A stretch of 64,000 nt of DNA, taken from Christiangramia salexigens (GTDB lineage: Bacteria; Bacteroidota; Bacteroidia; Flavobacteriales; Flavobacteriaceae). Position 1 is the first letter of the stretch. The number at the start of each line of letters is the position of its first letter. The DNA lies in assembly GCF_001889005.1 (NCBI RefSeq), contig NZ_CP018153.1, positions 2,896,001 to 2,960,000 of the forward strand, read 5' to 3'. Position numbers and translations under genes: made by a program. The notes beneath the pieces are model-generated. The model had not been told where the DNA came from, did not search any database, and worked only from the letters and a program-made list of their open reading frames with translations. This document shows positions 1-64,000 of this stretch, piece after piece.

Positions 1-10
1 CTTGTATTGA

Positions 11-652
11 TCAAATCACCCTGGTAAGAGTCAATCCGTCTCGTATAGGTAAGATCACTGTTTCTACTCTTGGATCATCAGCCAGAAGGCGATTATATTC
101 CAGTAAAGCTTTGGTAGACTCATCGTCATCTTTAAGTTTTTCTACAACTTTTCCAGACCATAACACATTATCGGTAAGGATAAGTCCTCCCGGATTCATT
201 TTATCGATGATCAATTCATAATATTTGGGGTAATTGGGTTTGTCTGCATCGATAAATACGAGATCGAATTTTGTGTCTATTTTCGGGATTATTTCCAGTG
301 CATCACCAAGATATTGCTTGATTTGAGATGCATACTCAGACTTGTCAAAATATTTCTTCTGAAAATCATAGAGCTCTTCATTCACATCTATTGTGTGCAA
401 TTCACCATCTTGCGTTAATCCTTCAGCCAGGGATAACGCAGAATACCCTGTATAAGTTCCTATTTCCAGGATAGTTCTAGGTGCCTTTAATTTAGATAAT
501 AGGCTAAGGACTCTTCCCTGATAATGTCCGCTAAGCATGCGGGGCTGAAGTACTTTTTGGTTGGTTTCCCTGTTGAGTTGGTATAATAATTCAGGTTCCT
601 TTTGGGAATGGGCAACTATATAATCGTCTATATTTTCAGGTAAAAAGTGCAT
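11..652 (-). CDS. Class I SAM-dependent O-methyltransferase
   Basis: A 213-aa protein of the caffeoyl-CoA/catechol O-methyltransferase type. The SAM-binding glycine motif ILEIGTYTGYSALSLAEGL lies near residues 60-80, and the acidic metal/SAM segment LVFIDADKPNYPKYYE near residue 130. Family members methylate hydroxyls of small aromatics using a divalent metal; the substrate cannot be read here. It is cytosolic, with no signal peptide. It is divergent from kynU, 94 bp apart, and has its own perfect -7 box at 669-676. An aromatic substrate linked to kynurenine metabolism is only an inference from the neighbour. Confidence 0.9.
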   Translation of the reverse strand: MHFLPENIDDYIVAHSQKEPELLYQLNRETNQKVLQPRMLSGHYQGRVLSLLSKLKAPRTILEIGTYTGYSALSLAEGLTQDGELHTIDVNEELYDFQKKYFDKSEYASQIKQYLGDALEIIPKIDTKFDLVFIDADKPNYPKYYELIIDKMNPGGLILTDNVLWSGKVVEKLKDDDESTKALLEYNRLLADDPRVETVILPIRDGLTLTRVI

Positions 653-668
653 CTTTTTAAATTTTTCA

Positions 669-676
669 CAAAATTA
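669..676 (-). promoter_or_regulatory. Putative -7 box for the O-methyltransferase gene
   Basis: The minus strand reads TAATTTTG, a perfect match to the Bacteroidota -7 consensus TAnnTTTG, 16 nt before the start codon. A TTG that could serve as -33 lies about 24 nt further upstream, slightly too far. A match in AT-rich DNA can be chance. Confidence 0.4.
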
Positions 677-746
677 TAGAATTTGTACGGTCTTTTACCC
701 CAAGTTCATTTAAAACGAAATTGTATTTTTACGAAAAATTGAAAAT

Positions 747-2030
747 ATGAATTTCAAAAATACCCGGGAATTTGCCAGGGAATTGGATGCTCAGGATAAA
801 CTGTTTAAATATAGAAACGAATTTATATTTCCAAAGGTTAATGGAAAGCAGGTGATTTACTTTGTGGGTAATTCACTTGGTTTACAACCTAAAAGTGCTC
901 AAAAATATGTGAATGAAGTCATGACCGATTGGGCTGAGCTTGCGGTTGAAGGTCATTTCTATGCAGAGAAATCCTGGTGGGATTACCATGAGAGATTTTC
1001 TGAGAAATTAGGAAAGATCGTTGGTGCCAATGCTTCGGAAGTAACCGTAATGAATACTCTTACGGTGAATTTACATCTGTTAATGGTTTCGTTCTACAGA
1101 CCATCAGGCAAACGCTATAAAATAATCTGTGAAGAAAAGGCTTTTCCCAGTGATCAATATATGATCTCCAGCCAGGTAAGGTATCATGGTTATGATCCTT
1201 CAGATGCTATTGTTGAGATCAAGAAACGGGATGGAGAAAATAACTTCAGGACAGAGGATGTTATCGAGAAGATCAGAGAAGTAGGAGATGAGTGTGCCCT
1301 GGTCTTAATTGGGGGTGTTAACTATTATACCGGACAGGTCTTTGATATGGAAAAGATCACTAAAGCGGGACATGAAGCAGGAGCATTTGTTGGATGGGAT
1401 CTTGCTCACGCAGCTGGGAATATAGAATTAAAGCTTAGCGAATGGAATGTGGATTTTGCTGCTTGGTGTAGTTATAAATACATGAATTCGGGGCCTGGAA
1501 ATGCTTCAGGTTGTTTTATAAATAAAAAGTATCATAATAAAAAAGATATACCACGATTTGAAGGTTGGTGGGGTCATAATAAAGAAAGACGATTTCTTAT
1601 GGAACAGGAATTCCAACCTGAACCTACTGCAAATGCATGGCAAATAAGTAATGCTCCAATTTTATCGCTGGCCCCTTATCTGGCTTCATTGGAAATGTTC
1701 GATGAGGTAGGGATGCCTGCTTTGATAGAAAAAAGAGACAAAATTGTAGCTTACCTTGAATTTATACTTCACGAGATAGATAAGGAAGTGGAAAGTACGT
1801 TTGAGATCATTACCCCGGCAGATCAGAGTGAAAGAGGAACTCAGTTATCTGTATTCCTGCACGGTGAGGGGCGAGAGATCTTTAAATATCTCATGGATAA
1901 CGGCGTGATCACAGACTGGAGAGAACCTAATGTTATAAGGTTGGCTCCGGCTCCCTTTTATTGCTCTTATGAAAATATGTATGAATTCGGGCAAATATTA
2001 AAAACCGGAATTCTGAATAAAAAGAAATAA
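747..2030 (+). CDS. kynU: Kynureninase
   Basis: A 427-aa PLP enzyme of the aminotransferase class V fold and of normal family length. It cleaves kynurenine or 3-hydroxykynurenine to anthranilate or 3-hydroxyanthranilate plus alanine. Seen: the N-terminal segment FVGNSLGLQPKS, the DLAHAAGN segment near residue 218, and the PLP lysine in WCSYKYMNSGPG (about K244). Together with kmo, 6.6 kb away on the same strand, it would make 3-hydroxyanthranilate, a precursor in de novo NAD synthesis or Trp breakdown. No tryptophan dioxygenase or 3-hydroxyanthranilate dioxygenase is in the window. It is a single-gene unit closed by the terminator at 2031-2057. Confidence 0.95.
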   Translation: MNFKNTREFARELDAQDKLFKYRNEFIFPKVNGKQVIYFVGNSLGLQPKSAQKYVNEVMTDWAELAVEGHFYAEKSWWDYHERFSEKLGKIVGANASEVTVMNTLTVNLHLLMVSFYRPSGKRYKIICEEKAFPSDQYMISSQVRYHGYDPSDAIVEIKKRDGENNFRTEDVIEKIREVGDECALVLIGGVNYYTGQVFDMEKITKAGHEAGAFVGWDLAHAAGNIELKLSEWNVDFAAWCSYKYMNSGPGNASGCFINKKYHNKKDIPRFEGWWGHNKERRFLMEQEFQPEPTANAWQISNAPILSLAPYLASLEMFDEVGMPALIEKRDKIVAYLEFILHEIDKEVESTFEIITPADQSERGTQLSVFLHGEGREIFKYLMDNGVITDWREPNVIRLAPAPFYCSYENMYEFGQILKTGILNKKK

Positions 2031-2057
2031 AAAAGGAGGCTTAGCCTCCTTTTTTTG
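2031..2057. terminator. Bidirectional intrinsic terminator, kynU / lipoprotein
   Basis: Hairpin AGGAGGC-TTA-GCCTCCT flanked by A and T runs on both sides, between two convergent genes. Confidence 0.85.
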
Positions 2058-2067
2058 TTACCTCCGA

Positions 2068-2742
2068 TTATTTTTGAACGGAAATATCTGAAAAATATAG
2101 TTCAAAACTACCATCTTCAGATTTATGGGTTTTTGAGATCTTTACTCCGTTGAAATCTTCATAGTCTTCCCAGGTTGTGGCCATTTGTCTGTTTCCTCCT
2201 GCAGCTTTATAAACCCATTCCTGGATCATGAAATCTTCATTGTAATAGATATCATAGCTGTCTCCCGGAGTATAACCGCCTTGTGAAGGATAACTCACTG
2301 TTATCATTTTCATCTCATTTCCGCTGATTGGCGCTTTCATGGTTTTCTCATCGCTAAAATTAGCATCAGACCATTTTAACTGATAAGGAAATAATAACCA
2401 GTAGCTATCATTTATAAATTTTTGATCCAGTAATTGTTTGTTTGCAGCAATGCTATCTGTTCTGGTGTAGGTCATCGTGCTGTCTTTTTCAGTAAGGCTG
2501 ATCTTTTCATTATTGGTATTCCAACTCCAGGCTCTGCTGGTTCGCAGCGTATCATTAACCTTCACATTAAAAGTGAATTTAATCTGACTGATACTATCAA
2601 ATTGCTTAATACCATTAGCAATGGCTATCTTTTCCTGAACTTGCAATTCTGCTTCTTCTGTGGCTTTTTCGGATTTTGTGTTCTGATCCTTACATGATAG
2701 AAAACTGATTGATATAAAACTAAGGAGTAATAATTTTTTCAT
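2068..2742 (-). CDS. Conserved lipoprotein, DUF6503-like
   Basis: A 224-aa protein with a clear SPII signal: hydrophobic residues 3-16 and lipobox FLSC with Cys17. The rest looks like a single beta-rich soluble domain, with alternating polar and hydrophobic strands and a WEDYEDFNGVKISKTH segment near the C terminus. This resembles the DUF6503-type lipoproteins common in flavobacteria; that is recognition by feel, not a search. Expected in the periplasm or on the outer membrane. Function unknown. Confidence 0.8.
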   Translation of the reverse strand: MKKLLLLSFISISFLSCKDQNTKSEKATEEAELQVQEKIAIANGIKQFDSISQIKFTFNVKVNDTLRTSRAWSWNTNNEKISLTEKDSTMTYTRTDSIAANKQLLDQKFINDSYWLLFPYQLKWSDANFSDEKTMKAPISGNEMKMITVSYPSQGGYTPGDSYDIYYNEDFMIQEWVYKAAGGNRQMATTWEDYEDFNGVKISKTHKSEDGSFELYFSDISVQK

Positions 2743-2848
2743 AGTTAACGTGCTTTACTAGGATATTCCTGATATATATTAACATACGAAATTAAGCATT
2801 TGTTTGCTGGAATTGGGTATAACAAATCCTAAGCTTGGTCAAGCCTAA

Positions 2849-3481
2849 CTAATTTGTAATGCCAGGGGTACGTAAAACATACCTGTTTTCTTTTAGCTCC
2901 CACAACATAAAATGAGCTACCGATGCCCTGGATATGAATTTTGTTAGAATAAAACTTCCTGCATCCACCCCATGGTAATAGTTCGTTCGCAATTTACCGT
3001 TGGTTAATTGCCCGGGTCTAATAATGGTCCAGTCCAGTTGACTTTCTATAATAAGCCTCTCCTGAAGCTCTTTATCTTTAAAATAAAACCAGAGAATAAC
3101 TGGGATAGTAAAAAGTGTGTAATAAAGTCCTAGCTTATACCTGCTATCATTTATTCCTAAGGAAGTAATACAAATAAGCCGCTTTATTTGATTCTTTTCC
3201 ATGGCCTGAATGATGTTCCTTGTGCCTTGAGATAAAATTCGGGTTTTTATAAAAAACCGTTTATGCCCCAGCGCTGAAAGAACAGCATCCCGGTCTTTAA
3301 AGGCCTCCCCGAAACTTTCGGGTTTTAGAATATTGCCTTTAAAAATCTTTAAGGCCGGGTGTGAGAGTTTGATCCTGGAAGGTTTGCGCACTAAGACGTT
3401 AAGCTCGTGGCCTTCAGCTAAAGCTTGTTTTATAAGTTCCTTTCCGGTTTTACCGGTACCGCCTATAATTAATATTCTCAT
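2849..3481 (-). CDS. NAD(P)H-binding protein, NmrA/atypical SDR type
   Basis: A 210-aa Rossmann protein beginning with the nucleotide-binding loop GGTGKTGKELIKQA (residues 7-20). Further features are a DRDAVLSALGH segment after strand 4 and TIIRPGQLTNG near residue 155, typical of the atypical SDR/NAD-dependent epimerase group with C-terminal truncation. The group includes flavin reductase-like and redox-sensing members. No YxxxK catalytic pair is obvious. It is encoded 61 bp downstream of another SDR on the same strand and may be cotranscribed with it. Confidence 0.85.
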   Translation of the reverse strand: MRILIIGGTGKTGKELIKQALAEGHELNVLVRKPSRIKLSHPALKIFKGNILKPESFGEAFKDRDAVLSALGHKRFFIKTRILSQGTRNIIQAMEKNQIKRLICITSLGINDSRYKLGLYYTLFTIPVILWFYFKDKELQERLIIESQLDWTIIRPGQLTNGKLRTNYYHGVDAGSFILTKFISRASVAHFMLWELKENRYVLRTPGITN

Positions 3482-3542
3482 CTGGAATACTTTATATAGT
3501 AAGTTCCGATATTAATTTTAATTATTTACGGTAAAAACGGAT

Positions 3543-4301
3543 TTAAATGGCTTTGATGCTCATACCTCCATCGGCTATTATATTTTGCCCGGTGATAAAT
3601 GAAGATTTGTTCATAGCAAGAAAACTAATGATAGCAGAGATCTCTTCGGCCTCCGCAACACGATTTAAAGGAGTCTTTTGAAGGATTTGATCCATTTTTT
3701 CCTTCTGTCCAAGATAACCTGAAGTTAATGGAGTTTTGGTGAACCAGGGAGAAACGGCATTAACCCTTATTCCAAATTCTGCCCATTCTGCCGCTAAACT
3801 TCTGGTTTGCTGAAGTAGTCCGGATTTGGACATGGCGTAAGGTGTGCCGGTTCCTACATCCTGAGTCGCAGCCGAGGAAGCAATATTTATTATAGAGGCG
3901 TTTCCGGAACTTTTCATGAATTGAAAAAGTGATCTTGAGATCTCAAATGGAGCAAAAAGGTTGATCTCCAAAACTTTTCTATATTCTGCTTCAGAATACT
4001 CATTGGCCATCTTTCGGATATTAATACCGGCATTATTAACCAGGATATCCAGTTGCTTCCAATGTTCTGCGATCCAGTTCTTAATCTTATCCTGATCACC
4101 TTTTTTTGCGGAATCGGCTACCATACCGGTTGCTGAATATCCTTTTTCCTCAAGTTCAACCTCGAACTCTCTAATATCATCTTTATTTCTTGCGGTGAAA
4201 AGAACTTCTGCTCCTAGTTCCAAAAACTCCAGAACAGCTGCTCTTCCTATACCTTTAGTGCCACCGGTAATAAGTGCTTTTTTATTGTTTAATTTCCACA
4301 T
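3543..4301 (-). CDS. SDR family oxidoreductase, tropinone reductase-like
   Basis: A 252-aa classical short-chain dehydrogenase. Cofactor loop TGGTKGIGRAAV near residue 13, NNAG near residue 90, catalytic Ser in INIASSAATQ near residue 142, and the Tyr-Lys pair in YAMSKSGLLQQ near residue 156. The C terminus ITGQNIIADGGMS is typical of the family. It probably uses NADP(H) to interconvert an alcohol and a ketone; the substrate is not predictable from sequence. It lies downstream of the 51-aa membrane protein gene, from which a terminator separates it. Confidence 0.92.
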   Translation of the reverse strand: MWKLNNKKALITGGTKGIGRAAVLEFLELGAEVLFTARNKDDIREFEVELEEKGYSATGMVADSAKKGDQDKIKNWIAEHWKQLDILVNNAGINIRKMANEYSEAEYRKVLEINLFAPFEISRSLFQFMKSSGNASIINIASSAATQDVGTGTPYAMSKSGLLQQTRSLAAEWAEFGIRVNAVSPWFTKTPLTSGYLGQKEKMDQILQKTPLNRVAEAEEISAIISFLAMNKSSFITGQNIIADGGMSIKAI

Positions 4302-4321
4302 GCTTTTGATCTTATATTTAA

Positions 4322-4349
4322 TAAAAAACCCTTTGATTGCTCAAAGGGT
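4322..4349 (-). terminator. Intrinsic terminator after the 51-aa membrane protein gene
   Basis: A perfect 9-bp stem ACCCTTTGA / TCAAAGGGT with a 4-nt loop, followed on the minus strand by TTTTTT. It separates the small gene from the SDR gene. Confidence 0.8.
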
Positions 4350-4370
4350 CTCTTTTAATTGTTTTGTTCA

Positions 4371-4526
4371 TTAAAGTTTACGACCTGTGAGTAATTTATA
4401 TAAAATTAAGATCACAGCAAGAACGATTAGGATGTGGATGATGCTTCCAAGGTCTGGAAAAGCAAAATAGCCTACTAGCCATCCAATCACTAATAAAACG
4501 ATAATAAGCCAAATTAAATCTCTCAT
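4371..4526 (-). CDS. Small membrane protein, lmo0937/DUF5670-like
   Basis: A 51-aa protein starting MRDLIWLIIVLLVIGWLVGY and ending YKLLTGRKL. Two hydrophobic helices (about residues 4-23 and 29-46) are joined by a short FPDLGS turn, with a positive C terminus. This is the layout of the lmo0937/DUF5670 family of tiny membrane proteins, often seen as stress-linked; that role is not shown here. A downstream terminator supports an independent gene. Confidence 0.8.
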   Translation of the reverse strand: MRDLIWLIIVLLVIGWLVGYFAFPDLGSIIHILIVLAVILILYKLLTGRKL

Positions 4527-4658
4527 GTCAGGTTGATTTTAAAACAACAAAAGTTGTCCAAGGTTAAATTAAATCAGTCAGTTAGATAATTATATATACT
4601 AAGTTATAGAATCATTTAAGCCCTTATATTTCATTTAACCTTGATTTAACTATGGCGC

Positions 4659-6194
4659 CTAAAAATTTTCAGGATTTTTTATGATCTCTTTAGCACGCTC
4701 TTTGATTTTCTGCATTTCTTCCGTGTTTTTTTTACTTAATTGGCTCATCATCATATTCATTCTCTGATTTTTACTGAAAATAGTTCTGTTTTCATCCAGG
4801 AAATTCCAGTACAGACTGTTGAAAGGGCACGCATTCTCTTCCGTTCTTTTATTTACACTGTAATGGCAGCTTTTACAGTAATTACTCATTTTATTGATAT
4901 AATTACCGCTGGAAACATAAGGCTTTGTAGCCAAGAGACCTCCATCTGCGAATTGGCTCATACCTCTGGTATTTGTTATTTCCACCCATTCTATGGCATC
5001 TATATAAATCCCTAAATACCATTCGTCCACATGATCTGGATGAGTTTGGGTAAGCAAGGCAAAATTCCCGGTGATCATTAATCTCTGGATATGATGGGCA
5101 TATGCATTTTCCAGACTGTTCTTAATAGAATGATGCAAGCAATTCATCTTTGTCTTTGCATCCCAATAAAAGCCCGGCAGGTTATTTTGATTTCTTAATT
5201 TATTAGATCTTTTATATCCGGGCATTTCCTTCCAGTAGATTCCACGCATATATTCTCTCCAGCCTAAAATCTGTCTGATAAAACCTTCCACTTGGGATAT
5301 ATCAATTTCATCCCGGTGTCTATAATAATAGTCTAGTATAGTTTCGATAACCTCCTTTGGACTTAGCATTTTTGCATTCAGGCTAAATGATAATCTGGAA
5401 TGAAATAGATAATTTTCATTTGTATGCAGGGCATCCTGAAAATCCCCAAAATGAATCAACAGGTTTTTGCAGAAATAATTAAGGACAGATAAGGAATCCT
5501 GTCTGGAAGTTGGCCAATTGAAATTTGTAGGCTCAATACCTCCAATGCTTTTTATACCGGCGTCTTCTATCTCTTTTAGGATCTGCGTTACATCTTTTCT
5601 AAATCCTCTTTCGTGTGGGATTTCAGGTTGGCCGGTCCACTTTTTTCGATTTGATTTATCAAAATTCCATTGTCCTCCTTCAGGGTCTTTTTTATTGATC
5701 ATCAAAATTCCATGTTTCTTTCGCATATCGCGGTAGAAATATTCCATGGTTAATTGCTTTTTGCCTTTAAAGAATTTTTCCAGATCGTTCCTTTCAGTGT
5801 AAAAATGCTCTGTATCGAATGCTTCAGTTTCGATATTAAGGTTTTTGCCAAGATTCTTTAATTGTTTATCGAGTCTGAATTCATCGGGAAGCTGATATTC
5901 AATTTTTTCAAAATTATGTTCGGAGATTAATTTGCTGATATTCTTTTCAAGTTCCTGCGCATTGTCTTTTTGGCTGATCTTATAATAAATAAGCTCGAAT
6001 CCTTTTTCCTTGAGATGTTCGGCGAAATTCCGCATGGAGCAGAAAAACCCAACAAGCTTTTGTATATGATGGCGAACATAATCTGTTTCCTGTCGCATCT
6101 CCATCATGACATAGGTGATGTTGCTCTGGTCTCCCTTGTACCAGCTGTGGTGCTGATTTAATTGATCGCCCAGGATCAGTCTTAAAATTTTCAT
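4659..6194 (-). CDS. Fe-S bacterial cryptochrome/photolyase (PhrB-like)
   Basis: A 511-aa protein of the prokaryotic (6-4) photolyase/FeS-BCP group. The N-terminal domain starts [18 protein letters not shown]. The C-terminal helical FAD domain has LGWREYMRG, and WNF near the end. Counting from an upstream ATG at 6206, four cysteines fall at about 355, 444, 447 and 460 (MNCLHH, NYCKSCHY, NACPF). This matches the spacing of the [4Fe-4S] ligands of PhrB. The family repairs (6-4) photoproducts in DNA with light. The chosen ATG overlaps the stop of the cryptochrome gene as ATGA; the alternative start at 6206 adds MARK. Confidence 0.92.
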   Translation of the reverse strand: MKILRLILGDQLNQHHSWYKGDQSNITYVMMEMRQETDYVRHHIQKLVGFFCSMRNFAEHLKEKGFELIYYKISQKDNAQELEKNISKLISEHNFEKIEYQLPDEFRLDKQLKNLGKNLNIETEAFDTEHFYTERNDLEKFFKGKKQLTMEYFYRDMRKKHGILMINKKDPEGGQWNFDKSNRKKWTGQPEIPHERGFRKDVTQILKEIEDAGIKSIGGIEPTNFNWPTSRQDSLSVLNYFCKNLLIHFGDFQDALHTNENYLFHSRLSFSLNAKMLSPKEVIETILDYYYRHRDEIDISQVEGFIRQILGWREYMRGIYWKEMPGYKRSNKLRNQNNLPGFYWDAKTKMNCLHHSIKNSLENAYAHHIQRLMITGNFALLTQTHPDHVDEWYLGIYIDAIEWVEITNTRGMSQFADGGLLATKPYVSSGNYINKMSNYCKSCHYSVNKRTEENACPFNSLYWNFLDENRTIFSKNQRMNMMMSQLSKKNTEEMQKIKERAKEIIKNPENF

Positions 6195-7498
6195 CTTTCT
6201 AGCCATATTTTCCTGAATTTCTTTTCCGGGTCATAACGCTCCGCCTGAGATTGGATATTGAACTTACGATCACGTGGATCATTCCCAACCCCGCTAATAT
6301 ACATCCAGTTACCCCAATTACTATGAACATCGTAATCAATCAATAAGCTTTCATAATACGAAGCTCCTATGCGCCAGTCCTGTTTTAATTCTTTCGCCCA
6401 GTAACTATTCACATTTTGCCTTCCGCGATTACTCATAAAGCCAGTTGCCGCTATTTCCTTCATATTTGCATTTATGAAGTCATTTTGAGTTTCACCCTTA
6501 ATCAATTGTTCTATAATCTTCTTGTCTTCATTCCATTTAAGGGGTTTAATCAATATGCCTCCCTGCCGGAATAGTGTATTGCCGTGTTTGAGCGAAATAT
6601 ATTTGAAGAAATCTCTCCATATAAGTTCAAATATGAACCAGTAAGTACTCTGATTGCTGATGATCTCTTTTTCAAAAGATTTGACCTCGTAATAAAGTAG
6701 TTTTGGAGATGTACAACCGTTTGCGAGCCATGCCGAAAGTTTTGAGCTGTAATCTATACCTGTCATTCCATTTCTGGTATTCTTATAATCCTTGAGTTTA
6801 TGTGTTTTCCAGAAATAATATCTAATCCTATTCCATGCTTGATTTTCTCCACCTTTAAATGGAAAAACAGATCTTGGATCCACTTGAAATTCCTGCAGAC
6901 CAAGGTCTATTAATTCCGGTATTGAGGTTTCTGAATTGATTAGATTCTCTTTTGGAAATGGGGAAGGGGTACGAATTAAATTACTAATGCTGGCATTTTT
7001 CTCACAGGCTTTCCGAAATTCTGTAAAGATCTTTGGAATCTGATTGAAAGATGTATATGGAATTTGGTTCGGACTATAAAGGAATTGCTGATAATATGAG
7101 TGGAGATTCACTCCGCTTATATTCGTTTTCAATGCGGCCTCAACGTCGTATTCCTCTTGAGTCCACTCCTTTTGATAATAAATAGATGTAACAGAATGGG
7201 TTGAAATTAATTCAGGTATTTTTTCTTCAGGTTTATCTAAATATACCAACAAGGAAATATTGAGATTTTTAAGATTATATTTAAGCTCCCTGACACTTTC
7301 TATAAGAAATCTTGTTCGAAACCGTCCTGTTTTCTTAAATCCGTAATTGTTAAAAACGTAGTGCCTTGGATCAAAACAATAAACCGCAAGAACTCTTTCG
7401 TTATTATCACAAGCTGTTTTAAGCGCTTCATGATCTGAAACTCTCAGGTCATTTCTATACCATATCAAACCTGTCTTTATATGCCTTTCTTCCTGCAT
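6191..7498 (-). CDS. Cryptochrome DASH / photolyase family protein
   Basis: A 435-aa member of the cryptochrome/photolyase family. The N-terminal antenna-binding domain begins with [17 protein letters not shown]. The C-terminal FAD domain has [15 protein letters not shown], the DASH-like [37 protein letters not shown], and the end block [24 protein letters not shown] proteins repair cyclobutane dimers, mainly in single-stranded DNA, and some act as light sensors. It is translationally coupled: the start lies within the end of the DUF2256 gene, and the stop overlaps the start of the Fe-S photolyase gene. Confidence 0.93.
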
Positions 7499-7617
7499 CT
7501 CTTGCTACAATATTTCACATTATCCCAGTTCCTGGCCCATTTCTTACGCCAATTGAATGGTCTTTCGCAAACAGGGCATATTTTTTCGGGTAGATCTTTT
7601 TTCGCGATGGTCTTCAA
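7477..7617 (-). CDS. DUF2256 zinc-finger protein, TTG start
   Basis: A 46-aa protein with the DUF2256 signature: [20 protein letters not shown], then [12 protein letters not shown]. Four cysteines (about 14, 17, 37, 41) form a CxxC...CxxxC treble-clef-like zinc site rich in Trp, Lys and Arg. There is no in-frame ATG before the motif. The TTG at 7617 overlaps the flavin reductase stop (TTGA), so coupling favours this start. The last 22 nt overlap the cryptochrome gene. DUF2256 genes often neighbour photolyases; the biochemical role is unknown to me. Confidence 0.85.
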
Positions 7618-8264
7618 TTGCTTTTCTGGCTAAAGAAAGACCGCACTTCTTGCCCTGGTCTTGCGTAGTGAAATCTGTCCAAAAGTGAGGGGAGAGAATA
7701 TCCATCCAGTCCATTAACTGCTACAGTTCCGGCATCGTCCAATCGAAGCCATCCATCAGGCATCTGAATTCCTTCATCAAAATAGATATGCTCTATTGCT
7801 GCAACTATAAGCAACGTGTCGTTTTCTTTGATCTCATACTCGTTAAGGAATTTGCAGCCAAGTTTTATTTCAGATTGTTTTACATACGGAGCCTGAAAGT
7901 CATTAAGGTATTCTTCTTCAAGTCCTGTTTTTTCGAATTCTGAGATCTCCTCATCATATTTGGCAGCTGTTTGATGAGCTTTCTGAATCATTTCTTCATG
8001 GATATGATTAACTGTGAAATATGAAGTTTCTTTAATATTTTTATATGTGTTTCGGGCGACAGTTAATGGCCGGGTCACGAAACCTAACATTGCGGGCTCG
8101 CTCCCTATATGTGTTATTGAACTAAACACGGCAACATTTGGTATCCCCGCTTTGGAACGGGTTGCAATTAAATTTGCAGATTTATAACCGGTGCAGCTAT
8201 TTATAAGGTTGAGCCGGTAAACCTTTTTCATTTCCTGTATATCCTGGGAAGTAATATGTTTCAT
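7614..8264 (-). CDS. Flavin reductase-like domain protein
   Basis: A 216-aa protein of the flavin reductase/DIM6-NTAB group with the split-barrel FMN-binding fold. Seen: [19 protein letters not shown] near residue 20, [20 protein letters not shown] near residue 62, and YFTVNHI near residue 83. Family members reduce free flavin or hold FMN tightly. As the first gene of the photolyase operon it may deliver reduced flavin or act in flavin supply; this is inferred from context only. Its stop codon overlaps the TTG start of the DUF2256 gene. Confidence 0.88.
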
Positions 8265-8608
8265 GACGAATTCAAATTATAGAACTACATCAAGGTATGC
8301 AATGCTTCAATAAACGCTTGTTAAGGGAGTTTTAAATTAATGATGATTAATGATCATGGCGCGTAAGGTTAAAGCGAAATAGGCCCTTCTATAAGCGTTC
8401 TGAGCAGTTAATTGGCAAATTTTTGAGTGATAAATGAGGTACCATTTTAAATGAAAGATCTTTCTGAAGTTTATGGTTTGCACACTGTATCTCAACTGCT
8501 CTTTAATGGGCTCATTTCAAATTTATTGAGTAATTTCGCAATGATGAACCATTATATTATCTGGCACCCTACAATGTTTTGCCGGAATATTTCTTTTCAA
8601 TACAATTC
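8265..8608. other. 344-nt divergent intergenic region, photolyase operon / kmo
   Basis: It lies between two divergent start codons and must hold both promoters. I find no perfect TAnnTTTG box in the right position on either strand. TATAATTTG, 8 nt before the flavin reductase start, is one base off in spacing. A 55-codon open frame (8451-8618) is present but I do not support it as a gene. No RNA gene or repeat is evident. Confidence 0.5.
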
Positions 8609-9952
8609 ATGCAAATAGAAAAAAGTGTAGCAATAGTAGGATCCGGTTTGGTTGGGTCTTTACTCGCTATTTATTTAAGAAAGCAAGGGCATAAGGTTAC
8701 TGTTTTTGATAGAAGACCAGACGTAAGGCAGGTTGAGTTTTCCGGAAGGTCTATAAATCTTGCTATGTCTAATAGAGGATGGAAGGCTTTGCGTGAGGCT
8801 GGAATTGAGGATGAAATCAGAAAATTAGCCTTGCCACTGGATAAAAGAGCTATGCATGTGGAAGGTCAGCCCATCTACTATCAAAAGTATGGCGATGACG
8901 GAGAGGCTATATATTCTATTTCCAGAGGAGTCCTGAATAGAAAAATGATAGACCTGGCTGAAGCAGCCGGAACCGAATTTCGATTTGAGGAAAAGGTTTG
9001 GGATGTGGATATGCCTAATGCCAGACTTTATACCGGTGAATCTGAAAAAAGTAAGTGGAAAGAATATCAGTTCGATCTTATTTTTGGAGCCGATGGAGCT
9101 TTTTCAAGAATAAGGCACAAAATGCAGAGGCAGAGTAGGTTCAATTATTCTCAGCATTTTATAGATGTGGGTTATAAAGAGTTAAGCATTCCGGCCAATG
9201 CCGATGGTTCACATAAATTGGACAGAGGTTCATTTCATATCTGGCCAAGAGGTGAATTTATGCTTATTGCAATGCCTAACCTGGACGGGAGCTTTACCTG
9301 TACATTATTTATGCCTTTTGAAGGAGAAACTTCTTTTGAGACCATTAAAACAGAAAAAGATGCAGATCTGTTCTTTGAAACTCATTTTTCTGATATAAAG
9401 GATGAGATCTCTAATTTGAAACGAGACTTTTTCAGAAATCCAACCAGTGCCATGGTGACGATTAAATGTTTTCCATGGTCCTATTATGATAAGATTACTC
9501 TTGTAGGGGATTCGGCGCATGCCATAGTGCCATTTTACGGGCAGGGAATGAATGCAGGTTTTGAAGATATTTCTCTGTTAAATCATAAGATGAACTTGCA
9601 CGGTGATGACTGGGAGAAAGTTTTTGAGGAATATCAAACAGAAAGGAAACCAAATGCAGATGCGATCGCAGAGCTTAGCTATCGCAATTTTATCGAAATG
9701 AGTAGTAAAACTGCAGATCCAGTCTTTTTACTAAGAAAGAAGATCGAAAAAAAGTTTTCTGAGAAGCATCCAGAACTATGGACACCTTTATACAGCAGAG
9801 TTACATTTTCCTCTAAGACCTATGCTGAAGCATTGGAAATAGGAGATTATCAAAGAGGTATTATGGATGAGGTAATGAACACTCCCGGGATAGAAGAGAA
9901 GTGGGATTCTGAAGAAATTGAAAATAAAATCTTAAGTCTGATCAAAAAATAA
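8609..9952 (+). CDS. kmo: Kynurenine 3-monooxygenase
   Basis: A 447-aa FAD monooxygenase. The dinucleotide-binding loop is VAIVGSGLVGSLLAIYLRKQ near residue 8, SGRSINLAMSNRG near residue 46 is typical of KMO, and the second FAD motif is LVGDSAHAIVPFYGQGMNAG near residue 300. It hydroxylates kynurenine to 3-hydroxykynurenine using NADPH and oxygen. I chose the ATG at 8609; a TTG at 8579 would add ten residues with no homology support. With kynU it forms the middle of the kynurenine pathway. It is monocistronic, with a terminator at 9951. Confidence 0.95.
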   Translation: MQIEKSVAIVGSGLVGSLLAIYLRKQGHKVTVFDRRPDVRQVEFSGRSINLAMSNRGWKALREAGIEDEIRKLALPLDKRAMHVEGQPIYYQKYGDDGEAIYSISRGVLNRKMIDLAEAAGTEFRFEEKVWDVDMPNARLYTGESEKSKWKEYQFDLIFGADGAFSRIRHKMQRQSRFNYSQHFIDVGYKELSIPANADGSHKLDRGSFHIWPRGEFMLIAMPNLDGSFTCTLFMPFEGETSFETIKTEKDADLFFETHFSDIKDEISNLKRDFFRNPTSAMVTIKCFPWSYYDKITLVGDSAHAIVPFYGQGMNAGFEDISLLNHKMNLHGDDWEKVFEEYQTERKPNADAIAELSYRNFIEMSSKTADPVFLLRKKIEKKFSEKHPELWTPLYSRVTFSSKTYAEALEIGDYQRGIMDEVMNTPGIEEKWDSEEIENKILSLIKK

Positions 9953-9980
9953 AAGCTGCCATTGGCAGCTTTTATTTTTT
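9951..9980. terminator. Bidirectional terminator, kmo / msrA
   Basis: Stem AAAAGCTGCC / GGCAGCTTTT with a small AATT-type loop and a T-rich tail, between convergent genes. Confidence 0.85.
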
Positions 9981-10641
9981 AGTGAGATCCTTCTTTAAGA
10001 ATATCAGGGAATTTTTCCTGAAAGCGCTTTAAACGCGGTATTGATACTTTTTGAATATATGGGTTTCCCGGATTGTTCTTTTCGTAATTCTGGTGATAAT
10101 CTTCGGCTACCCAGAATTTCTGAAAGGGTAAAACTTCAGCGGCAAGTGGCTTTTTATAATCTTTTCCGACTTCTGTTTTTACTTCCTCAATTATTTTCTT
10201 TTGTTCTTCATTCTGATAAAAAATTATAGAGCGATACTGTGAGCCCAGATCAGGACCTTGCCCGTTCACTTGTGTTGGATTTTGAGAACCGAAATAAACT
10301 TCAACCAGAGTTTGGAAACTTACTGTTTCGGGATCATAAATAACTTCTACGGCTTCGGCATGGCCAGTTTTTCCTGTATTGCTGGATTCATATGTTGGGT
10401 TTTTAGTATGCCCTCCAGAATATCCCGATATGACTTCTTCAACACCTTTTACGCTTTCATAAATGGCTTCTACGCACCAAAAACATCCGCTGGCAAAGTA
10501 GGCTCTTTTCATTCCATCCTGAGTTGGGACTTCCACGGGTTCAGCATTTGCGATTTCTTGAGTTGTAGCGCTAGAGTTTTTGGGTTGGTCTCCACAGGCG
10601 AGTATCACCAAGCTTATAAAATTAATAAGTAGCAATTTCAT
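9979..10641 (-). CDS. msrA: Peptide-methionine (S)-S-oxide reductase, lipoprotein form
   Basis: A 220-aa MsrA with an export signal. Residues 1-15 are hydrophobic and end in the lipobox VILAC (Cys16). The catalytic motif SGCFWCVEAIYESVKGVEEV is at about residues 51-70, with nucleophile Cys53. GYSGGHTKNPTYE and the GQGPDLGSQYRSII substrate segment follow. It reduces methionine-S-sulfoxide in proteins; the lipobox puts it in the periplasm or on the outer membrane rather than in the cytosol. It is encoded 2 nt downstream of a second lipoprotein gene, very likely as one operon. Confidence 0.95.
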   Translation of the reverse strand: MKLLLINFISLVILACGDQPKNSSATTQEIANAEPVEVPTQDGMKRAYFASGCFWCVEAIYESVKGVEEVISGYSGGHTKNPTYESSNTGKTGHAEAVEVIYDPETVSFQTLVEVYFGSQNPTQVNGQGPDLGSQYRSIIFYQNEEQKKIIEEVKTEVGKDYKKPLAAEVLPFQKFWVAEDYHQNYEKNNPGNPYIQKVSIPRLKRFQEKFPDILKEGSH

Positions 10642-10643
10642 TT

Positions 10644-11213
10644 TTATTTCTTTTTATAGGTTCCTTCAAGAGTTTTCTTTCCGTATAAAGCATATTCCAC
10701 GGCTATTTCATCATCTATTGAAAAGCCTTTCCAATCGAGTTTGTAGCCTTCGGGAGAGCTTGATATTATTGCGATGGGTTGCTCTTTATTGAATTTATCC
10801 CAAGGTAGCTTCGTGTCCGTAGTATTGGAGGTAACCTCGCTGAAATATAGATTTATATTATTTCCAGATCTGGTTACTTTTGCGTTGATATACATCTTAT
10901 CCTTTACAAGGCATAAAGAAGTTGTTTCTCCGGGATTTAAATCCAGACAGTAACAATTACAGTTAAGGTCTTCAGTATGTTCGGTATTGATATAGGTTCC
11001 TACTTTGATTATTGCTGAAGTTTCTTTGCCAACTTTCGATGCAGAATTTTTCTTTCTCTCTGTTTCACCGTTGGATTCAACTGTGGGTGAGGTTTCGGCT
11101 TTTTCATTTTGAGTGGAAGTAACTTTATCTTCCGTAGAAGCCTTCTCTTTTGAAGAATTATTGCAAGCTGTTAGGCTTAAAAGAAGACAGATAAAAATTG
11201 AAAAGATTCTCAT
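10644..11213 (-). CDS. Uncharacterised lipoprotein in operon with msrA
   Basis: A 189-aa protein with an SPII signal: hydrophobic residues 3-16 and lipobox SLTAC with Cys17. A low-complexity Ser/Thr/Glu/Lys linker (residues 18-60) follows, then a folded domain (about residues 65-189). The domain has a CNCYC cluster near residue 80 and a C-terminal YALYGKKTLEGTYKKK. The cysteines suggest a disulfide or metal site, fitting a neighbour that repairs oxidised methionine, but that is inference. No family recognised. Confidence 0.8.
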   Translation of the reverse strand: MRIFSIFICLLLSLTACNNSSKEKASTEDKVTSTQNEKAETSPTVESNGETERKKNSASKVGKETSAIIKVGTYINTEHTEDLNCNCYCLDLNPGETTSLCLVKDKMYINAKVTRSGNNINLYFSEVTSNTTDTKLPWDKFNKEQPIAIISSSPEGYKLDWKGFSIDDEIAVEYALYGKKTLEGTYKKK

Positions 11214-11320
11214 TTTTGATTGTGGAATTGACTTGCCTAAAGGTAAATCTTTAATTCCTCAAAAATGTGAAATACTTGTTAATCCAAATGCTAAGCCGAA
11301 ATTACGACCGGCTTGGATAT

Positions 11321-11385
11321 AAAAAAACTGCCTGAAAAAATTTTGCTTCAGATCTTACAATCCTACTATTAATTTTCAGGCAGTT
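11321..11385 (-). terminator. Long-loop intrinsic terminator after the coiled-coil gene
   Basis: A perfect 13-bp inverted repeat AACTGCCTGAAAA / TTTTCAGGCAGTT encloses a 34-nt loop. On the minus strand it is followed by a T run at 11321-11325, placing it as the terminator of the gene ending at 11410. Confidence 0.65.
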
Positions 11386-11409
11386 AAACTTTTGTAAAAG
11401 TTCTAAATC

Positions 11410-12189
11410 TTAGAACTTTTTGAACATACCGGCCATTTTTTCTTGCTCTTCCTTAGCCAGCTCCTCGTCTACAAGGATACGTCCACTATGCTCATCTGTA
11501 ATGATCTTTTTTCTTCCGGCAATTTCCATGATCACCTGAGGCGGGATCGTGAAAAATGAACCACCCGAAGCACCTCTTTCAACAGGTACTACTGCAAGTC
11601 CATTCTTAACATTGCTTCTAATTCTTTTATAAGCAGATATAAGTCTGTCTTCGATGTTCTTCTCGTATTCCTTAGACTTGTCTATAAGCGCCTGTTCTTC
11701 CTTCTCAGTTTCCTTAAGGATCTCATCCAGTTCGCTCTTTTTATGCTTAAGATGCTCCTCACGCTCAGAAAGTTTTTCCTTTGTTTGCGCGATCACTTCT
11801 TTTTTCTGCTCGATCTTTGCTTTGTACTCGTTAATGTGCTTTTCAGAAAGTTCGATTTCCAATTCCTGGAATTCTATCTCTTTACTAAGAGCATTAAATT
11901 CTCTATTATTACGAACGTTCTTCTGTTGCTCAGAATACTTTTTGATCGTTGATTTAGACTCTTCAATCTGGTTTTTCTTGTTCTTGATGTCATTATCAAT
12001 GACTTCTATGTCCGCATCCAGTTTTTCCAAGCGTCTGTTTAAACCTGCTACCTCATCCTCCAGATCTTCAACTTCAAGGGGAAGTTCACCACGTACGTTT
12101 CTAATTTCATCAATTCTCGAATCTACCAACTGAAGATCGTACAGAGATCTTAACTTCTCTTCTACAGTAACATCGTTTTTTTTCGCCAT
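11410..12189 (-). CDS. Coiled-coil protein with degenerate C4 zinc ribbon
   Basis: A 259-aa protein. Residues about 10-185 form a long coiled coil with heptads rich in Glu, Lys and Leu. The C-terminal segment ASGGSFFTIPPQVIMEIAGR and then ITDEHSGRILVDEEL aligns with the zinc ribbon of this family, where CxxC pairs normally precede LPPQ and GRIL. Here Ser, Ser, Asp and Ser occupy the four ligand positions, so metal binding is probably lost. Related proteins elsewhere are called CdsZ or zinc-ribbon regulatory proteins. It is encoded 1 nt after the nif3-like gene. Confidence 0.85.
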   Translation of the reverse strand: MAKKNDVTVEEKLRSLYDLQLVDSRIDEIRNVRGELPLEVEDLEDEVAGLNRRLEKLDADIEVIDNDIKNKKNQIEESKSTIKKYSEQQKNVRNNREFNALSKEIEFQELEIELSEKHINEYKAKIEQKKEVIAQTKEKLSEREEHLKHKKSELDEILKETEKEEQALIDKSKEYEKNIEDRLISAYKRIRSNVKNGLAVVPVERGASGGSFFTIPPQVIMEIAGRKKIITDEHSGRILVDEELAKEEQEKMAGMFKKF

Positions 12190-12190
12190 A

Positions 12191-13285
12191 TTATAAATAG
12201 TTGATTGGATTGGTATTTGTATCTGCTAAAATAAGTGCAAAACTACTAATTTTTTTGCTAAGAAAAGAATATAGTAAATTTTTTGTAAACTGTTCACTTT
12301 CGTAGTGTCCAATATCTGCCAATACCAGCTTTTCCTCGGCTTTATAGTAATCGTGATATTTAAGATCCGCTGTAATATAAATATCGGCACCTGCAGCTTT
12401 TGCTTTATCTATGGCAAAGGCGCCACTTCCACCCAGTACTGCAACTTTTTTAATTGGTTTACCAAGGAATGCAGAATGTCTAATTCCTCCGCAATTAAAG
12501 ACCTGTTTTACTTCCTCTAAAAATTCTTTCTCATTTTTTTCAGACTCTAATTCTCCGATCATCCCCATGCCGAGATGCTGATTCTTATTATCAAGTTTGT
12601 GGATTTCGTAGGCTACCTCTTCATAAGGATGAGAATCAAATAAAGCCTTTAGTATTCCGCTTTCAAGATGTGCCGGATATGTTACCCCAATTTGAGTTTC
12701 CTCCTCGAAATGAATTTTTCCTTTTTCTCCAATTACCGGATTAGCATCCTCGTTAGGCTTAAAACTGCCTTTCCCGGTTAAATTAAAACTGCAGTAATCA
12801 TAATTTCCAATGCTTCCGGCACCTTTTGCAAATAAAGCTTCTCTTACATGGTCGGCATTTTGAACTGGTACGAAAGTGGTCAGTTTTTTTATCGAGTTTC
12901 TACGGGGAATCAGGATTTTTCGGTTTTGCAATCCTAATTTTTCAGAGATCATATCATTCACTCCTTTAAACTGGTTGTCCAGGGCTGTATGAATACCATA
13001 AATCGCAATATCATTTTTTATCGCTTTCATCACTATTCTCTCTACATAGTTTCTTCCCGTTAGTTTTTTTAATCCACCAAAAATGATGGGATGAAAACTG
13101 ATAATGAGATTACAATCTTTTTTGATTGCTTCTTCAACTGTTTTCTCAAGCGTATCTAATGTTATCAGCGCAGAAGTAACCTCTGTGTTCTTGTCGCCAA
13201 CTAATAGGCCTACATTATCGAAATCTTCAGCATAATTAAGTGGTGCAAAGTCTTCTATAAGATCAATTACTTCTTGTACGATCAT
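12191..13285 (-). CDS. Nif3-like dinuclear metal centre protein
   Basis: A 364-aa Nif3/YbgI/YqfO protein. Metal ligands are visible in IISFHPIIFGG near residue 64, IYGIHTALDN near residue 95, and the C-terminal ADIGHYESEQF near residue 325. The middle insertion of about 110 residues (including VTYPAHLESGILKALFDSHPYEEVAYEI) is the CutA-like domain found in YqfO-type members, which explains the length. It is a cytosolic toroidal hexamer in known structures; its role is unsettled. Pairing with the degenerate zinc-ribbon protein is a common flavobacterial arrangement. Confidence 0.9.
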   Translation of the reverse strand: MIVQEVIDLIEDFAPLNYAEDFDNVGLLVGDKNTEVTSALITLDTLEKTVEEAIKKDCNLIISFHPIIFGGLKKLTGRNYVERIVMKAIKNDIAIYGIHTALDNQFKGVNDMISEKLGLQNRKILIPRRNSIKKLTTFVPVQNADHVREALFAKGAGSIGNYDYCSFNLTGKGSFKPNEDANPVIGEKGKIHFEEETQIGVTYPAHLESGILKALFDSHPYEEVAYEIHKLDNKNQHLGMGMIGELESEKNEKEFLEEVKQVFNCGGIRHSAFLGKPIKKVAVLGGSGAFAIDKAKAAGADIYITADLKYHDYYKAEEKLVLADIGHYESEQFTKNLLYSFLSKKISSFALILADTNTNPINYL

Positions 13286-13398
13286 TTTTTAATATTTTAG
13301 TTTTCACTTATAAACCTGTGGAAATATTTTGAAAATGTTGAAATTTGCTTCATTTCGCAAAATATTAGCTCAAATATAAATATTATAGAAAGCCTTTT

Positions 13399-14397
13399 AT
13401 GCCGAATCCCAGAAAATTGCTTTATCCATTTTCAGTATTATACCATGCGGTCACAGGGATTCGAAATGAATTATATGATCATAATTTCTTGAAGTCGGCA
13501 AGCTTTTCAGTTCCTGTTATATGTGTTGGAAATCTCAGTGTAGGAGGTACAGGTAAGTCGCCTATGACCGAATATTTAATAAAGTATTTAAGGACTACTC
13601 TTAAGGTCGCAGTTCTAAGTCGGGGCTATAAACGAAAAACTAAGGGATTTAAGTTGGTTCAAGAGAGTGATGATGCAACTATGGTAGGGGATGAGCCCCT
13701 GCAATTCAAAAATAAATTTCCAGATGCACTGGTAGCGGTGGATGCTAATCGTAAGGAAGGAATTGCAAAACTTATGTCTCAATCGCCCGGCGTTGTTTTA
13801 CTGGATGATGCTTTCCAGCACAGAAAGGTTAAAGCTGACCTCAATATTGTTTTAACCCCATTTAATGACCTTTATGTAGATGATCTCTTGTTGCCCGCCG
13901 GTAATTTGAGGGAGTCTTCTTCCGGAGCGAGTAGGGCAGATATAATTATCGTTACCAAATGTCCACTCGATCTTTCTGAAAAGAGAATGAATGATATCGC
14001 CGGCAGATTGAAAGCAACTAAAGATCAGGAAGTTTATTTTACCGGGATTAGATATTCCGAAAAGATAATATCTGGTAATAATAATGTACCATTGAACACA
14101 GTCGATAATTCTACCTATACACTTGTTACAGGAATTGCTAATCCTGAACCACTTATAGACTATTTAAATTCATTGAATATTGAATTAAAACATTTTGAAT
14201 TTCCTGACCATCATAGTTTTTCCGAAAAGGAAATTGAAAAACTAGCTGCAGAAAAAAATATCCTGACCACAGAAAAGGATTATATGAGACTTAGATTAAG
14301 GCTGGATCCCCCCCGTCTTTATTACCTGCCTATAGAAATTCAATTTTTAAATAAGGAGAAAGATTTTAAAGATAAGATCACGAGTTACGTCAAATAA
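13399..14397 (+). CDS. lpxK: Tetraacyldisaccharide 4'-kinase
   Basis: A 332-aa lipid A kinase. The P-loop GNLSVGGTGKSPMTEYL lies near residue 45, after an N-terminal hydrophobic helix; LLDDAFQHRKVKADLNIVL is near residue 135, and HHSFSEKEI is near the C terminus. It phosphorylates the 4' position of the lipid A disaccharide at the inner face of the inner membrane. Divergent from nif3, 113 bp apart, and ended by the terminator at 14396. Confidence 0.95.
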   Translation: MPNPRKLLYPFSVLYHAVTGIRNELYDHNFLKSASFSVPVICVGNLSVGGTGKSPMTEYLIKYLRTTLKVAVLSRGYKRKTKGFKLVQESDDATMVGDEPLQFKNKFPDALVAVDANRKEGIAKLMSQSPGVVLLDDAFQHRKVKADLNIVLTPFNDLYVDDLLLPAGNLRESSSGASRADIIIVTKCPLDLSEKRMNDIAGRLKATKDQEVYFTGIRYSEKIISGNNNVPLNTVDNSTYTLVTGIANPEPLIDYLNSLNIELKHFEFPDHHSFSEKEIEKLAAEKNILTTEKDYMRLRLRLDPPRLYYLPIEIQFLNKEKDFKDKITSYVK

Positions 14398-14424
14398 AAA
14401 AGAGGTGTGAAAACACCTCTTTTT
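14396..14424 (+). terminator. Terminator of lpxK
   Basis: A 12-bp stem AAAAAGAGGTGT / ACACCTCTTTTT around a GAAA tetraloop, directly overlapping the end of the lpxK stop codon. The A/T flanks also allow function on the minus strand. Confidence 0.85.
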
Positions 14425-14508
14425 GTTTTTGGCTAATTCAAACTATATAAGAACTTTCTTTTTATATAATCCTACTAGCCTTTAATGTGCAAAGCATATG
14501 CCAAAGAC

Positions 14509-16737
14509 TTAAACGGCTGTTTCTCTGGCTGCTAAGTATTTGTTAATCTTATGGAAGAACTCTTCAGTTTTGTATGGTTTAGGGATAATATCATTAAAGC
14601 CATTCAGATAGAATTGATCCAGGTTATCATCCAGGGTTACTGCGGTAAGTGCGATAATTGGAATATCAGAATTAAATTTTCTTATTTCAATTGTAGCCTC
14701 GATTCCGCTTATTCCCGGCATATGTATATCCATTAGAATAAGATCAAAATCATTGTTTTTAATCTTTTCTATAGCGATGCTACCATTATCTGCAACATCA
14801 CAGATCACCTTGTTTTTCTCGAGGATCTTACGGGTGATCATTTGGTTGATCTTATTATCTTCAACCACAAGTATGCGTTTATTCACCATAATATCGTTGG
14901 TGATCTTGCTCTCATCTATTTTTTGCGTCGGAGCAGGTTCTGCAAGTGCGCTATCCGGAACCTGGAATTTCAATTCAAAAGAGAATTTAGATCCTTTTCC
15001 AAGATCGCTATCCAAATGAATTTCACTGTTAAGTAAACTTAGAAGGTTCTTTACAATAGACAATCCAAGTCCTGTTCCTCCAAATTTTCGGTTTATTTGG
15101 GTTGAGCCCTGAGTGAAATTCTCGAAAATAGCCTTTTGCTTTTCTTTGGTGATACCTTCACCGTTATCCTCAATTTCAAAGGATAAATATATATTCTTAT
15201 CCTTGCTCTTGGTTTTTCTAACCTTTATCCAGATATCTCCATCTTCGGTGAATTTTATTGAGTTTCCGATTAGATTTATCAGGATCTGGGATATCTTTAA
15301 TGGATCTCCAACGAGTTTTTTCGGGATATTTTCATCGAACTCGAAGTGTAGTTTGGTTTTTCTCTCATCTGCAGAATTCTTTAACGCCACCAGAACATCA
15401 GACATTCTCTGTTCCAGATTGAAAGTTGATTCAACTATCTCAACCTTATTGGCTTCAAGTTTATTAAGATCCAGAATGTTATTGATCAATGAGAGCAAAT
15501 ATTCCCCTGAAAATTTCAATGAATTTAGATGTTCCTTTTGGCTTTCGGTAGGACTTTCATCAAGTAATAAATGGGTGAGTCCGGTTACCGCGTATAGAGG
15601 TGTTCGTAATTCGTGTGTTATTGTTGAAAGGAATTGAGCCTTGGCCATGGATGCTTTTTCTGCATTTTCCTTGGCAAGCGTTAGCTCGGTGTTTTTCTTC
15701 TGTAGCAGTTCATTAGCTCTTGCCCTTAGATTATTGTTCTTGTAAAGAGATAGTGTTAGTAGGGAGAGAATGGTGATTAATGCCACACTTAAAATTGTAG
15801 TAAGTTTATTAACTTTTAAAGTTCTTTCCTGCTCTGCATTTTGGAGGGTTAATTCGTCTACAGTGGTTTTTAGGGCATCCACACCTACTTTAGCGTTGAC
15901 TTCGTTGGCAAGAGCTTCTTTATTCCGGTCGAATACCGCTTCCCTCACGTCGTTCATCTTTTTGAGATAATCCAGTGCCAAAGCGGAATTATTTCTTGAC
16001 TCTGCTATTTGACTAAGTAGTCCGTAGGAATACATAGCCATAGCAGTATACCCCCCTTGCTCTGCAATATTGAGAGAACCCTTTGCGTAACTCTCAGCTG
16101 CTTTAAAATTACCTTCAATGATATTTAAACGAGCGGAGTAATAATGTAATCTAGCAAGCTCGTAGAGATTTTCACTGTCCTTAAGGTAGATCTCAGCATT
16201 GCTCAGTTCAGATTTTCCAAGATTTCTGGTGTTTTCCCTAGAAAGATAAACGATTGCCTTATTAAGAGCTACGATTCCTAACTGCTCTTTATTATCTTCT
16301 TTTTCGTAATACTTCTGGGCTAGCTCGAGATAGTCTATAGCACGGGTTAACTGTCCTTTTGAATTAAGAAGTTTTCCATACAGAATATATGAATAGGCTA
16401 AACCCGATTCATCTTCAAGTTCCCTTTGTATGGATATTGACCTTTCTAATTGTGTGATCCCTTTGTCGTATTCATGCCTTACCTGATACATTCTTGCAAG
16501 AATACTACTGGCAAGGGCCATGTATCTCTTATGTCCAATTCGCCGGGATAATTCGATAGATTTATTTAACTGTTCCTGAGCTTTATCAAATTCCATCATA
16601 TTGATAGAATTTTCTGCTACAGCAAGCAGTTTTCTTATCTCTTCCGGTTTAGGCTGAACTTCATCAATGACAGGCTCTTGAAAACCATAGGTTATAAAGC
16701 AACATAAAAGTAGGAAAGTGAGCTTTAAGTTCTTCAT
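14509..16737 (-). CDS. TPR-containing hybrid sensor histidine kinase/response regulator
   Basis: A 742-aa protein. A signal peptide or anchor occupies residues 1-19 and periplasmic TPR-like helical repeats about 30-265. One membrane helix (312-332) is followed by a linker coiled coil. HisKA has the phosphoacceptor His375 in FLSTITHELRTPL. The ATPase domain has ILINLIGNSIKFTEDG (N box), EDNGEGIT and GGTGLGLSIV. The receiver domain (about 621-735) has Asp670 in LILMDIHMPG and Lys720 in IPKPY. There is no DNA-binding domain, so output must pass to another protein; no partner is encoded next to it. Confidence 0.93.
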   Translation of the reverse strand: MKNLKLTFLLLCCFITYGFQEPVIDEVQPKPEEIRKLLAVAENSINMMEFDKAQEQLNKSIELSRRIGHKRYMALASSILARMYQVRHEYDKGITQLERSISIQRELEDESGLAYSYILYGKLLNSKGQLTRAIDYLELAQKYYEKEDNKEQLGIVALNKAIVYLSRENTRNLGKSELSNAEIYLKDSENLYELARLHYYSARLNIIEGNFKAAESYAKGSLNIAEQGGYTAMAMYSYGLLSQIAESRNNSALALDYLKKMNDVREAVFDRNKEALANEVNAKVGVDALKTTVDELTLQNAEQERTLKVNKLTTILSVALITILSLLTLSLYKNNNLRARANELLQKKNTELTLAKENAEKASMAKAQFLSTITHELRTPLYAVTGLTHLLLDESPTESQKEHLNSLKFSGEYLLSLINNILDLNKLEANKVEIVESTFNLEQRMSDVLVALKNSADERKTKLHFEFDENIPKKLVGDPLKISQILINLIGNSIKFTEDGDIWIKVRKTKSKDKNIYLSFEIEDNGEGITKEKQKAIFENFTQGSTQINRKFGGTGLGLSIVKNLLSLLNSEIHLDSDLGKGSKFSFELKFQVPDSALAEPAPTQKIDESKITNDIMVNKRILVVEDNKINQMITRKILEKNKVICDVADNGSIAIEKIKNNDFDLILMDIHMPGISGIEATIEIRKFNSDIPIIALTAVTLDDNLDQFYLNGFNDIIPKPYKTEEFFHKINKYLAARETAV

Positions 16738-16776
16738 TTGGGATATTAGCTAAACGCTTTTAAGTGTTAAATATAG

Positions 16777-17784
16777 CTAATTATCGTTAATGAGTGAAAT
16801 TAAATCGATAAGACGACTAGAATAACCAATTTCATTATCGTACCAGCCAATTAATTTAACAAGTTTGCCGCCAATCACTGAGGTCATCTGTGCGTCGAAA
16901 ATACAGCTATAAGGACTGTCTACAATATCTATAGAGACAATTGGGTCTTCGGTGTATTGAATTATGCCATTAAAAGAATTATTTGCAGCTTCTTTAAATA
17001 ATTGGTTCACTTCGGCAATATTGGTATCCTTTTCTACATTTAAGGTCATATCTGTAAGCGATCCGTTAGGAACAGGAACTCTAATTCCGCATCCCCCAAT
17101 TACTTCACTTAAATTAGGAAATATGCTGGTAAGTGCTTTCGCGGCTCCTGTAGTTGTAGGAATAATGGATTGCGCTGCCGCTCTGCTTCTTCTTAAGTCT
17201 TTGTGCGGTTTATCATGCAGGCTTTGATCGGATGTATAAGAGTGTACTGTGGTAATATAAGCTTGTGAAACCTTAAGATGATCATCTATCACCTTAAGCA
17301 TTGGAGCGGCATTATTAGTTGTACATGAAGCATTAGAGATGATCCTTTCAGATCCATCCAGGATATGCTCATTGACACCCAAAACAACCATTTTTATCTT
17401 ATCGTCCTGTGGTGGGACAGATAATATTACTTTTTTAACACCTGGCTTCAAATGCGGTTGCAAACTGGCTTCAGTCTTAAACTGTCCTGTTGCCTCCACA
17501 ACATAATCTACCTGATGCTTATCCCAGGGAATTACAGCCGGATCCTTAAAGTTATATAATGGAATTTTTACGTCATCTACGATGATACCGGACTCATTAA
17601 AAGAAATATCTTTTTTCAGGGTACCATGTATGCTGTCGTATTTTAAAAGATGTGAAAGACTTCTTGCATCGTGAATGTCATTAATGGCAACAACCCTGAT
17701 GTTGGGATGGTTCACTAAAATTCGGAAAAGATTTCTTCCTATTCTGCCAAAGCCATTAATGGCAATATTAATATTTGCAGACAT
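16777..17784 (-). CDS. gap: Type I glyceraldehyde-3-phosphate dehydrogenase
   Basis: A 335-aa enzyme with NAD loop INGFGRIGRNLFRIL, catalytic SNASCTTNNAAPM (Cys154), HSYTSDQSLHDKPHKDLRR, and GWYDNEIGYSSRLIDLI at the C terminus. It oxidises glyceraldehyde 3-phosphate in glycolysis or runs in reverse in gluconeogenesis. The sequence INDIHDARSLSHLLKYDS follows the first strand. It is encoded 7 nt downstream of lipA on the same strand, an unusual pairing that suggests cotranscription from the lipA promoter. I did not see a second gap gene in the window. Confidence 0.95.
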   Translation of the reverse strand: MSANINIAINGFGRIGRNLFRILVNHPNIRVVAINDIHDARSLSHLLKYDSIHGTLKKDISFNESGIIVDDVKIPLYNFKDPAVIPWDKHQVDYVVEATGQFKTEASLQPHLKPGVKKVILSVPPQDDKIKMVVLGVNEHILDGSERIISNASCTTNNAAPMLKVIDDHLKVSQAYITTVHSYTSDQSLHDKPHKDLRRSRAAAQSIIPTTTGAAKALTSIFPNLSEVIGGCGIRVPVPNGSLTDMTLNVEKDTNIAEVNQLFKEAANNSFNGIIQYTEDPIVSIDIVDSPYSCIFDAQMTSVIGGKLVKLIGWYDNEIGYSSRLIDLISLINDN

Positions 17785-17791
17785 TTACAGC

Positions 17792-18673
17792 CTAGTTGAT
17801 ATGTTTCTGTGCTTTATAAGAAGATCTTACCAGGGCACTGCTTTCTACATGACGAAAACCTAATTCTAATCCAATCGTTTCGTATTTTTTGAATTGATCT
17901 GGAGTGATGAATTGTTTTACAGGAAGGTGTTTTTTACTCGGCTGAAGGTATTGCCCAATGGTTACAACATCTACACCCGCTTCTCTCAGGTCTTTTAAAG
18001 TCTGAATAACCTCTTCCTCCTGTTCGCCAAGACCTAACATAATCCCGGATTTTGTTCTTTTAATCCCATTATCCTTAAGATATTTTAGAACAGCAAGACT
18101 TCTGTCATACTTTGCCTGTATTCTTACTTCTCTGGTAAGCCTTCTAACGGTTTCCATGTTATGGGAAACAACCTCAGGCATTACCTCAATGATACGGTCT
18201 ATATTTCGTTCGTTCCCCTGAAAATCTGGAATAAGAGTTTCCAAAGTGGTATCAGGATTCATACGGCGGATCGCCTTAACGGTTTCTGCCCAGATAATAG
18301 ATCCCATATCCTTAAGATCGTCACGATCCACGCTTGTTACAACCGCATGCTTGATCTTCATGATTCTTATAGATCTGGCAACCTTTTCGGGTTCATCCCA
18401 GTCTACAGTTTCTGGTCTTCCGGTCTTAACACCGCAAAAACCACAAGAACGAGTACACACGTTACCAAGGATCATGAAAGTAGCAGTACCTTCGCTCCAG
18501 CATTCACCCATATTTGGGCAACTTCCTGAAGTACAGATGGTATGTAGGTCGTATTTGTCAACCAGGCTTCTTAATTCTGTGTATTTTTTTCCGGTAGGAA
18601 GTTTTACACGAAGCCATTTTGGTTTGGACTTTCTTTCAGTTTTATTTTTTACTGGAGCAACGTCTGTATTCAT
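17792..18673 (-). CDS. lipA: Lipoyl synthase
   Basis: A 293-aa radical SAM enzyme. The auxiliary cluster cysteines sit in [20 protein letters not shown] near residue 45, and the radical SAM cluster is [16 protein letters not shown] near residue 75. [14 protein letters not shown] and the C-terminal [10 protein letters not shown] complete the family pattern. It inserts two sulfurs into octanoyl groups on 2-oxoacid dehydrogenases and the glycine cleavage H protein. First gene of a lipA-gap unit, with a perfect -7 box at 18691. Confidence 0.96.
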
Positions 18674-18690
18674 AGCAAATTTGTGTGGTT

Positions 18691-18698
18691 CAAAGATA
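18691..18698 (-). promoter_or_regulatory. Putative -7 box for lipA-gap
   Basis: The minus strand reads TATCTTTG, a perfect TAnnTTTG match, 17 nt before the lipA start. The -33 region is weak (TTTA). Confidence 0.5.
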
Positions 18699-18751
18699 AT
18701 AATAATAAGCTGAACTGCATAAATTAGACTACCGGGGATTCTTTTCCTTAC

Positions 18752-19321
18752 TTAAGAATTTCTAGATTCTATGACCTCTGCAAGCAACTTCTTAGCTCTC
18801 AGCAATTTAACCTTGATATTGTTCATGGGTTCATCAAGAATTTTTGCAATTTCTTTATAAGACTTTTCCTGAAAGAATCTAAGATTGATCACTTCCTGGT
18901 AATGAGGCTTTAATTCTTTGATATCTGCAAGTAGCTGTTCCAGATTTTGTTCTTTAATAAGCTTGTCTTCAATACTGGGAGTTTCATCGGCGATCTCATA
19001 CACCCGCTCTTCATTCTGCATGCTTGTTCGGGATCTAATGGAGGCATTTTTTTTTCGGATCTGATCTACATGGATATTTTTTGAAATCGCAATGAGCCAG
19101 GTGCTAAACGAATAATTTTCATCAAAGGTTTCGATCCTGTTAAAAGCTTTGGAAAAGGTTTGAATCGTAATATCTTCAGATTCATACTCGTTTCTGGTCT
19201 TTTTAAATTGAAAACCATAAACGTCATTCCAAAAACTGTCAAGTAAATAATTGAAAGCAGACTGACTGCCTTTTTTGGCTTCCCTTATTTTTTGTAAAAG
19301 TTGCTCGGGATTTATTTCCAA
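18752..19321 (-). CDS. Sigma-70 family RNA polymerase sigma factor
   Basis: A 189-aa ECF-size sigma factor. Region 2 has DITIQTFSKAFNRIETFDEN and FSTWLIAISKNIHVDQIRKK (about residues 46-83). Region 4 has YQEVINLRFFQEKSYKEIAK with a helix-turn-helix and NNIKVKLLRAKKLL (about 138-178). It overlaps the upstream glycosyltransferase gene by 10 nt and is the last gene of that operon. No anti-sigma factor is beside it. It may direct surface or stress genes, but the regulon is not visible here. Confidence 0.92.
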   Translation of the reverse strand: MEINPEQLLQKIREAKKGSQSAFNYLLDSFWNDVYGFQFKKTRNEYESEDITIQTFSKAFNRIETFDENYSFSTWLIAISKNIHVDQIRKKNASIRSRTSMQNEERVYEIADETPSIEDKLIKEQNLEQLLADIKELKPHYQEVINLRFFQEKSYKEIAKILDEPMNNIKVKLLRAKKLLAEVIESRNS

Positions 19322-20418
19322 TGCTTTGGTTTTGAAAAGAGGTTGGAGATAAAGATAACCAATTGCATAAATATTAAAAACACGTCCAGAAAAGGAAATA
19401 GCCAGACAACATCGGTTTCACCTAATTTCCTTGCTGATTTGAAATATACGATTCCTTCTATAATAAGTTTAAATGCCAAAGCTCCAAGAACTACTTCCGG
19501 ATAAACCTGTAGAAGAAGTAAAAGAGTGAATAAGATCCAGAACAGGATCCGAACCAGATAAAAACTGCTTAATAGAGCCTGGTGTATAGGTTTGTATTCA
19601 CCTGCTACCGAGATATGTCGTTTCTTCTGATGAAACCATTCTGAAAACTTCTTTTTTGGAATGCTTCGGGTAATCGAATCCTTGCTAAAACAGATGGCAG
19701 TATTAGAATTTGTAGCGGCTTCATTTACAAATAGGTCATCATCTCCAGATCTAAGATGTAAATGGCTAGCAAAGCCTTTAAGATCATAAAATAATTTAGA
19801 AGTATAGGATAGATTTCTGCCTACACCCATATAAGGTGATCCCAGACGCGCATATGAAAAATACTGAATAGCCGTGAGCAGGGTTTCGAATCTTATCAAT
19901 TTATTTAAGAGTGAACCCGTATTTTTAAAATAGCCTCCATAGCCCAATACGATCGAAATATTTGGCTGAAAATTGGAAGACATTTCCGTGATCCAGTTTT
20001 TAGATTGAGGAACACAGTCGGCATCTGTAAACAATAAATGTTGATTTTTTGCCTTTTTTATCCCCAGGGTAAGAGCATATTTTTTATTGGCCCAAAAGGC
20101 TTCATTATTTTGTACATCCACCATTTTTACCCGTGGGTCACTGTCTCTAAATTCTTCGATGACTTCACCTGTGTTATCGGCTGAGGCATCATTAATAACG
20201 ATGACTTCAAAATCGGGATAATCCTGATCAAGAATAGCTGGTAAAAAGTTTTTTAGATTTTCCGCTTCATTTTTAGCGCAAATAATGATAGAAACCGGAA
20301 ATTTTTGAGGAAAAGACTGCTTAGGTGCCGCAGTAGCAAATGAGAAAAAGGAGAAAAAATAGATGAGGTTAACTAAGGTGAATAACAGGAATAATCCTAA
20401 TAAAATAGTTCCCATCAA
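19312..20418 (-). CDS. Membrane-anchored family 2 glycosyltransferase
   Basis: A 368-aa GT2 enzyme. A membrane helix lies at residues 2-27. The GT-A domain has VSIIICAKNEAENLKNFLPA, VIVINDASADNTGEVIEEF and the acidic DADCVP motif near residue 133. LRSGDDDLFVNEAATNS and a basic FHQKKRHISVAGEY precede two or three C-terminal helices from about residue 287. It probably builds a lipid-linked or surface glycan. The donor sugar and acceptor cannot be told. It sits between a small CxxC membrane protein and a sigma factor, with a 5-nt gap and a 10-nt overlap. Confidence 0.9.
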   Translation of the reverse strand: MMGTILLGLFLLFTLVNLIYFFSFFSFATAAPKQSFPQKFPVSIIICAKNEAENLKNFLPAILDQDYPDFEVIVINDASADNTGEVIEEFRDSDPRVKMVDVQNNEAFWANKKYALTLGIKKAKNQHLLFTDADCVPQSKNWITEMSSNFQPNISIVLGYGGYFKNTGSLLNKLIRFETLLTAIQYFSYARLGSPYMGVGRNLSYTSKLFYDLKGFASHLHLRSGDDDLFVNEAATNSNTAICFSKDSITRSIPKKKFSEWFHQKKRHISVAGEYKPIHQALLSSFYLVRILFWILFTLLLLLQVYPEVVLGALAFKLIIEGIVYFKSARKLGETDVVWLFPFLDVFLIFMQLVIFISNLFSKPKHWK

Positions 20419-20423
20419 TTAGA

Positions 20424-20627
20424 TTAGGCCTTAGAAGTTTCGGAACAATTCTCTATTTCGTCGGGTAATTTACCGCAAAAGCTACAAGGCTCTCCAGATT
20501 TGTTTAAATATGGATTTTGACTCGCACATGTTCCGGCGAACTTACCATCTTTCTTGCCCCATATTTTGATCGCTATACCTGCAAATGCAAGCCCCAGCAA
20601 AATAATACTAATTATTAATACTTTCAT
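20424..20627 (-). CDS. Small membrane protein with CxxC motif
   Basis: A 67-aa protein with one N-terminal hydrophobic helix (about residues 3-22) and a short soluble tail. The tail has four cysteines at about 34, 48, 51 and 61, in TCASQNPYLNKSGEPCSFCG. The CxxC plus flanking cysteines suggest a metal-binding or redox site. Flavobacterial genomes carry similar membrane or secreted proteins of unknown role; I recall the type but no function. First gene of the operon with GT2 and sigma factor, 5 nt before GT2, with a -7 box at 20646. Confidence 0.85.
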   Translation of the reverse strand: MKVLIISIILLGLAFAGIAIKIWGKKDGKFAGTCASQNPYLNKSGEPCSFCGKLPDEIENCSETSKA

Positions 20628-20645
20628 TTTTCTGAAATTCTACTG

Positions 20646-20653
20646 CAAAAATA
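20646..20653 (-). promoter_or_regulatory. Putative -7 box for the CxxC/GT2/sigma operon
   Basis: The minus strand reads TATTTTTG, a perfect TAnnTTTG match 18 nt before the start codon. No clear -33 box. Confidence 0.4.
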
Positions 20654-20792
20654 ACAATAAAAACGACCATGTGAAAACCACGATCGTCATTAGTATAATA
20701 TTTACACTATTTAACTTAACTTTAGTTGTAAAAGCTGTTTTAAGTCTCTTTTGCTCAATACCTTGCATAGTTAATTAACAAAAACTGCAATT

Positions 20793-21413
20793 ATGAAAAT
20801 TAAAATGTTTATTACAATGTTTGCGCTATTCGCAATCGTACTTACTTCTTGTGAAGACAATAAGAAAAAGGAACAGGAAGAAAACGAAAGAATTGAGCAA
20901 ATGGAAGCCGAAAGAGAGGCTCAAATGCAGGCTGAAAAAGAGAAAATGGAGCGTGAAGCTAATAGTATAGCTGCTAAGGCAATGGAGACAGATACCTTGA
21001 GTACTTTGGTTTCTGCGCTTGAATCTGCAGATATGGCCGAAATGTTTATGGTAAAGGAAGGTCCGTTTACTGTATTTGCACCTAATAATGCTGCTTTTGA
21101 TAAGGTAGATGATGCAACTCTTGAAAGTCTAATGAAAAAAGAAAATCAAGATAAGTTAGGTGAGTTATTGAAGTATCACGTTGTACAAGGTGAGATTACT
21201 TCTGAAAAATTAGTTGGACTTATCAATGATAATGATGGTAAATATACTTTCTCTACCGTAGTTGGAGCAGATCTAACTGCCAGTCTTGATGGTGAAAAAG
21301 TAATCCTTACAGATGAGGCAGGAAATAAGGTGACTGTTGTACAGGCCGATGTTGACGCTTCAAACGGAGTAGTTCATATTATTGATGGAGTAGTTATGAG
21401 AAAAGCCTCATAA
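20793..21413 (+). CDS. Fasciclin (FAS1) domain lipoprotein
   Basis: A 206-aa protein with an SPII signal (lipobox VLTSC, Cys20). A highly charged Glu/Lys/Arg/Met stretch (residues 21-62) probably forms a helical stalk. One FAS1 domain (about 66-204) follows, with the family blocks TLVSALESADM, GPFTVFAPNNAAFDKV, LLKYHVVQGEI and NGVVHIIDGVVM. FAS1 domains act in adhesion or cell-surface contact. Likely anchored in the outer membrane. Monocistronic, terminator at 21437. Confidence 0.93.
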   Translation: MKIKMFITMFALFAIVLTSCEDNKKKEQEENERIEQMEAEREAQMQAEKEKMEREANSIAAKAMETDTLSTLVSALESADMAEMFMVKEGPFTVFAPNNAAFDKVDDATLESLMKKENQDKLGELLKYHVVQGEITSEKLVGLINDNDGKYTFSTVVGADLTASLDGEKVILTDEAGNKVTVVQADVDASNGVVHIIDGVVMRKAS

Positions 21414-21436
21414 TTCTTAAATAAATACATTTAATA

Positions 21437-21473
21437 AAAAAAGGGAATCAGTTTTGAATTGATTCCCTTTTTT
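21437..21473. terminator. Bidirectional terminator, fasciclin gene / murB
   Basis: A 14-bp stem AAAAAAGGGAATCA / TGATTCCCTTTTTT with a 9-nt loop, between convergent genes. Confidence 0.87.
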
Positions 21474-21476
21474 GAA

Positions 21477-22490
21477 TTAGATGATATTCACTTCAGGTTC
21501 TAAAGGGATCCCAAATTTTTCATGAACAGTAGCCTGAACTTTGTGGGCCAGATCAAGAATATCTTTTCCTGTTGCTTCTCCATAATTTACCAGAACCAAT
21601 GCTTGATTCTTATGGACTCCGGCGTCTCCCTCGCGATAGGCTTTTAAACCTGCCTTGTCTATTAGCCATCCAGCAGGGACTTTTAGCAGCTCTGTAGAGA
21701 CTTGATATGAGGGCATTTCAGGGTATTCAAGTTTAAGTTTTTCAAACTGATCCCGCCCTATCACAGGGTTTTTAAAGAAACTTCCGCTGTTTCCTAATTC
21801 TTTCGGGTCTGGCAGTTTAGATTGTCTTATTCTGATTACCGCATCAGAAATATCTTTAATACCGGGCTTCTCTATCTTTTGCTTTTCCAATTCCACATTA
21901 ATAGAGCCGTACTCCGTATGAAGTGAATGGTCCTTTTTAGTTAATTTGAAATTAACTGAAGTGATGATGTATCTTCCCTTCAGGGAATTCTTGAAAATGG
22001 AATTTCGATAACCAAATTCACAATCTTCAAGTTTAAACTCTTTTTCTTCAAGAGTTTGCACATTCATCGCCTTGCAGCTGCTAAAAACATCTTTAAGTTC
22101 CACCCCATAAGCGCCAATATTCTGAATGGGTGCCGTACCAACATTCCCTGGAATAAGCGAAAGGTTCTCAAGACCACCGTAATTATTATCCAGCGCCCAC
22201 AGTACAAATTCATGCCAGTTTTCACCAGCCTTGGCCTGTATAATTACCTCATCGTCGTTTTGAGAAATTATCTGTTTACCCTTAAGGCCAATATGGATAA
22301 CCGTTTTGCGAATGTCCTTGGTTAATAGCATGTTGCTTCCACCACCAAGCACAAATATTTCTGCTGCATAGGTCTTTCGCAAAATACTTCTCAGTTCTTC
22401 GGTATTCTTAACCGAAATAAAACGTTCTGCCTTAGCGTCTATGCCAAAGCTATTGTACTGTTTTAGAGAAAAATTTTGCTGGATCTGCAT
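21477..22490 (-). CDS. murB: UDP-N-acetylenolpyruvoylglucosamine reductase
   Basis: A 337-aa FAD enzyme of peptidoglycan synthesis that reduces enolpyruvyl-UDP-GlcNAc to UDP-MurNAc. Seen: NSFGIDAKAERFI at the N terminus, the FAD segment VLGGGSNMLLTKD near residue 46, IPGNVGTAPIQNIGAYGVEL near residue 113, catalytic-site GNSGSFFKNPVI near residue 238, and AGWLIDKAGLK. The start codon shares one base with the stop of the aminotransferase gene (TAATG), indicating translational coupling. Confidence 0.96.
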   Translation of the reverse strand: MQIQQNFSLKQYNSFGIDAKAERFISVKNTEELRSILRKTYAAEIFVLGGGSNMLLTKDIRKTVIHIGLKGKQIISQNDDEVIIQAKAGENWHEFVLWALDNNYGGLENLSLIPGNVGTAPIQNIGAYGVELKDVFSSCKAMNVQTLEEKEFKLEDCEFGYRNSIFKNSLKGRYIITSVNFKLTKKDHSLHTEYGSINVELEKQKIEKPGIKDISDAVIRIRQSKLPDPKELGNSGSFFKNPVIGRDQFEKLKLEYPEMPSYQVSTELLKVPAGWLIDKAGLKAYREGDAGVHKNQALVLVNYGEATGKDILDLAHKVQATVHEKFGIPLEPEVNII

Positions 22491-23686
22491 TAATTCTGAA
22501 GCTTATATTCTTTCAGGGCTTTTTCAAGAATTACGATAGCTCTTTCAAGATTTTCTTTTTTCAGGACATATGCAATCCTAACCTGATTTTTACCGGTGTT
22601 TGGTGTAGAATAGAAACCTGCTGCTGGAGCTACCATGATAGTTTCGTTGTTGTCATCGAAACTTTCAAGAAGCCATCTTGCAAAATCGTCGGCATCTTCT
22701 ACCGGTAGTTCTGCGATGCAATAAAATGCTCCTTTTGGTTTTGCAACTTTAACACCTTCAATCTTTTCAAGTCCTTCCACTAGCAAATTTCTGCGGTAAG
22801 AGTATTCTTCTATTACTTCATCGAAATATTCCTGTGGAGTGTCAAGAGCTGCTTCGCTGGCGATCTGTGCAAAAGTTGGCGGACTAAGTCTTGCCTGAGC
22901 GAATTTCATAGCCGTTGCCATTACTTCTTTATTTTTTGATGCAAGGCAACCAATTCTCGCACCGCACATGCTGTAACGCTTGGAAACTGAATCTACCATA
23001 ATGGCATTTTCGGCTATTTCTGGAAGGCTCATTATAGAATGGTGGGTAGCGCCATCATATGCAAATTCTCTGTATACTTCATCAGCAACAATAAACAGAT
23101 CATGCTTTAATGCAAGGTCGGCTAATTGTTTTACTTCTTCCTTGGTGTATAGATATCCGGTTGGGTTCCCCGGATTACATATAAGAATTGCTTTGGTCTT
23201 TTCAGATATTAGTTTTTCGAATTCTGAAATAGGAGGTAAGGCAAATCCATTATCTATACTTGCCTTAATAGGCTTGATGTTTACACCAGAAGCCGTTGCA
23301 AATCCATTATAGTTAGCATAAAAAGGTTCGGGGATGATTACCTCATCTCCTGGGTCGGTAATGCTTCCCATTGCAAATAGCAAGGCTTCAGAACCACCAG
23401 TGGTAATAATGATATCGTCCTTTTCAACAGGAATTGAAGAGTTTTGATAATATTTAGCCAGTTTTTCCCTGTAGCTTTCAAATCCAGCCGAGTGGCTATA
23501 AGATAGTACAGAAATATCGTGATTTTTAACCGCATTTAAAGCTCCTTCCGGAGTTTTAATGTCGGGCTGACCAATATTTAACTGATATATTTTTTTCCCC
23601 TTTTTCGTTGCAGCTTCAGCAAAAGGAACGAGTTTTCTTATCGGAGATTCAGGCATTTGCAGCCCTTTATTTGAAATCTTAGGCAT
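22490..23686 (-). CDS. PLP-dependent class I aminotransferase, aspartate aminotransferase type
   Basis: A 398-aa fold-type I aminotransferase. Seen: YQLNIGQPDIKTPEGAL, GGSEALLFAMG, ICNPGNPTGYLYTKEEV, VADEVYREFAYDG, the PLP lysine in DSVSKRYSMCGARIGC, and the substrate-binding Arg in QVRIAYVLKKE at the end. It transfers amino groups, probably aspartate with 2-oxoglutarate; exact specificity is uncertain. I chose the ATG at 23686 (MPKISNKG); an in-frame ATG at 23734 adds 16 residues overlapping the promoter. Coupled to murB. Confidence 0.92.
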   Translation of the reverse strand: MPKISNKGLQMPESPIRKLVPFAEAATKKGKKIYQLNIGQPDIKTPEGALNAVKNHDISVLSYSHSAGFESYREKLAKYYQNSSIPVEKDDIIITTGGSEALLFAMGSITDPGDEVIIPEPFYANYNGFATASGVNIKPIKASIDNGFALPPISEFEKLISEKTKAILICNPGNPTGYLYTKEEVKQLADLALKHDLFIVADEVYREFAYDGATHHSIMSLPEIAENAIMVDSVSKRYSMCGARIGCLASKNKEVMATAMKFAQARLSPPTFAQIASEAALDTPQEYFDEVIEEYSYRRNLLVEGLEKIEGVKVAKPKGAFYCIAELPVEDADDFARWLLESFDDNNETIMVAPAAGFYSTPNTGKNQVRIAYVLKKENLERAIVILEKALKEYKLQN

Positions 23687-23713
23687 AGCTTTTTGTTTGT
23701 GAGTGCAAAATTG

Positions 23714-23721
23714 CAAAATTA
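23714..23721 (-). promoter_or_regulatory. Putative -7 box for aminotransferase-murB
   Basis: The minus strand reads TAATTTTG, 27 nt before the chosen start codon. Its position inside the longer frame supports the downstream start. Confidence 0.4.
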
Positions 23722-23778
23722 TGACATTAATCAATAATTATAAGAGGGATTTATAGCCTAATTTTCGTAAATTAAGAT

Positions 23779-25125
23779 ATGTTGTGGTCTAAGTGGAGAA
23801 TAGTGTTCCTTTTGACTTTTATCAGCATTTTTAATTTTTCCGAAAGTTTTTCTCAAAATGTATTTGATATCGAAAATGAAAAGGGTGAGTACAGGCAAAA
23901 ATTTGAGCTGGTTAATGGTCTTGTAATCATTCCCGTTGAAGTGAATGGTAGGGAATTGTCATTTTTACTTGATACAGGCGTAGATTCTACAATTTTATTC
24001 AGTTTTGCTGAAGAAGATTCTATACAGCTAAAGAACCCAAGCGTGATCTACCTTAAAGGGCTTGGTGAAGGAGAGCCTCTTCGGGCTCTAAAGTCTACAC
24101 ATAACACAATAAAGATGGGAGATGTTATTGGTCGTAACCAGAGTATTTATATTCTGGAAGGGGGAGTGCTTAATATTTCGAACAGGTTAGGGGTCGCGAT
24201 AAATGGAATTATTGGATATGAGTTCTTTAAGGATTTTGTAGTAAAATTTAATTATGACCGGGAGGTCATGGATATATACCAAAATTGGCGATATGATTAT
24301 AAAAAATGTAAAAGGTGTGTTGAGCTTCCTTTAAGTTTTTATAAGAATAAACCTTATATAAGTGTAGAAATAGAGCTTGAAAATTCAGCCCCTCAAATGG
24401 TAAATATGCTCCTGGACAGCGGTTCGGGAGATGCGGTTTGGCTATTGGAAAATCCTGAGAAAAATATAAATATTCCAAATGAATCTTTTAATGATTTTCT
24501 TGGGTTTGGAATTAGCGGTAGTGTTTATGGACAACGTAGCCGAATAAATAAATTATCTGTTGGGAAATTTGATTTAAACCAAGTCACGGTTAGTTTTCCT
24601 GACAGTCTGTACACTCAGAATACTGAAACTGATGAATACAGGGATGGGAGTATCGGTTCCCAGGTCTTAGAAAGATTTCATTCAATTTTTGATTATAGTC
24701 GAAGGAAGTTGATCTTAAAACCGAATAGGAATTTTAGGAAAGCTTTTGAATATAATATGAGTGGAGTGGTCCTGGAGCATAGTGGTTATAATATTGTAAA
24801 ATCGGAAAATATCAATAGCATCCCATTCGAACTTGAATCTGATAACGGAGATGCGTTAACCCTATATCAAAGTAAAAGGCAGGTAGAATATGTGTTGGAG
24901 GCAAGTTATTCTGTAGCAGAAATCAGACCTGGTTCTCCTGCCGAGATCGCAGGATTAAAGGTAGGAGATGAAATTTTAAGATTAAATCGCAGGCCGGTTT
25001 ATAAATATAATCTGCAAAAGCTCGCTCAAATATTTTCCTCTAAGGAAGGTAAAAGGATAAAACTGGAAATAATGAGGGGCGAGATATTTATGGAAATCGA
25101 GTTTAAGCTAAAAAGGATCCTATAA
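23779..25125 (+). CDS. Secreted retropepsin-like aspartyl protease with PDZ domain
   Basis: A 448-aa protein with a signal peptide ending near residue 26 (ESFSQN). Two aspartyl-protease half-domains carry LSFLLDTGVDSTILF (about residue 68) and MLLDSGSGDAVWL (about residue 211). A C-terminal PDZ domain (about 365-445) has AEIRPGSPAEIAGLKVGDEI. This matches the flavobacterial aspartyl protease/PDZ family. Likely periplasmic or surface-exposed. The target is unknown, and proteolysis is inferred from the motifs. Monocistronic. Confidence 0.9.
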   Translation: MLWSKWRIVFLLTFISIFNFSESFSQNVFDIENEKGEYRQKFELVNGLVIIPVEVNGRELSFLLDTGVDSTILFSFAEEDSIQLKNPSVIYLKGLGEGEPLRALKSTHNTIKMGDVIGRNQSIYILEGGVLNISNRLGVAINGIIGYEFFKDFVVKFNYDREVMDIYQNWRYDYKKCKRCVELPLSFYKNKPYISVEIELENSAPQMVNMLLDSGSGDAVWLLENPEKNINIPNESFNDFLGFGISGSVYGQRSRINKLSVGKFDLNQVTVSFPDSLYTQNTETDEYRDGSIGSQVLERFHSIFDYSRRKLILKPNRNFRKAFEYNMSGVVLEHSGYNIVKSENINSIPFELESDNGDALTLYQSKRQVEYVLEASYSVAEIRPGSPAEIAGLKVGDEILRLNRRPVYKYNLQKLAQIFSSKEGKRIKLEIMRGEIFMEIEFKLKRIL

Positions 25126-25153
25126 AAAAAACCTTCCCGTTTGGGAAGGTTTT
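25124..25153. terminator. Bidirectional terminator, PDZ protease / DUF1573
   Basis: Stem AAAACCTTCCC / GGGAAGGTTTT with loop GTTT, between convergent genes. Confidence 0.85.
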
Positions 25154-25173
25154 CTACCTTTTAATATGCTATT

Positions 25174-25560
25174 CTAACTATCGGTATCCTCTAAAACTGT
25201 GCCTTTAATTTTTAAAGCTTTTACAGGTTCTTCAGCATTGGAGTACACAGTCACGGTCTTTCTGATTGGTCCAAGACGTTTGGTGTCATATTTAACCTCG
25301 ATCTCACCTGTTTTACCAGGCATAATTGGATTCTCAGGCTTTTTAGGAACGGTGCACCCGCATGTGGATCTAACATCCTCAATTACAAGTGGAGCGTCTC
25401 CGGTATTGGTGAACTGGAATACTCTCAATCCGTCACTACCTTTTTTTATCTCACCATAATCGATCGTTTCAGACTTAAATTCCATCTTTGCGACCTTCTG
25501 TGCCTGTGCAGTTGCCATACCGGCAACAACGAATATAGCAATGGCTATTATTTTTTTCAT
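25174..25560 (-). CDS. DUF1573 secreted protein
   Basis: A 128-aa protein with a signal peptide (MKKIIAIAIFVVAGMATAQA) and one DUF1573 beta-sandwich domain. The domain has the family blocks FKFTNTGDAPLVI-like FQFTNTGDAPLVIEDV, STCGCTVPKKPENPIMPGK and EVKYDTKRLGPIRKTVTVYS. The Cys-Gly-Cys is typical. Periplasmic or surface; function unknown. I use the ATG at 25560; an in-frame start at 25596 would read through the -7 box at 25566-25573, which sits only 5 nt before the ATG. Confidence 0.9.
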   Translation of the reverse strand: MKKIIAIAIFVVAGMATAQAQKVAKMEFKSETIDYGEIKKGSDGLRVFQFTNTGDAPLVIEDVRSTCGCTVPKKPENPIMPGKTGEIEVKYDTKRLGPIRKTVTVYSNAEEPVKALKIKGTVLEDTDS

Positions 25561-25565
25561 AATTT

Positions 25566-25573
25566 CAAATTTA
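25566..25573 (-). promoter_or_regulatory. Putative -7 box for DUF1573, 5 nt from the start codon
   Basis: The minus strand reads TAAATTTG. A transcript from it would be leaderless or nearly so. The -33 region is weak. Confidence 0.35.
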
Positions 25574-25660
25574 TAAGAGGATAAGTAAATATACACTGAA
25601 ATGCTTCAATTCTCAAAATTTTAATCATTTCAGTAGCTTTCATAATCCTTCATTAATAAT

Positions 25661-25668
25661 TACTTTTG
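25661..25668 (+). promoter_or_regulatory. Putative -7 box for valS
   Basis: TACTTTTG is a perfect TAnnTTTG match, 27 nt before the ATG. A TTTC lies 19 nt upstream of it as a near -33 box. No T-box or other leader is present. Confidence 0.5.
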
Positions 25669-25695
25669 CCATTATTTCAAAAATCAGACCAACAA

Positions 25696-35234: not shown

Positions 35235-35853
35235 TAAAGTTTTTGTGAATGATATTCCCATTATTCTATCTACAAAGAAAGAAATTGGTGAAAATTACAC
35301 TTCTTTTCCTATAAAAACTGTTAGGCTTAAAAAGGTGATCAAACGAATCCTTAAGGGTGAACTTCTTTATGTGAACCTGTATCATAAAGATGAGAAAAAA
35401 TTACTGAAGTTTCTTTTTCGAAAAATAAAAGTGGTAACCGCTGCAGGAGGAATGGTTGTAAATCCTGAAAATGAAATACTTTTTATCTACAGGAACAATC
35501 GATGGGACCTTCCTAAAGGTAAAACCGAGAAGAATGAAGGTCTGGAGGCATCTGCAATCAGAGAGGTAGAAGAGGAGACCGGTGTACGAGATCTTGAAAT
35601 AAAACGATTCATCACGAAAACCTATCATGTGTTTCGCCGAAAAGGCAAACTAAGGCTTAAGGAAACCTACTGGTATGAGATGTATACCGAATATGACGGA
35701 GAGCTTGTACCAGAATTAAGTGAAGGTATCAAAAAAGCAAAATGGAAGAATTTTGAAAAAAGCCAAAAAGCCCTCCAAAAATCCTATGCAAACATAAAAA
35801 TGTTATTTCCCGAAAAGTTCCTAGCGGGGAAGTCTAAAGATTGGGTAGCGTAA
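35230..35853 (+). CDS. NUDIX hydrolase
   Basis: A 207-aa protein. The N-terminal ~65 residues are of unrecognised origin (FVNDIPIILSTKKEIGENYT). A NUDIX domain follows (about 70-200) with the box GKTEKNEGLEASAIREVEEE (about 97-116), containing the REVEEE metal site. It hydrolyses a nucleoside diphosphate-linked substrate that cannot be named. Its last 33 nt overlap the 3' end of the opposite-strand M14 peptidase gene, and no terminator lies between them. Confidence 0.92.
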   Translation: MYKVFVNDIPIILSTKKEIGENYTSFPIKTVRLKKVIKRILKGELLYVNLYHKDEKKLLKFLFRKIKVVTAAGGMVVNPENEILFIYRNNRWDLPKGKTEKNEGLEASAIREVEEETGVRDLEIKRFITKTYHVFRRKGKLRLKETYWYEMYTEYDGELVPELSEGIKKAKWKNFEKSQKALQKSYANIKMLFPEKFLAGKSKDWVA

Positions 35854-37572
35854 ATGGGCTTCCTCATAGTTTTTAGACTGCTTGTGTAACCAATCCAATT
35901 GGCTATACCAACTGCTTCTGAAGTCAGGATCCTCACGCTTTTTCTCTTCAAACCTTTCTTTAAGATCCGGATCTTTTTCCAGTAGTTCCTTAGCGATATC
36001 TTCAAATACATAAGGAGAAAAGCCTTCTTTTTGCTGAAGAACTGTATCGAAAAAATTCCAATTGAAAAATGAATCAGGTGCTTCTGGTTCAAGGGTTTCA
36101 ATTACGTATCTCGCGCCATCCTGGAATGTGGTAACCAAATAATCTCCTTTTCGAAACCTTACTTTCTTTCTGGATTTGGAAACCTTTGTGTTACTATGCA
36201 TATAATGCCCTTCATAGGCTGTTTTCGTAGTTTTGAAGTCTTCGATCCTGTAGGTTTCAACTTCAATCAGGGTGTCTCTGGAAAGAGGTTCCATCTTAAT
36301 GTTATTCATTTTAAGCCGGTCTATTACAGACCACCATCCGCGAGGGATTATGTAGGCACGGGGAATCTCAATTTCGCCGGTAACTTTAAAATTATCGAAA
36401 TACTCTATTTCTTTAGTGAATGGTTTATTTCTATCGTACTTCAGCCGTTGTTTACCTGTAACCTCACTTGTAATATTTTCTGCTTCAAAACCTTCAAATT
36501 GTCTAAGTGATGGATTTGTTTCATCAACTTCAAATTTAAGATTGTAGTTTCTGTCGGTCAGATATTTTCTTCTTGCCTGATCCCTGAGATCTTTGATCAC
36601 CGCGGTTTCTTTATCTGTGATTTTAATCATGGACCGCATTAATTCATAAGTGCCGTAAACCCTTTTGTCGTATGGTTTAAGCATATGCGTTTCTACCATC
36701 ATCCCCAGAGTATTCCATAAGGTAGTATAGCCCGTAGAATATCTTGGATAATCCATGAATTGTGTAAAGCCATTTTCAGGAACTTTGTTGAAAACATTAA
36801 CGTACGGAGTGATGTCCCAATCCTTTGCTCTTAAAGAGTCCTCCAGAGCTGGCATCATTTTTTTGTTCAGGTAATCACCAAGATTACCACCTAATTTATC
36901 ATGTTGTGTGAACAAATGGGTAAGGGTGTATTGATAATCGGCTCCATTGCTTACGTGATTATCTATAAAGACATCAGGATCCAGTTTATGGAAAATCTTA
37001 TAAAAACTCTGAATATTCTTCGTGTCTGCTTTTATGAAATCCCTGTTAAGGTCATAATTTCGTGCATTACCCCTAAACCCGTATTCTTTGGGGCCATTCT
37101 GATTTGTTCGGGTAGTTGAATTTCTGTTTAAAGATCCCCCTATATTGAAAATGGGAATAGTTGCTACTATAGTATTTTTGGGAGCTGGGATAGAATCTCC
37201 AGCCAGATCCCTAAACAGCATCATGGTGGCATCTATTCCATCACTTTCTCCTGGATGAATACCGTTGTTTATTAAAAGTACACTTTGCTCCTTCTTTAAT
37301 TTCTCCAGATCGAATTCTGCTTTCGGACTAAATATTGCGAGATGTAATGGCAAACCGCTGTCGGTTTCACCAATTTCTTCCAGGCTAATGCTGGGATATT
37401 TATCTGCTAATTGTTTATAGAAGTTTATAACTTCATAATAGGTGCCTGTTTCAACTCCCCCTGATTTTTCAAAACGAGTTTCGAAATCATATTCCTTAAC
37501 CAGCTTGTATTTTGAAAAGTCACATGACGAGAGACCGATCACAATCCCTAATACCAACCACAGTTTTTTCAT
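35821..37572 (-). CDS. M14 zinc carboxypeptidase, lipoprotein
   Basis: A 583-aa protein with an SPII signal (lipobox GLSSC, Cys17). The M14 domain (about 40-330) has zinc ligands in GIHPGESDG (His106, Glu109) and in FIDNHVSNG (His206), plus the family segment RNYDLNRDFIK and a likely catalytic Glu in MMVETHML near residue 290. A C-terminal region of about 250 residues is specific to this subgroup. It probably trims peptides at the outer membrane or in the periplasm. Its end overlaps the NUDIX gene tail-to-tail by 33 nt. Confidence 0.9.
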   Translation of the reverse strand: MKKLWLVLGIVIGLSSCDFSKYKLVKEYDFETRFEKSGGVETGTYYEVINFYKQLADKYPSISLEEIGETDSGLPLHLAIFSPKAEFDLEKLKKEQSVLLINNGIHPGESDGIDATMMLFRDLAGDSIPAPKNTIVATIPIFNIGGSLNRNSTTRTNQNGPKEYGFRGNARNYDLNRDFIKADTKNIQSFYKIFHKLDPDVFIDNHVSNGADYQYTLTHLFTQHDKLGGNLGDYLNKKMMPALEDSLRAKDWDITPYVNVFNKVPENGFTQFMDYPRYSTGYTTLWNTLGMMVETHMLKPYDKRVYGTYELMRSMIKITDKETAVIKDLRDQARRKYLTDRNYNLKFEVDETNPSLRQFEGFEAENITSEVTGKQRLKYDRNKPFTKEIEYFDNFKVTGEIEIPRAYIIPRGWWSVIDRLKMNNIKMEPLSRDTLIEVETYRIEDFKTTKTAYEGHYMHSNTKVSKSRKKVRFRKGDYLVTTFQDGARYVIETLEPEAPDSFFNWNFFDTVLQQKEGFSPYVFEDIAKELLEKDPDLKERFEEKKREDPDFRSSWYSQLDWLHKQSKNYEEAHLRYPIFRLPR

Positions 37573-37743
37573 AAAATTATCTCAAAATATTGCGTAAACT
37601 TAATTAAAAAGTCTGAAAACCGCCAAACTAGCCCGACATATCTGGATTTTGAACATTTGTTAAAGTAATTTTCCATGCCTCATTTGGCAGACATATTAAA
37701 TATTATTGCACTAATTTTAATTAAATAGGTAATCCAAAATATT
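37573..37743. other. Divergent intergenic region, M14 peptidase / TonB receptor
   Basis: 171 nt between divergent starts. I see no perfect -7 box in position, no Fur-like palindrome and no ORF. Promoters for both genes must lie here. Confidence 0.4.
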
Positions 37744-40032
37744 TTGATAAAGAGCCTCGCTATTGTTTTAATCGCTATAAGCAGTATTTCACAAATAAAT
37801 GCACAAAACCTTGAAGGGGAAGTATCGGCAGCTAATGGCAAAAGTCTGGAGAACGTAAAAATAGAGGAGCTTGCAAGCGGTAGAATAATATTTTCAGGAG
37901 TGAACGGAAAATTTCAATTTTCTGATCTTCAGTTTCCGGCCAAGCTTCGTTTTAGTTTATTGGGCTATGCTTCAAAAGTTGCAGTTTTTCAGAATTATAA
38001 AGAAGCTCTTGAAATTATTATGGAGGAAGAAGCAGCGCAGCTTTCCGAAATTATTCTACGAGGTTCCAACATTCCAAAATCTATAAGGAGAACACCTTCA
38101 GCTGTGGGGCTAATAAGTAAGGATGACCTAAAAAAGAGTGATAATTTTAATCTTGTCCAGAATTTCAATTTTGTACCGGGAGTATTTGTAAGTCAGGGAG
38201 CCTTAAATACGAACAAGATCAATATTCGCGGGATTGGTTCTCGTTCTCAATACAGCACTAACCGGATAAAGGCTTATATAAATGGTATTCCTCTAACCAC
38301 GGCTGAAGGTGAGCTGACTCTGGATGACTTTGATCCCGAATTACTTGAGCGTATAGAAATTTATAAAGGTCCGGTTTCGTCCAGTTTTGGTGCAGGTCTT
38401 GGAGGCTCTATTAATCTTTATACTCCCAGATTGAGGAATGAACAAAAATCGGTTGTTGGAACATATACTTACGGAAGTTTCGATTCCAGGAAATATCGTG
38501 TAAACCTGAATTATGTAAAAGACAGTCTCGATCTTTCTATTGCTTATAATAATATTGAAAGCGAGGGTTTTCGTCAAAATGGGAATTATGATCGTATCTC
38601 CATGACAGGAACCGCTGGTTACCTCAATAAAAGTGGGAATTACTGGTCTTTGTTCTTTTCTTATTCAAGTCTAAAAGCATATATACCGAGTTCCTTAAGC
38701 GAAACAGATTTTAAGAACAGTCCGGATAAGGCGGCCTTTACCTGGTTTCAGTCTGCCGGGTATGAGTCTTACGAAAGAAATGTATTTGGCGTTTCTTATG
38801 ATCATAAATTCTCTGAAAACTTTAGAAGTGAAACTTCTGTATTCTTTAATTCCAGAGATGCTTATGAGCCAAGACCTTTTAATATTCTGGATGAGGATAT
38901 GCATTCTGTTGGATTAAGAACTAAATTCAATTTAAATACTTCAGTTTTTGGGAAAACATCTGAGCTGAGCTTTGGTGCAGAGACCATGATGGAATGGTAT
39001 GAAACCAGTACATTTCAAAATCTATATGAAGACTTTGAAGCGAGGGAAAGTGTTGGTGGAGCGCGATTAAGTCAAAATTTTCAGGATAGAAAATATCTGA
39101 ATCTATTTGCTGAAATTAATGCCGAACTTTCAGATGACTTACTTTTTGAAGCCGGGCTAAATTTTAATCTTACCGGCTATGAATTGGAGGATAGATTTAA
39201 TGCAAATGAGAATGACCAATCTGGTGCATATAGCTTTGAGCCCGTGCTTTCTCCGAGAATAGGATTAAATTATGAGGCATTTACTGGAAAGAATTTCTAT
39301 GCTTCCGCTAGTTATGGGTTCTCAACGCCTACGGTTTCTCAAACCCTTACTCCCGAAGGAAATATTAATACAGATCTAAAAACTGAAACGGGAGTGAACT
39401 ATGAAATAGGTTTTAAGGGGAACTGGTTGAAGAATAAACTTTATACAGAACTCAATCTATATTCCATTCAAACTAGAAACCTTCTTGTTGCCAGACGTGT
39501 CGGGCCAGATCAGTTTGTTGGTGTTAATGCGGGAAAGGCAGATCACAAAGGGGTTGAATTCAGTAGTGTTTTTAAAAGTCAGTTGACAGAAATGGTCAAT
39601 ATTAACTGGTTTTTAAATTCAAATATTAACTTCTATGAGTTTGATAAATTTGTTGATCTGGGGGAGAATTATTCAGGAAACGAATTACCCGGTATACCTA
39701 AATACATGGTCTCTCCGGGAATTGAGGTTTTAGTTCAGGATTTTACTGCAAGACTGAATTATCAGGCATTCGGAGAAATGGCGTTAAACGATGCCAATTC
39801 AAAATATACGGATCCCTATGAATTACTCAATTTGAAATTGAATTATGATATTAGGTTATCTCGTTATTTTCAAGCCGGTGTAAACTTTGGTATAAATAAT
39901 ATCCTGAATGAACATTATGCTGCAAGTGTTGTGACAAATGCTGTAGGTTTTGGTAATTCTGAACCTCGTTATTATTACCCCGGGAACCCTAGGAATTATT
40001 ATGGAGGTCTTCAGGTCAAATATAGTCTATAA
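37744..40032 (+). CDS. TonB-dependent receptor, siderophore-type
   Basis: A 762-aa outer-membrane receptor. A signal peptide (about 1-20, ends ISQINAQ) is followed by a carboxypeptidase-like regulatory domain (about 22-95). The plug (about 105-225) has SAVGLISKDDL, NINIRGIG-like INIRGIGSRSQYSTNRIKAY and ERIEIYKGPVSSSFGAGLGG. A 22-strand barrel runs to the terminal YSL. The plug style resembles Fe-siderophore receptors (FecA group); the ligand is inferred. The start is TTG at 37744: a stop lies just upstream and no ATG exists before the signal peptide. Confidence 0.9.
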   Translation: MIKSLAIVLIAISSISQINAQNLEGEVSAANGKSLENVKIEELASGRIIFSGVNGKFQFSDLQFPAKLRFSLLGYASKVAVFQNYKEALEIIMEEEAAQLSEIILRGSNIPKSIRRTPSAVGLISKDDLKKSDNFNLVQNFNFVPGVFVSQGALNTNKINIRGIGSRSQYSTNRIKAYINGIPLTTAEGELTLDDFDPELLERIEIYKGPVSSSFGAGLGGSINLYTPRLRNEQKSVVGTYTYGSFDSRKYRVNLNYVKDSLDLSIAYNNIESEGFRQNGNYDRISMTGTAGYLNKSGNYWSLFFSYSSLKAYIPSSLSETDFKNSPDKAAFTWFQSAGYESYERNVFGVSYDHKFSENFRSETSVFFNSRDAYEPRPFNILDEDMHSVGLRTKFNLNTSVFGKTSELSFGAETMMEWYETSTFQNLYEDFEARESVGGARLSQNFQDRKYLNLFAEINAELSDDLLFEAGLNFNLTGYELEDRFNANENDQSGAYSFEPVLSPRIGLNYEAFTGKNFYASASYGFSTPTVSQTLTPEGNINTDLKTETGVNYEIGFKGNWLKNKLYTELNLYSIQTRNLLVARRVGPDQFVGVNAGKADHKGVEFSSVFKSQLTEMVNINWFLNSNINFYEFDKFVDLGENYSGNELPGIPKYMVSPGIEVLVQDFTARLNYQAFGEMALNDANSKYTDPYELLNLKLNYDIRLSRYFQAGVNFGINNILNEHYAASVVTNAVGFGNSEPRYYYPGNPRNYYGGLQVKYSL

Positions 40033-40055
40033 GGGGTATTGTAAAACCTGGTGAT

Positions 40056-40508
40056 TTATTTTCTAACTACATCCGGTACCATAAACTCATAATTGCCACC
40101 ATGTTTAATAACATCGCGAACTACAGTAGATGAAATATGAGCTTTGCCGGAACTAGCGATCAAAAAAATACTTTCTATACCAGACATTTTAAAATTGGTC
40201 TGTCCGATGGCTTTTTCAAATTCTAGATCCTGCCCGTTTCTCAACCCCCTCAATATAAAAGCCGCATCTTGGGATTTACAGAAATCCACGGTGAGTCCCG
40301 TATAGGTCTCTACCTTGATCTTTGGCTCTTTCTCATAGGTCTTTTGTAAAAAGCCTAGACGCTCCTCAAGACTAAACATGTATTTCTTACTAGAATTTGT
40401 GCCTATTGCGAGAATGATCTCATCAAATAATGGCAGTGCCCTATCTATGATATCGGTATGTCCTAGAGTTAGAGGGTCGAATGATCCGGGGAATACTGCT
40501 TTTCTCAT
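40056..40508 (-). CDS. coaD: Phosphopantetheine adenylyltransferase
   Basis: A 150-aa nucleotidyltransferase. Seen: FPGSFDPLTLGHTDIIDRAL with the (H/T)xGH motif, FILRGLRNGQDLEFE, and ISSTVVRDVIKHGGN near the C terminus. It makes dephospho-CoA from 4'-phosphopantetheine and ATP. It lies 51 nt downstream of ddl on the same strand and probably shares its transcript. Confidence 0.96.
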   Translation of the reverse strand: MRKAVFPGSFDPLTLGHTDIIDRALPLFDEIILAIGTNSSKKYMFSLEERLGFLQKTYEKEPKIKVETYTGLTVDFCKSQDAAFILRGLRNGQDLEFEKAIGQTNFKMSGIESIFLIASSGKAHISSTVVRDVIKHGGNYEFMVPDVVRK

Positions 40509-40559
40509 CAGTCGTTTTTATTGAGTTATTGGGATATAAGATAATTAGAAAATCTGTGT

Positions 40560-41537
40560 TTAGGATTTTATTGCGGCTTCAATGGCACTTCCAAACAATT
40601 CCGTTAGGCTGATTCCTGCTTTTTCTGCCTGCTGAGGGAGTATACTCGCCTGGCTTAATCCGGGTGTTGTATTCATTTCGATAAAGTGAGGTTCACCATT
40701 ATGGAAAATAAATTCTGAACGTGTATAGCCGCTCATCTTTAATTTTTTATAGATCATCTTTGCGATCTCCTGAACCTTCTGGGTATCTTCTTCCGAAATT
40801 CTAGCCGGGGTGATCTCCTGTGATTTCCCTAAATATTTGGCCTCATAATCGAAGAATTCGTTTTCCGAAACAATTTCGGTTACCGGCAAGGCGAGGATCT
40901 CGCCTTTATAGGTGATAACGCCAACCGAAACCTCGGTGCCATCCAGAAAAGATTCAATGATAGCTTCGTTATCTTCAGTAAAGGCTGTCTTCGCCGCTGG
41001 AATAAGTTCTTCTTCCAGTTTTACCTTGGTTATACCAAAACTGCTTCCGGCACGATTAGCTTTAACAAAACATGGAAGACCTACTTTATTGACAATTTCT
41101 GAGGTATTGATTTCTTCATCTTTATTGAGGAAATAATTTACCGCAGTTTTTACACCATATGGCTTTAAAACACTAATAAGATCCCTCTTGTTAAATGTAA
41201 GTGCCGCCTGATAGTAACCGCAGCTGGTTTGAGGAATTCCAACGAGGTCCAGATAAGCCTGAAGAAGCCCATTTTCACCCGGGGTTCCATGTATGGTATT
41301 AAAGACACAGTCAAAACTAATGAGCTGGTCATTAATGGTAACCGTGAAATTACTTTTGTTAATTGGATATGGTGTATCATCATCTGCGATCACAAACCAT
41401 TCGCTTTGCAGAATATGTACCCGATATGGCTCGTAGAGCTCACTATCAAGATTTTTGTAAACTATGTTTCCACTATTTATAGAGATGCGGTATTCACTGG
41501 AATATCCGCCCATTGCGATCGCAATTTTTTTCTTCAT
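40560..41537 (-). CDS. ddl: D-alanine--D-alanine ligase
   Basis: A 325-aa ATP-grasp enzyme. Seen: IAMGGYSSEYRISINSG, HGTPGENGLLQAYLDLVGIP, PCFVKANRAGSSFGITKV, ARISEEDTQKV and FIEMNTTPGLSQASILPQQA. It makes the D-Ala-D-Ala dipeptide for peptidoglycan. I chose the ATG at 41537; an in-frame TTG at 41543 adds two residues. A -7 box lies at 41568-41575. Divergent from the PASTA gene, about 100 bp apart. Confidence 0.95.
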   Translation of the reverse strand: MKKKIAIAMGGYSSEYRISINSGNIVYKNLDSELYEPYRVHILQSEWFVIADDDTPYPINKSNFTVTINDQLISFDCVFNTIHGTPGENGLLQAYLDLVGIPQTSCGYYQAALTFNKRDLISVLKPYGVKTAVNYFLNKDEEINTSEIVNKVGLPCFVKANRAGSSFGITKVKLEEELIPAAKTAFTEDNEAIIESFLDGTEVSVGVITYKGEILALPVTEIVSENEFFDYEAKYLGKSQEITPARISEEDTQKVQEIAKMIYKKLKMSGYTRSEFIFHNGEPHFIEMNTTPGLSQASILPQQAEKAGISLTELFGSAIEAAIKS

Positions 41538-41567
41538 ATTCAATATATACGGTTAGAAGTCGTTAAA

Positions 41568-41575
41568 CAAAAATA
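41568..41575 (-). promoter_or_regulatory. Putative -7 box for ddl-coaD
   Basis: The minus strand reads TATTTTTG, about 30 nt before the ddl ATG. Confidence 0.4.
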
Positions 41576-41613
41576 TCACTTAAAAGGGCAGTCACCAAAA
41601 CCAAAGGGTTTTA

Positions 41614-41621
41614 TATCTTTG
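41614..41621 (+). promoter_or_regulatory. Putative -7 box for PASTA gene-rluD
   Basis: TATCTTTG, a perfect TAnnTTTG match, 17 nt before the ATG. No clear -33 box. Confidence 0.45.
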
Positions 41622-41638
41622 CCCATTATAATAAGACT

Positions 41639-42256
41639 ATGGGATTATTTCGATTTATTTTTAGCAAGACCTTTTTAATACAGCTGGTTCTGGCTGTAAT
41701 AATTTTGATCGTACTGGCATTTTTTGCAATGCAGTGGCTGGATTATTCTACCAATCAGGATCAAAGAATTGAGGTGCCGGATCTTGCAAAATTAAATCTT
41801 GATGTGGTGGAAGATAAGCTTGACGAACTGGAACTGGATTATGAAATTCTGGATTCAGCAAATTTTAATCCGGACTATCCAAGATATTCGGTAATAGATC
41901 AGGTGCCGGCCCCGGGGAAATTTGTAAAGGAAGATCGTAAAATATATCTCACTCTAAATCCATCTGGTTACCGAAAGATCAAGATTCCGGAAAATCTTAT
42001 CCGAAAGACCAGAAGGCAGGTAGAACCTACATTGCGTTCTCTTGGATTCAAGATAGGCGAGATCTCTTATAAACCGGATATTGCCCAGGATGCAGTACTG
42101 GAATTACGTCATAATGGCAAAACCGTAAATGCCGGTGATGAATTGATGAAAACTTCTACCATAGATCTTATCCTGGGAGATGATTCAGGGAAATACACCA
42201 AAAAGAACGAAGATCCTGATAACCAAAATACCGAAAGCGAAATTGATGAATTCTAA
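41639..42256 (+). CDS. PASTA domain membrane protein
   Basis: A 205-aa protein. One membrane helix (about residues 11-31) is followed by two PASTA-like repeats in the periplasm. The first starts IEVPDLAKLNLDVVEDKLDE; the second starts IKIPENLIRKTRRQVEPTLR. A hydrophilic, acidic tail follows. PASTA repeats bind uncrosslinked peptidoglycan or beta-lactams in Gram-positive kinases and PBPs; here there is no kinase or transpeptidase part. Next to ddl, a cell-wall role is plausible but inferred. It overlaps rluD by 11 nt. Confidence 0.88.
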   Translation: MGLFRFIFSKTFLIQLVLAVIILIVLAFFAMQWLDYSTNQDQRIEVPDLAKLNLDVVEDKLDELELDYEILDSANFNPDYPRYSVIDQVPAPGKFVKEDRKIYLTLNPSGYRKIKIPENLIRKTRRQVEPTLRSLGFKIGEISYKPDIAQDAVLELRHNGKTVNAGDELMKTSTIDLILGDDSGKYTKKNEDPDNQNTESEIDEF

Positions 42257-43304
42257 TAAAGACCAGAAAGAGGAACTAGAGGAGCAAGACCAGGAAGAGA
42301 GTCTTTACGAACACCATAAATTTACAGCTGAGGTTGGTCAAAAACCGCTGCGATTAGATAAATATTTGATGAATTTTATTGAGAACGCTACGCGTAATAA
42401 GATTCAGAAAGCCGCAAAAAGCGGTAATATTTATGTGAATAATGAAACAGTAAAACAGAATTACAAAGTAAAGGGAGGCGATGTTATTCAGGTGATGTTC
42501 GAGCATCCACCTTATGAGTACCTTCTGGTTCCCGAAGATATTCCATTGGATATCGTTTATGAGGATGATACTTTACTTGTGGTAAATAAACCAGCAGGAA
42601 TGGTCGTGCATCCGGGCCATGGAAATTACAGCGGAACTCTTATCAACGCACTTGTACATCACTTTGAAAATCTTCCAGTAAACAGTAGTGAACGTCCGGG
42701 GCTTGTACATCGTATAGATAAAGATACCAGTGGTCTGCTTGTGATCGCCAAGACGGAAGAGGCAATGGCCCATCTGTCAAAACAGTTTTTTGATAAATCC
42801 AGCGAACGCGAATACGTAGCTATTGTGTGGGGTAATGTTGAAGAAGATGAGGGGACTATTGAAGGTAATATAGGAAGAAACCCAAAAAACCGTTTACAGA
42901 ACATGGTGTATACCGGGGATGAATCCGATAATGGCAAGCCTGCAGTCACTCATTTCAAGGTTATTGAGCGACTGGGTTATGTTACACTGGTTTCATGTAA
43001 ACTTGAAACAGGAAGAACGCACCAGATACGTGTGCATATGAAGTATATAGGCCATACTCTTTTTAATGATGAAAGATATGGAGGGGACAGGATCCTAAAG
43101 GGGACTACTTTTACCAAATACAAGCAATTTGTGGAAAATTGTTTCAAAATACTTCCAAGACAAGCCTTACATGCAAAAACACTTGGATTTGTTCATCCCG
43201 CTACCGGAAAATGGATGAGTTTTAATACCGATATACCTCAGGATATGCTGGATTGTATAGAAAAGTGGAGGGCTTATGCCAAGAATCAGCTTGAAGGTCT
43301 TTAG
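42246..43304 (+). CDS. rluD: RluA/RluD family pseudouridine synthase
   Basis: A 352-aa enzyme. An acidic N terminus (about 1-25) is followed by an S4 RNA-binding domain (LRLDKYLMNFIENATRNKIQ) and the catalytic domain. The catalytic domain has VVNKPAGMVVHPGHGNYSGT, the active-site HRIDKDTSGLLVIAKT with its Asp, and GRTHQIRVHMKYIGHTLFND. It isomerises uridines in rRNA, probably 23S helix 69; the exact target is inferred. The ATG at 42246 is the likely start, overlapping the PASTA gene end by 11 nt. Confidence 0.93.
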   Translation: MNSNKDQKEELEEQDQEESLYEHHKFTAEVGQKPLRLDKYLMNFIENATRNKIQKAAKSGNIYVNNETVKQNYKVKGGDVIQVMFEHPPYEYLLVPEDIPLDIVYEDDTLLVVNKPAGMVVHPGHGNYSGTLINALVHHFENLPVNSSERPGLVHRIDKDTSGLLVIAKTEEAMAHLSKQFFDKSSEREYVAIVWGNVEEDEGTIEGNIGRNPKNRLQNMVYTGDESDNGKPAVTHFKVIERLGYVTLVSCKLETGRTHQIRVHMKYIGHTLFNDERYGGDRILKGTTFTKYKQFVENCFKILPRQALHAKTLGFVHPATGKWMSFNTDIPQDMLDCIEKWRAYAKNQLEGL

Positions 43305-43372
43305 GATAGGGGGCTTCTATCGCTGCATAAGAAACAAGTTTCGGGTATATTTCGGGTTTTACGGCTATATTT

Positions 43373-43380
43373 TATCTTTG
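43373..43380 (+). promoter_or_regulatory. Putative promoter of yaaA
   Basis: The -7 box TATCTTTG, with TTTC 19 nt upstream as a near -33 box, 22 nt before the ATG. Confidence 0.5.
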
Positions 43381-43402
43381 GTAAAAAATTAAGAGAAAAG
43401 AA

Positions 43403-44164
43403 ATGAAAATTGTTGTTTCTCCGGCTAAAACGCTGGATTATGAATCTGACTTACCAACCTCCAGAGGTACTCAACCCGAATTTCTTGAGACTGCAGCAAA
43501 GATAAATAAGAAATTAGCCAGACAGTCCAGGAAGGATATTTCAGATCTTATGGGTATTAGTGATAAACTAGCAGAGCTTAATTACTCAAGATATCAGGAA
43601 TTCGAGGAGGATCACAATAAGAAAAATTCAAGACCTGCGATGTATGCTTTCAATGGTGATGTATATACAGGTCTTGATGCATATAGTATAGACACGGAAA
43701 AACTGGATAAAGTTCAGAATACCCTCAGAATTTTATCCGGGATGTATGGGATTTTAAGGCCATTGGATCTTATCCAGCCTTATCGCCTCGAAATGGGGAC
43801 TTCCTTTGGTATAGAACGTAAAAAGAATCTTTATGAGGTCTGGCAGGATAAGTTGACAACTTATCTCAATAATGAATTGGAGGACGACGAATTATTCCTA
43901 AATCTTGCCAGTAACGAATATTTCAAGGCTGTAAATTCTAAGAAACTTAAGGTTGATGTGGTGTCACCTATTTTTAAGGATTTTAAGAACGGTAAGCTTA
44001 AAGTTATCAGCTTCTTTGCCAAGAAGGCCAGAGGAGCTATGGTGCGTTATATCCTAGACAATGATTGTAGAAATCTGGATGATGTCAAAGGATTTGATGT
44101 GGATGGATACAGATTTAGTGAGGAACATACCGTTAAGGAAAATGAACCAACCTTTATAAGATAA
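43403..44164 (+). CDS. yaaA: Peroxide stress protein YaaA
   Basis: A 253-aa YaaA/DUF328 protein. Seen: [67 protein letters not shown] and [12 protein letters not shown]. In E. coli YaaA limits free iron during peroxide stress and binds DNA. First gene of a two-gene unit; the next gene starts 5 nt after its stop. Confidence 0.94.
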
Positions 44165-44169
44165 ACTCT

Positions 44170-44835
44170 TTGGAACTTTTTCATCATAAACATCCCTTTC
44201 CTCCCTTTATACCCGATAATGCGACAAAGCTAATTGTTGGAACTCTCCCACCGCCCAGATTTACTAAAAGGCAATTAAAGGAAGATGATGTCGATTTTTG
44301 TTATGGAAGCCGGGATGGATTATTATGGATTATTCTTGACAGGATCTTTGATTTAAACCTTAAGTTCGAGAATACTGAAGAAGCTGTGGAGCAAAGAAAG
44401 GAATTTCTAATATCCAGAAATATCGGTATCTGTGATGTAGTGGAGAGCAGCCGGAGAGTAAAAGTGGATGCTTCAGATCTCGGCATGCAAAAGGTGGAAT
44501 TAAGAGATATGATAGGTATCCTGAAAAACCATCCAAAAGTTGAAACACTCATATTCACCGGTGGAAATTCTAAAAATGGTCCGGAATATTTTTTCAGGAA
44601 ATATTTAAAGGAATCAGATCACGAGATCAGCTTAAAAGTGATCTCCTCCAAAACACCGAGAATTCATCAATTTGTGCTGGACGGACGGCTCATTAAGACA
44701 GTTTCACTAACAGCTCCTTCAGGCGCGGCTAATATTGCGGTAGGTAGTTCGCAATTATATAAGGAACTTAAAAAGAAGAACCCTGAATTCAATACTATTG
44801 ATTTCAGGGTTCTTCAGTATAAGGAATTCTTTTAA
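44170..44835 (+). CDS. Uracil-DNA glycosylase-fold protein
   Basis: A 221-aa protein. The UDG-superfamily pattern is seen in LIVGTLPPPRFTKRQLKEDD near residue 22 and SSKTPRIHQF later. SRDGLLWIILDRIF, GICDVVESSRRV and LIFTGGNSKNGPEYF fit the family core. DNA-repair activity is possible but the catalytic residues of family 1 are not clear. The start is TTG at 44170; no ATG precedes the conserved region. It follows yaaA by 5 nt, so an oxidative-stress repair pairing is plausible. Confidence 0.75.
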   Translation: MELFHHKHPFPPFIPDNATKLIVGTLPPPRFTKRQLKEDDVDFCYGSRDGLLWIILDRIFDLNLKFENTEEAVEQRKEFLISRNIGICDVVESSRRVKVDASDLGMQKVELRDMIGILKNHPKVETLIFTGGNSKNGPEYFFRKYLKESDHEISLKVISSKTPRIHQFVLDGRLIKTVSLTAPSGAANIAVGSSQLYKELKKKNPEFNTIDFRVLQYKEFF

Positions 44836-44844
44836 TTTACTTTG

Positions 44845-44979
44845 CTACTGTAATTCTTTTTTATCCTGGTTGGCCAGAGTAGTAGGTTTGATCTTAAACT
44901 TTCTACGTTTAGGTCTTAATTTACCACTTGTGCCTATAGCGATTTTACCGCGTTTGGTTTTTTTATCACCTTTTCCCAT
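44845..44979 (-). CDS. 30S ribosomal protein THX
   Basis: A 44-aa very basic protein beginning MGKGDKKTKRGKIAIGTSGK and continuing LRPKRRKFKIKP. This is the Bacteroidota form of THX, a small peptide bound in the head of the 30S subunit. It lies 3 nt downstream of the 47-aa gene on the same strand and is too short for most gene finders. Confidence 0.92.
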   Translation of the reverse strand: MGKGDKKTKRGKIAIGTSGKLRPKRRKFKIKPTTLANQDKKELQ

Positions 44980-44982
44980 GAA

Positions 44983-45126
44983 TTACTGTTTATTTTGTTG
45001 GTCTTTGATGGTTTTTTCATCAATATCCACTTCATTCGTCTTTTCATTTCTATTACCGGTAGGATTCGTTGGATTTTTTTGATCCTTACTTCTTTCCCGG
45101 TGATTATCTTTAATAGGTCCTCCCAT
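44983..45126 (-). CDS. Small hydrophilic protein upstream of THX
   Basis: A 47-aa protein starting MGGPIKDNHRERSKDQKNPT and ending DEKTIKDQQNKQ. It is rich in Asn, Lys, Asp, Glu and Gln, lacks hydrophobic runs and is likely disordered. No family recognised. The intact frame and the 3-nt spacing to THX support a real gene, though its short length leaves doubt. Confidence 0.6.
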   Translation of the reverse strand: MGGPIKDNHRERSKDQKNPTNPTGNRNEKTNEVDIDEKTIKDQQNKQ

Positions 45127-45197
45127 AATAATTATTTTTAAGATTCAATCTAAGATAGGCAGAACTAAGCTAAAAAGCTGCTAAAGGCCTGTTACAA

Positions 45198-45968
45198 TTA
45201 GGTTAAAGCTTTAACATTTGCAACGAATTTATCTGTCTTTTCCAAGCCATGTTCGTTAATATGCTTAATAAAGGCACTTCCAATTATTGCTCCTTTGGCA
45301 TATTGTGTAGCCTGATTAAAAGTGTCTTTATCTTTGATCCCAAAACCAACGATCTGTGGATTATTGAGGTTAAGCTCGTGAATTCTTTTGAAGTAGTCTC
45401 TGGTTTCATCGCTAAATCCTGATGTAGATCCTGTAACACTCGCGCTGCTTACCATATATATGAAACCATCTGAAACCGAGTCTATAAATTTTATCCTTTC
45501 ATCTGAAGTTTGTGGGGTAATGAGAAAGACGTTGATAAGGCCATATTTCTCAAATAATGACTGATATTTTTCGTGATATACATCTACGGGAAGATCGGGA
45601 ATGATCAGTCCGTCAATACCGGCATTTTGGCACTTTTGGCAAAACTTTTCAACACCGTACTGAAGTATTGGATTAAAATAACCCATAATGATCAATGGAA
45701 TTTCTACCTCATTGCGGATTCCTTCAAGTTGTGCGAATAATTTTTGGGTTGTCATTCCATTTTTTAAAGCTTTAGTAGAGCTTTCCTGGATAGTTGGTCC
45801 ATCTGCTAAAGGATCGCTGAATGGGAGGCCAATTTCAATAAAATCAACGCCATTAGTTTCCAGATCTTTAATGATTCTGGTTGTATCATTTATTTCCGGG
45901 TAACCCGCAGTGAAATATATTGAAAGCAATTTTTTATCTGCCTGTAACTTCTTCTTGATTCGGTTCAT
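45198..45968 (-). CDS. trpA: Tryptophan synthase alpha chain
   Basis: A 256-aa TIM-barrel subunit. Seen: AGYPEINDTTRII, catalytic Glu in FIEIGLPFSDPLADGPTIQE near residue 45, PLIIMGYFNPILQYG, catalytic Asp in DGLIIPDLPVDVY, and SSASVTGSTSGF. It cleaves indole-3-glycerol phosphate to indole, which passes to TrpB. Last gene of the trp operon, 66 nt after trpB. Confidence 0.96.
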   Translation of the reverse strand: MNRIKKKLQADKKLLSIYFTAGYPEINDTTRIIKDLETNGVDFIEIGLPFSDPLADGPTIQESSTKALKNGMTTQKLFAQLEGIRNEVEIPLIIMGYFNPILQYGVEKFCQKCQNAGIDGLIIPDLPVDVYHEKYQSLFEKYGLINVFLITPQTSDERIKFIDSVSDGFIYMVSSASVTGSTSGFSDETRDYFKRIHELNLNNPQIVGFGIKDKDTFNQATQYAKGAIIGSAFIKHINEHGLEKTDKFVANVKALT

Positions 45969-46034
45969 TATAATGAATCTTTAAAATGCCTGCTGATGCT
46001 ATTGATTTCAAAAGAATTTAATCAGCAGATTATA

Positions 46035-47216
46035 TTACAAATTAAAATAGTCGATATAGGTATTAAGGTCTTTATCTCCGCGTCCTGAAAGGTTGATAAC
46101 TACAATATCATCTTCCTTGAATTTGCGGTCTTCAAAGATCGCTAAAGCGTGTGAGGTTTCTATTGCCGGAATGATTCCCTCTAACTTAGCAAGTTCCAGT
46201 CCTGCTTTCATAGCGGCCTCATCTGTGATACTGATGAATTCGCCTCGTCCACTTGTAAAGAGGTTTGCGTGCATTGGCCCTACACCCGGATAATCAAGAC
46301 CTGCAGAGATCGAATAAGGTTCTGTGATCTGGCCGTCACCGGTTTGCATCAATAAAGTTTTACTTCCGTGAATAATACCTGCATTTCCAAGTGCTGAGGT
46401 TGCTGCACTTTCTCCCGAATCAATTCCCTTTCCTGCAGCCTCTACAGCAATAATCCCAACTTTCGGGTTATCCAAATAGTGATAATAAGCTCCCGCAGCA
46501 TTGCTTCCGCCGCCCACGCAGGCTACGACATAATCTGGATCTTCTTTGCCTTCTTTTTCCTTTAACTGATATTTGATCTCTTCTGAGATTACACTTTGAA
46601 ATCTGGCAACCATATCGGGGTAAGGATGTGGCCCCACTACAGATCCAATAATATAATGCGTATCTACCGGATTATTGATCCAATCCCTTATAGCTTCATT
46701 GGTAGCGTCCTTTAGTGTTTTACTTCCCGATTTTGCGGGAACCACCTTTGCACCAAGCATTTTCATTCTCGCAACATTTGGAGCCTGTCTTTCTATATCT
46801 ATTTCTCCCATATATACGATACACTCCATGCCCATTAGTGCGCAAACCGTAGCGGTTGCAACACCATGCTGGCCGGCACCCGTTTCGGCAATGATCCTTT
46901 TCTTGCCCAACTTTTGAGCCATCAGGATCTGGCCAATGGTATTATTCACTTTATGTGCGCCTGTATGACAAAGATCTTCTCTTTTTAAGTAAACCTTAGT
47001 GCCGTATTTTTCACTAAATCGTTTAGCATAATATAAAGGAGTTGGCCTGCCAACATATTCTCTTAGCAGATCCTTGAACTCTTTTTGAAAAGACTCTTCC
47101 TGCATTATTTTTAAATAGCGGGAACGTAATTCTTCTACATTAGGATATAGCATTTCTGGGATGTAAGCACCTCCAAATTCACCATAATACCCTTTTTCAT
47201 CAACCTGATAGCTCAT
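46035..47216 (-). CDS. trpB: Tryptophan synthase beta chain
   Basis: A 393-aa PLP enzyme. Seen: [22 protein letters not shown] lysine in [35 protein letters not shown], and [16 protein letters not shown]. It condenses indole with serine. The stop of trpF precedes it by 1 nt, fitting tight coupling. Confidence 0.97.
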
Positions 47217-47217
47217 C

Positions 47218-47931
47218 TTAGGAATTTATCTGTGTTTTGAATTCTTTCAATTCTTTAATTTTCTTAAGTCCTGGTTTTAATTCGAACTTACTATTTACAT
47301 CAACTGCATAAAGCAGTCCCGGTTTGCCTATTTTTAAAAAGTGACTTTTAAGATTAGAAATGGCTCTTCCATGCTCCGGGCCAATTCCTCCGCTCAGGAA
47401 AAAAGGTGTGTTGGATGGATAATTTTTTAAAATATCCCAGTCAAATTCTTCGCCATTGCCTCCTCTTAGGACCCCTTTAGTGTCAAACAAAAAATAATCA
47501 ACTATGCCTTCATATGCCTTGATCTCCTGGAAATTGAAATCATCACCTACAGAAAAAACCTTTATAAGCTCAGGGGTATTTCCTAATTTTTGTAGGTCGG
47601 TTTTGAGATCCTTGCAGAATTCTGCCGTTTCATCCCCGTGAAGCTGAATAGCATTAAGAGAATAATTTTCAATTTTTTCCAGAATATTTTCTGCTGTTTC
47701 GTTTACAAAAACACCTGCTTTCTTGATTTTTGAAGAGATCTCAGGAAGATCATCTTTAAAATATCTCGGGGATTTTTCATAAAAAATGAATCCCATATAA
47801 TCGGGTTCGATCTCGGAGATCTGAATCATGTTACCGGGCTGTTGCATCCCGCAAACTTTAAGACTTAGACCAGAGCTTTTTCCTGAAGCAGGAGTGATCA
47901 TAGATTTTTCTTGCATGCTTTTCTGATTCAT
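47218..47931 (-). CDS. trpF: Phosphoribosylanthranilate isomerase
   Basis: A 237-aa TIM barrel. Catalytic Cys in [12 protein letters not shown] near residue 26, [13 protein letters not shown], and [12 protein letters not shown] near residue 178; [14 protein letters not shown] closes it. It isomerises PRA to CdRP. The N terminus is about 20 residues longer than usual; an internal ATG (residue 11) is an alternative. Its ATG directly follows the trpC stop. Confidence 0.93.
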
Positions 47932-48723
47932 TTATTTGTGCGATTTTAATTCGGAAATAAATTTTATGGCGGCGCTTGCGGGATCATTGGTCTTCATGAA
48001 ATTCTCACCAATTAGGAATCCTTTATATCCATACTCTCTGAGATCTGTTATGGCTTTAATATTGCTGATCCCACTTTCAGAAACTTTGATAAATTCTGAG
48101 GGAATTAGTGGCGAAAGATTCTTACTGTTCTGAATATCTACCTCAAAGGTTTTAAGATTACGGTTGTTAACGCCAATCATATCTGCTTTTACTCTTAAAG
48201 ACTTTTCTAATTCTTCTCTATTGTGAACTTCTAAGAGGACATCCAAGCCAAGATCTTTGGCAAATTTGGCAAAATATTCCAGTTGTTTCTTGGTGAGTAC
48301 GGCCGCAATAAGAAGTATCGCATCTGCCCCATAAGCTTTGGCTTCAAGGATCTGATATTCATCTATCATAAAATCCTTCCTTAAAATTGGAGTCTTAACA
48401 GAGGCCCTTGCATAAAGCAGGTCATCCAGCGAGCCTCCAAAGTATTTTCCATCGGTTAATACAGAAATTCCTGAGGCCTCGGCTTTGGCGTATCCGGTAA
48501 CTACATCCTGCACATTCTGGTCCTGATTAATTACAGATTTGGAAGGACTTCTTCTCTTATGTTCTGCTATGATTCCAGTTTCTGAATGCTTTATATTTTC
48601 AGCCAGTGAAATTATGCTTCTATTAAATAATGCTGATTTTTCCAATTGAGATTGAGGAACTATAGATTTCTTTAGTTCTACCTCCTTGAATTTATCAGCT
48701 ATGATCTTATCCAGTATATTCAT
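47932..48723 (-). CDS. trpC: Indole-3-glycerol phosphate synthase
   Basis: A 263-aa TIM barrel. Seen: IIAEHKRRSPSKS with catalytic Glu and Lys, ISVLTDGKYFGGSLDDL, ILRKDFMIDEYQI, VNNRNLKTFEVDI and KVSESGISNIKAI. It closes the pyrrole ring of the indole. It is separate from trpF here, not fused as in E. coli. Confidence 0.96.
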   Translation of the reverse strand: MNILDKIIADKFKEVELKKSIVPQSQLEKSALFNRSIISLAENIKHSETGIIAEHKRRSPSKSVINQDQNVQDVVTGYAKAEASGISVLTDGKYFGGSLDDLLYARASVKTPILRKDFMIDEYQILEAKAYGADAILLIAAVLTKKQLEYFAKFAKDLGLDVLLEVHNREELEKSLRVKADMIGVNNRNLKTFEVDIQNSKNLSPLIPSEFIKVSESGISNIKAITDLREYGYKGFLIGENFMKTNDPASAAIKFISELKSHK

Positions 48724-48729
48724 TTTATA

Positions 48730-49731
48730 CTAATTTGTTGCTTGGCTTAAATCGCGTAATTTTTTAAAACTTTCATAGGCTTTTCCTGACTGAAGGGACT
48801 CCTTTGCCTTTTCAAATCCTTCAATAGGACTAAGATCCAATGAGGTGGCGATCGCCATTCCTGCGTTGGCACAGACCACATTGCGTTGAGCCTCCGTTCC
48901 ATCTCCTTTTAAAATACCGGTAAGGATCTCTGCCGAACTTTCAATCGAGCCACCTCCTGCGATTTCTGCTGACTTCAATTGAGGAATTCCAAAATCTTCG
49001 GCCTTCAAAACTCTTTCAGAATTATTGCTAATGCTCTTTGTTTCACCGGTTAATGAGATTTCATCATATCCATCTAAAGCATGTAATATGGTATAGTTTT
49101 TATCGGTATTTTGATAAAGATAAGCATACATTCGGGCTAATTCAAGGCTGAACACACCAACCAGCTGATTTTTAGGGAAAGCCGGATTAACCATTGGCCC
49201 CAACATATTAAAGAATGTTTTTACTGCCAGACTCGTTCTTACTGGAGCTACATTTTTCATCGCCGGATGGAATAGGGGAGCATGTAAAATACAAATATTG
49301 GCTTCTTCGATACATTTTTTTAAAAAGCCTTCGTCATTGCTAAACTTAATTCCAAGATGCTCCATTACATTAGAACTACCGCTAATAGAAGATACTCCAT
49401 AATTTCCATGCTTTGCCACTTTTACACCGGCACCAGCAGTAACAAAAGAGGAAGTCGTAGAAATATTAAAGGTATCCTTACCATCACCTCCGGTTCCACA
49501 TAGGTCAACCGCATTATAATCTTTAAGGTCTACTTTGATACATAGTTCCAACAGAGCATCTCTGAAGCCTTCAAGCTCCTGTATCGTAATGCTTCTCATC
49601 ATGTAGACCGTTAAAAAAGCTGCGATCTGTGTATCATTATACTTCCCTTCAGAAATATTGAATATGACCTGTTTGGCCTCTTCTGTACTTATGGTTTCAT
49701 GACTAATAAGCCTATTGAGTAATTCTTTCAT
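48730..49731 (-). CDS. trpD: Anthranilate phosphoribosyltransferase
   Basis: A 333-aa enzyme. Seen: DLCGTGGDGKDTFNISTTSS, KHGNYGVSSISGSSNVMEHL, HPAMKNVAPVRTSLAVKTFF, and DGYDEISLTGETK. It adds the PRPP ribose to anthranilate. Separate from trpG, 20 nt upstream. Confidence 0.96.
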   Translation of the reverse strand: MKELLNRLISHETISTEEAKQVIFNISEGKYNDTQIAAFLTVYMMRSITIQELEGFRDALLELCIKVDLKDYNAVDLCGTGGDGKDTFNISTTSSFVTAGAGVKVAKHGNYGVSSISGSSNVMEHLGIKFSNDEGFLKKCIEEANICILHAPLFHPAMKNVAPVRTSLAVKTFFNMLGPMVNPAFPKNQLVGVFSLELARMYAYLYQNTDKNYTILHALDGYDEISLTGETKSISNNSERVLKAEDFGIPQLKSAEIAGGGSIESSAEILTGILKGDGTEAQRNVVCANAGMAIATSLDLSPIEGFEKAKESLQSGKAYESFKKLRDLSQATN

Positions 49732-49751
49732 CTTAAGTGCTCCTTCCTGTT

Positions 49752-50378
49752 TTAAATTTCAACTTTCGAATTTTCATTGGATGGGTCATTCGTCACTTCT
49801 TCAGAATATTCTACCCAATTTCTGATCATTTGTTTACCATCTGGCGTTAAAACCGACTCCGGATGAAATTGAACTCCGCGCACATCATAGGTATTATGCC
49901 TTACAGACATGACCTCTCCCTTTTCATCATAACTGGTTGCCTGTAAGCATTCTGGTAATCTTTTATTTACTACCCAGGAATGATAGCGACCTACCGGAAA
50001 TTCATTATCAAGACCTTTAAAAAGGTATTCATCGTCTACAAATAATTTGATGTTCGTGGCTACACCGTGGTAAACCTCATCCAGATTGTCCAGGGTTCCA
50101 CCGAAAACTTCGCCAATAGCCTGCATTCCAAGACAAACACCTAGAATTCTTTTTGAATCGGCATATTTTTGAATAATAGGTTTTAATAGTCCCGCTTCAT
50201 CCGGTATACCCGGCCCTGGGGATAATAAAATGCAATCATAAGCATCAACCTCCTCAAGGCTTAACTGGTCGTTTCTTTTAACCACAACTTCACAATCAAG
50301 TTCCTCGAGATAGTGAACAAGGTTGTAAACAAAGGAATCATAATTATCTATTACCAGTATTTTTTTCATTTCTCTCAT
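49752..50378 (-). CDS. trpG: Anthranilate synthase component II
   Basis: A 208-aa class I glutamine amidotransferase. Seen: DNYDSFVYNLVHYLEELDCE, SPGPGIPDEAG, the nucleophile Cys in ILGVCLGMQAIGEVFGG, and the His-Glu pair in RGVQFHPESVLT. It supplies ammonia to TrpE. The family also covers PabA; sharing with PABA synthesis is possible. An internal ATG at 50369 is an alternative start. Confidence 0.95.
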   Translation of the reverse strand: MREMKKILVIDNYDSFVYNLVHYLEELDCEVVVKRNDQLSLEEVDAYDCILLSPGPGIPDEAGLLKPIIQKYADSKRILGVCLGMQAIGEVFGGTLDNLDEVYHGVATNIKLFVDDEYLFKGLDNEFPVGRYHSWVVNKRLPECLQATSYDEKGEVMSVRHNTYDVRGVQFHPESVLTPDGKQMIRNWVEYSEEVTNDPSNENSKVEI

Positions 50379-50384
50379 TATGAT

Positions 50385-51779
50385 TTAGATTTCTTCCGCA
50401 ATTTCAAGGGCCTTAGTCAAAGCTCCGAGTTTATTGTAGACTTCCTGTAATTCGTTTTCTGGTTTTGACTCTGAAACTATTCCTGCACCGGCCTGATAAT
50501 GAAGTTCATGATTTTTACTTACAAAAGACCGAATGATTATCGCGTGGTTAAAGTTGCCTTCAAAATCCATAAATCCTATGGCGCCTCCATATGCACTTCT
50601 GTTAACATTCTCAAATTTTTCAATAAGTCGAAGAGCCATGGGTTTTGGAGCGCCGCTTAAGGTTCCTGCTGGGAAAGTGTCGGCCACAATTTGAGGAGTA
50701 GAAATATTTGCATCCTTTTTACCTGTGACCTTGCTCACTAAATGGATCACATGACTAAAGAACTGAATCTCCCGATAGTTCTCAACTTTTACATCGCTAC
50801 CGTGTCTGCTAAGATCATTTCTGGCCAGATCTACCAGCATAACGTGCTCGGCATTCTCTTTTTCATCTGCAGCAAGTTCTTTAGCGATCTCCGCATCCTT
50901 TTCATCGTTGCCGGTTCTTTTGAAGGTTCCGGCAATCGGGTGTATCTCTGCCCGGCCTTTATTCACAACCAATTGAGCTTCGGGAGAACTTCCAAAGATC
51001 TTGAAATTGCCATAATCAAAATAAAACAGGTAAGGGGATGGGTTTACATTGCGAAGGGCCCTGTATACATTAAATTCATCACCTTTGAATTTCTGAGAAA
51101 ATCTTCTTGAGAGCACGAGTTGAAAAACGTCACCCCTGTGACAGTGTTCCTTTGCCGCATCTACTACCGCTCTATAATCTTCATCGCTGAGATTTGACTC
51201 AGGAGCTTTATCTCTGGAAAAATTATATGTCGCGAAATTCTTGACTTTCAATAATTGTTCGATCTCCTCGATCCTGCTTTCTGAATTATAGCTATGGTCA
51301 AATATATATGCCTCATTCTTAAAGTGATTTATGGCGATTATATTCTGATAGACCGCGTAATAAATATCCGGGATCTGGAGATCTTTTTCTTTTCGTTTAA
51401 TGTCTACATTCTCGAAATATCTTACGGAGTCGTAAGCTATATAACCGAAAAGTCCATTATTGATGAATTTAAATTCGGCAGAATTTGCTTTAAACTTATT
51501 TGAAAAGTCTTGAATCGCTTTTGGGATGGAGATAGATGTATCTATATCTGTATTGGAGATGCTGCCGTCTGGAAAATGTTCTGTAATAACTTCATTTTGA
51601 ACTTTAAATGAAGCTATTGGATTACAGCATATATAGGAAAAGCTGTTATCGCTGGCGTGATAGTCGCTACTCTCCAATAATAAACTATTGGGGTATTTAT
51701 CTCTGAGCTTTAGGTAAATGCTTACAGGTGTTATAGTATCTGCAAGAATCTTCTTGTATTTGGTATTTAATTTGAACAT
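50385..51779 (-). CDS. trpE: Anthranilate synthase component I
   Basis: A 464-aa chorismate-binding enzyme. Seen: NSLLLESSDYHASDNSFSYI (the Trp feedback-site region, with LLESS), SPEAQLVVNKGRAEIHPIAG, DLARNDLSRHG, FPAGTLSGAPKPMALRLIE and AGAGIVSESKPENEL. It makes anthranilate from chorismate with TrpG. The frame is open to 51824, but that stretch is the attenuator hairpin; the ATG at 51779 is the likely start. First structural gene after the leader, 22 nt past the terminator. Confidence 0.96.
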   Translation of the reverse strand: MFKLNTKYKKILADTITPVSIYLKLRDKYPNSLLLESSDYHASDNSFSYICCNPIASFKVQNEVITEHFPDGSISNTDIDTSISIPKAIQDFSNKFKANSAEFKFINNGLFGYIAYDSVRYFENVDIKRKEKDLQIPDIYYAVYQNIIAINHFKNEAYIFDHSYNSESRIEEIEQLLKVKNFATYNFSRDKAPESNLSDEDYRAVVDAAKEHCHRGDVFQLVLSRRFSQKFKGDEFNVYRALRNVNPSPYLFYFDYGNFKIFGSSPEAQLVVNKGRAEIHPIAGTFKRTGNDEKDAEIAKELAADEKENAEHVMLVDLARNDLSRHGSDVKVENYREIQFFSHVIHLVSKVTGKKDANISTPQIVADTFPAGTLSGAPKPMALRLIEKFENVNRSAYGGAIGFMDFEGNFNHAIIIRSFVSKNHELHYQAGAGIVSESKPENELQEVYNKLGALTKALEIAEEI

Positions 51780-51800
51780 TAAATCTTTAAATTTTGAAAT

Positions 51801-51865
51801 AAAAAAAGGCTTGTCGTGAGACAAGCCTTATAGTTTATATAATTGAATGGCAGGTTAGCTCACGA
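51801..51865 (-). promoter_or_regulatory. trp operon attenuator: terminator and antiterminator segments
   Basis: The minus strand holds AAGGCTTGTC-TCAC-GACAAGCCTT (51829-51806), then a run of T. This intrinsic terminator lies 22 nt before trpE. TCGTGAG at 51865-51859, covering the leader stop codon, is complementary to CTCACGA at 51820-51814, which spans the terminator loop and part of both arms. CCT (51854-51852) can add pairs with AGG (51828-51826). The two structures exclude each other. Stalling at the Trp codons would leave TCGTGAG free; a ribosome at the stop codon would cover it. Confidence 0.85.
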
Positions 51866-51916
51866 ATTTCGACGTAAGTTATTCCACCACCAGTTATTTA
51901 ATTTCATTGAAAACAT
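51860..51916 (-). CDS. trpL: trp operon leader peptide
   Basis: An 18-codon frame MFSMKLNNWWWNNLRRNS with three consecutive Trp codons (51892-51884). Three TGG in a row in a short frame just before a terminator and trpE is the classic mark of Trp attenuation. There are two possible ATG starts (51916 and 51907), in frame. The last Trp codon is 18 nt upstream of the antiterminator strand. Confidence 0.88.
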   Translation of the reverse strand: MFSMKLNNWWWNNLRRNS

Positions 51917-51921
51917 GGTCT

Positions 51922-51952
51922 CAAAGATAGAAACGAAATTATTCTAAACAAA
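51922..51952 (-). promoter_or_regulatory. Promoter of the trp operon
   Basis: The minus strand shows TTTG (51952-51949), 19 nt, then TATCTTTG (51929-51922), an ideal Bacteroidota -33/-7 pair. Only 5 nt separate the -7 box from the first leader ATG, so the transcript should begin at or next to it. Confidence 0.75.
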
Positions 51953-51960
51953 GGTTTTTA

Positions 51961-51995
51961 AAAGAAAAATCCTGAAGTAAATTCACTTCAGGATT
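51961..51995 (-). terminator. Terminator of the marR-nitroreductase-yceI operon
   Basis: Stem AATCCTGAAGT / ACTTCAGGATT with a 6-nt loop and TTTTTCTTT on the minus strand, just upstream of the trp promoter. Confidence 0.85.
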
Positions 51996-52000
51996 AATCC

Positions 52001-52570
52001 TTAAAACTTAAGATTAACGTCAAGTTCAAAGTTGTCATAAATGGTTTTGTCTCCCAGATTGTCAAAGAAACTTCCTGAACCATATCTAACATCATATTTA
52101 GATCTGTCAATTGTCAAGTGAGTTGAAGCTGAATCTCCAACCATCTTAAGATCGAAAGTTATTGGATGAGTTTTCTCTTTAATAGTAAGGTCGGCAACTA
52201 TACCGTAAGAGCCGGTTCCTTTCTTAGCAGCACTGGTTATTACCAATTTTGCATTCGGATATTTTTCAACCCCGAAAAAATCTTCAGATTTCAAGTGTCC
52301 TTCAAGTTTACCTTTGCTCTCGCCTGTTAAGTCTGTTACGGTTATTGTACTCATATCCATTACAAATTCACCACCGACGATCTTTTCATCCTCCATCATA
52401 AGGTGACCGCTTTTCAGCTTAATTGTTCCATTATGTGAACCGGTAACTTTTTCCCCTGTCCAGGTAATAGTACTTGCATCAACATTCACTTCTTGTTTGG
52501 TGTTTGTAAAAGCGACAGTAATTAAAAGCACTAATACCGCGATTCCTCCTTTAAATAATTGATTTTTCAT
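52001..52570 (-). CDS. YceI family protein
   Basis: A 189-aa protein with a signal peptide or anchor (about 1-22) and the YceI lipocalin-like barrel. Seen: STITWTGEKVTGSHNGTIKL, GGEFVMDMSTITVTDL, LKSEDFFGVEKYPNAKLVIT and KEKTHPITFDLKM. YceI proteins bind isoprenoid-type lipids and are often induced by stress. Last gene after marR and nitroreductase. Confidence 0.93.
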   Translation of the reverse strand: MKNQLFKGGIAVLVLLITVAFTNTKQEVNVDASTITWTGEKVTGSHNGTIKLKSGHLMMEDEKIVGGEFVMDMSTITVTDLTGESKGKLEGHLKSEDFFGVEKYPNAKLVITSAAKKGTGSYGIVADLTIKEKTHPITFDLKMVGDSASTHLTIDRSKYDVRYGSGSFFDNLGDKTIYDNFELDVNLKF

Positions 52571-52589
52571 TTTCTTTAATTTTTAAAAT

Positions 52590-53240
52590 TTATAATATGT
52601 GAAATAATTCCTGTTTAGATTTTCTAACCTTTTCCAGATGTTGCATGGGATCTTTATCACTTCTGTACCCTACAGTTGCTACTACTGAAGCACTCAGATT
52701 TTTTTCCTCTAAATTTAGAATTTCATCAAACTGTGCGCTGTTAAAGCCTTCCATAGGGCAGGTGTCAATTTTGAATTCTGCAGCTGCAGCCAGTAAATTA
52801 CCAAGAGCTATATAGGTCTGTTTTGAAGCCCAGATTTGTTGCTCTTCTTCTGTGAAATTCAGAACGGTATTTTTAAGCATATCTTCCATGCCTTTGAGGT
52901 CTTCTCTGGAAAGATTTCGAGTTTCTGCAATATTGTTCAGATAATCGTCAATATGGGAGGCATCTATCTTTTTAAAATTTGCAAAAACAAAAATATGAGA
53001 TGCATCTGTAAGCTGTGGCTGATTCCATGCCGCAGCCTTTAGCTTTTCTTTTATTTCAGGATTTTCAATCACGATTACTTCATAAGGCTGAAGGCCATAT
53101 GAAGATGCAGAAAGTCTTACGCTTTCAATCAATTTCTCTAATTCTGTTTCTTTCAAATTTTTAGTGGCGTCAAATTTTTTAGTTGCATAACGCCAGTTTA
53201 AATTCTCGATATAATTTTCTTCTCTAACTTCTAAGTTCAT
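52590..53240 (-). CDS. NAD(P)H-dependent nitroreductase family protein
   Basis: A 216-aa FMN enzyme. Seen: NWRYATKKFDATKNL, LSASSYGLQPYEVIVIENPE, and ALGNLLAAAAEFKIDTCPME, then GYRSDKDPMQHLEKVRKS. This is the NfsB/oxygen-insensitive nitroreductase pattern. It reduces quinones or nitro-compounds. It overlaps marR by 17 nt, so both are under the same operator. Confidence 0.93.
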   Translation of the reverse strand: MNLEVREENYIENLNWRYATKKFDATKNLKETELEKLIESVRLSASSYGLQPYEVIVIENPEIKEKLKAAAWNQPQLTDASHIFVFANFKKIDASHIDDYLNNIAETRNLSREDLKGMEDMLKNTVLNFTEEEQQIWASKQTYIALGNLLAAAAEFKIDTCPMEGFNSAQFDEILNLEEKNLSASVVATVGYRSDKDPMQHLEKVRKSKQELFHIL

Positions 53241-53676
53241 TTAAATTGTAATTTAAGGATTCTAAATCTTTAGGATTTATTTTTTCTGAAAACCGGCTTT
53301 CTACCGCATCGATAACAGGATCGATCTCGGATAATAATAAAAGACCTTTTTCAGTAATTTTAATCTCCACCTTTCTTCGGTTGGAGGGACATATAATTCT
53401 TTCGCTAAGCCCTTTGTCAATCAACTTGTCCACCAATCTGGTAGTATTACTCATTTTGCTAACCATTCTTTCCTGAATTGTGCTCAGATTCGCTGGCTTA
53501 CCTTTTTGCCCTCTTAAAATCCGAAGAACATTAAATTGCTGCATGCTAATTCCATATGGTTTTAGAGCATCAGAAAGTTTCTCGCTGATATGATTAGCGG
53601 TTACAATAATGTTCAAAACCAATTTGCGGGATTCAGGCAATTTGTTGGTGGTTTTTAAAAGCTCTTCAATTTTCAT
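53224..53676 (-). CDS. MarR family transcriptional regulator
   Basis: A 150-aa winged-helix regulator. Seen: GISMQQFNVLRILRGQKGKP, LSTIQERMVSKMSNTTRLVD, KLIDKGLSERIICPSNRRKV (wing) and EIKITEKGLLLLSEIDPV. It likely represses its own operon with the nitroreductase and YceI genes through the palindrome at 53690-53705, which overlaps its -7 box. The inducer is unknown; quinone or oxidant is a guess. Confidence 0.93.
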   Translation of the reverse strand: MKIEELLKTTNKLPESRKLVLNIIVTANHISEKLSDALKPYGISMQQFNVLRILRGQKGKPANLSTIQERMVSKMSNTTRLVDKLIDKGLSERIICPSNRRKVEIKITEKGLLLLSEIDPVIDAVESRFSEKINPKDLESLNYNLNELRS

Positions 53677-53689
53677 TTGTCGTTACAAC

Positions 53690-53705
53690 ATTTGTATGTA
53701 CAAAT
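53690..53705. promoter_or_regulatory. Predicted MarR operator
   Basis: A perfect palindrome ATTTGTA-TG-TACAAAT, 14 bp before the marR start. It overlaps five bases of the -7 box at 53701-53708. Confidence 0.7.
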
Positions 53706-53708
53706 ATA
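53701..53708 (-). promoter_or_regulatory. -7 box of the marR operon
   Basis: The minus strand reads TATATTTG, a perfect TAnnTTTG match; no clear -33 box. Confidence 0.5.
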
Positions 53709-53828
53709 GGTTTTAGTTTAAGTACTCTAATTAATATTCTGTTAAAATTTAGAGTGCTTAGTTTGGCTTGGAATCAGAAAAAAAATTCGGTTATATTTAC
53801 ACTGGTATAAATAAAATTTAATAGCGAT

Positions 53829-54143
53829 ATGAAAGATTTAACTCAGGAGGAATGGCAGGAAAAGCTTCAAAATGACAAGGAAGCTATTATTCTGGATGTC
53901 CGAACAGATGAGGAAGTAGAGGATGGGTATATTCCTAATATGAAACATATAGATATATATAAAGGTCAAGGCTTTATTAACGAAGTTGAAAAGCTGGATA
54001 AATCCAAGCACTATTATATTTACTGCAGATCTGGCAAACGAAGTGCTCAGGCTTGTACCTTATTGGATCAAATGGGGTTTAGGGAAACTAATAACTTATT
54101 GGGCGGTTTCTCTGAATGGACGGGGGAGACTTCGGAAGATTAA
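53829..54143 (+). CDS. Rhodanese-like domain protein
   Basis: A 104-aa single rhodanese domain. Seen: EEWQEKLQNDKEAIILDVRT, HIDIYKGQGFINEV, and the active-site loop YIYCRSGKRSAQAC with its catalytic Cys, then LLGGFSEWTG. It handles sulfane sulfur; partner unknown. Cytosolic. Monocistronic, terminator at 54163. Confidence 0.93.
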   Translation: MKDLTQEEWQEKLQNDKEAIILDVRTDEEVEDGYIPNMKHIDIYKGQGFINEVEKLDKSKHYYIYCRSGKRSAQACTLLDQMGFRETNNLLGGFSEWTGETSED

Positions 54144-54162
54144 AATTATCAAAGGTTATTTT

Positions 54163-54190
54163 AGCCGTTCTTTAAGAGCGGCTTTTTTTT
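54163..54190 (+). terminator. Terminator of the rhodanese gene
   Basis: Stem AGCCGTTCTT / AAGAGCGGCT followed by eight T. Confidence 0.85.
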
Positions 54191-54290
54191 GCAAAATTAT
54201 TAACTTTAAGAAAAAAATATTTGCAAATAGTCTATTAAACATTAGTTTTAATCGATCTATTAACTCTTTTTAACCAAAAACTTAAATTAA

Positions 54291-55526
54291 ATGAAATTAA
54301 AAAACCTCAAAACACTGGGTGTGGCAGCGCTAACGGCCACCTTCCTGTTCTCTTGTAATCAGGATACTAATGTTCCTGCAGAGAATATGGATTCCCAAAT
54401 GGCAGCTCCATCTCAATCACAGGTAATACCTGGGCAATATATAGTTGTCTTTAACAAAGATGTATCAGGTGATCAGGGAAGGGCTATGCAGTCTTATCAA
54501 AAATCTCAGGATGCTGTAAAAGCTCAGACCCTAAAATTAATGTCCGATTCAGGTATTAAAGGAGAAGTATTAAATGTATATAGTAGAACTATTAGCGGAG
54601 CTACTTTAAAAATTAGTGCTGCAGATGCTGAACAATTAAGAAATACGAAAGGTGTTTCTTACGTAGAAGAAGATCGTGTAGTAATTTTCGCACCTCCTTG
54701 TGGAACACCTAATGGGGCTCCATGTGATGGTGGAGGCGATGGTGGTGGATCCGGTGCTCAGGAGACTCCATACGGAATTACTCGTGTAAACGGCGGTGTT
54801 AACTATACTGGCTCTGCTGTAGCTTGGGTAGTAGATACTGGGATCGACCTTGATCATGAAGATCTTAATGTAGATGCTTCCCGTGGATTTAATGCTTTTA
54901 CCTCAGGTAAGGATGGAAAATCCTTAGATGATGGTAATGGTCATGGAACACATGTGGCCGGAACAATTGGCGCTTTGGATAACAGCGTTGGAGTAATTGG
55001 TGTTGCTGCTGGTGCTACGGTAATTCCTGTAAAGGTTTTGGATAGTAGAGGTAGCGGATCTTATTCCGGTGTTATCGCAGGTGTAGATCACGTTGGTGCA
55101 AACGGAAACAGTGGTGACGTAGCTAATATGTCTTTAGGAGGACCGGTTTCACAGGCTCTTGATGATGCAGTGGTTGCAGCTTCTCAGAATGGAATTAAAT
55201 TTGCCCTTGCTGCAGGAAATGAGACCGACGATGCTAATAACCACTCTCCAGCCAGAGTAAATGGATCTAATATCGTAACTATTTCTGCAATGAATAGCAG
55301 CGATTCCTGGGCTTCTTTCTCAAATTTTGGGAACCCACCTGTAGATTACGCAGCTCCGGGAGTTGGAATTAAATCTACCTGGAAAGGTGGAGGCTATAAT
55401 ACCATTAGTGGTACATCAATGGCTTCTCCACATGCAGCTGGTATTTTACTGCTTGGAAACCCATCTACTGACGGAACAGTTAGTGGAGATCCAGACGGGA
55501 ATCCAGACCCCATTATTGTACACTAA
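54291..55526 (+). CDS. S8 family subtilisin-like protease, lipoprotein
   Basis: A 411-aa protein with an SPII-type signal (lipobox LFSC, Cys22). An I9 prodomain (about 45-130) has GQYIVVFNKDVSG and GVSYVEEDRVV. A Gly-rich linker with Cys137 and Cys145 precedes the peptidase domain. The triad is Asp182 (VVDTGIDLDHE), His218 (GHGTHVAGTI) and Ser376 (GTSMASPHAAG), with oxyanion Asn310 (AAGNE). Surface or periplasmic. There is no T9SS C-terminal sorting domain; the protein ends soon after the catalytic Ser. Confidence 0.92.
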   Translation: MKLKNLKTLGVAALTATFLFSCNQDTNVPAENMDSQMAAPSQSQVIPGQYIVVFNKDVSGDQGRAMQSYQKSQDAVKAQTLKLMSDSGIKGEVLNVYSRTISGATLKISAADAEQLRNTKGVSYVEEDRVVIFAPPCGTPNGAPCDGGGDGGGSGAQETPYGITRVNGGVNYTGSAVAWVVDTGIDLDHEDLNVDASRGFNAFTSGKDGKSLDDGNGHGTHVAGTIGALDNSVGVIGVAAGATVIPVKVLDSRGSGSYSGVIAGVDHVGANGNSGDVANMSLGGPVSQALDDAVVAASQNGIKFALAAGNETDDANNHSPARVNGSNIVTISAMNSSDSWASFSNFGNPPVDYAAPGVGIKSTWKGGGYNTISGTSMASPHAAGILLLGNPSTDGTVSGDPDGNPDPIIVH

Positions 55527-55548
55527 AATTTTATTAAATATAGATCTG

Positions 55549-55576
55549 AAAAAGCACCATTTTATGGTGCTTTTTT
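55549..55576 (+). terminator. Terminator of the subtilase gene
   Basis: Stem AAAAAGCACCA / TGGTGCTTTTTT with a short loop. Confidence 0.85.
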
Positions 55577-55691
55577 AATTTTGGATACTCTGAAACCAAT
55601 TTTTACGTTAAAAACATATAGCGGACTATTTGATTAGTTTATTTAATTGATATATTTAACCCCGAATGTTCGAGTTATTATTTCACAGATT

Positions 55692-56375
55692 ATGAACAAG
55701 ACACTTTATCTACTTGTATTATCACTTTTTTGTTTCTCAGTATCTCAGGCCCAGGAGTTTAGTTTTGGGATAAAAGGAGGTGCCAACTATGTGATGGGAG
55801 GTCAGATCACCGGGAACACTTCCAATGGCCTATACTTTGGTGGTACCGTAGAAGCAGAACCGCAAATAGGATTTCACGGAGGAGCTTTTTTTGAAGTTAG
55901 ATTTAATAAATTTTTGATAAGGCCTGAATTCGTTTTTAGCAAAATGGAGACCGAATTTCCTTTTCCTACTGCACCTTCAACTTATGCAGTAGATAAAATT
56001 AGTGTACCGATTTTAATAGGATATAATGTATGGGGGCCTATAGACTTATATGCCGGTCCGGCATACCAGAATATTCTGGATGCATCTCTTGAAGGTACAG
56101 AGCCACCTAATCAGGTGATTGTTGTGCAAAACACACCCTTAGCTGCGCAAGTTGGAGTAAAAGCTGATCTTGGAAGGTTTGAGATTGATTTGAGATATGA
56201 TAGAACGCTATCTACCAAAGAGCCTATGGATTTAGACCTCGTGAATAGTGATTATGGAATCAATCGGGCAACTTTTGATGATACCCGCTTAAATCAAATT
56301 TTATTGAGTTTAAGCTTTAAAATATTTGATAGTTCGGCCGATCCTGGCAGAAGAAAAGGTGGTTGTTACTTCTAA
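55692..56375 (+). CDS. Outer-membrane beta-barrel protein
   Basis: A 227-aa protein. Signal peptide MNKTLYLLVLSLFCFSVSQA, then eight or so amphipathic strands of the OmpA-like/porin-family small barrel type (FSFGIKGGANYVMGGQ, FGGTVEAEPQIGFHGGAFFE, IDLYAGPAYQNILDA, FEIDLRYDRTLS). Likely an outer-membrane barrel of unknown cargo. I chose the ATG at 55692 so that the signal peptide is N-terminal. Confidence 0.85.
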   Translation: MNKTLYLLVLSLFCFSVSQAQEFSFGIKGGANYVMGGQITGNTSNGLYFGGTVEAEPQIGFHGGAFFEVRFNKFLIRPEFVFSKMETEFPFPTAPSTYAVDKISVPILIGYNVWGPIDLYAGPAYQNILDASLEGTEPPNQVIVVQNTPLAAQVGVKADLGRFEIDLRYDRTLSTKEPMDLDLVNSDYGINRATFDDTRLNQILLSLSFKIFDSSADPGRRKGGCYF

Positions 56376-56393
56376 ACGAAAAAAATATTAAAC

Positions 56394-56424
56394 AAAAAAC
56401 GCTCTCCAATGGAGAGCGTTTTTT
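56394..56424. terminator. Bidirectional terminator, barrel gene / acyltransferase
   Basis: A 14-bp stem AAAAAACGCTCTCC / GGAGAGCGTTTTTT with a 3-nt loop. Confidence 0.85.
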
Positions 56425-56498
56425 GTTTATGAACATTGAATGTTCCTGATAGTATTAATACATATTTAATTCGTGCTAAAATAACGGAACTTCATGAT

Positions 56499-57509
56499 TT
56501 ACTTATTTCTTATAGCTGCAGGCTGTCTGAAGTTTTCTTTAAGACTTAAAAATCTTTTTTCAAATAGGTGATAAGAGGTAAACGATATTATGAATATGCA
56601 TAACAGCTCAAGCAGGGTCTGCAATAAGAATTGTTCAAATACTTGAAATGTATTGAAAATTATAATTACAAATCCGCTGTATAGATATAGGCCGTAAGTA
56701 TACTGTCCTAAAAAATTAAAAATTTTGAGGACTTTATAATTACCGGTTTTGACTGAGAATTGATGTGTCGCAAAAATTATCGATACAAACCATAAAGACA
56801 GATTAATATTGAAAATCATTGAAGCTGGATCGATATAGGCGAGAAATATCGAAGTGAGGCTTAAGAGAATTAGAATTCCTACCATGGAATATTTTTTATT
56901 ATAAAACACCCAACCTCCAGCCATTCCAATAGCAAAATTGGGGAAATGATAGAATAGATTTTTATAATGTGCCCATCCGTAAAATTCATTAGCGTAATAG
57001 TATAGCAGATAAATAAGCAGTAAGCCACCTATAACATGCCAGATATTGTTTCTAAAGTAAATGCTCAGAAAAAGAAATAAAAGGTAAAATTGCTCCTCTA
57101 CCGCAATTGACCAAAGGAATTTAAGTGGAAGGAGGTATGCACTGTCATCAAAATTTGATAGAAATATCCAAAAAAGATATTGATTTTCCGGCAGGCTTAT
57201 TTCTAGCTTAATAAATTGGGCGACCAAGGGTAAAAGAATAAAACTGAAGAATAATATCAGATAATACAGAGGGAAAATTCTTAATACCCTTCTCATAAAA
57301 AAATTCTTCTTGGAAAAGCTTCCAAAACTGTTCATTTCTTTAAGTGCGAGAAAGGTTAATAAAAAACTGGAGAGAACAAAAAAGAAATCAACCCCTAAAA
57401 AACCGAAATAAAAGAGATCGGAACTATGAAACAGGAAAACCATTAGAAAAGCAAAAAACCTAAGGCTGTCTATACCCTCAATTTTAGCAACCTTAAAATT
57501 TTCAATCAT
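56499..57509 (-). CDS. Acyltransferase family 3 membrane protein
   Basis: A 336-aa polytopic protein with about ten hydrophobic helices. Near the N terminus: IEGIDSLRFFAFLMVFLFHS, whose FHS is in the place of the family's catalytic His. Then FLGVDFFFVLSSFLLTFLAL, RRVLRIFPLYYLILFF and WSIAVEEQFYLLFLFL, a typical AT3 pattern. AT3 proteins O-acylate surface glycans (OafA-like). Target unknown. Confidence 0.9.
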   Translation of the reverse strand: MIENFKVAKIEGIDSLRFFAFLMVFLFHSSDLFYFGFLGVDFFFVLSSFLLTFLALKEMNSFGSFSKKNFFMRRVLRIFPLYYLILFFSFILLPLVAQFIKLEISLPENQYLFWIFLSNFDDSAYLLPLKFLWSIAVEEQFYLLFLFLSIYFRNNIWHVIGGLLLIYLLYYYANEFYGWAHYKNLFYHFPNFAIGMAGGWVFYNKKYSMVGILILLSLTSIFLAYIDPASMIFNINLSLWFVSIIFATHQFSVKTGNYKVLKIFNFLGQYTYGLYLYSGFVIIIFNTFQVFEQFLLQTLLELLCIFIISFTSYHLFEKRFLSLKENFRQPAAIRNK

Positions 57510-57632
57510 TTTCTATTATGTAATTTTATTAGCTATTTAATCCTGGGTGCTTACCCGCACTATATTGGAAATCGTGTGGCTTAATGCAATATAAAAACCA
57601 TATTTATATATTGGAAAGAAAAGTCATAAAAC

Positions 57633-57669
57633 AAAAAAATCCCGTTCAAATAAATTTGACGGGATTTTT
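57633..57669 (-). terminator. Terminator of ssrA
   Basis: Stem AATCCCGTTCAAAT / ATTTGACGGGATT with one bulge, flanked by A and T runs; T run on the minus strand. Confidence 0.8.
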
Positions 57670-57701
57670 CCTTTTTTGATCTGCAGCATAACTGCATTTA
57701 A

Positions 57702-58100
57702 TGGTGGAGTCGGAGGGGTTCGAACCCTCGTCCAAACAAGCAATTCAGAAGCTTTCTACACGTTTAGTCTTCGTTTAATTGTCGATGCAAAGCCGGCCGA
57801 AAACCACCAACTTTACACGTATCCTCACTTAGATTTCGCAACCGCATCAAGGCCCTGCGGGTACTATATTTACTTTATCGGTGCCTCTAATGTGGACGCC
57901 GTAAATCAAGGCTTCCACGAGACATCTTGGCTCCCTGCCTTGCAGGGACTAAGTATAACCTACTATGATTCGGTTACGCAGCCAAGGCGTAGTTATTCTC
58001 GCCGTTTAAAAAGTCTGAAATATGATATTTACGAGCTATATCCCAGCGCTCGACGTGCTTACAACTCAATTAGACTCGCTGTCAAAACCAAGTCGACCCC
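57702..58100 (-). ncRNA. ssrA: tmRNA
   Basis: 399 nt. The 5' end GGGGTCG pairs with CGACTCC of the 3' end to form the acceptor stem. The 3' end holds the T-arm GGTTCGAACCC and terminal ACCA, encoded. The tag frame at 58003-57977 reads GENNYALAA, then TAA. The tag ends in ALAA, the degradation signal. Upstream -7 box at 58146-58153; the ~40-nt leader would be removed by RNase P. Confidence 0.95.
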
Positions 58101-58145
58101 AAAATTTCAATGAACACTTAAAACTTTTTTAGCCTTAAGCGATTT

Positions 58146-58173
58146 CAAAGATACATAATATATTATATCTTTG
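58146..58173. promoter_or_regulatory. Mirror-image -7 boxes of ssrA and the dehydrogenase gene
   Basis: CAAAGATA (58146-58153; minus strand reads TATCTTTG, for ssrA) and TATCTTTG (58166-58173, plus strand, for the gene at 58209) form a 9-bp-arm inverted repeat with a 10-bp or 12-bp centre, depending on the flanking base. A TTTC lies 19 nt upstream of the plus-strand box. Confidence 0.6.
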
Positions 58174-58208
58174 AGACACTTCATAATGATTCAAAACCCA
58201 TACCAAAA

Positions 58209-59438
58209 ATGATAAAATTTGCCCTTATCAAAGAGCGAAAAACTCCACCGGATAGAAGAGTGGTCTTTTCTCCCGAAATGCTTAAAAAGGCCAAGGCTAA
58301 ATATCCCGATGCAGAATTCAAGGTGGAAAGCTCTGATATCAGGGTTTTCAACGATGATGAATATCGTGCAGCCGGTTTTGAAGTAAGTGAGGATATATCA
58401 GATTGTGATGTGTTATTAGGCGTAAAAGAAGTGCCTATTCCGGCTCTGATCCCGGATAAAAAATATTTCTTTTTCTCACATACCATTAAAAAACAGCCAT
58501 ATAACCGAGATCTGTTAAGGGAAATTATTGCAAGAAATATAGAGTTGTACGATCATGAAGTGATTGTAAATGAGAAGTCTGCTAGATTAATTGGTTTTGG
58601 CAGATACGCAGGTCTTGTTGGGGCTTATAACATTATTAGAGCAATTGGTATGCGGGAAAATAGTTTCGACCTGCCTAAAGCAGAAAATCTGCCAGACCTT
58701 AATGCCATGCTGTCAGAACTGGATAATGTTAATTTACCTGCATTTAAATTCGTTCTAACCGGCAGTGGAAAAGTTGCCCGTGGGGCAAAAGAAATTCTGG
58801 ATCATCTGGAAATTCAGCAGGTGAGTCCGGAAGATTATCTTAACAGAGAGTTTGACAATCCCGTTTTCTGTCATATCGATGTTCTCGACTATTCCAAAAA
58901 AGTAGATAACTCTGAAGCCACAAGGCGCGAGTATTATAATCATCCTGAGAATTTTGAATCAGATTTCTACAAGTTTGCCAAGTCCAGTGATGTATTTGTA
59001 GCCGGACACTTCTACGGACAAGGTAGCCCGGTATTCTTCACGGCAGAAGAGGCAAAATCTGAAGATTTTAGAATTAAGTATGTCGCAGATATATCTTGTG
59101 ATATTGCAGGACCTGTTGCATCTACGATCAGGCCATCCACCATAGCGGAGCCGCTTTATGGTTATGATCCCAAATTGGAAATTGAAACAGATTATCGTGA
59201 ACCGGGTTCAATTGTAGTAATGGCAGTAGATAACCTTCCCTGTGAATTGCCTAAAGATGCGAGTGAAGGATTTGGTGAAATGTTTCTAAAATGGGTTGTT
59301 CCCGCATTTTTCGACAATGATAAAAATGGAATTCTTGAAAGGGCTAGAATGACGCAAAATGGTAAACTTACCGAGCGTTTTAATTATTTGGAAGACTATG
59401 TAGAAGGTAAGATTCATGAACATGAAGGACATGAATAA
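58209..59438 (+). CDS. NAD(P)-dependent dehydrogenase, alanine/saccharopine dehydrogenase type
   Basis: A 409-aa protein. The N-terminal substrate domain is of alanine dehydrogenase/transhydrogenase type (IKFALIKERKTPPDRRVVFS, CDVLLGVKEVP). SHTIKKQPYNRDLL carries a basic substrate site. The Rossmann part has FVLTGSGKVARGAKEILDHL, with ISCDIAGPVASTIRPSTIAE near residue 295, as in lysine-forming saccharopine dehydrogenases. I cannot tell which reaction it runs. It overlaps the following nuclease gene by 8 nt. Confidence 0.82.
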   Translation: MIKFALIKERKTPPDRRVVFSPEMLKKAKAKYPDAEFKVESSDIRVFNDDEYRAAGFEVSEDISDCDVLLGVKEVPIPALIPDKKYFFFSHTIKKQPYNRDLLREIIARNIELYDHEVIVNEKSARLIGFGRYAGLVGAYNIIRAIGMRENSFDLPKAENLPDLNAMLSELDNVNLPAFKFVLTGSGKVARGAKEILDHLEIQQVSPEDYLNREFDNPVFCHIDVLDYSKKVDNSEATRREYYNHPENFESDFYKFAKSSDVFVAGHFYGQGSPVFFTAEEAKSEDFRIKYVADISCDIAGPVASTIRPSTIAEPLYGYDPKLEIETDYREPGSIVVMAVDNLPCELPKDASEGFGEMFLKWVVPAFFDNDKNGILERARMTQNGKLTERFNYLEDYVEGKIHEHEGHE

Positions 59439-60258
59439 ATTCATTTATTTTTTAAGTCTTTTTATCTGCTTACAGAGTTCTTCACAGGAACTTGAGATAA
59501 TGAGCTATAATATTAAATATGCCAACGAAAATGACGGGGAGAATAGTTGGTCAAAAAGGAAAGATTTTCTCACTAACCAGTTGAAATATTACGAACCAGA
59601 CATTATTGGAATACAGGAAGCAGTTATAGGTCAATTGAAGCATATTACATCAGAAATAGATACTTACGCTTATGTAGGAGTAGGTCGGGATGATGGAAAG
59701 CAAAAGGGTGAGTATAGTGCAATTTTATATAACACCCGGAAATTTAAAGTTCTTGATTCCAAGACCTTTTGGTTATCGGAAACACCGGAAAAGGTAAGTG
59801 TAGGATGGGATGCCGCAATGGAAAGAATCTGTACCTATGCGTTGTTCATAGATGAAAAAACAGACAGGGAATTCTGGGTGTTCAATACTCATTTTGATCA
59901 TATTGGAGAAGAAGCCAGAGCCCAAAGTACTAAGCTGATTCTTAAAAAGATCTCTGAAATAAATTCTCATAAACTCCCAGTTGTGCTTACCGGTGATTTT
60001 AATCTGGAGCCAGATAGTGATCCGATCTTAGATTTAAAAAGATCCCTTAAAGATTCCCGTACATCTGCTACTCAGGTGAGTTTTGGGAGTGAGGGAACCT
60101 TTAATGGATTTAATTTCGGAGCTCAGGTAACGAGGAGGATCGATTATATTTTTGTGAGCCCTGAAGTGAAAGTTTTAAAATACGGGGCATTGAGTGATTC
60201 CAAGGATCTAAAATATCCTTCAGATCATTTCCCGATAATTAGCTTAATTAGCTTCTGA
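59431..60258 (+). CDS. Exported endonuclease/exonuclease/phosphatase family protein
   Basis: A 275-aa EEP-fold enzyme. Signal peptide MNKFIYFLSLFICLQSSSQ, then metal and catalytic blocks MSYNIKYANENDGENSW, IIGIQEAVIGQLKHI, FNTHFDHIGEEARAQS, LTGDFNLEPDSD, RRIDYIFVS and PSDHFPIISL. It hydrolyses a phosphodiester or phosphomonoester. ATG at 59431 gives the cleanest signal peptide; 59416 is an alternative. Confidence 0.88.
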   Translation: MNKFIYFLSLFICLQSSSQELEIMSYNIKYANENDGENSWSKRKDFLTNQLKYYEPDIIGIQEAVIGQLKHITSEIDTYAYVGVGRDDGKQKGEYSAILYNTRKFKVLDSKTFWLSETPEKVSVGWDAAMERICTYALFIDEKTDREFWVFNTHFDHIGEEARAQSTKLILKKISEINSHKLPVVLTGDFNLEPDSDPILDLKRSLKDSRTSATQVSFGSEGTFNGFNFGAQVTRRIDYIFVSPEVKVLKYGALSDSKDLKYPSDHFPIISLISF

Positions 60259-60278
60259 TTAATCTTTTAGTCTTAAAA

Positions 60279-61133
60279 CTATTTCACCACCCAGAGTGGT
60301 AGATTAACCCTGTTATTAAAAAGCTCGTCTGTAACACTTCCCACCAGTAAAGAGGAAAAAAGGTTTCCTCCTTTATCTCCAACTATGAGAATATTAGCTT
60401 TCGATTTTTCTGCTTCGGAGGCTAGTCTTTCGGCAACACTAACTTCACGTCCACGGATGATCCTTCTCTGAACGCTTTTTAGATTAAATTGACTAAGGAA
60501 TTTATCAAACTTTTCGTTCTTATGCTTTTCAATTCTTGGCACCATCTCTTCTTTAGCCAGATAAGGTGAAAACTGAATTGGGACACTATAAATATGAGCC
60601 GCTGTAATTTGGGATGAATTCTTTTCTTCTAGAAATTCAGCAAGATGAAACACCTTGCGGGATTCCTTAGAAAAATCGGTTCCAGCCCACACATTTTCAA
60701 GACTTAGAGTTGGATGTTGAGGAATAGACATAACATCACATTTAAGCAGCCTCAGTAATTTATCGGTAATAACTCCAGTACCGGAATCATTATTTTTATT
60801 GCCGACCATGACAAGGTTAATACTGTATTTATGCACCACGTAATTAATTAGGGATTCTGTATAAGGATCTTCTGAAATAAGCACCTCCCATTTGCAGTTG
60901 GAAGAAAAATTTTCAGATACTTTTTCATCAATTTCCTCGCTGATTATTTTATCAAGATTGATATCCTTCAGCTGCTCCTCAAATAACTCAGATATTTCAT
61001 ACTTTTTAATATTATGGACAAAATAAACTTTATCTGCTCCTAATTTTTCAGAAATAAAGGAAGCATACCTTATCAAGGTGGTATCCATTTCAGAAAGATC
61101 GAGAGCTACCAGTATGTTGTTGAATGAATTCAT
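60279..61133 (-). CDS. Universal stress protein, tandem USP domains
   Basis: A 284-aa protein with two USP folds. The first starts NILVALDLSEMDTTLIRYAS; the second runs from about 150 and carries a nucleotide-binding-like segment in ANILIVGDKGGNLFSSLLVG, with VTDEL after it. Pairs with the BCCT gene 6 nt upstream; some transporter operons carry a USP that may bind to or regulate the transporter. Confidence 0.9.
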   Translation of the reverse strand: MNSFNNILVALDLSEMDTTLIRYASFISEKLGADKVYFVHNIKKYEISELFEEQLKDINLDKIISEEIDEKVSENFSSNCKWEVLISEDPYTESLINYVVHKYSINLVMVGNKNNDSGTGVITDKLLRLLKCDVMSIPQHPTLSLENVWAGTDFSKESRKVFHLAEFLEEKNSSQITAAHIYSVPIQFSPYLAKEEMVPRIEKHKNEKFDKFLSQFNLKSVQRRIIRGREVSVAERLASEAEKSKANILIVGDKGGNLFSSLLVGSVTDELFNNRVNLPLWVVK

Positions 61134-61139
61134 ATTAGT

Positions 61140-62762
61140 TTATTTTTTTTGATCACTTTTTAAATTCCTTTTACTAACGATATTGGAAACGATCTCTTCG
61201 TAATTGTCCAATTGTTTTTGAGATCTCTTTTCCTCCAGCTTTTTAAGGTCTTCATTTAATCCTTTATAAAGTGAATAGCACATTATGAGAAGGATGACGG
61301 CAAAGGGAAGGCCTGTGACAATGGTTGCGGTCTGTAAGGCTTGCAAACCACCGCCAACTAGTAGTACAGCGGCTACTGATCCTTCGGTTACGGCCCAGAA
61401 TATTCTTTGTCCTACTGGTGCATCTATCTTTCCTCCTGAGGTAAGGCTGTCAATAACGAGTGAACCTGAATCTGAAGATGTCACAAAGAATCCGGCAATT
61501 AATATCACAGCAACAATATTGATAACCATTGATAAAGGATAATCCTGAAAGAACACGAATAAAGCAGTTGCGATATCGCTGTTAACGGCATCAACAATTA
61601 CATTATCACCTCCCATGGTTTGCTGAATAGCTGAACTTCCGAAAGTTGACATCCAAAAGAAGGTTACCAGTGAGGGAACCAATAATACACCAAGAATAAA
61701 TTCTCTGATTGTTCTTCCCTTAGAAATTCGGGCGATGAACATACCTACGAAAGGAGACCATCCAATCCACCAGCCCCAGTAGAATACTGTCCATGCATTT
61801 TGCCAGGAGCCACCAGTATAGGTTTCACTCCAGGTGGAAATTTCAAGAAAATTATATAAATAGCTTCCTGTATTCTCTACAAAAGACCTGAAAATAAATA
61901 TAGTAGGGCCAAGGATCAATGCCAGTAATAATAAGATTACGGCAACTCTCATGTTCCATTCACTAAGTACTTTTACACCTTTATCTACACCTAATACTAC
62001 AGAAGTTGTAGCTATTAATGTGATCCCGGCGATTAATAAGATTTGTGTGGTTAAGCCATCTGCAAGCCCAAAAACATGATTTAGACCAGAAGCTATTTGT
62101 TGTACACCAAACCCTAGAGAAGTTGCCAGGCCAAAAAGAGTAGCGAGAACCGCAAAAATATCGATGAGATCCCCAATTTTTCCATAGATCCTGTCTCCTA
62201 AGAACGGATAGAAAATAGATCTGATAGTAAGGGGTAATCCACGGGAATATGTAAAATAAGACAAGGATAATCCTACCAGGGCATATACAGCCCAGGGGTG
62301 GAATCCCCAGTGAAGAAAGGTGAAGTTCATAGCCTCTGTGGCAGCGGCGGCTGTACCTGCTTCTGCCATAGGTGGATTATTAAAATGCATGATTGGTTCT
62401 CCAACCCCAAAAAACAGTAATCCAATTCCCATCCCGGCGCTAAACAACATTGCGAACCAGGACATGGTCTTAAATTCAGGTTTCGCATTTTGTCCTCCAA
62501 TTCGAAGTTTTCCGAATTTACTAAGAGCGAGGTAGATTAGGAAAATCAGGAATACATTCACTGAAAGTATAAAAAACCAGTCTGCCTTTTGAGCTACCGC
62601 GGTTTGAAGTTCTGAAAAGTATTGTTCTGCCCCTTCCTTAAATATAAGAGTAAGAGCTATACTTAGTATGATAATAAAAGACGAAATAAAGAATACCGGA
62701 CCATTGACTTCCAGACCGAATATTGATTTTTTTTCGTCGCTTCTTGTAACTTTTTCTGCCAT
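61140..62762 (-). CDS. BCCT family betaine/choline transporter
   Basis: A 540-aa protein with twelve helices. The BCCT signature is WTVFYWGWWIGWSPFVGMFI, then ARISKGRTIREFILGVLLVP; GMGIGLLFFGVGEPIMHF near residue 110 is also typical. It imports a quaternary amine such as glycine betaine with sodium or protons. The C-terminal 40 residues are charged. Placed between a porin and a USP, it fits osmolyte uptake in a marine bacterium. Confidence 0.94.
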   Translation of the reverse strand: MAEKVTRSDEKKSIFGLEVNGPVFFISSFIIILSIALTLIFKEGAEQYFSELQTAVAQKADWFFILSVNVFLIFLIYLALSKFGKLRIGGQNAKPEFKTMSWFAMLFSAGMGIGLLFFGVGEPIMHFNNPPMAEAGTAAAATEAMNFTFLHWGFHPWAVYALVGLSLSYFTYSRGLPLTIRSIFYPFLGDRIYGKIGDLIDIFAVLATLFGLATSLGFGVQQIASGLNHVFGLADGLTTQILLIAGITLIATTSVVLGVDKGVKVLSEWNMRVAVILLLLALILGPTIFIFRSFVENTGSYLYNFLEISTWSETYTGGSWQNAWTVFYWGWWIGWSPFVGMFIARISKGRTIREFILGVLLVPSLVTFFWMSTFGSSAIQQTMGGDNVIVDAVNSDIATALFVFFQDYPLSMVINIVAVILIAGFFVTSSDSGSLVIDSLTSGGKIDAPVGQRIFWAVTEGSVAAVLLVGGGLQALQTATIVTGLPFAVILLIMCYSLYKGLNEDLKKLEEKRSQKQLDNYEEIVSNIVSKRNLKSDQKK

Positions 62763-62783
62763 AAGATTTTAATTCTTTATTGT

Positions 62784-63938
62784 TTAGAAATAGTAACCAA
62801 AATTGATATTAAATCGCGCTTCCCATTTAGCATCGGGATTTCCCTTTGCAAAATCATCCACAAAATTGCCTCCCAGCCAGGAATGGTTATATCCTGCTGC
62901 ATAATCGATATAAGTGTATAACTGACCTGCAGTTATCAAAACGCCAGTCACATTCATAAAAGAATCCTCAAAGCGATCTACTTTCTTATCCATGTAGCCA
63001 AAATCGTTGTAGAATTGAAGGTTGGATATAGGTCCTAATTCTACAGGGATATTTCTGGAGACTGCAAGGGAATAAATATTGAAATCTGCTGCTATTGAAT
63101 ATGGAAACCCATAGGCGCCCATTTGAAGTGTCTCCCTTGATTCCCCAGGAAGGTTTTCAGGATTGTGAGCCACATTCATCGCCTGAGCTTTCAAATTCCA
63201 GCGACCCCAATTACGTTCATAATGCAGTGCTATTCCGTGATGGTCACCCGTTTTTTCAGTATCTAGATTATAAAGGCCACCATATTGAGCCGACACTCCA
63301 AGGCGGTTTATTGACTTCTCTCCAAACTTATAGATCAATTTTCCATTTACCTGGTTGATCTCTTTGTTACGTCCAACTACATCATAGGAATATCTGTTAG
63401 GTGAGGACTCGGTAGTGCCTCCAAATTGAAGCTCCTCAGAATTCTTATAAAATGCCAGTTGATATTCAAAATCATCACCTACGTGAAGAAATTTAACTCC
63501 CATATCATGGTCATCTTCCAATCCCATATAATAGGTGAGATTAAAGAACCAATTATGTGAATTGTATTGTTGGATCCCAAACGGAACCTGACTTAAACCT
63601 AACTGAACTTCGTCTTCTTCATTAATTCGGTAACCCATCCATCCCTGCTTGAGGAATCCGCCCCCGAATGCCTGTGAATATAATCTGTATTCAGCATTAA
63701 GATAAATGTCTTTCCACGAAGCATCAAAATTCACTCGGAACATATCATATCCAAAGTCACCGCCTCGTTTCTTTTGTCCATCTTTCCAGGAAGAAAGATT
63801 GTAATTGAATCTAAGAGCTCCGCCAACATTAATTTGGGGTTCCTCTTGAGCCTTAACCGGACTAAAACTAAAAAATATAAGTCCTGCAATAATGAGATTA
63901 AAGAAACTAAGTTTTGGTAGGGTATTTTCTCTTTTCAT
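62784..63938 (-). CDS. Outer-membrane porin-like barrel protein
   Basis: A 384-aa protein with a signal peptide (about 1-30, ends SPVKAQ) and a mature part made of alternating strands: INVGGALRFNYNLSSW, FGYDMFRVNFDASWKDIYLN, and EARFNINFGYYF with a terminal aromatic, as expected for BAM insertion. A phosphate-selective-porin-like fold is possible. First gene of the porin-BCCT-USP operon, 21 nt before the transporter. Confidence 0.85.
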   Translation of the reverse strand: MKRENTLPKLSFFNLIIAGLIFFSFSPVKAQEEPQINVGGALRFNYNLSSWKDGQKKRGGDFGYDMFRVNFDASWKDIYLNAEYRLYSQAFGGGFLKQGWMGYRINEEDEVQLGLSQVPFGIQQYNSHNWFFNLTYYMGLEDDHDMGVKFLHVGDDFEYQLAFYKNSEELQFGGTTESSPNRYSYDVVGRNKEINQVNGKLIYKFGEKSINRLGVSAQYGGLYNLDTEKTGDHHGIALHYERNWGRWNLKAQAMNVAHNPENLPGESRETLQMGAYGFPYSIAADFNIYSLAVSRNIPVELGPISNLQFYNDFGYMDKKVDRFEDSFMNVTGVLITAGQLYTYIDYAAGYNHSWLGGNFVDDFAKGNPDAKWEARFNINFGYYF

Positions 63939-64000
63939 TTATCGTTTCGGTTTTTTGGTTTTGTAATAAAATCTAGCCTTTAATTCAGCCTGTAGAGGTC

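Follow-up and report, generated by a model that had tools for sequence, protein, structure and literature searches.

The trpEGDCFBA operon in the window (the whole stretch of DNA analysed, 64,000 nt) is very probably controlled by a ribosome-mediated transcription attenuator of the Rfam family RF01692, judging by sequence comparison. The leader belongs to a family already catalogued, and its mechanism is the textbook one; it is known to that extent, and it adds no new kind of regulation. What is added here is comparative support for an antiterminator formed by segments 2 and 3 (2:3), the 1:2 partner that competes with it, a spacing rule and a predicted leaderless start. In a fuller reading, in which we have about even confidence, this is a leaderless four-segment Trp attenuator whose antiterminator seizes the terminator loop and arm tips (mostly the loop and 3' arm, not the 5' arm) and might thereby block hairpin nucleation in a short time window. 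Its layout, which puts segment 2 about 15-22 nt downstream of the Trp codons, would then be kept in most loci examined in several Bacteroidota families, segments 2 and 3 being replaced together and the leader moving between trpE, trpB and trpD.

Organization of the leader and the trp operon

All leader features lie on the minus strand, and coordinates are positions in the window (Table 1). An initial annotation had described a -33/-7 promoter, an 18-codon leader peptide with three consecutive Trp codons ending 18 nt upstream of TCGTGAG, and complementarity between this segment, over the leader stop codon, and CTCACGA in the terminator loop and arms. All of these are present as described, including the promoter (TTTG, 19 nt and TATCTTTG) at the place given for it. 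The 10-bp terminator hairpin is likewise found before trpE, at 26 nt from the trpE ATG rather than the 22 nt claimed.

Table 1. Features of the trp leader and operon, as positions in the window.
Feature	Position	Strand	Remarks
-33 element TTTG	51952-51949	-	19 nt spacer to -7 box
-7 element TATCTTTG (TAnnTTTG consensus)	51929-51922	-	5 nt upstream of leader ATG
Rfam RF01692 Bacteroid-trp match	51820..51936	-	57.1 bits, cut-off 49
Leader peptide ORF MFSMKLNNWWWNNLRRNS	51860..51916	-	18 codons + stop; ATG 51916, stop 51862-51860
Three Trp codons TGGTGGTGG, putative stall site	51884..51892	-	kept in family leaders
Segment 1 tip CTTACG	51873..51878	-	pairs with segment 2 CGTGAG (anti-antiterminator)
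Segment 2 TCGTGAG	51859..51865	-	overlaps leader stop codon
Segment 3 CTCACGA	51814..51820	-	last base of 5' arm, loop, first two bases of 3' arm
Intrinsic terminator	51801..51829	-	10-bp stem AAGGCTTGTC[TCAC]GACAAGCCTT 51829-51806, then TTTTTATT; T-tract 51801-51805
trpE	50385..51779	-	start ATG 51779
trpG, trpD, trpC, trpF, trpB, trpA	45198..50378	-	remainder of operon

TrpE contains the Pfam domains Anth_synt_I_N and Chorismate_bind, both above cut-off, and its best NCBIfam model is trpE_most, below the curated cut-off of that model. NCBIfam matches above cut-off were obtained for TrpG (a subfamily model), TrpD, TrpC, TrpB and TrpA; the best matches of TrpF are phosphoribosylanthranilate isomerase models, below their cut-offs. 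Based on these matches the locus appears to be a complete trpEGDCFBA operon. Among named trpE genes those of Christiangramia/Gramella come nearest (87-90% identity), which most likely places the window in this group of Flavobacteriaceae. The alignments of relatives begin at residue 1 or 2 of the product from ATG 51779 in most of the matches listed. A mechanically compiled ORF list had placed a TTG start at 51824, inside the terminator; it was rejected, as relatives favour ATG 51779. A start called within the terminator means that automatic annotation could hide the leader. The second ATG of the leader ORF (51907) was also rejected as its start, since two close relatives (L176 and L177) lack it and keep the first. 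Upstream, a YceI-domain gene (52001-52570) is followed by a hairpin with a T-rich tail, recognized by eye at 51968-51995, just before the trp promoter.

The covariance model of RF01692, named 'Bacteroidete tryptophan peptide leader RNA' in Rfam, scored 57.1 against a gathering cut-off of 49 bits (E 2.8e-4 for the window), and this match, at 51936-51820, is the only one above cut-off in the genome. It adjoins trpE, followed by G, D, C, F, B and A, and it contains a short ORF with consecutive Trp codons, which we take to be the defining trait of the family, also from its Rfam name. Alignment to the full model gives a long hairpin through the Trp codons, with 8 positions flagged as non-standard pairs, and the minimum-energy fold of the leader also recovers a hairpin through these codons. 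RF01692 scores above cut-off in 184 of 299 genomes of the same bacterial family (208 at E<=0.001). Matches at E<=0.01 occurred in 22 of 295 genomes of a class sample (11 above cut-off, four of these in other families), and a phylum sample gave 18 of 198, all of them this genome or members of its family. A control genome, Bacteroides ihuae, also scored above cut-off.

Conservation of the leader and its pairings

A comparison set was chosen without reference to Rfam. A search of 100 family genomes for trpE gave a match in 91; two were excluded because the start was missing or the gene was a fragment (G066, G079), and 89 upstream regions were read. Of the 89, 85 contain an ORF with two or more Trp codons, compared with 100 of 1780 letter-shuffled regions (5.6%); 73 of these leaders have three consecutive Trp codons and 12 have two. 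Amongst the four regions that gave no leader, two have an RF01692 match beyond the upstream limit (G088, G044), one is cut by the end of its contig (G082), and one is without an RF01692 match (G035). A stable hairpin followed by T's is present in 83 of the 85 leaders. Of the checks proposed with the initial annotation, the search for conserved Trp codons in relatives finds them near universal. Two leaders were dropped from the pairing tests, one in which no terminator was found (G086) and one with a hairpin of positive energy only (G016), leaving 83. Spacing and footprint counts refer to 73 of these, the 10 without TCGTGA, TTGTGA, TCGCGA or TCGCAA being excluded, and the MAFFT alignment used here (A1) holds 43 of 80 distinct leaders.

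The promoter is also conserved: 79 of 85 leaders have TAnnTTTG no more than 26 nt from their ATG, against 2.8% of shuffles. Its distance from the ATG varies: in the 83 leaders with a box it is 4-6 nt in 20, 7-12 nt in 26, 14-22 nt in 33 and more in 4. In a named set of the 80 loci with the closest trpE, of which 10 gave no leader and 2 no box, the distance is exactly 5 nt in 33 of the remaining 68. All ten Christiangramia/Gramella leaders with promoter sequence have the 5-nt spacing; in Olleya, Gelidibacter, Lacinutrix and Xanthomarina the box lies 14-18 nt from the ATG instead. In a transcriptome report on Flavobacterium psychrophilum, the -7 box is placed at -12 to -5, and 5.5% of 890 mRNAs examined are given as leaderless (PMC9723704). 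With that placement, the 5-nt spacing of the window leader predicts a start at about 51917 and a 5' UTR of about 1 nt. From this distance the leader mRNA is predicted to be leaderless, starting within ~1 nt of the AUG.

For the 2:3 pairing, the sequence downstream of the Trp codons was compared with the terminator loop plus arm tips, and the best run of complementarity was scored, G-U pairs being allowed. At least 6 contiguous pairs were found in 77 of 83 leaders, and fewer than 6 in the other 6. Across these 83, TCGTGA is read as TCG-TGA with the stop codon in 30, falls within the ORF in the remaining two frames in 18 and 1, begins in or after the stop codon in 19, and is absent as an exact word from 15. 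Retention of this motif while the reading frame changes points to selection on the RNA, not on the peptide. The mean score of each genome's own segments was 16.57, against 15.38 (sd 0.15) with terminators re-dealt among genomes (0 of 10,000) and 9.97 for letter-shuffled segments; here and in the other permutations, relatedness inflates the result. For 16 genomes with unusual loops, the means were 15.1 (own) and 12.7 (re-dealt; 3 of 10,000). The own segment 2 was the best of all genomes' for only three of these 16 (G043, G064 and G042), two of which show replaced pairs, GGATTCAG:CTGAATCC in G042 and TGTCGCAAT:ATTGCGACA in G043. In G052, G047, G095 and G060, most foreign segments 2 pair as well as or better than their own.

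Strong column-wise covariation of 2:3 within the family had been expected, and it came out weak. In the 43 rows of A1, 92.5% of cells were paired compared with 91.0% in shuffles (5 of 500 as high), the covariation score was equalled by 129 of 500 shuffles, and both-side changes occurred in 4 cells (3 of 500 as high). When the partner was slid by 1 to 3 columns, pairing fell to 54% or less. The TCGTGAG motif is near-constant in A1, where leaders with replaced segments do not line up in register.

From the class sample, 13 loci outside the family were read, of which 11 were used. The other two (L172, L173) gave no leader ORF where read, and the position guess in these short loci may be wrong. 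The 11 have the same attenuator layout in other letters. GAACAGC:GCTGTTC is found before trpE in L165, L170 and L171, and GGCAACCT or GGCAGCCT with GGGTTGCC before trpD in L166, L167 and L169. Segments resembling TCGTAAG or TCGTGAG occur in three of four trpB loci (L161, L163, L164), with L162 pairing otherwise; L168, before trpD, has only 5 pairs of 2:3. The RF01692 score is above cut-off for L161-L164 and below it for L165-L171, and the downstream trp genes support these loci. In eight of them (L161-L164, L166-L169) the layout precedes trpB or trpD, not trpE.

Own pairs exceeded re-dealt ones in all 94 loci taken together (83 plus 11; 0 of 20,000) and with one locus per distinct terminator core (45 loci; 0 of 20,000); the 11 other-family loci alone gave 1 of 20,000, a set made up of a few related groups, so that such numbers are not probabilities. 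The TCGTGAG:CTCACGA antiterminator is therefore supported comparatively, by these permutations and by the 77 leaders with at least 6 pairs. The covariation of the two segments that was to be looked for in relatives is weak by column inside the family and strong across families.

The hairpin of the Rfam model spans the Trp codons; its tip can pair CTTACG with CGTGAG, and there is a longer stem in addition. This competing 1:2 hairpin, omitted from the initial annotation, makes the leader a standard four-segment attenuator. For both the tip and the stem-base duplexes, own pairs beat all of 5,000 permutations. In A1 columns 61.5% of the tip cells were paired, against 54.6% in shuffles, with a covariation score above 500 of 500 shuffles. 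Sliding the tip by -3 columns gave a similar score, so that the exact register may shift between genera.

The inner stem of the terminator shows both-side changes in 7 of 8 pairs (20 cells, 0 of 500 shuffles), with 99.7% of cells paired. Both arms are exactly GGCTTGTC/GACAAGCC in 56 of 83 leaders, a constancy that seems to exceed the need of a plain terminator. It could be explained if the terminated leader (~115 nt) also acted in trans as a small RNA, besides attenuation, by analogy with the Sinorhizobium rnTrpL RNA (PMC7298713). The exact hairpin has one copy in the genome, which would suit such an RNA; in part, however, the arms vary in step, as those of a plain terminator would, and we regard a role in trans as unlikely. 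That single copy also led us to reject a terminator cassette repeated in the genome. A looser hairpin pattern is present in 10 of 20 genomes including this one; these are 10 of the 12 from the genus, and none of the 8 from elsewhere in the order has it. Nine of the ten carry it once, and G754 has a second copy that is unlike the first.

Ribosome position, folding and the proposed mechanism

Segment 2 follows the Trp codons at a distance of 18-19 nt in 64 of 73 leaders, and the stop codon varies from 3 to 30 nt after the Trp codons. On the assumption that the ribosome covers 12 nt past the first base of the A site, segment 2 stays clear of a ribosome stalled on the last Trp codon in all 73 leaders. 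A ribosome on the stop codon covers segment 2 under the same assumption in 69 of 73, the stops of the other 4 being too early for full cover.

Folds with the ribosome masked were computed for RNA of increasing length. With the RNA ending just past segment 3, the leader without a ribosome forms 1:2 and the first four pairs of the terminator, each of the three Trp stalls gives seven 2:3 pairs, and a ribosome on the stop codon leaves neither 1:2 nor 2:3. Once half of the right arm is made, stalls at the second and third Trp codons keep 2:3, and a stall at the first reverts to 1:2 plus terminator. Once complete, the terminator belongs to the minimum-energy fold wherever the ribosome is placed and also without one; the isolated 2:3 duplex has -9.0 kcal/mol. 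Since the finished terminator wins at equilibrium in all states, control by 2:3 would have to be kinetic, that is, a race. A model of E. coli attenuation likewise has the ribosome and the polymerase racing each other (PMC1183508). As far as comparison and folding go, antiterminator and terminator are mutually exclusive, bases 51814-51820 being common to both.

We infer stalling, kinetics, a leaderless start and a response to Trp of the following kind. Transcription would begin no more than ~1 nt from the leader AUG. In the absence of a ribosome the RNA would fold into 1:2, UCGUGAG would be held, and the terminator would form. When charged tRNA-Trp is short, a ribosome would stall at UGG-UGG-UGG and open the 5' side of the 1:2 hairpin, freeing UCGUGAG, 18 nt downstream, to pair with CUCACGA once the terminator loop is made. 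This pairing would block nucleation of the hairpin, and the polymerase would continue into trpE. When Trp is plentiful, the ribosome would reach UGA and hide UCGUGAG, so that the terminator forms. The reading as a ribosome-stall attenuator, already offered in the initial annotation, holds on comparative grounds, given the Trp leader ORF in 85 of 89 regions, the 2:3 pairing and the spacing. The parts of the leader, their conservation, spacing and complementarity are what sequence comparison establishes.

The leader could instead act mainly through translational coupling, with reinitiation on trpE and the hairpins secondary. Leader genes near structural genes may raise translation, with a peak at 11-14 bp reported for Bacteroidetes (PMC4833913). 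The leader stop is far from that peak, 83 nt before the trpE match, and a stable hairpin with T-tract lies in between in 83 of 85 leaders; on the distance, reinitiation was dropped as the main role, and we consider it very unlikely. An alternative in which a different RNA or a protein (T-box, TRAP, repressor) senses Trp and the Trp-rich ORF plays no part is extremely improbable, as the ORF is present in 85 of 89 relatives and, in the search for regulators made with Rfam, only RF01692 and a distant tmRNA score above cut-off in the window; additional regulators may exist. On these scores an E. coli-type leader or another Rfam regulator was dropped, the E. coli-type Trp_leader (RF00513) reaching 17 bits against a cut-off of 41. 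The tmRNA (RF00023, 137.9 bits) lies at 57702-58100 on the minus strand; the ORF that overlaps it on the plus strand (57676-58113) is probably no real gene.

Comparison with known systems

With the attenuator reading, RF01692 gains a testable switching scheme that specifies its antiterminator, its anti-antiterminator and a rule for the spacing. If the start at the AUG is true, the leader would also offer a simple system in which to study the coupling of leaderless translation to transcription, in bacteria that are said to lack Shine-Dalgarno sequences (PMC9723704).

The window leader resembles Bacteroid-trp (RF01692) in scoring above the curated threshold, in its Trp leader ORF with a hairpin through it, and in lying upstream of trp genes. 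It differs in that the Rfam model stops in the left arm of the terminator, which is left unpaired, and therefore both the terminator and the 2:3 pairing are absent from the model. Bacteroid-trp RNA was published in 2010 by Weinberg et al. (PMC2864571), and a 2019 paper reports it as conserved ahead of the F. psychrophilum trp operon (PMC6414381). The 2021 transcriptome of that species is reported to hold strong indications that leader peptides mediate attenuation ahead of amino-acid operons (PMC9723704). The structured 5' leaders of F. psychrophilum, compared here by description, are alike in coming from the same bacterial family, in the attenuation inferred for them and in the Bacteroid-trp element before trp; as far as these descriptions go, no antiterminator is named (PMC9723704, PMC6414381). 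More generally, the antiterminator of Bacteroid-trp is not named in the main-text passages found.

In E. coli, the trp leader combines Trp codons with 1:2, 2:3 and 3:4 pairings. Compared with this layout, the window leader has a 2:3 pairing that takes the terminator loop and arm tips, and almost no 5' UTR. The earlier description of the design as more compact than that of E. coli seems to come down mainly to this near-absent 5' UTR. The two leaders share the Trp codons and the logic of 1:2, 2:3 and 3:4, for which the general scheme is described in PMC1183508. The trpL/rnTrpL RNA of Sinorhizobium meliloti belongs to an unrelated lineage, is compared by description, not sequence, and is reported to have trans roles; like the window leader as predicted here, this Trp attenuator RNA begins at the ATG of its leader ORF (PMC7298713).
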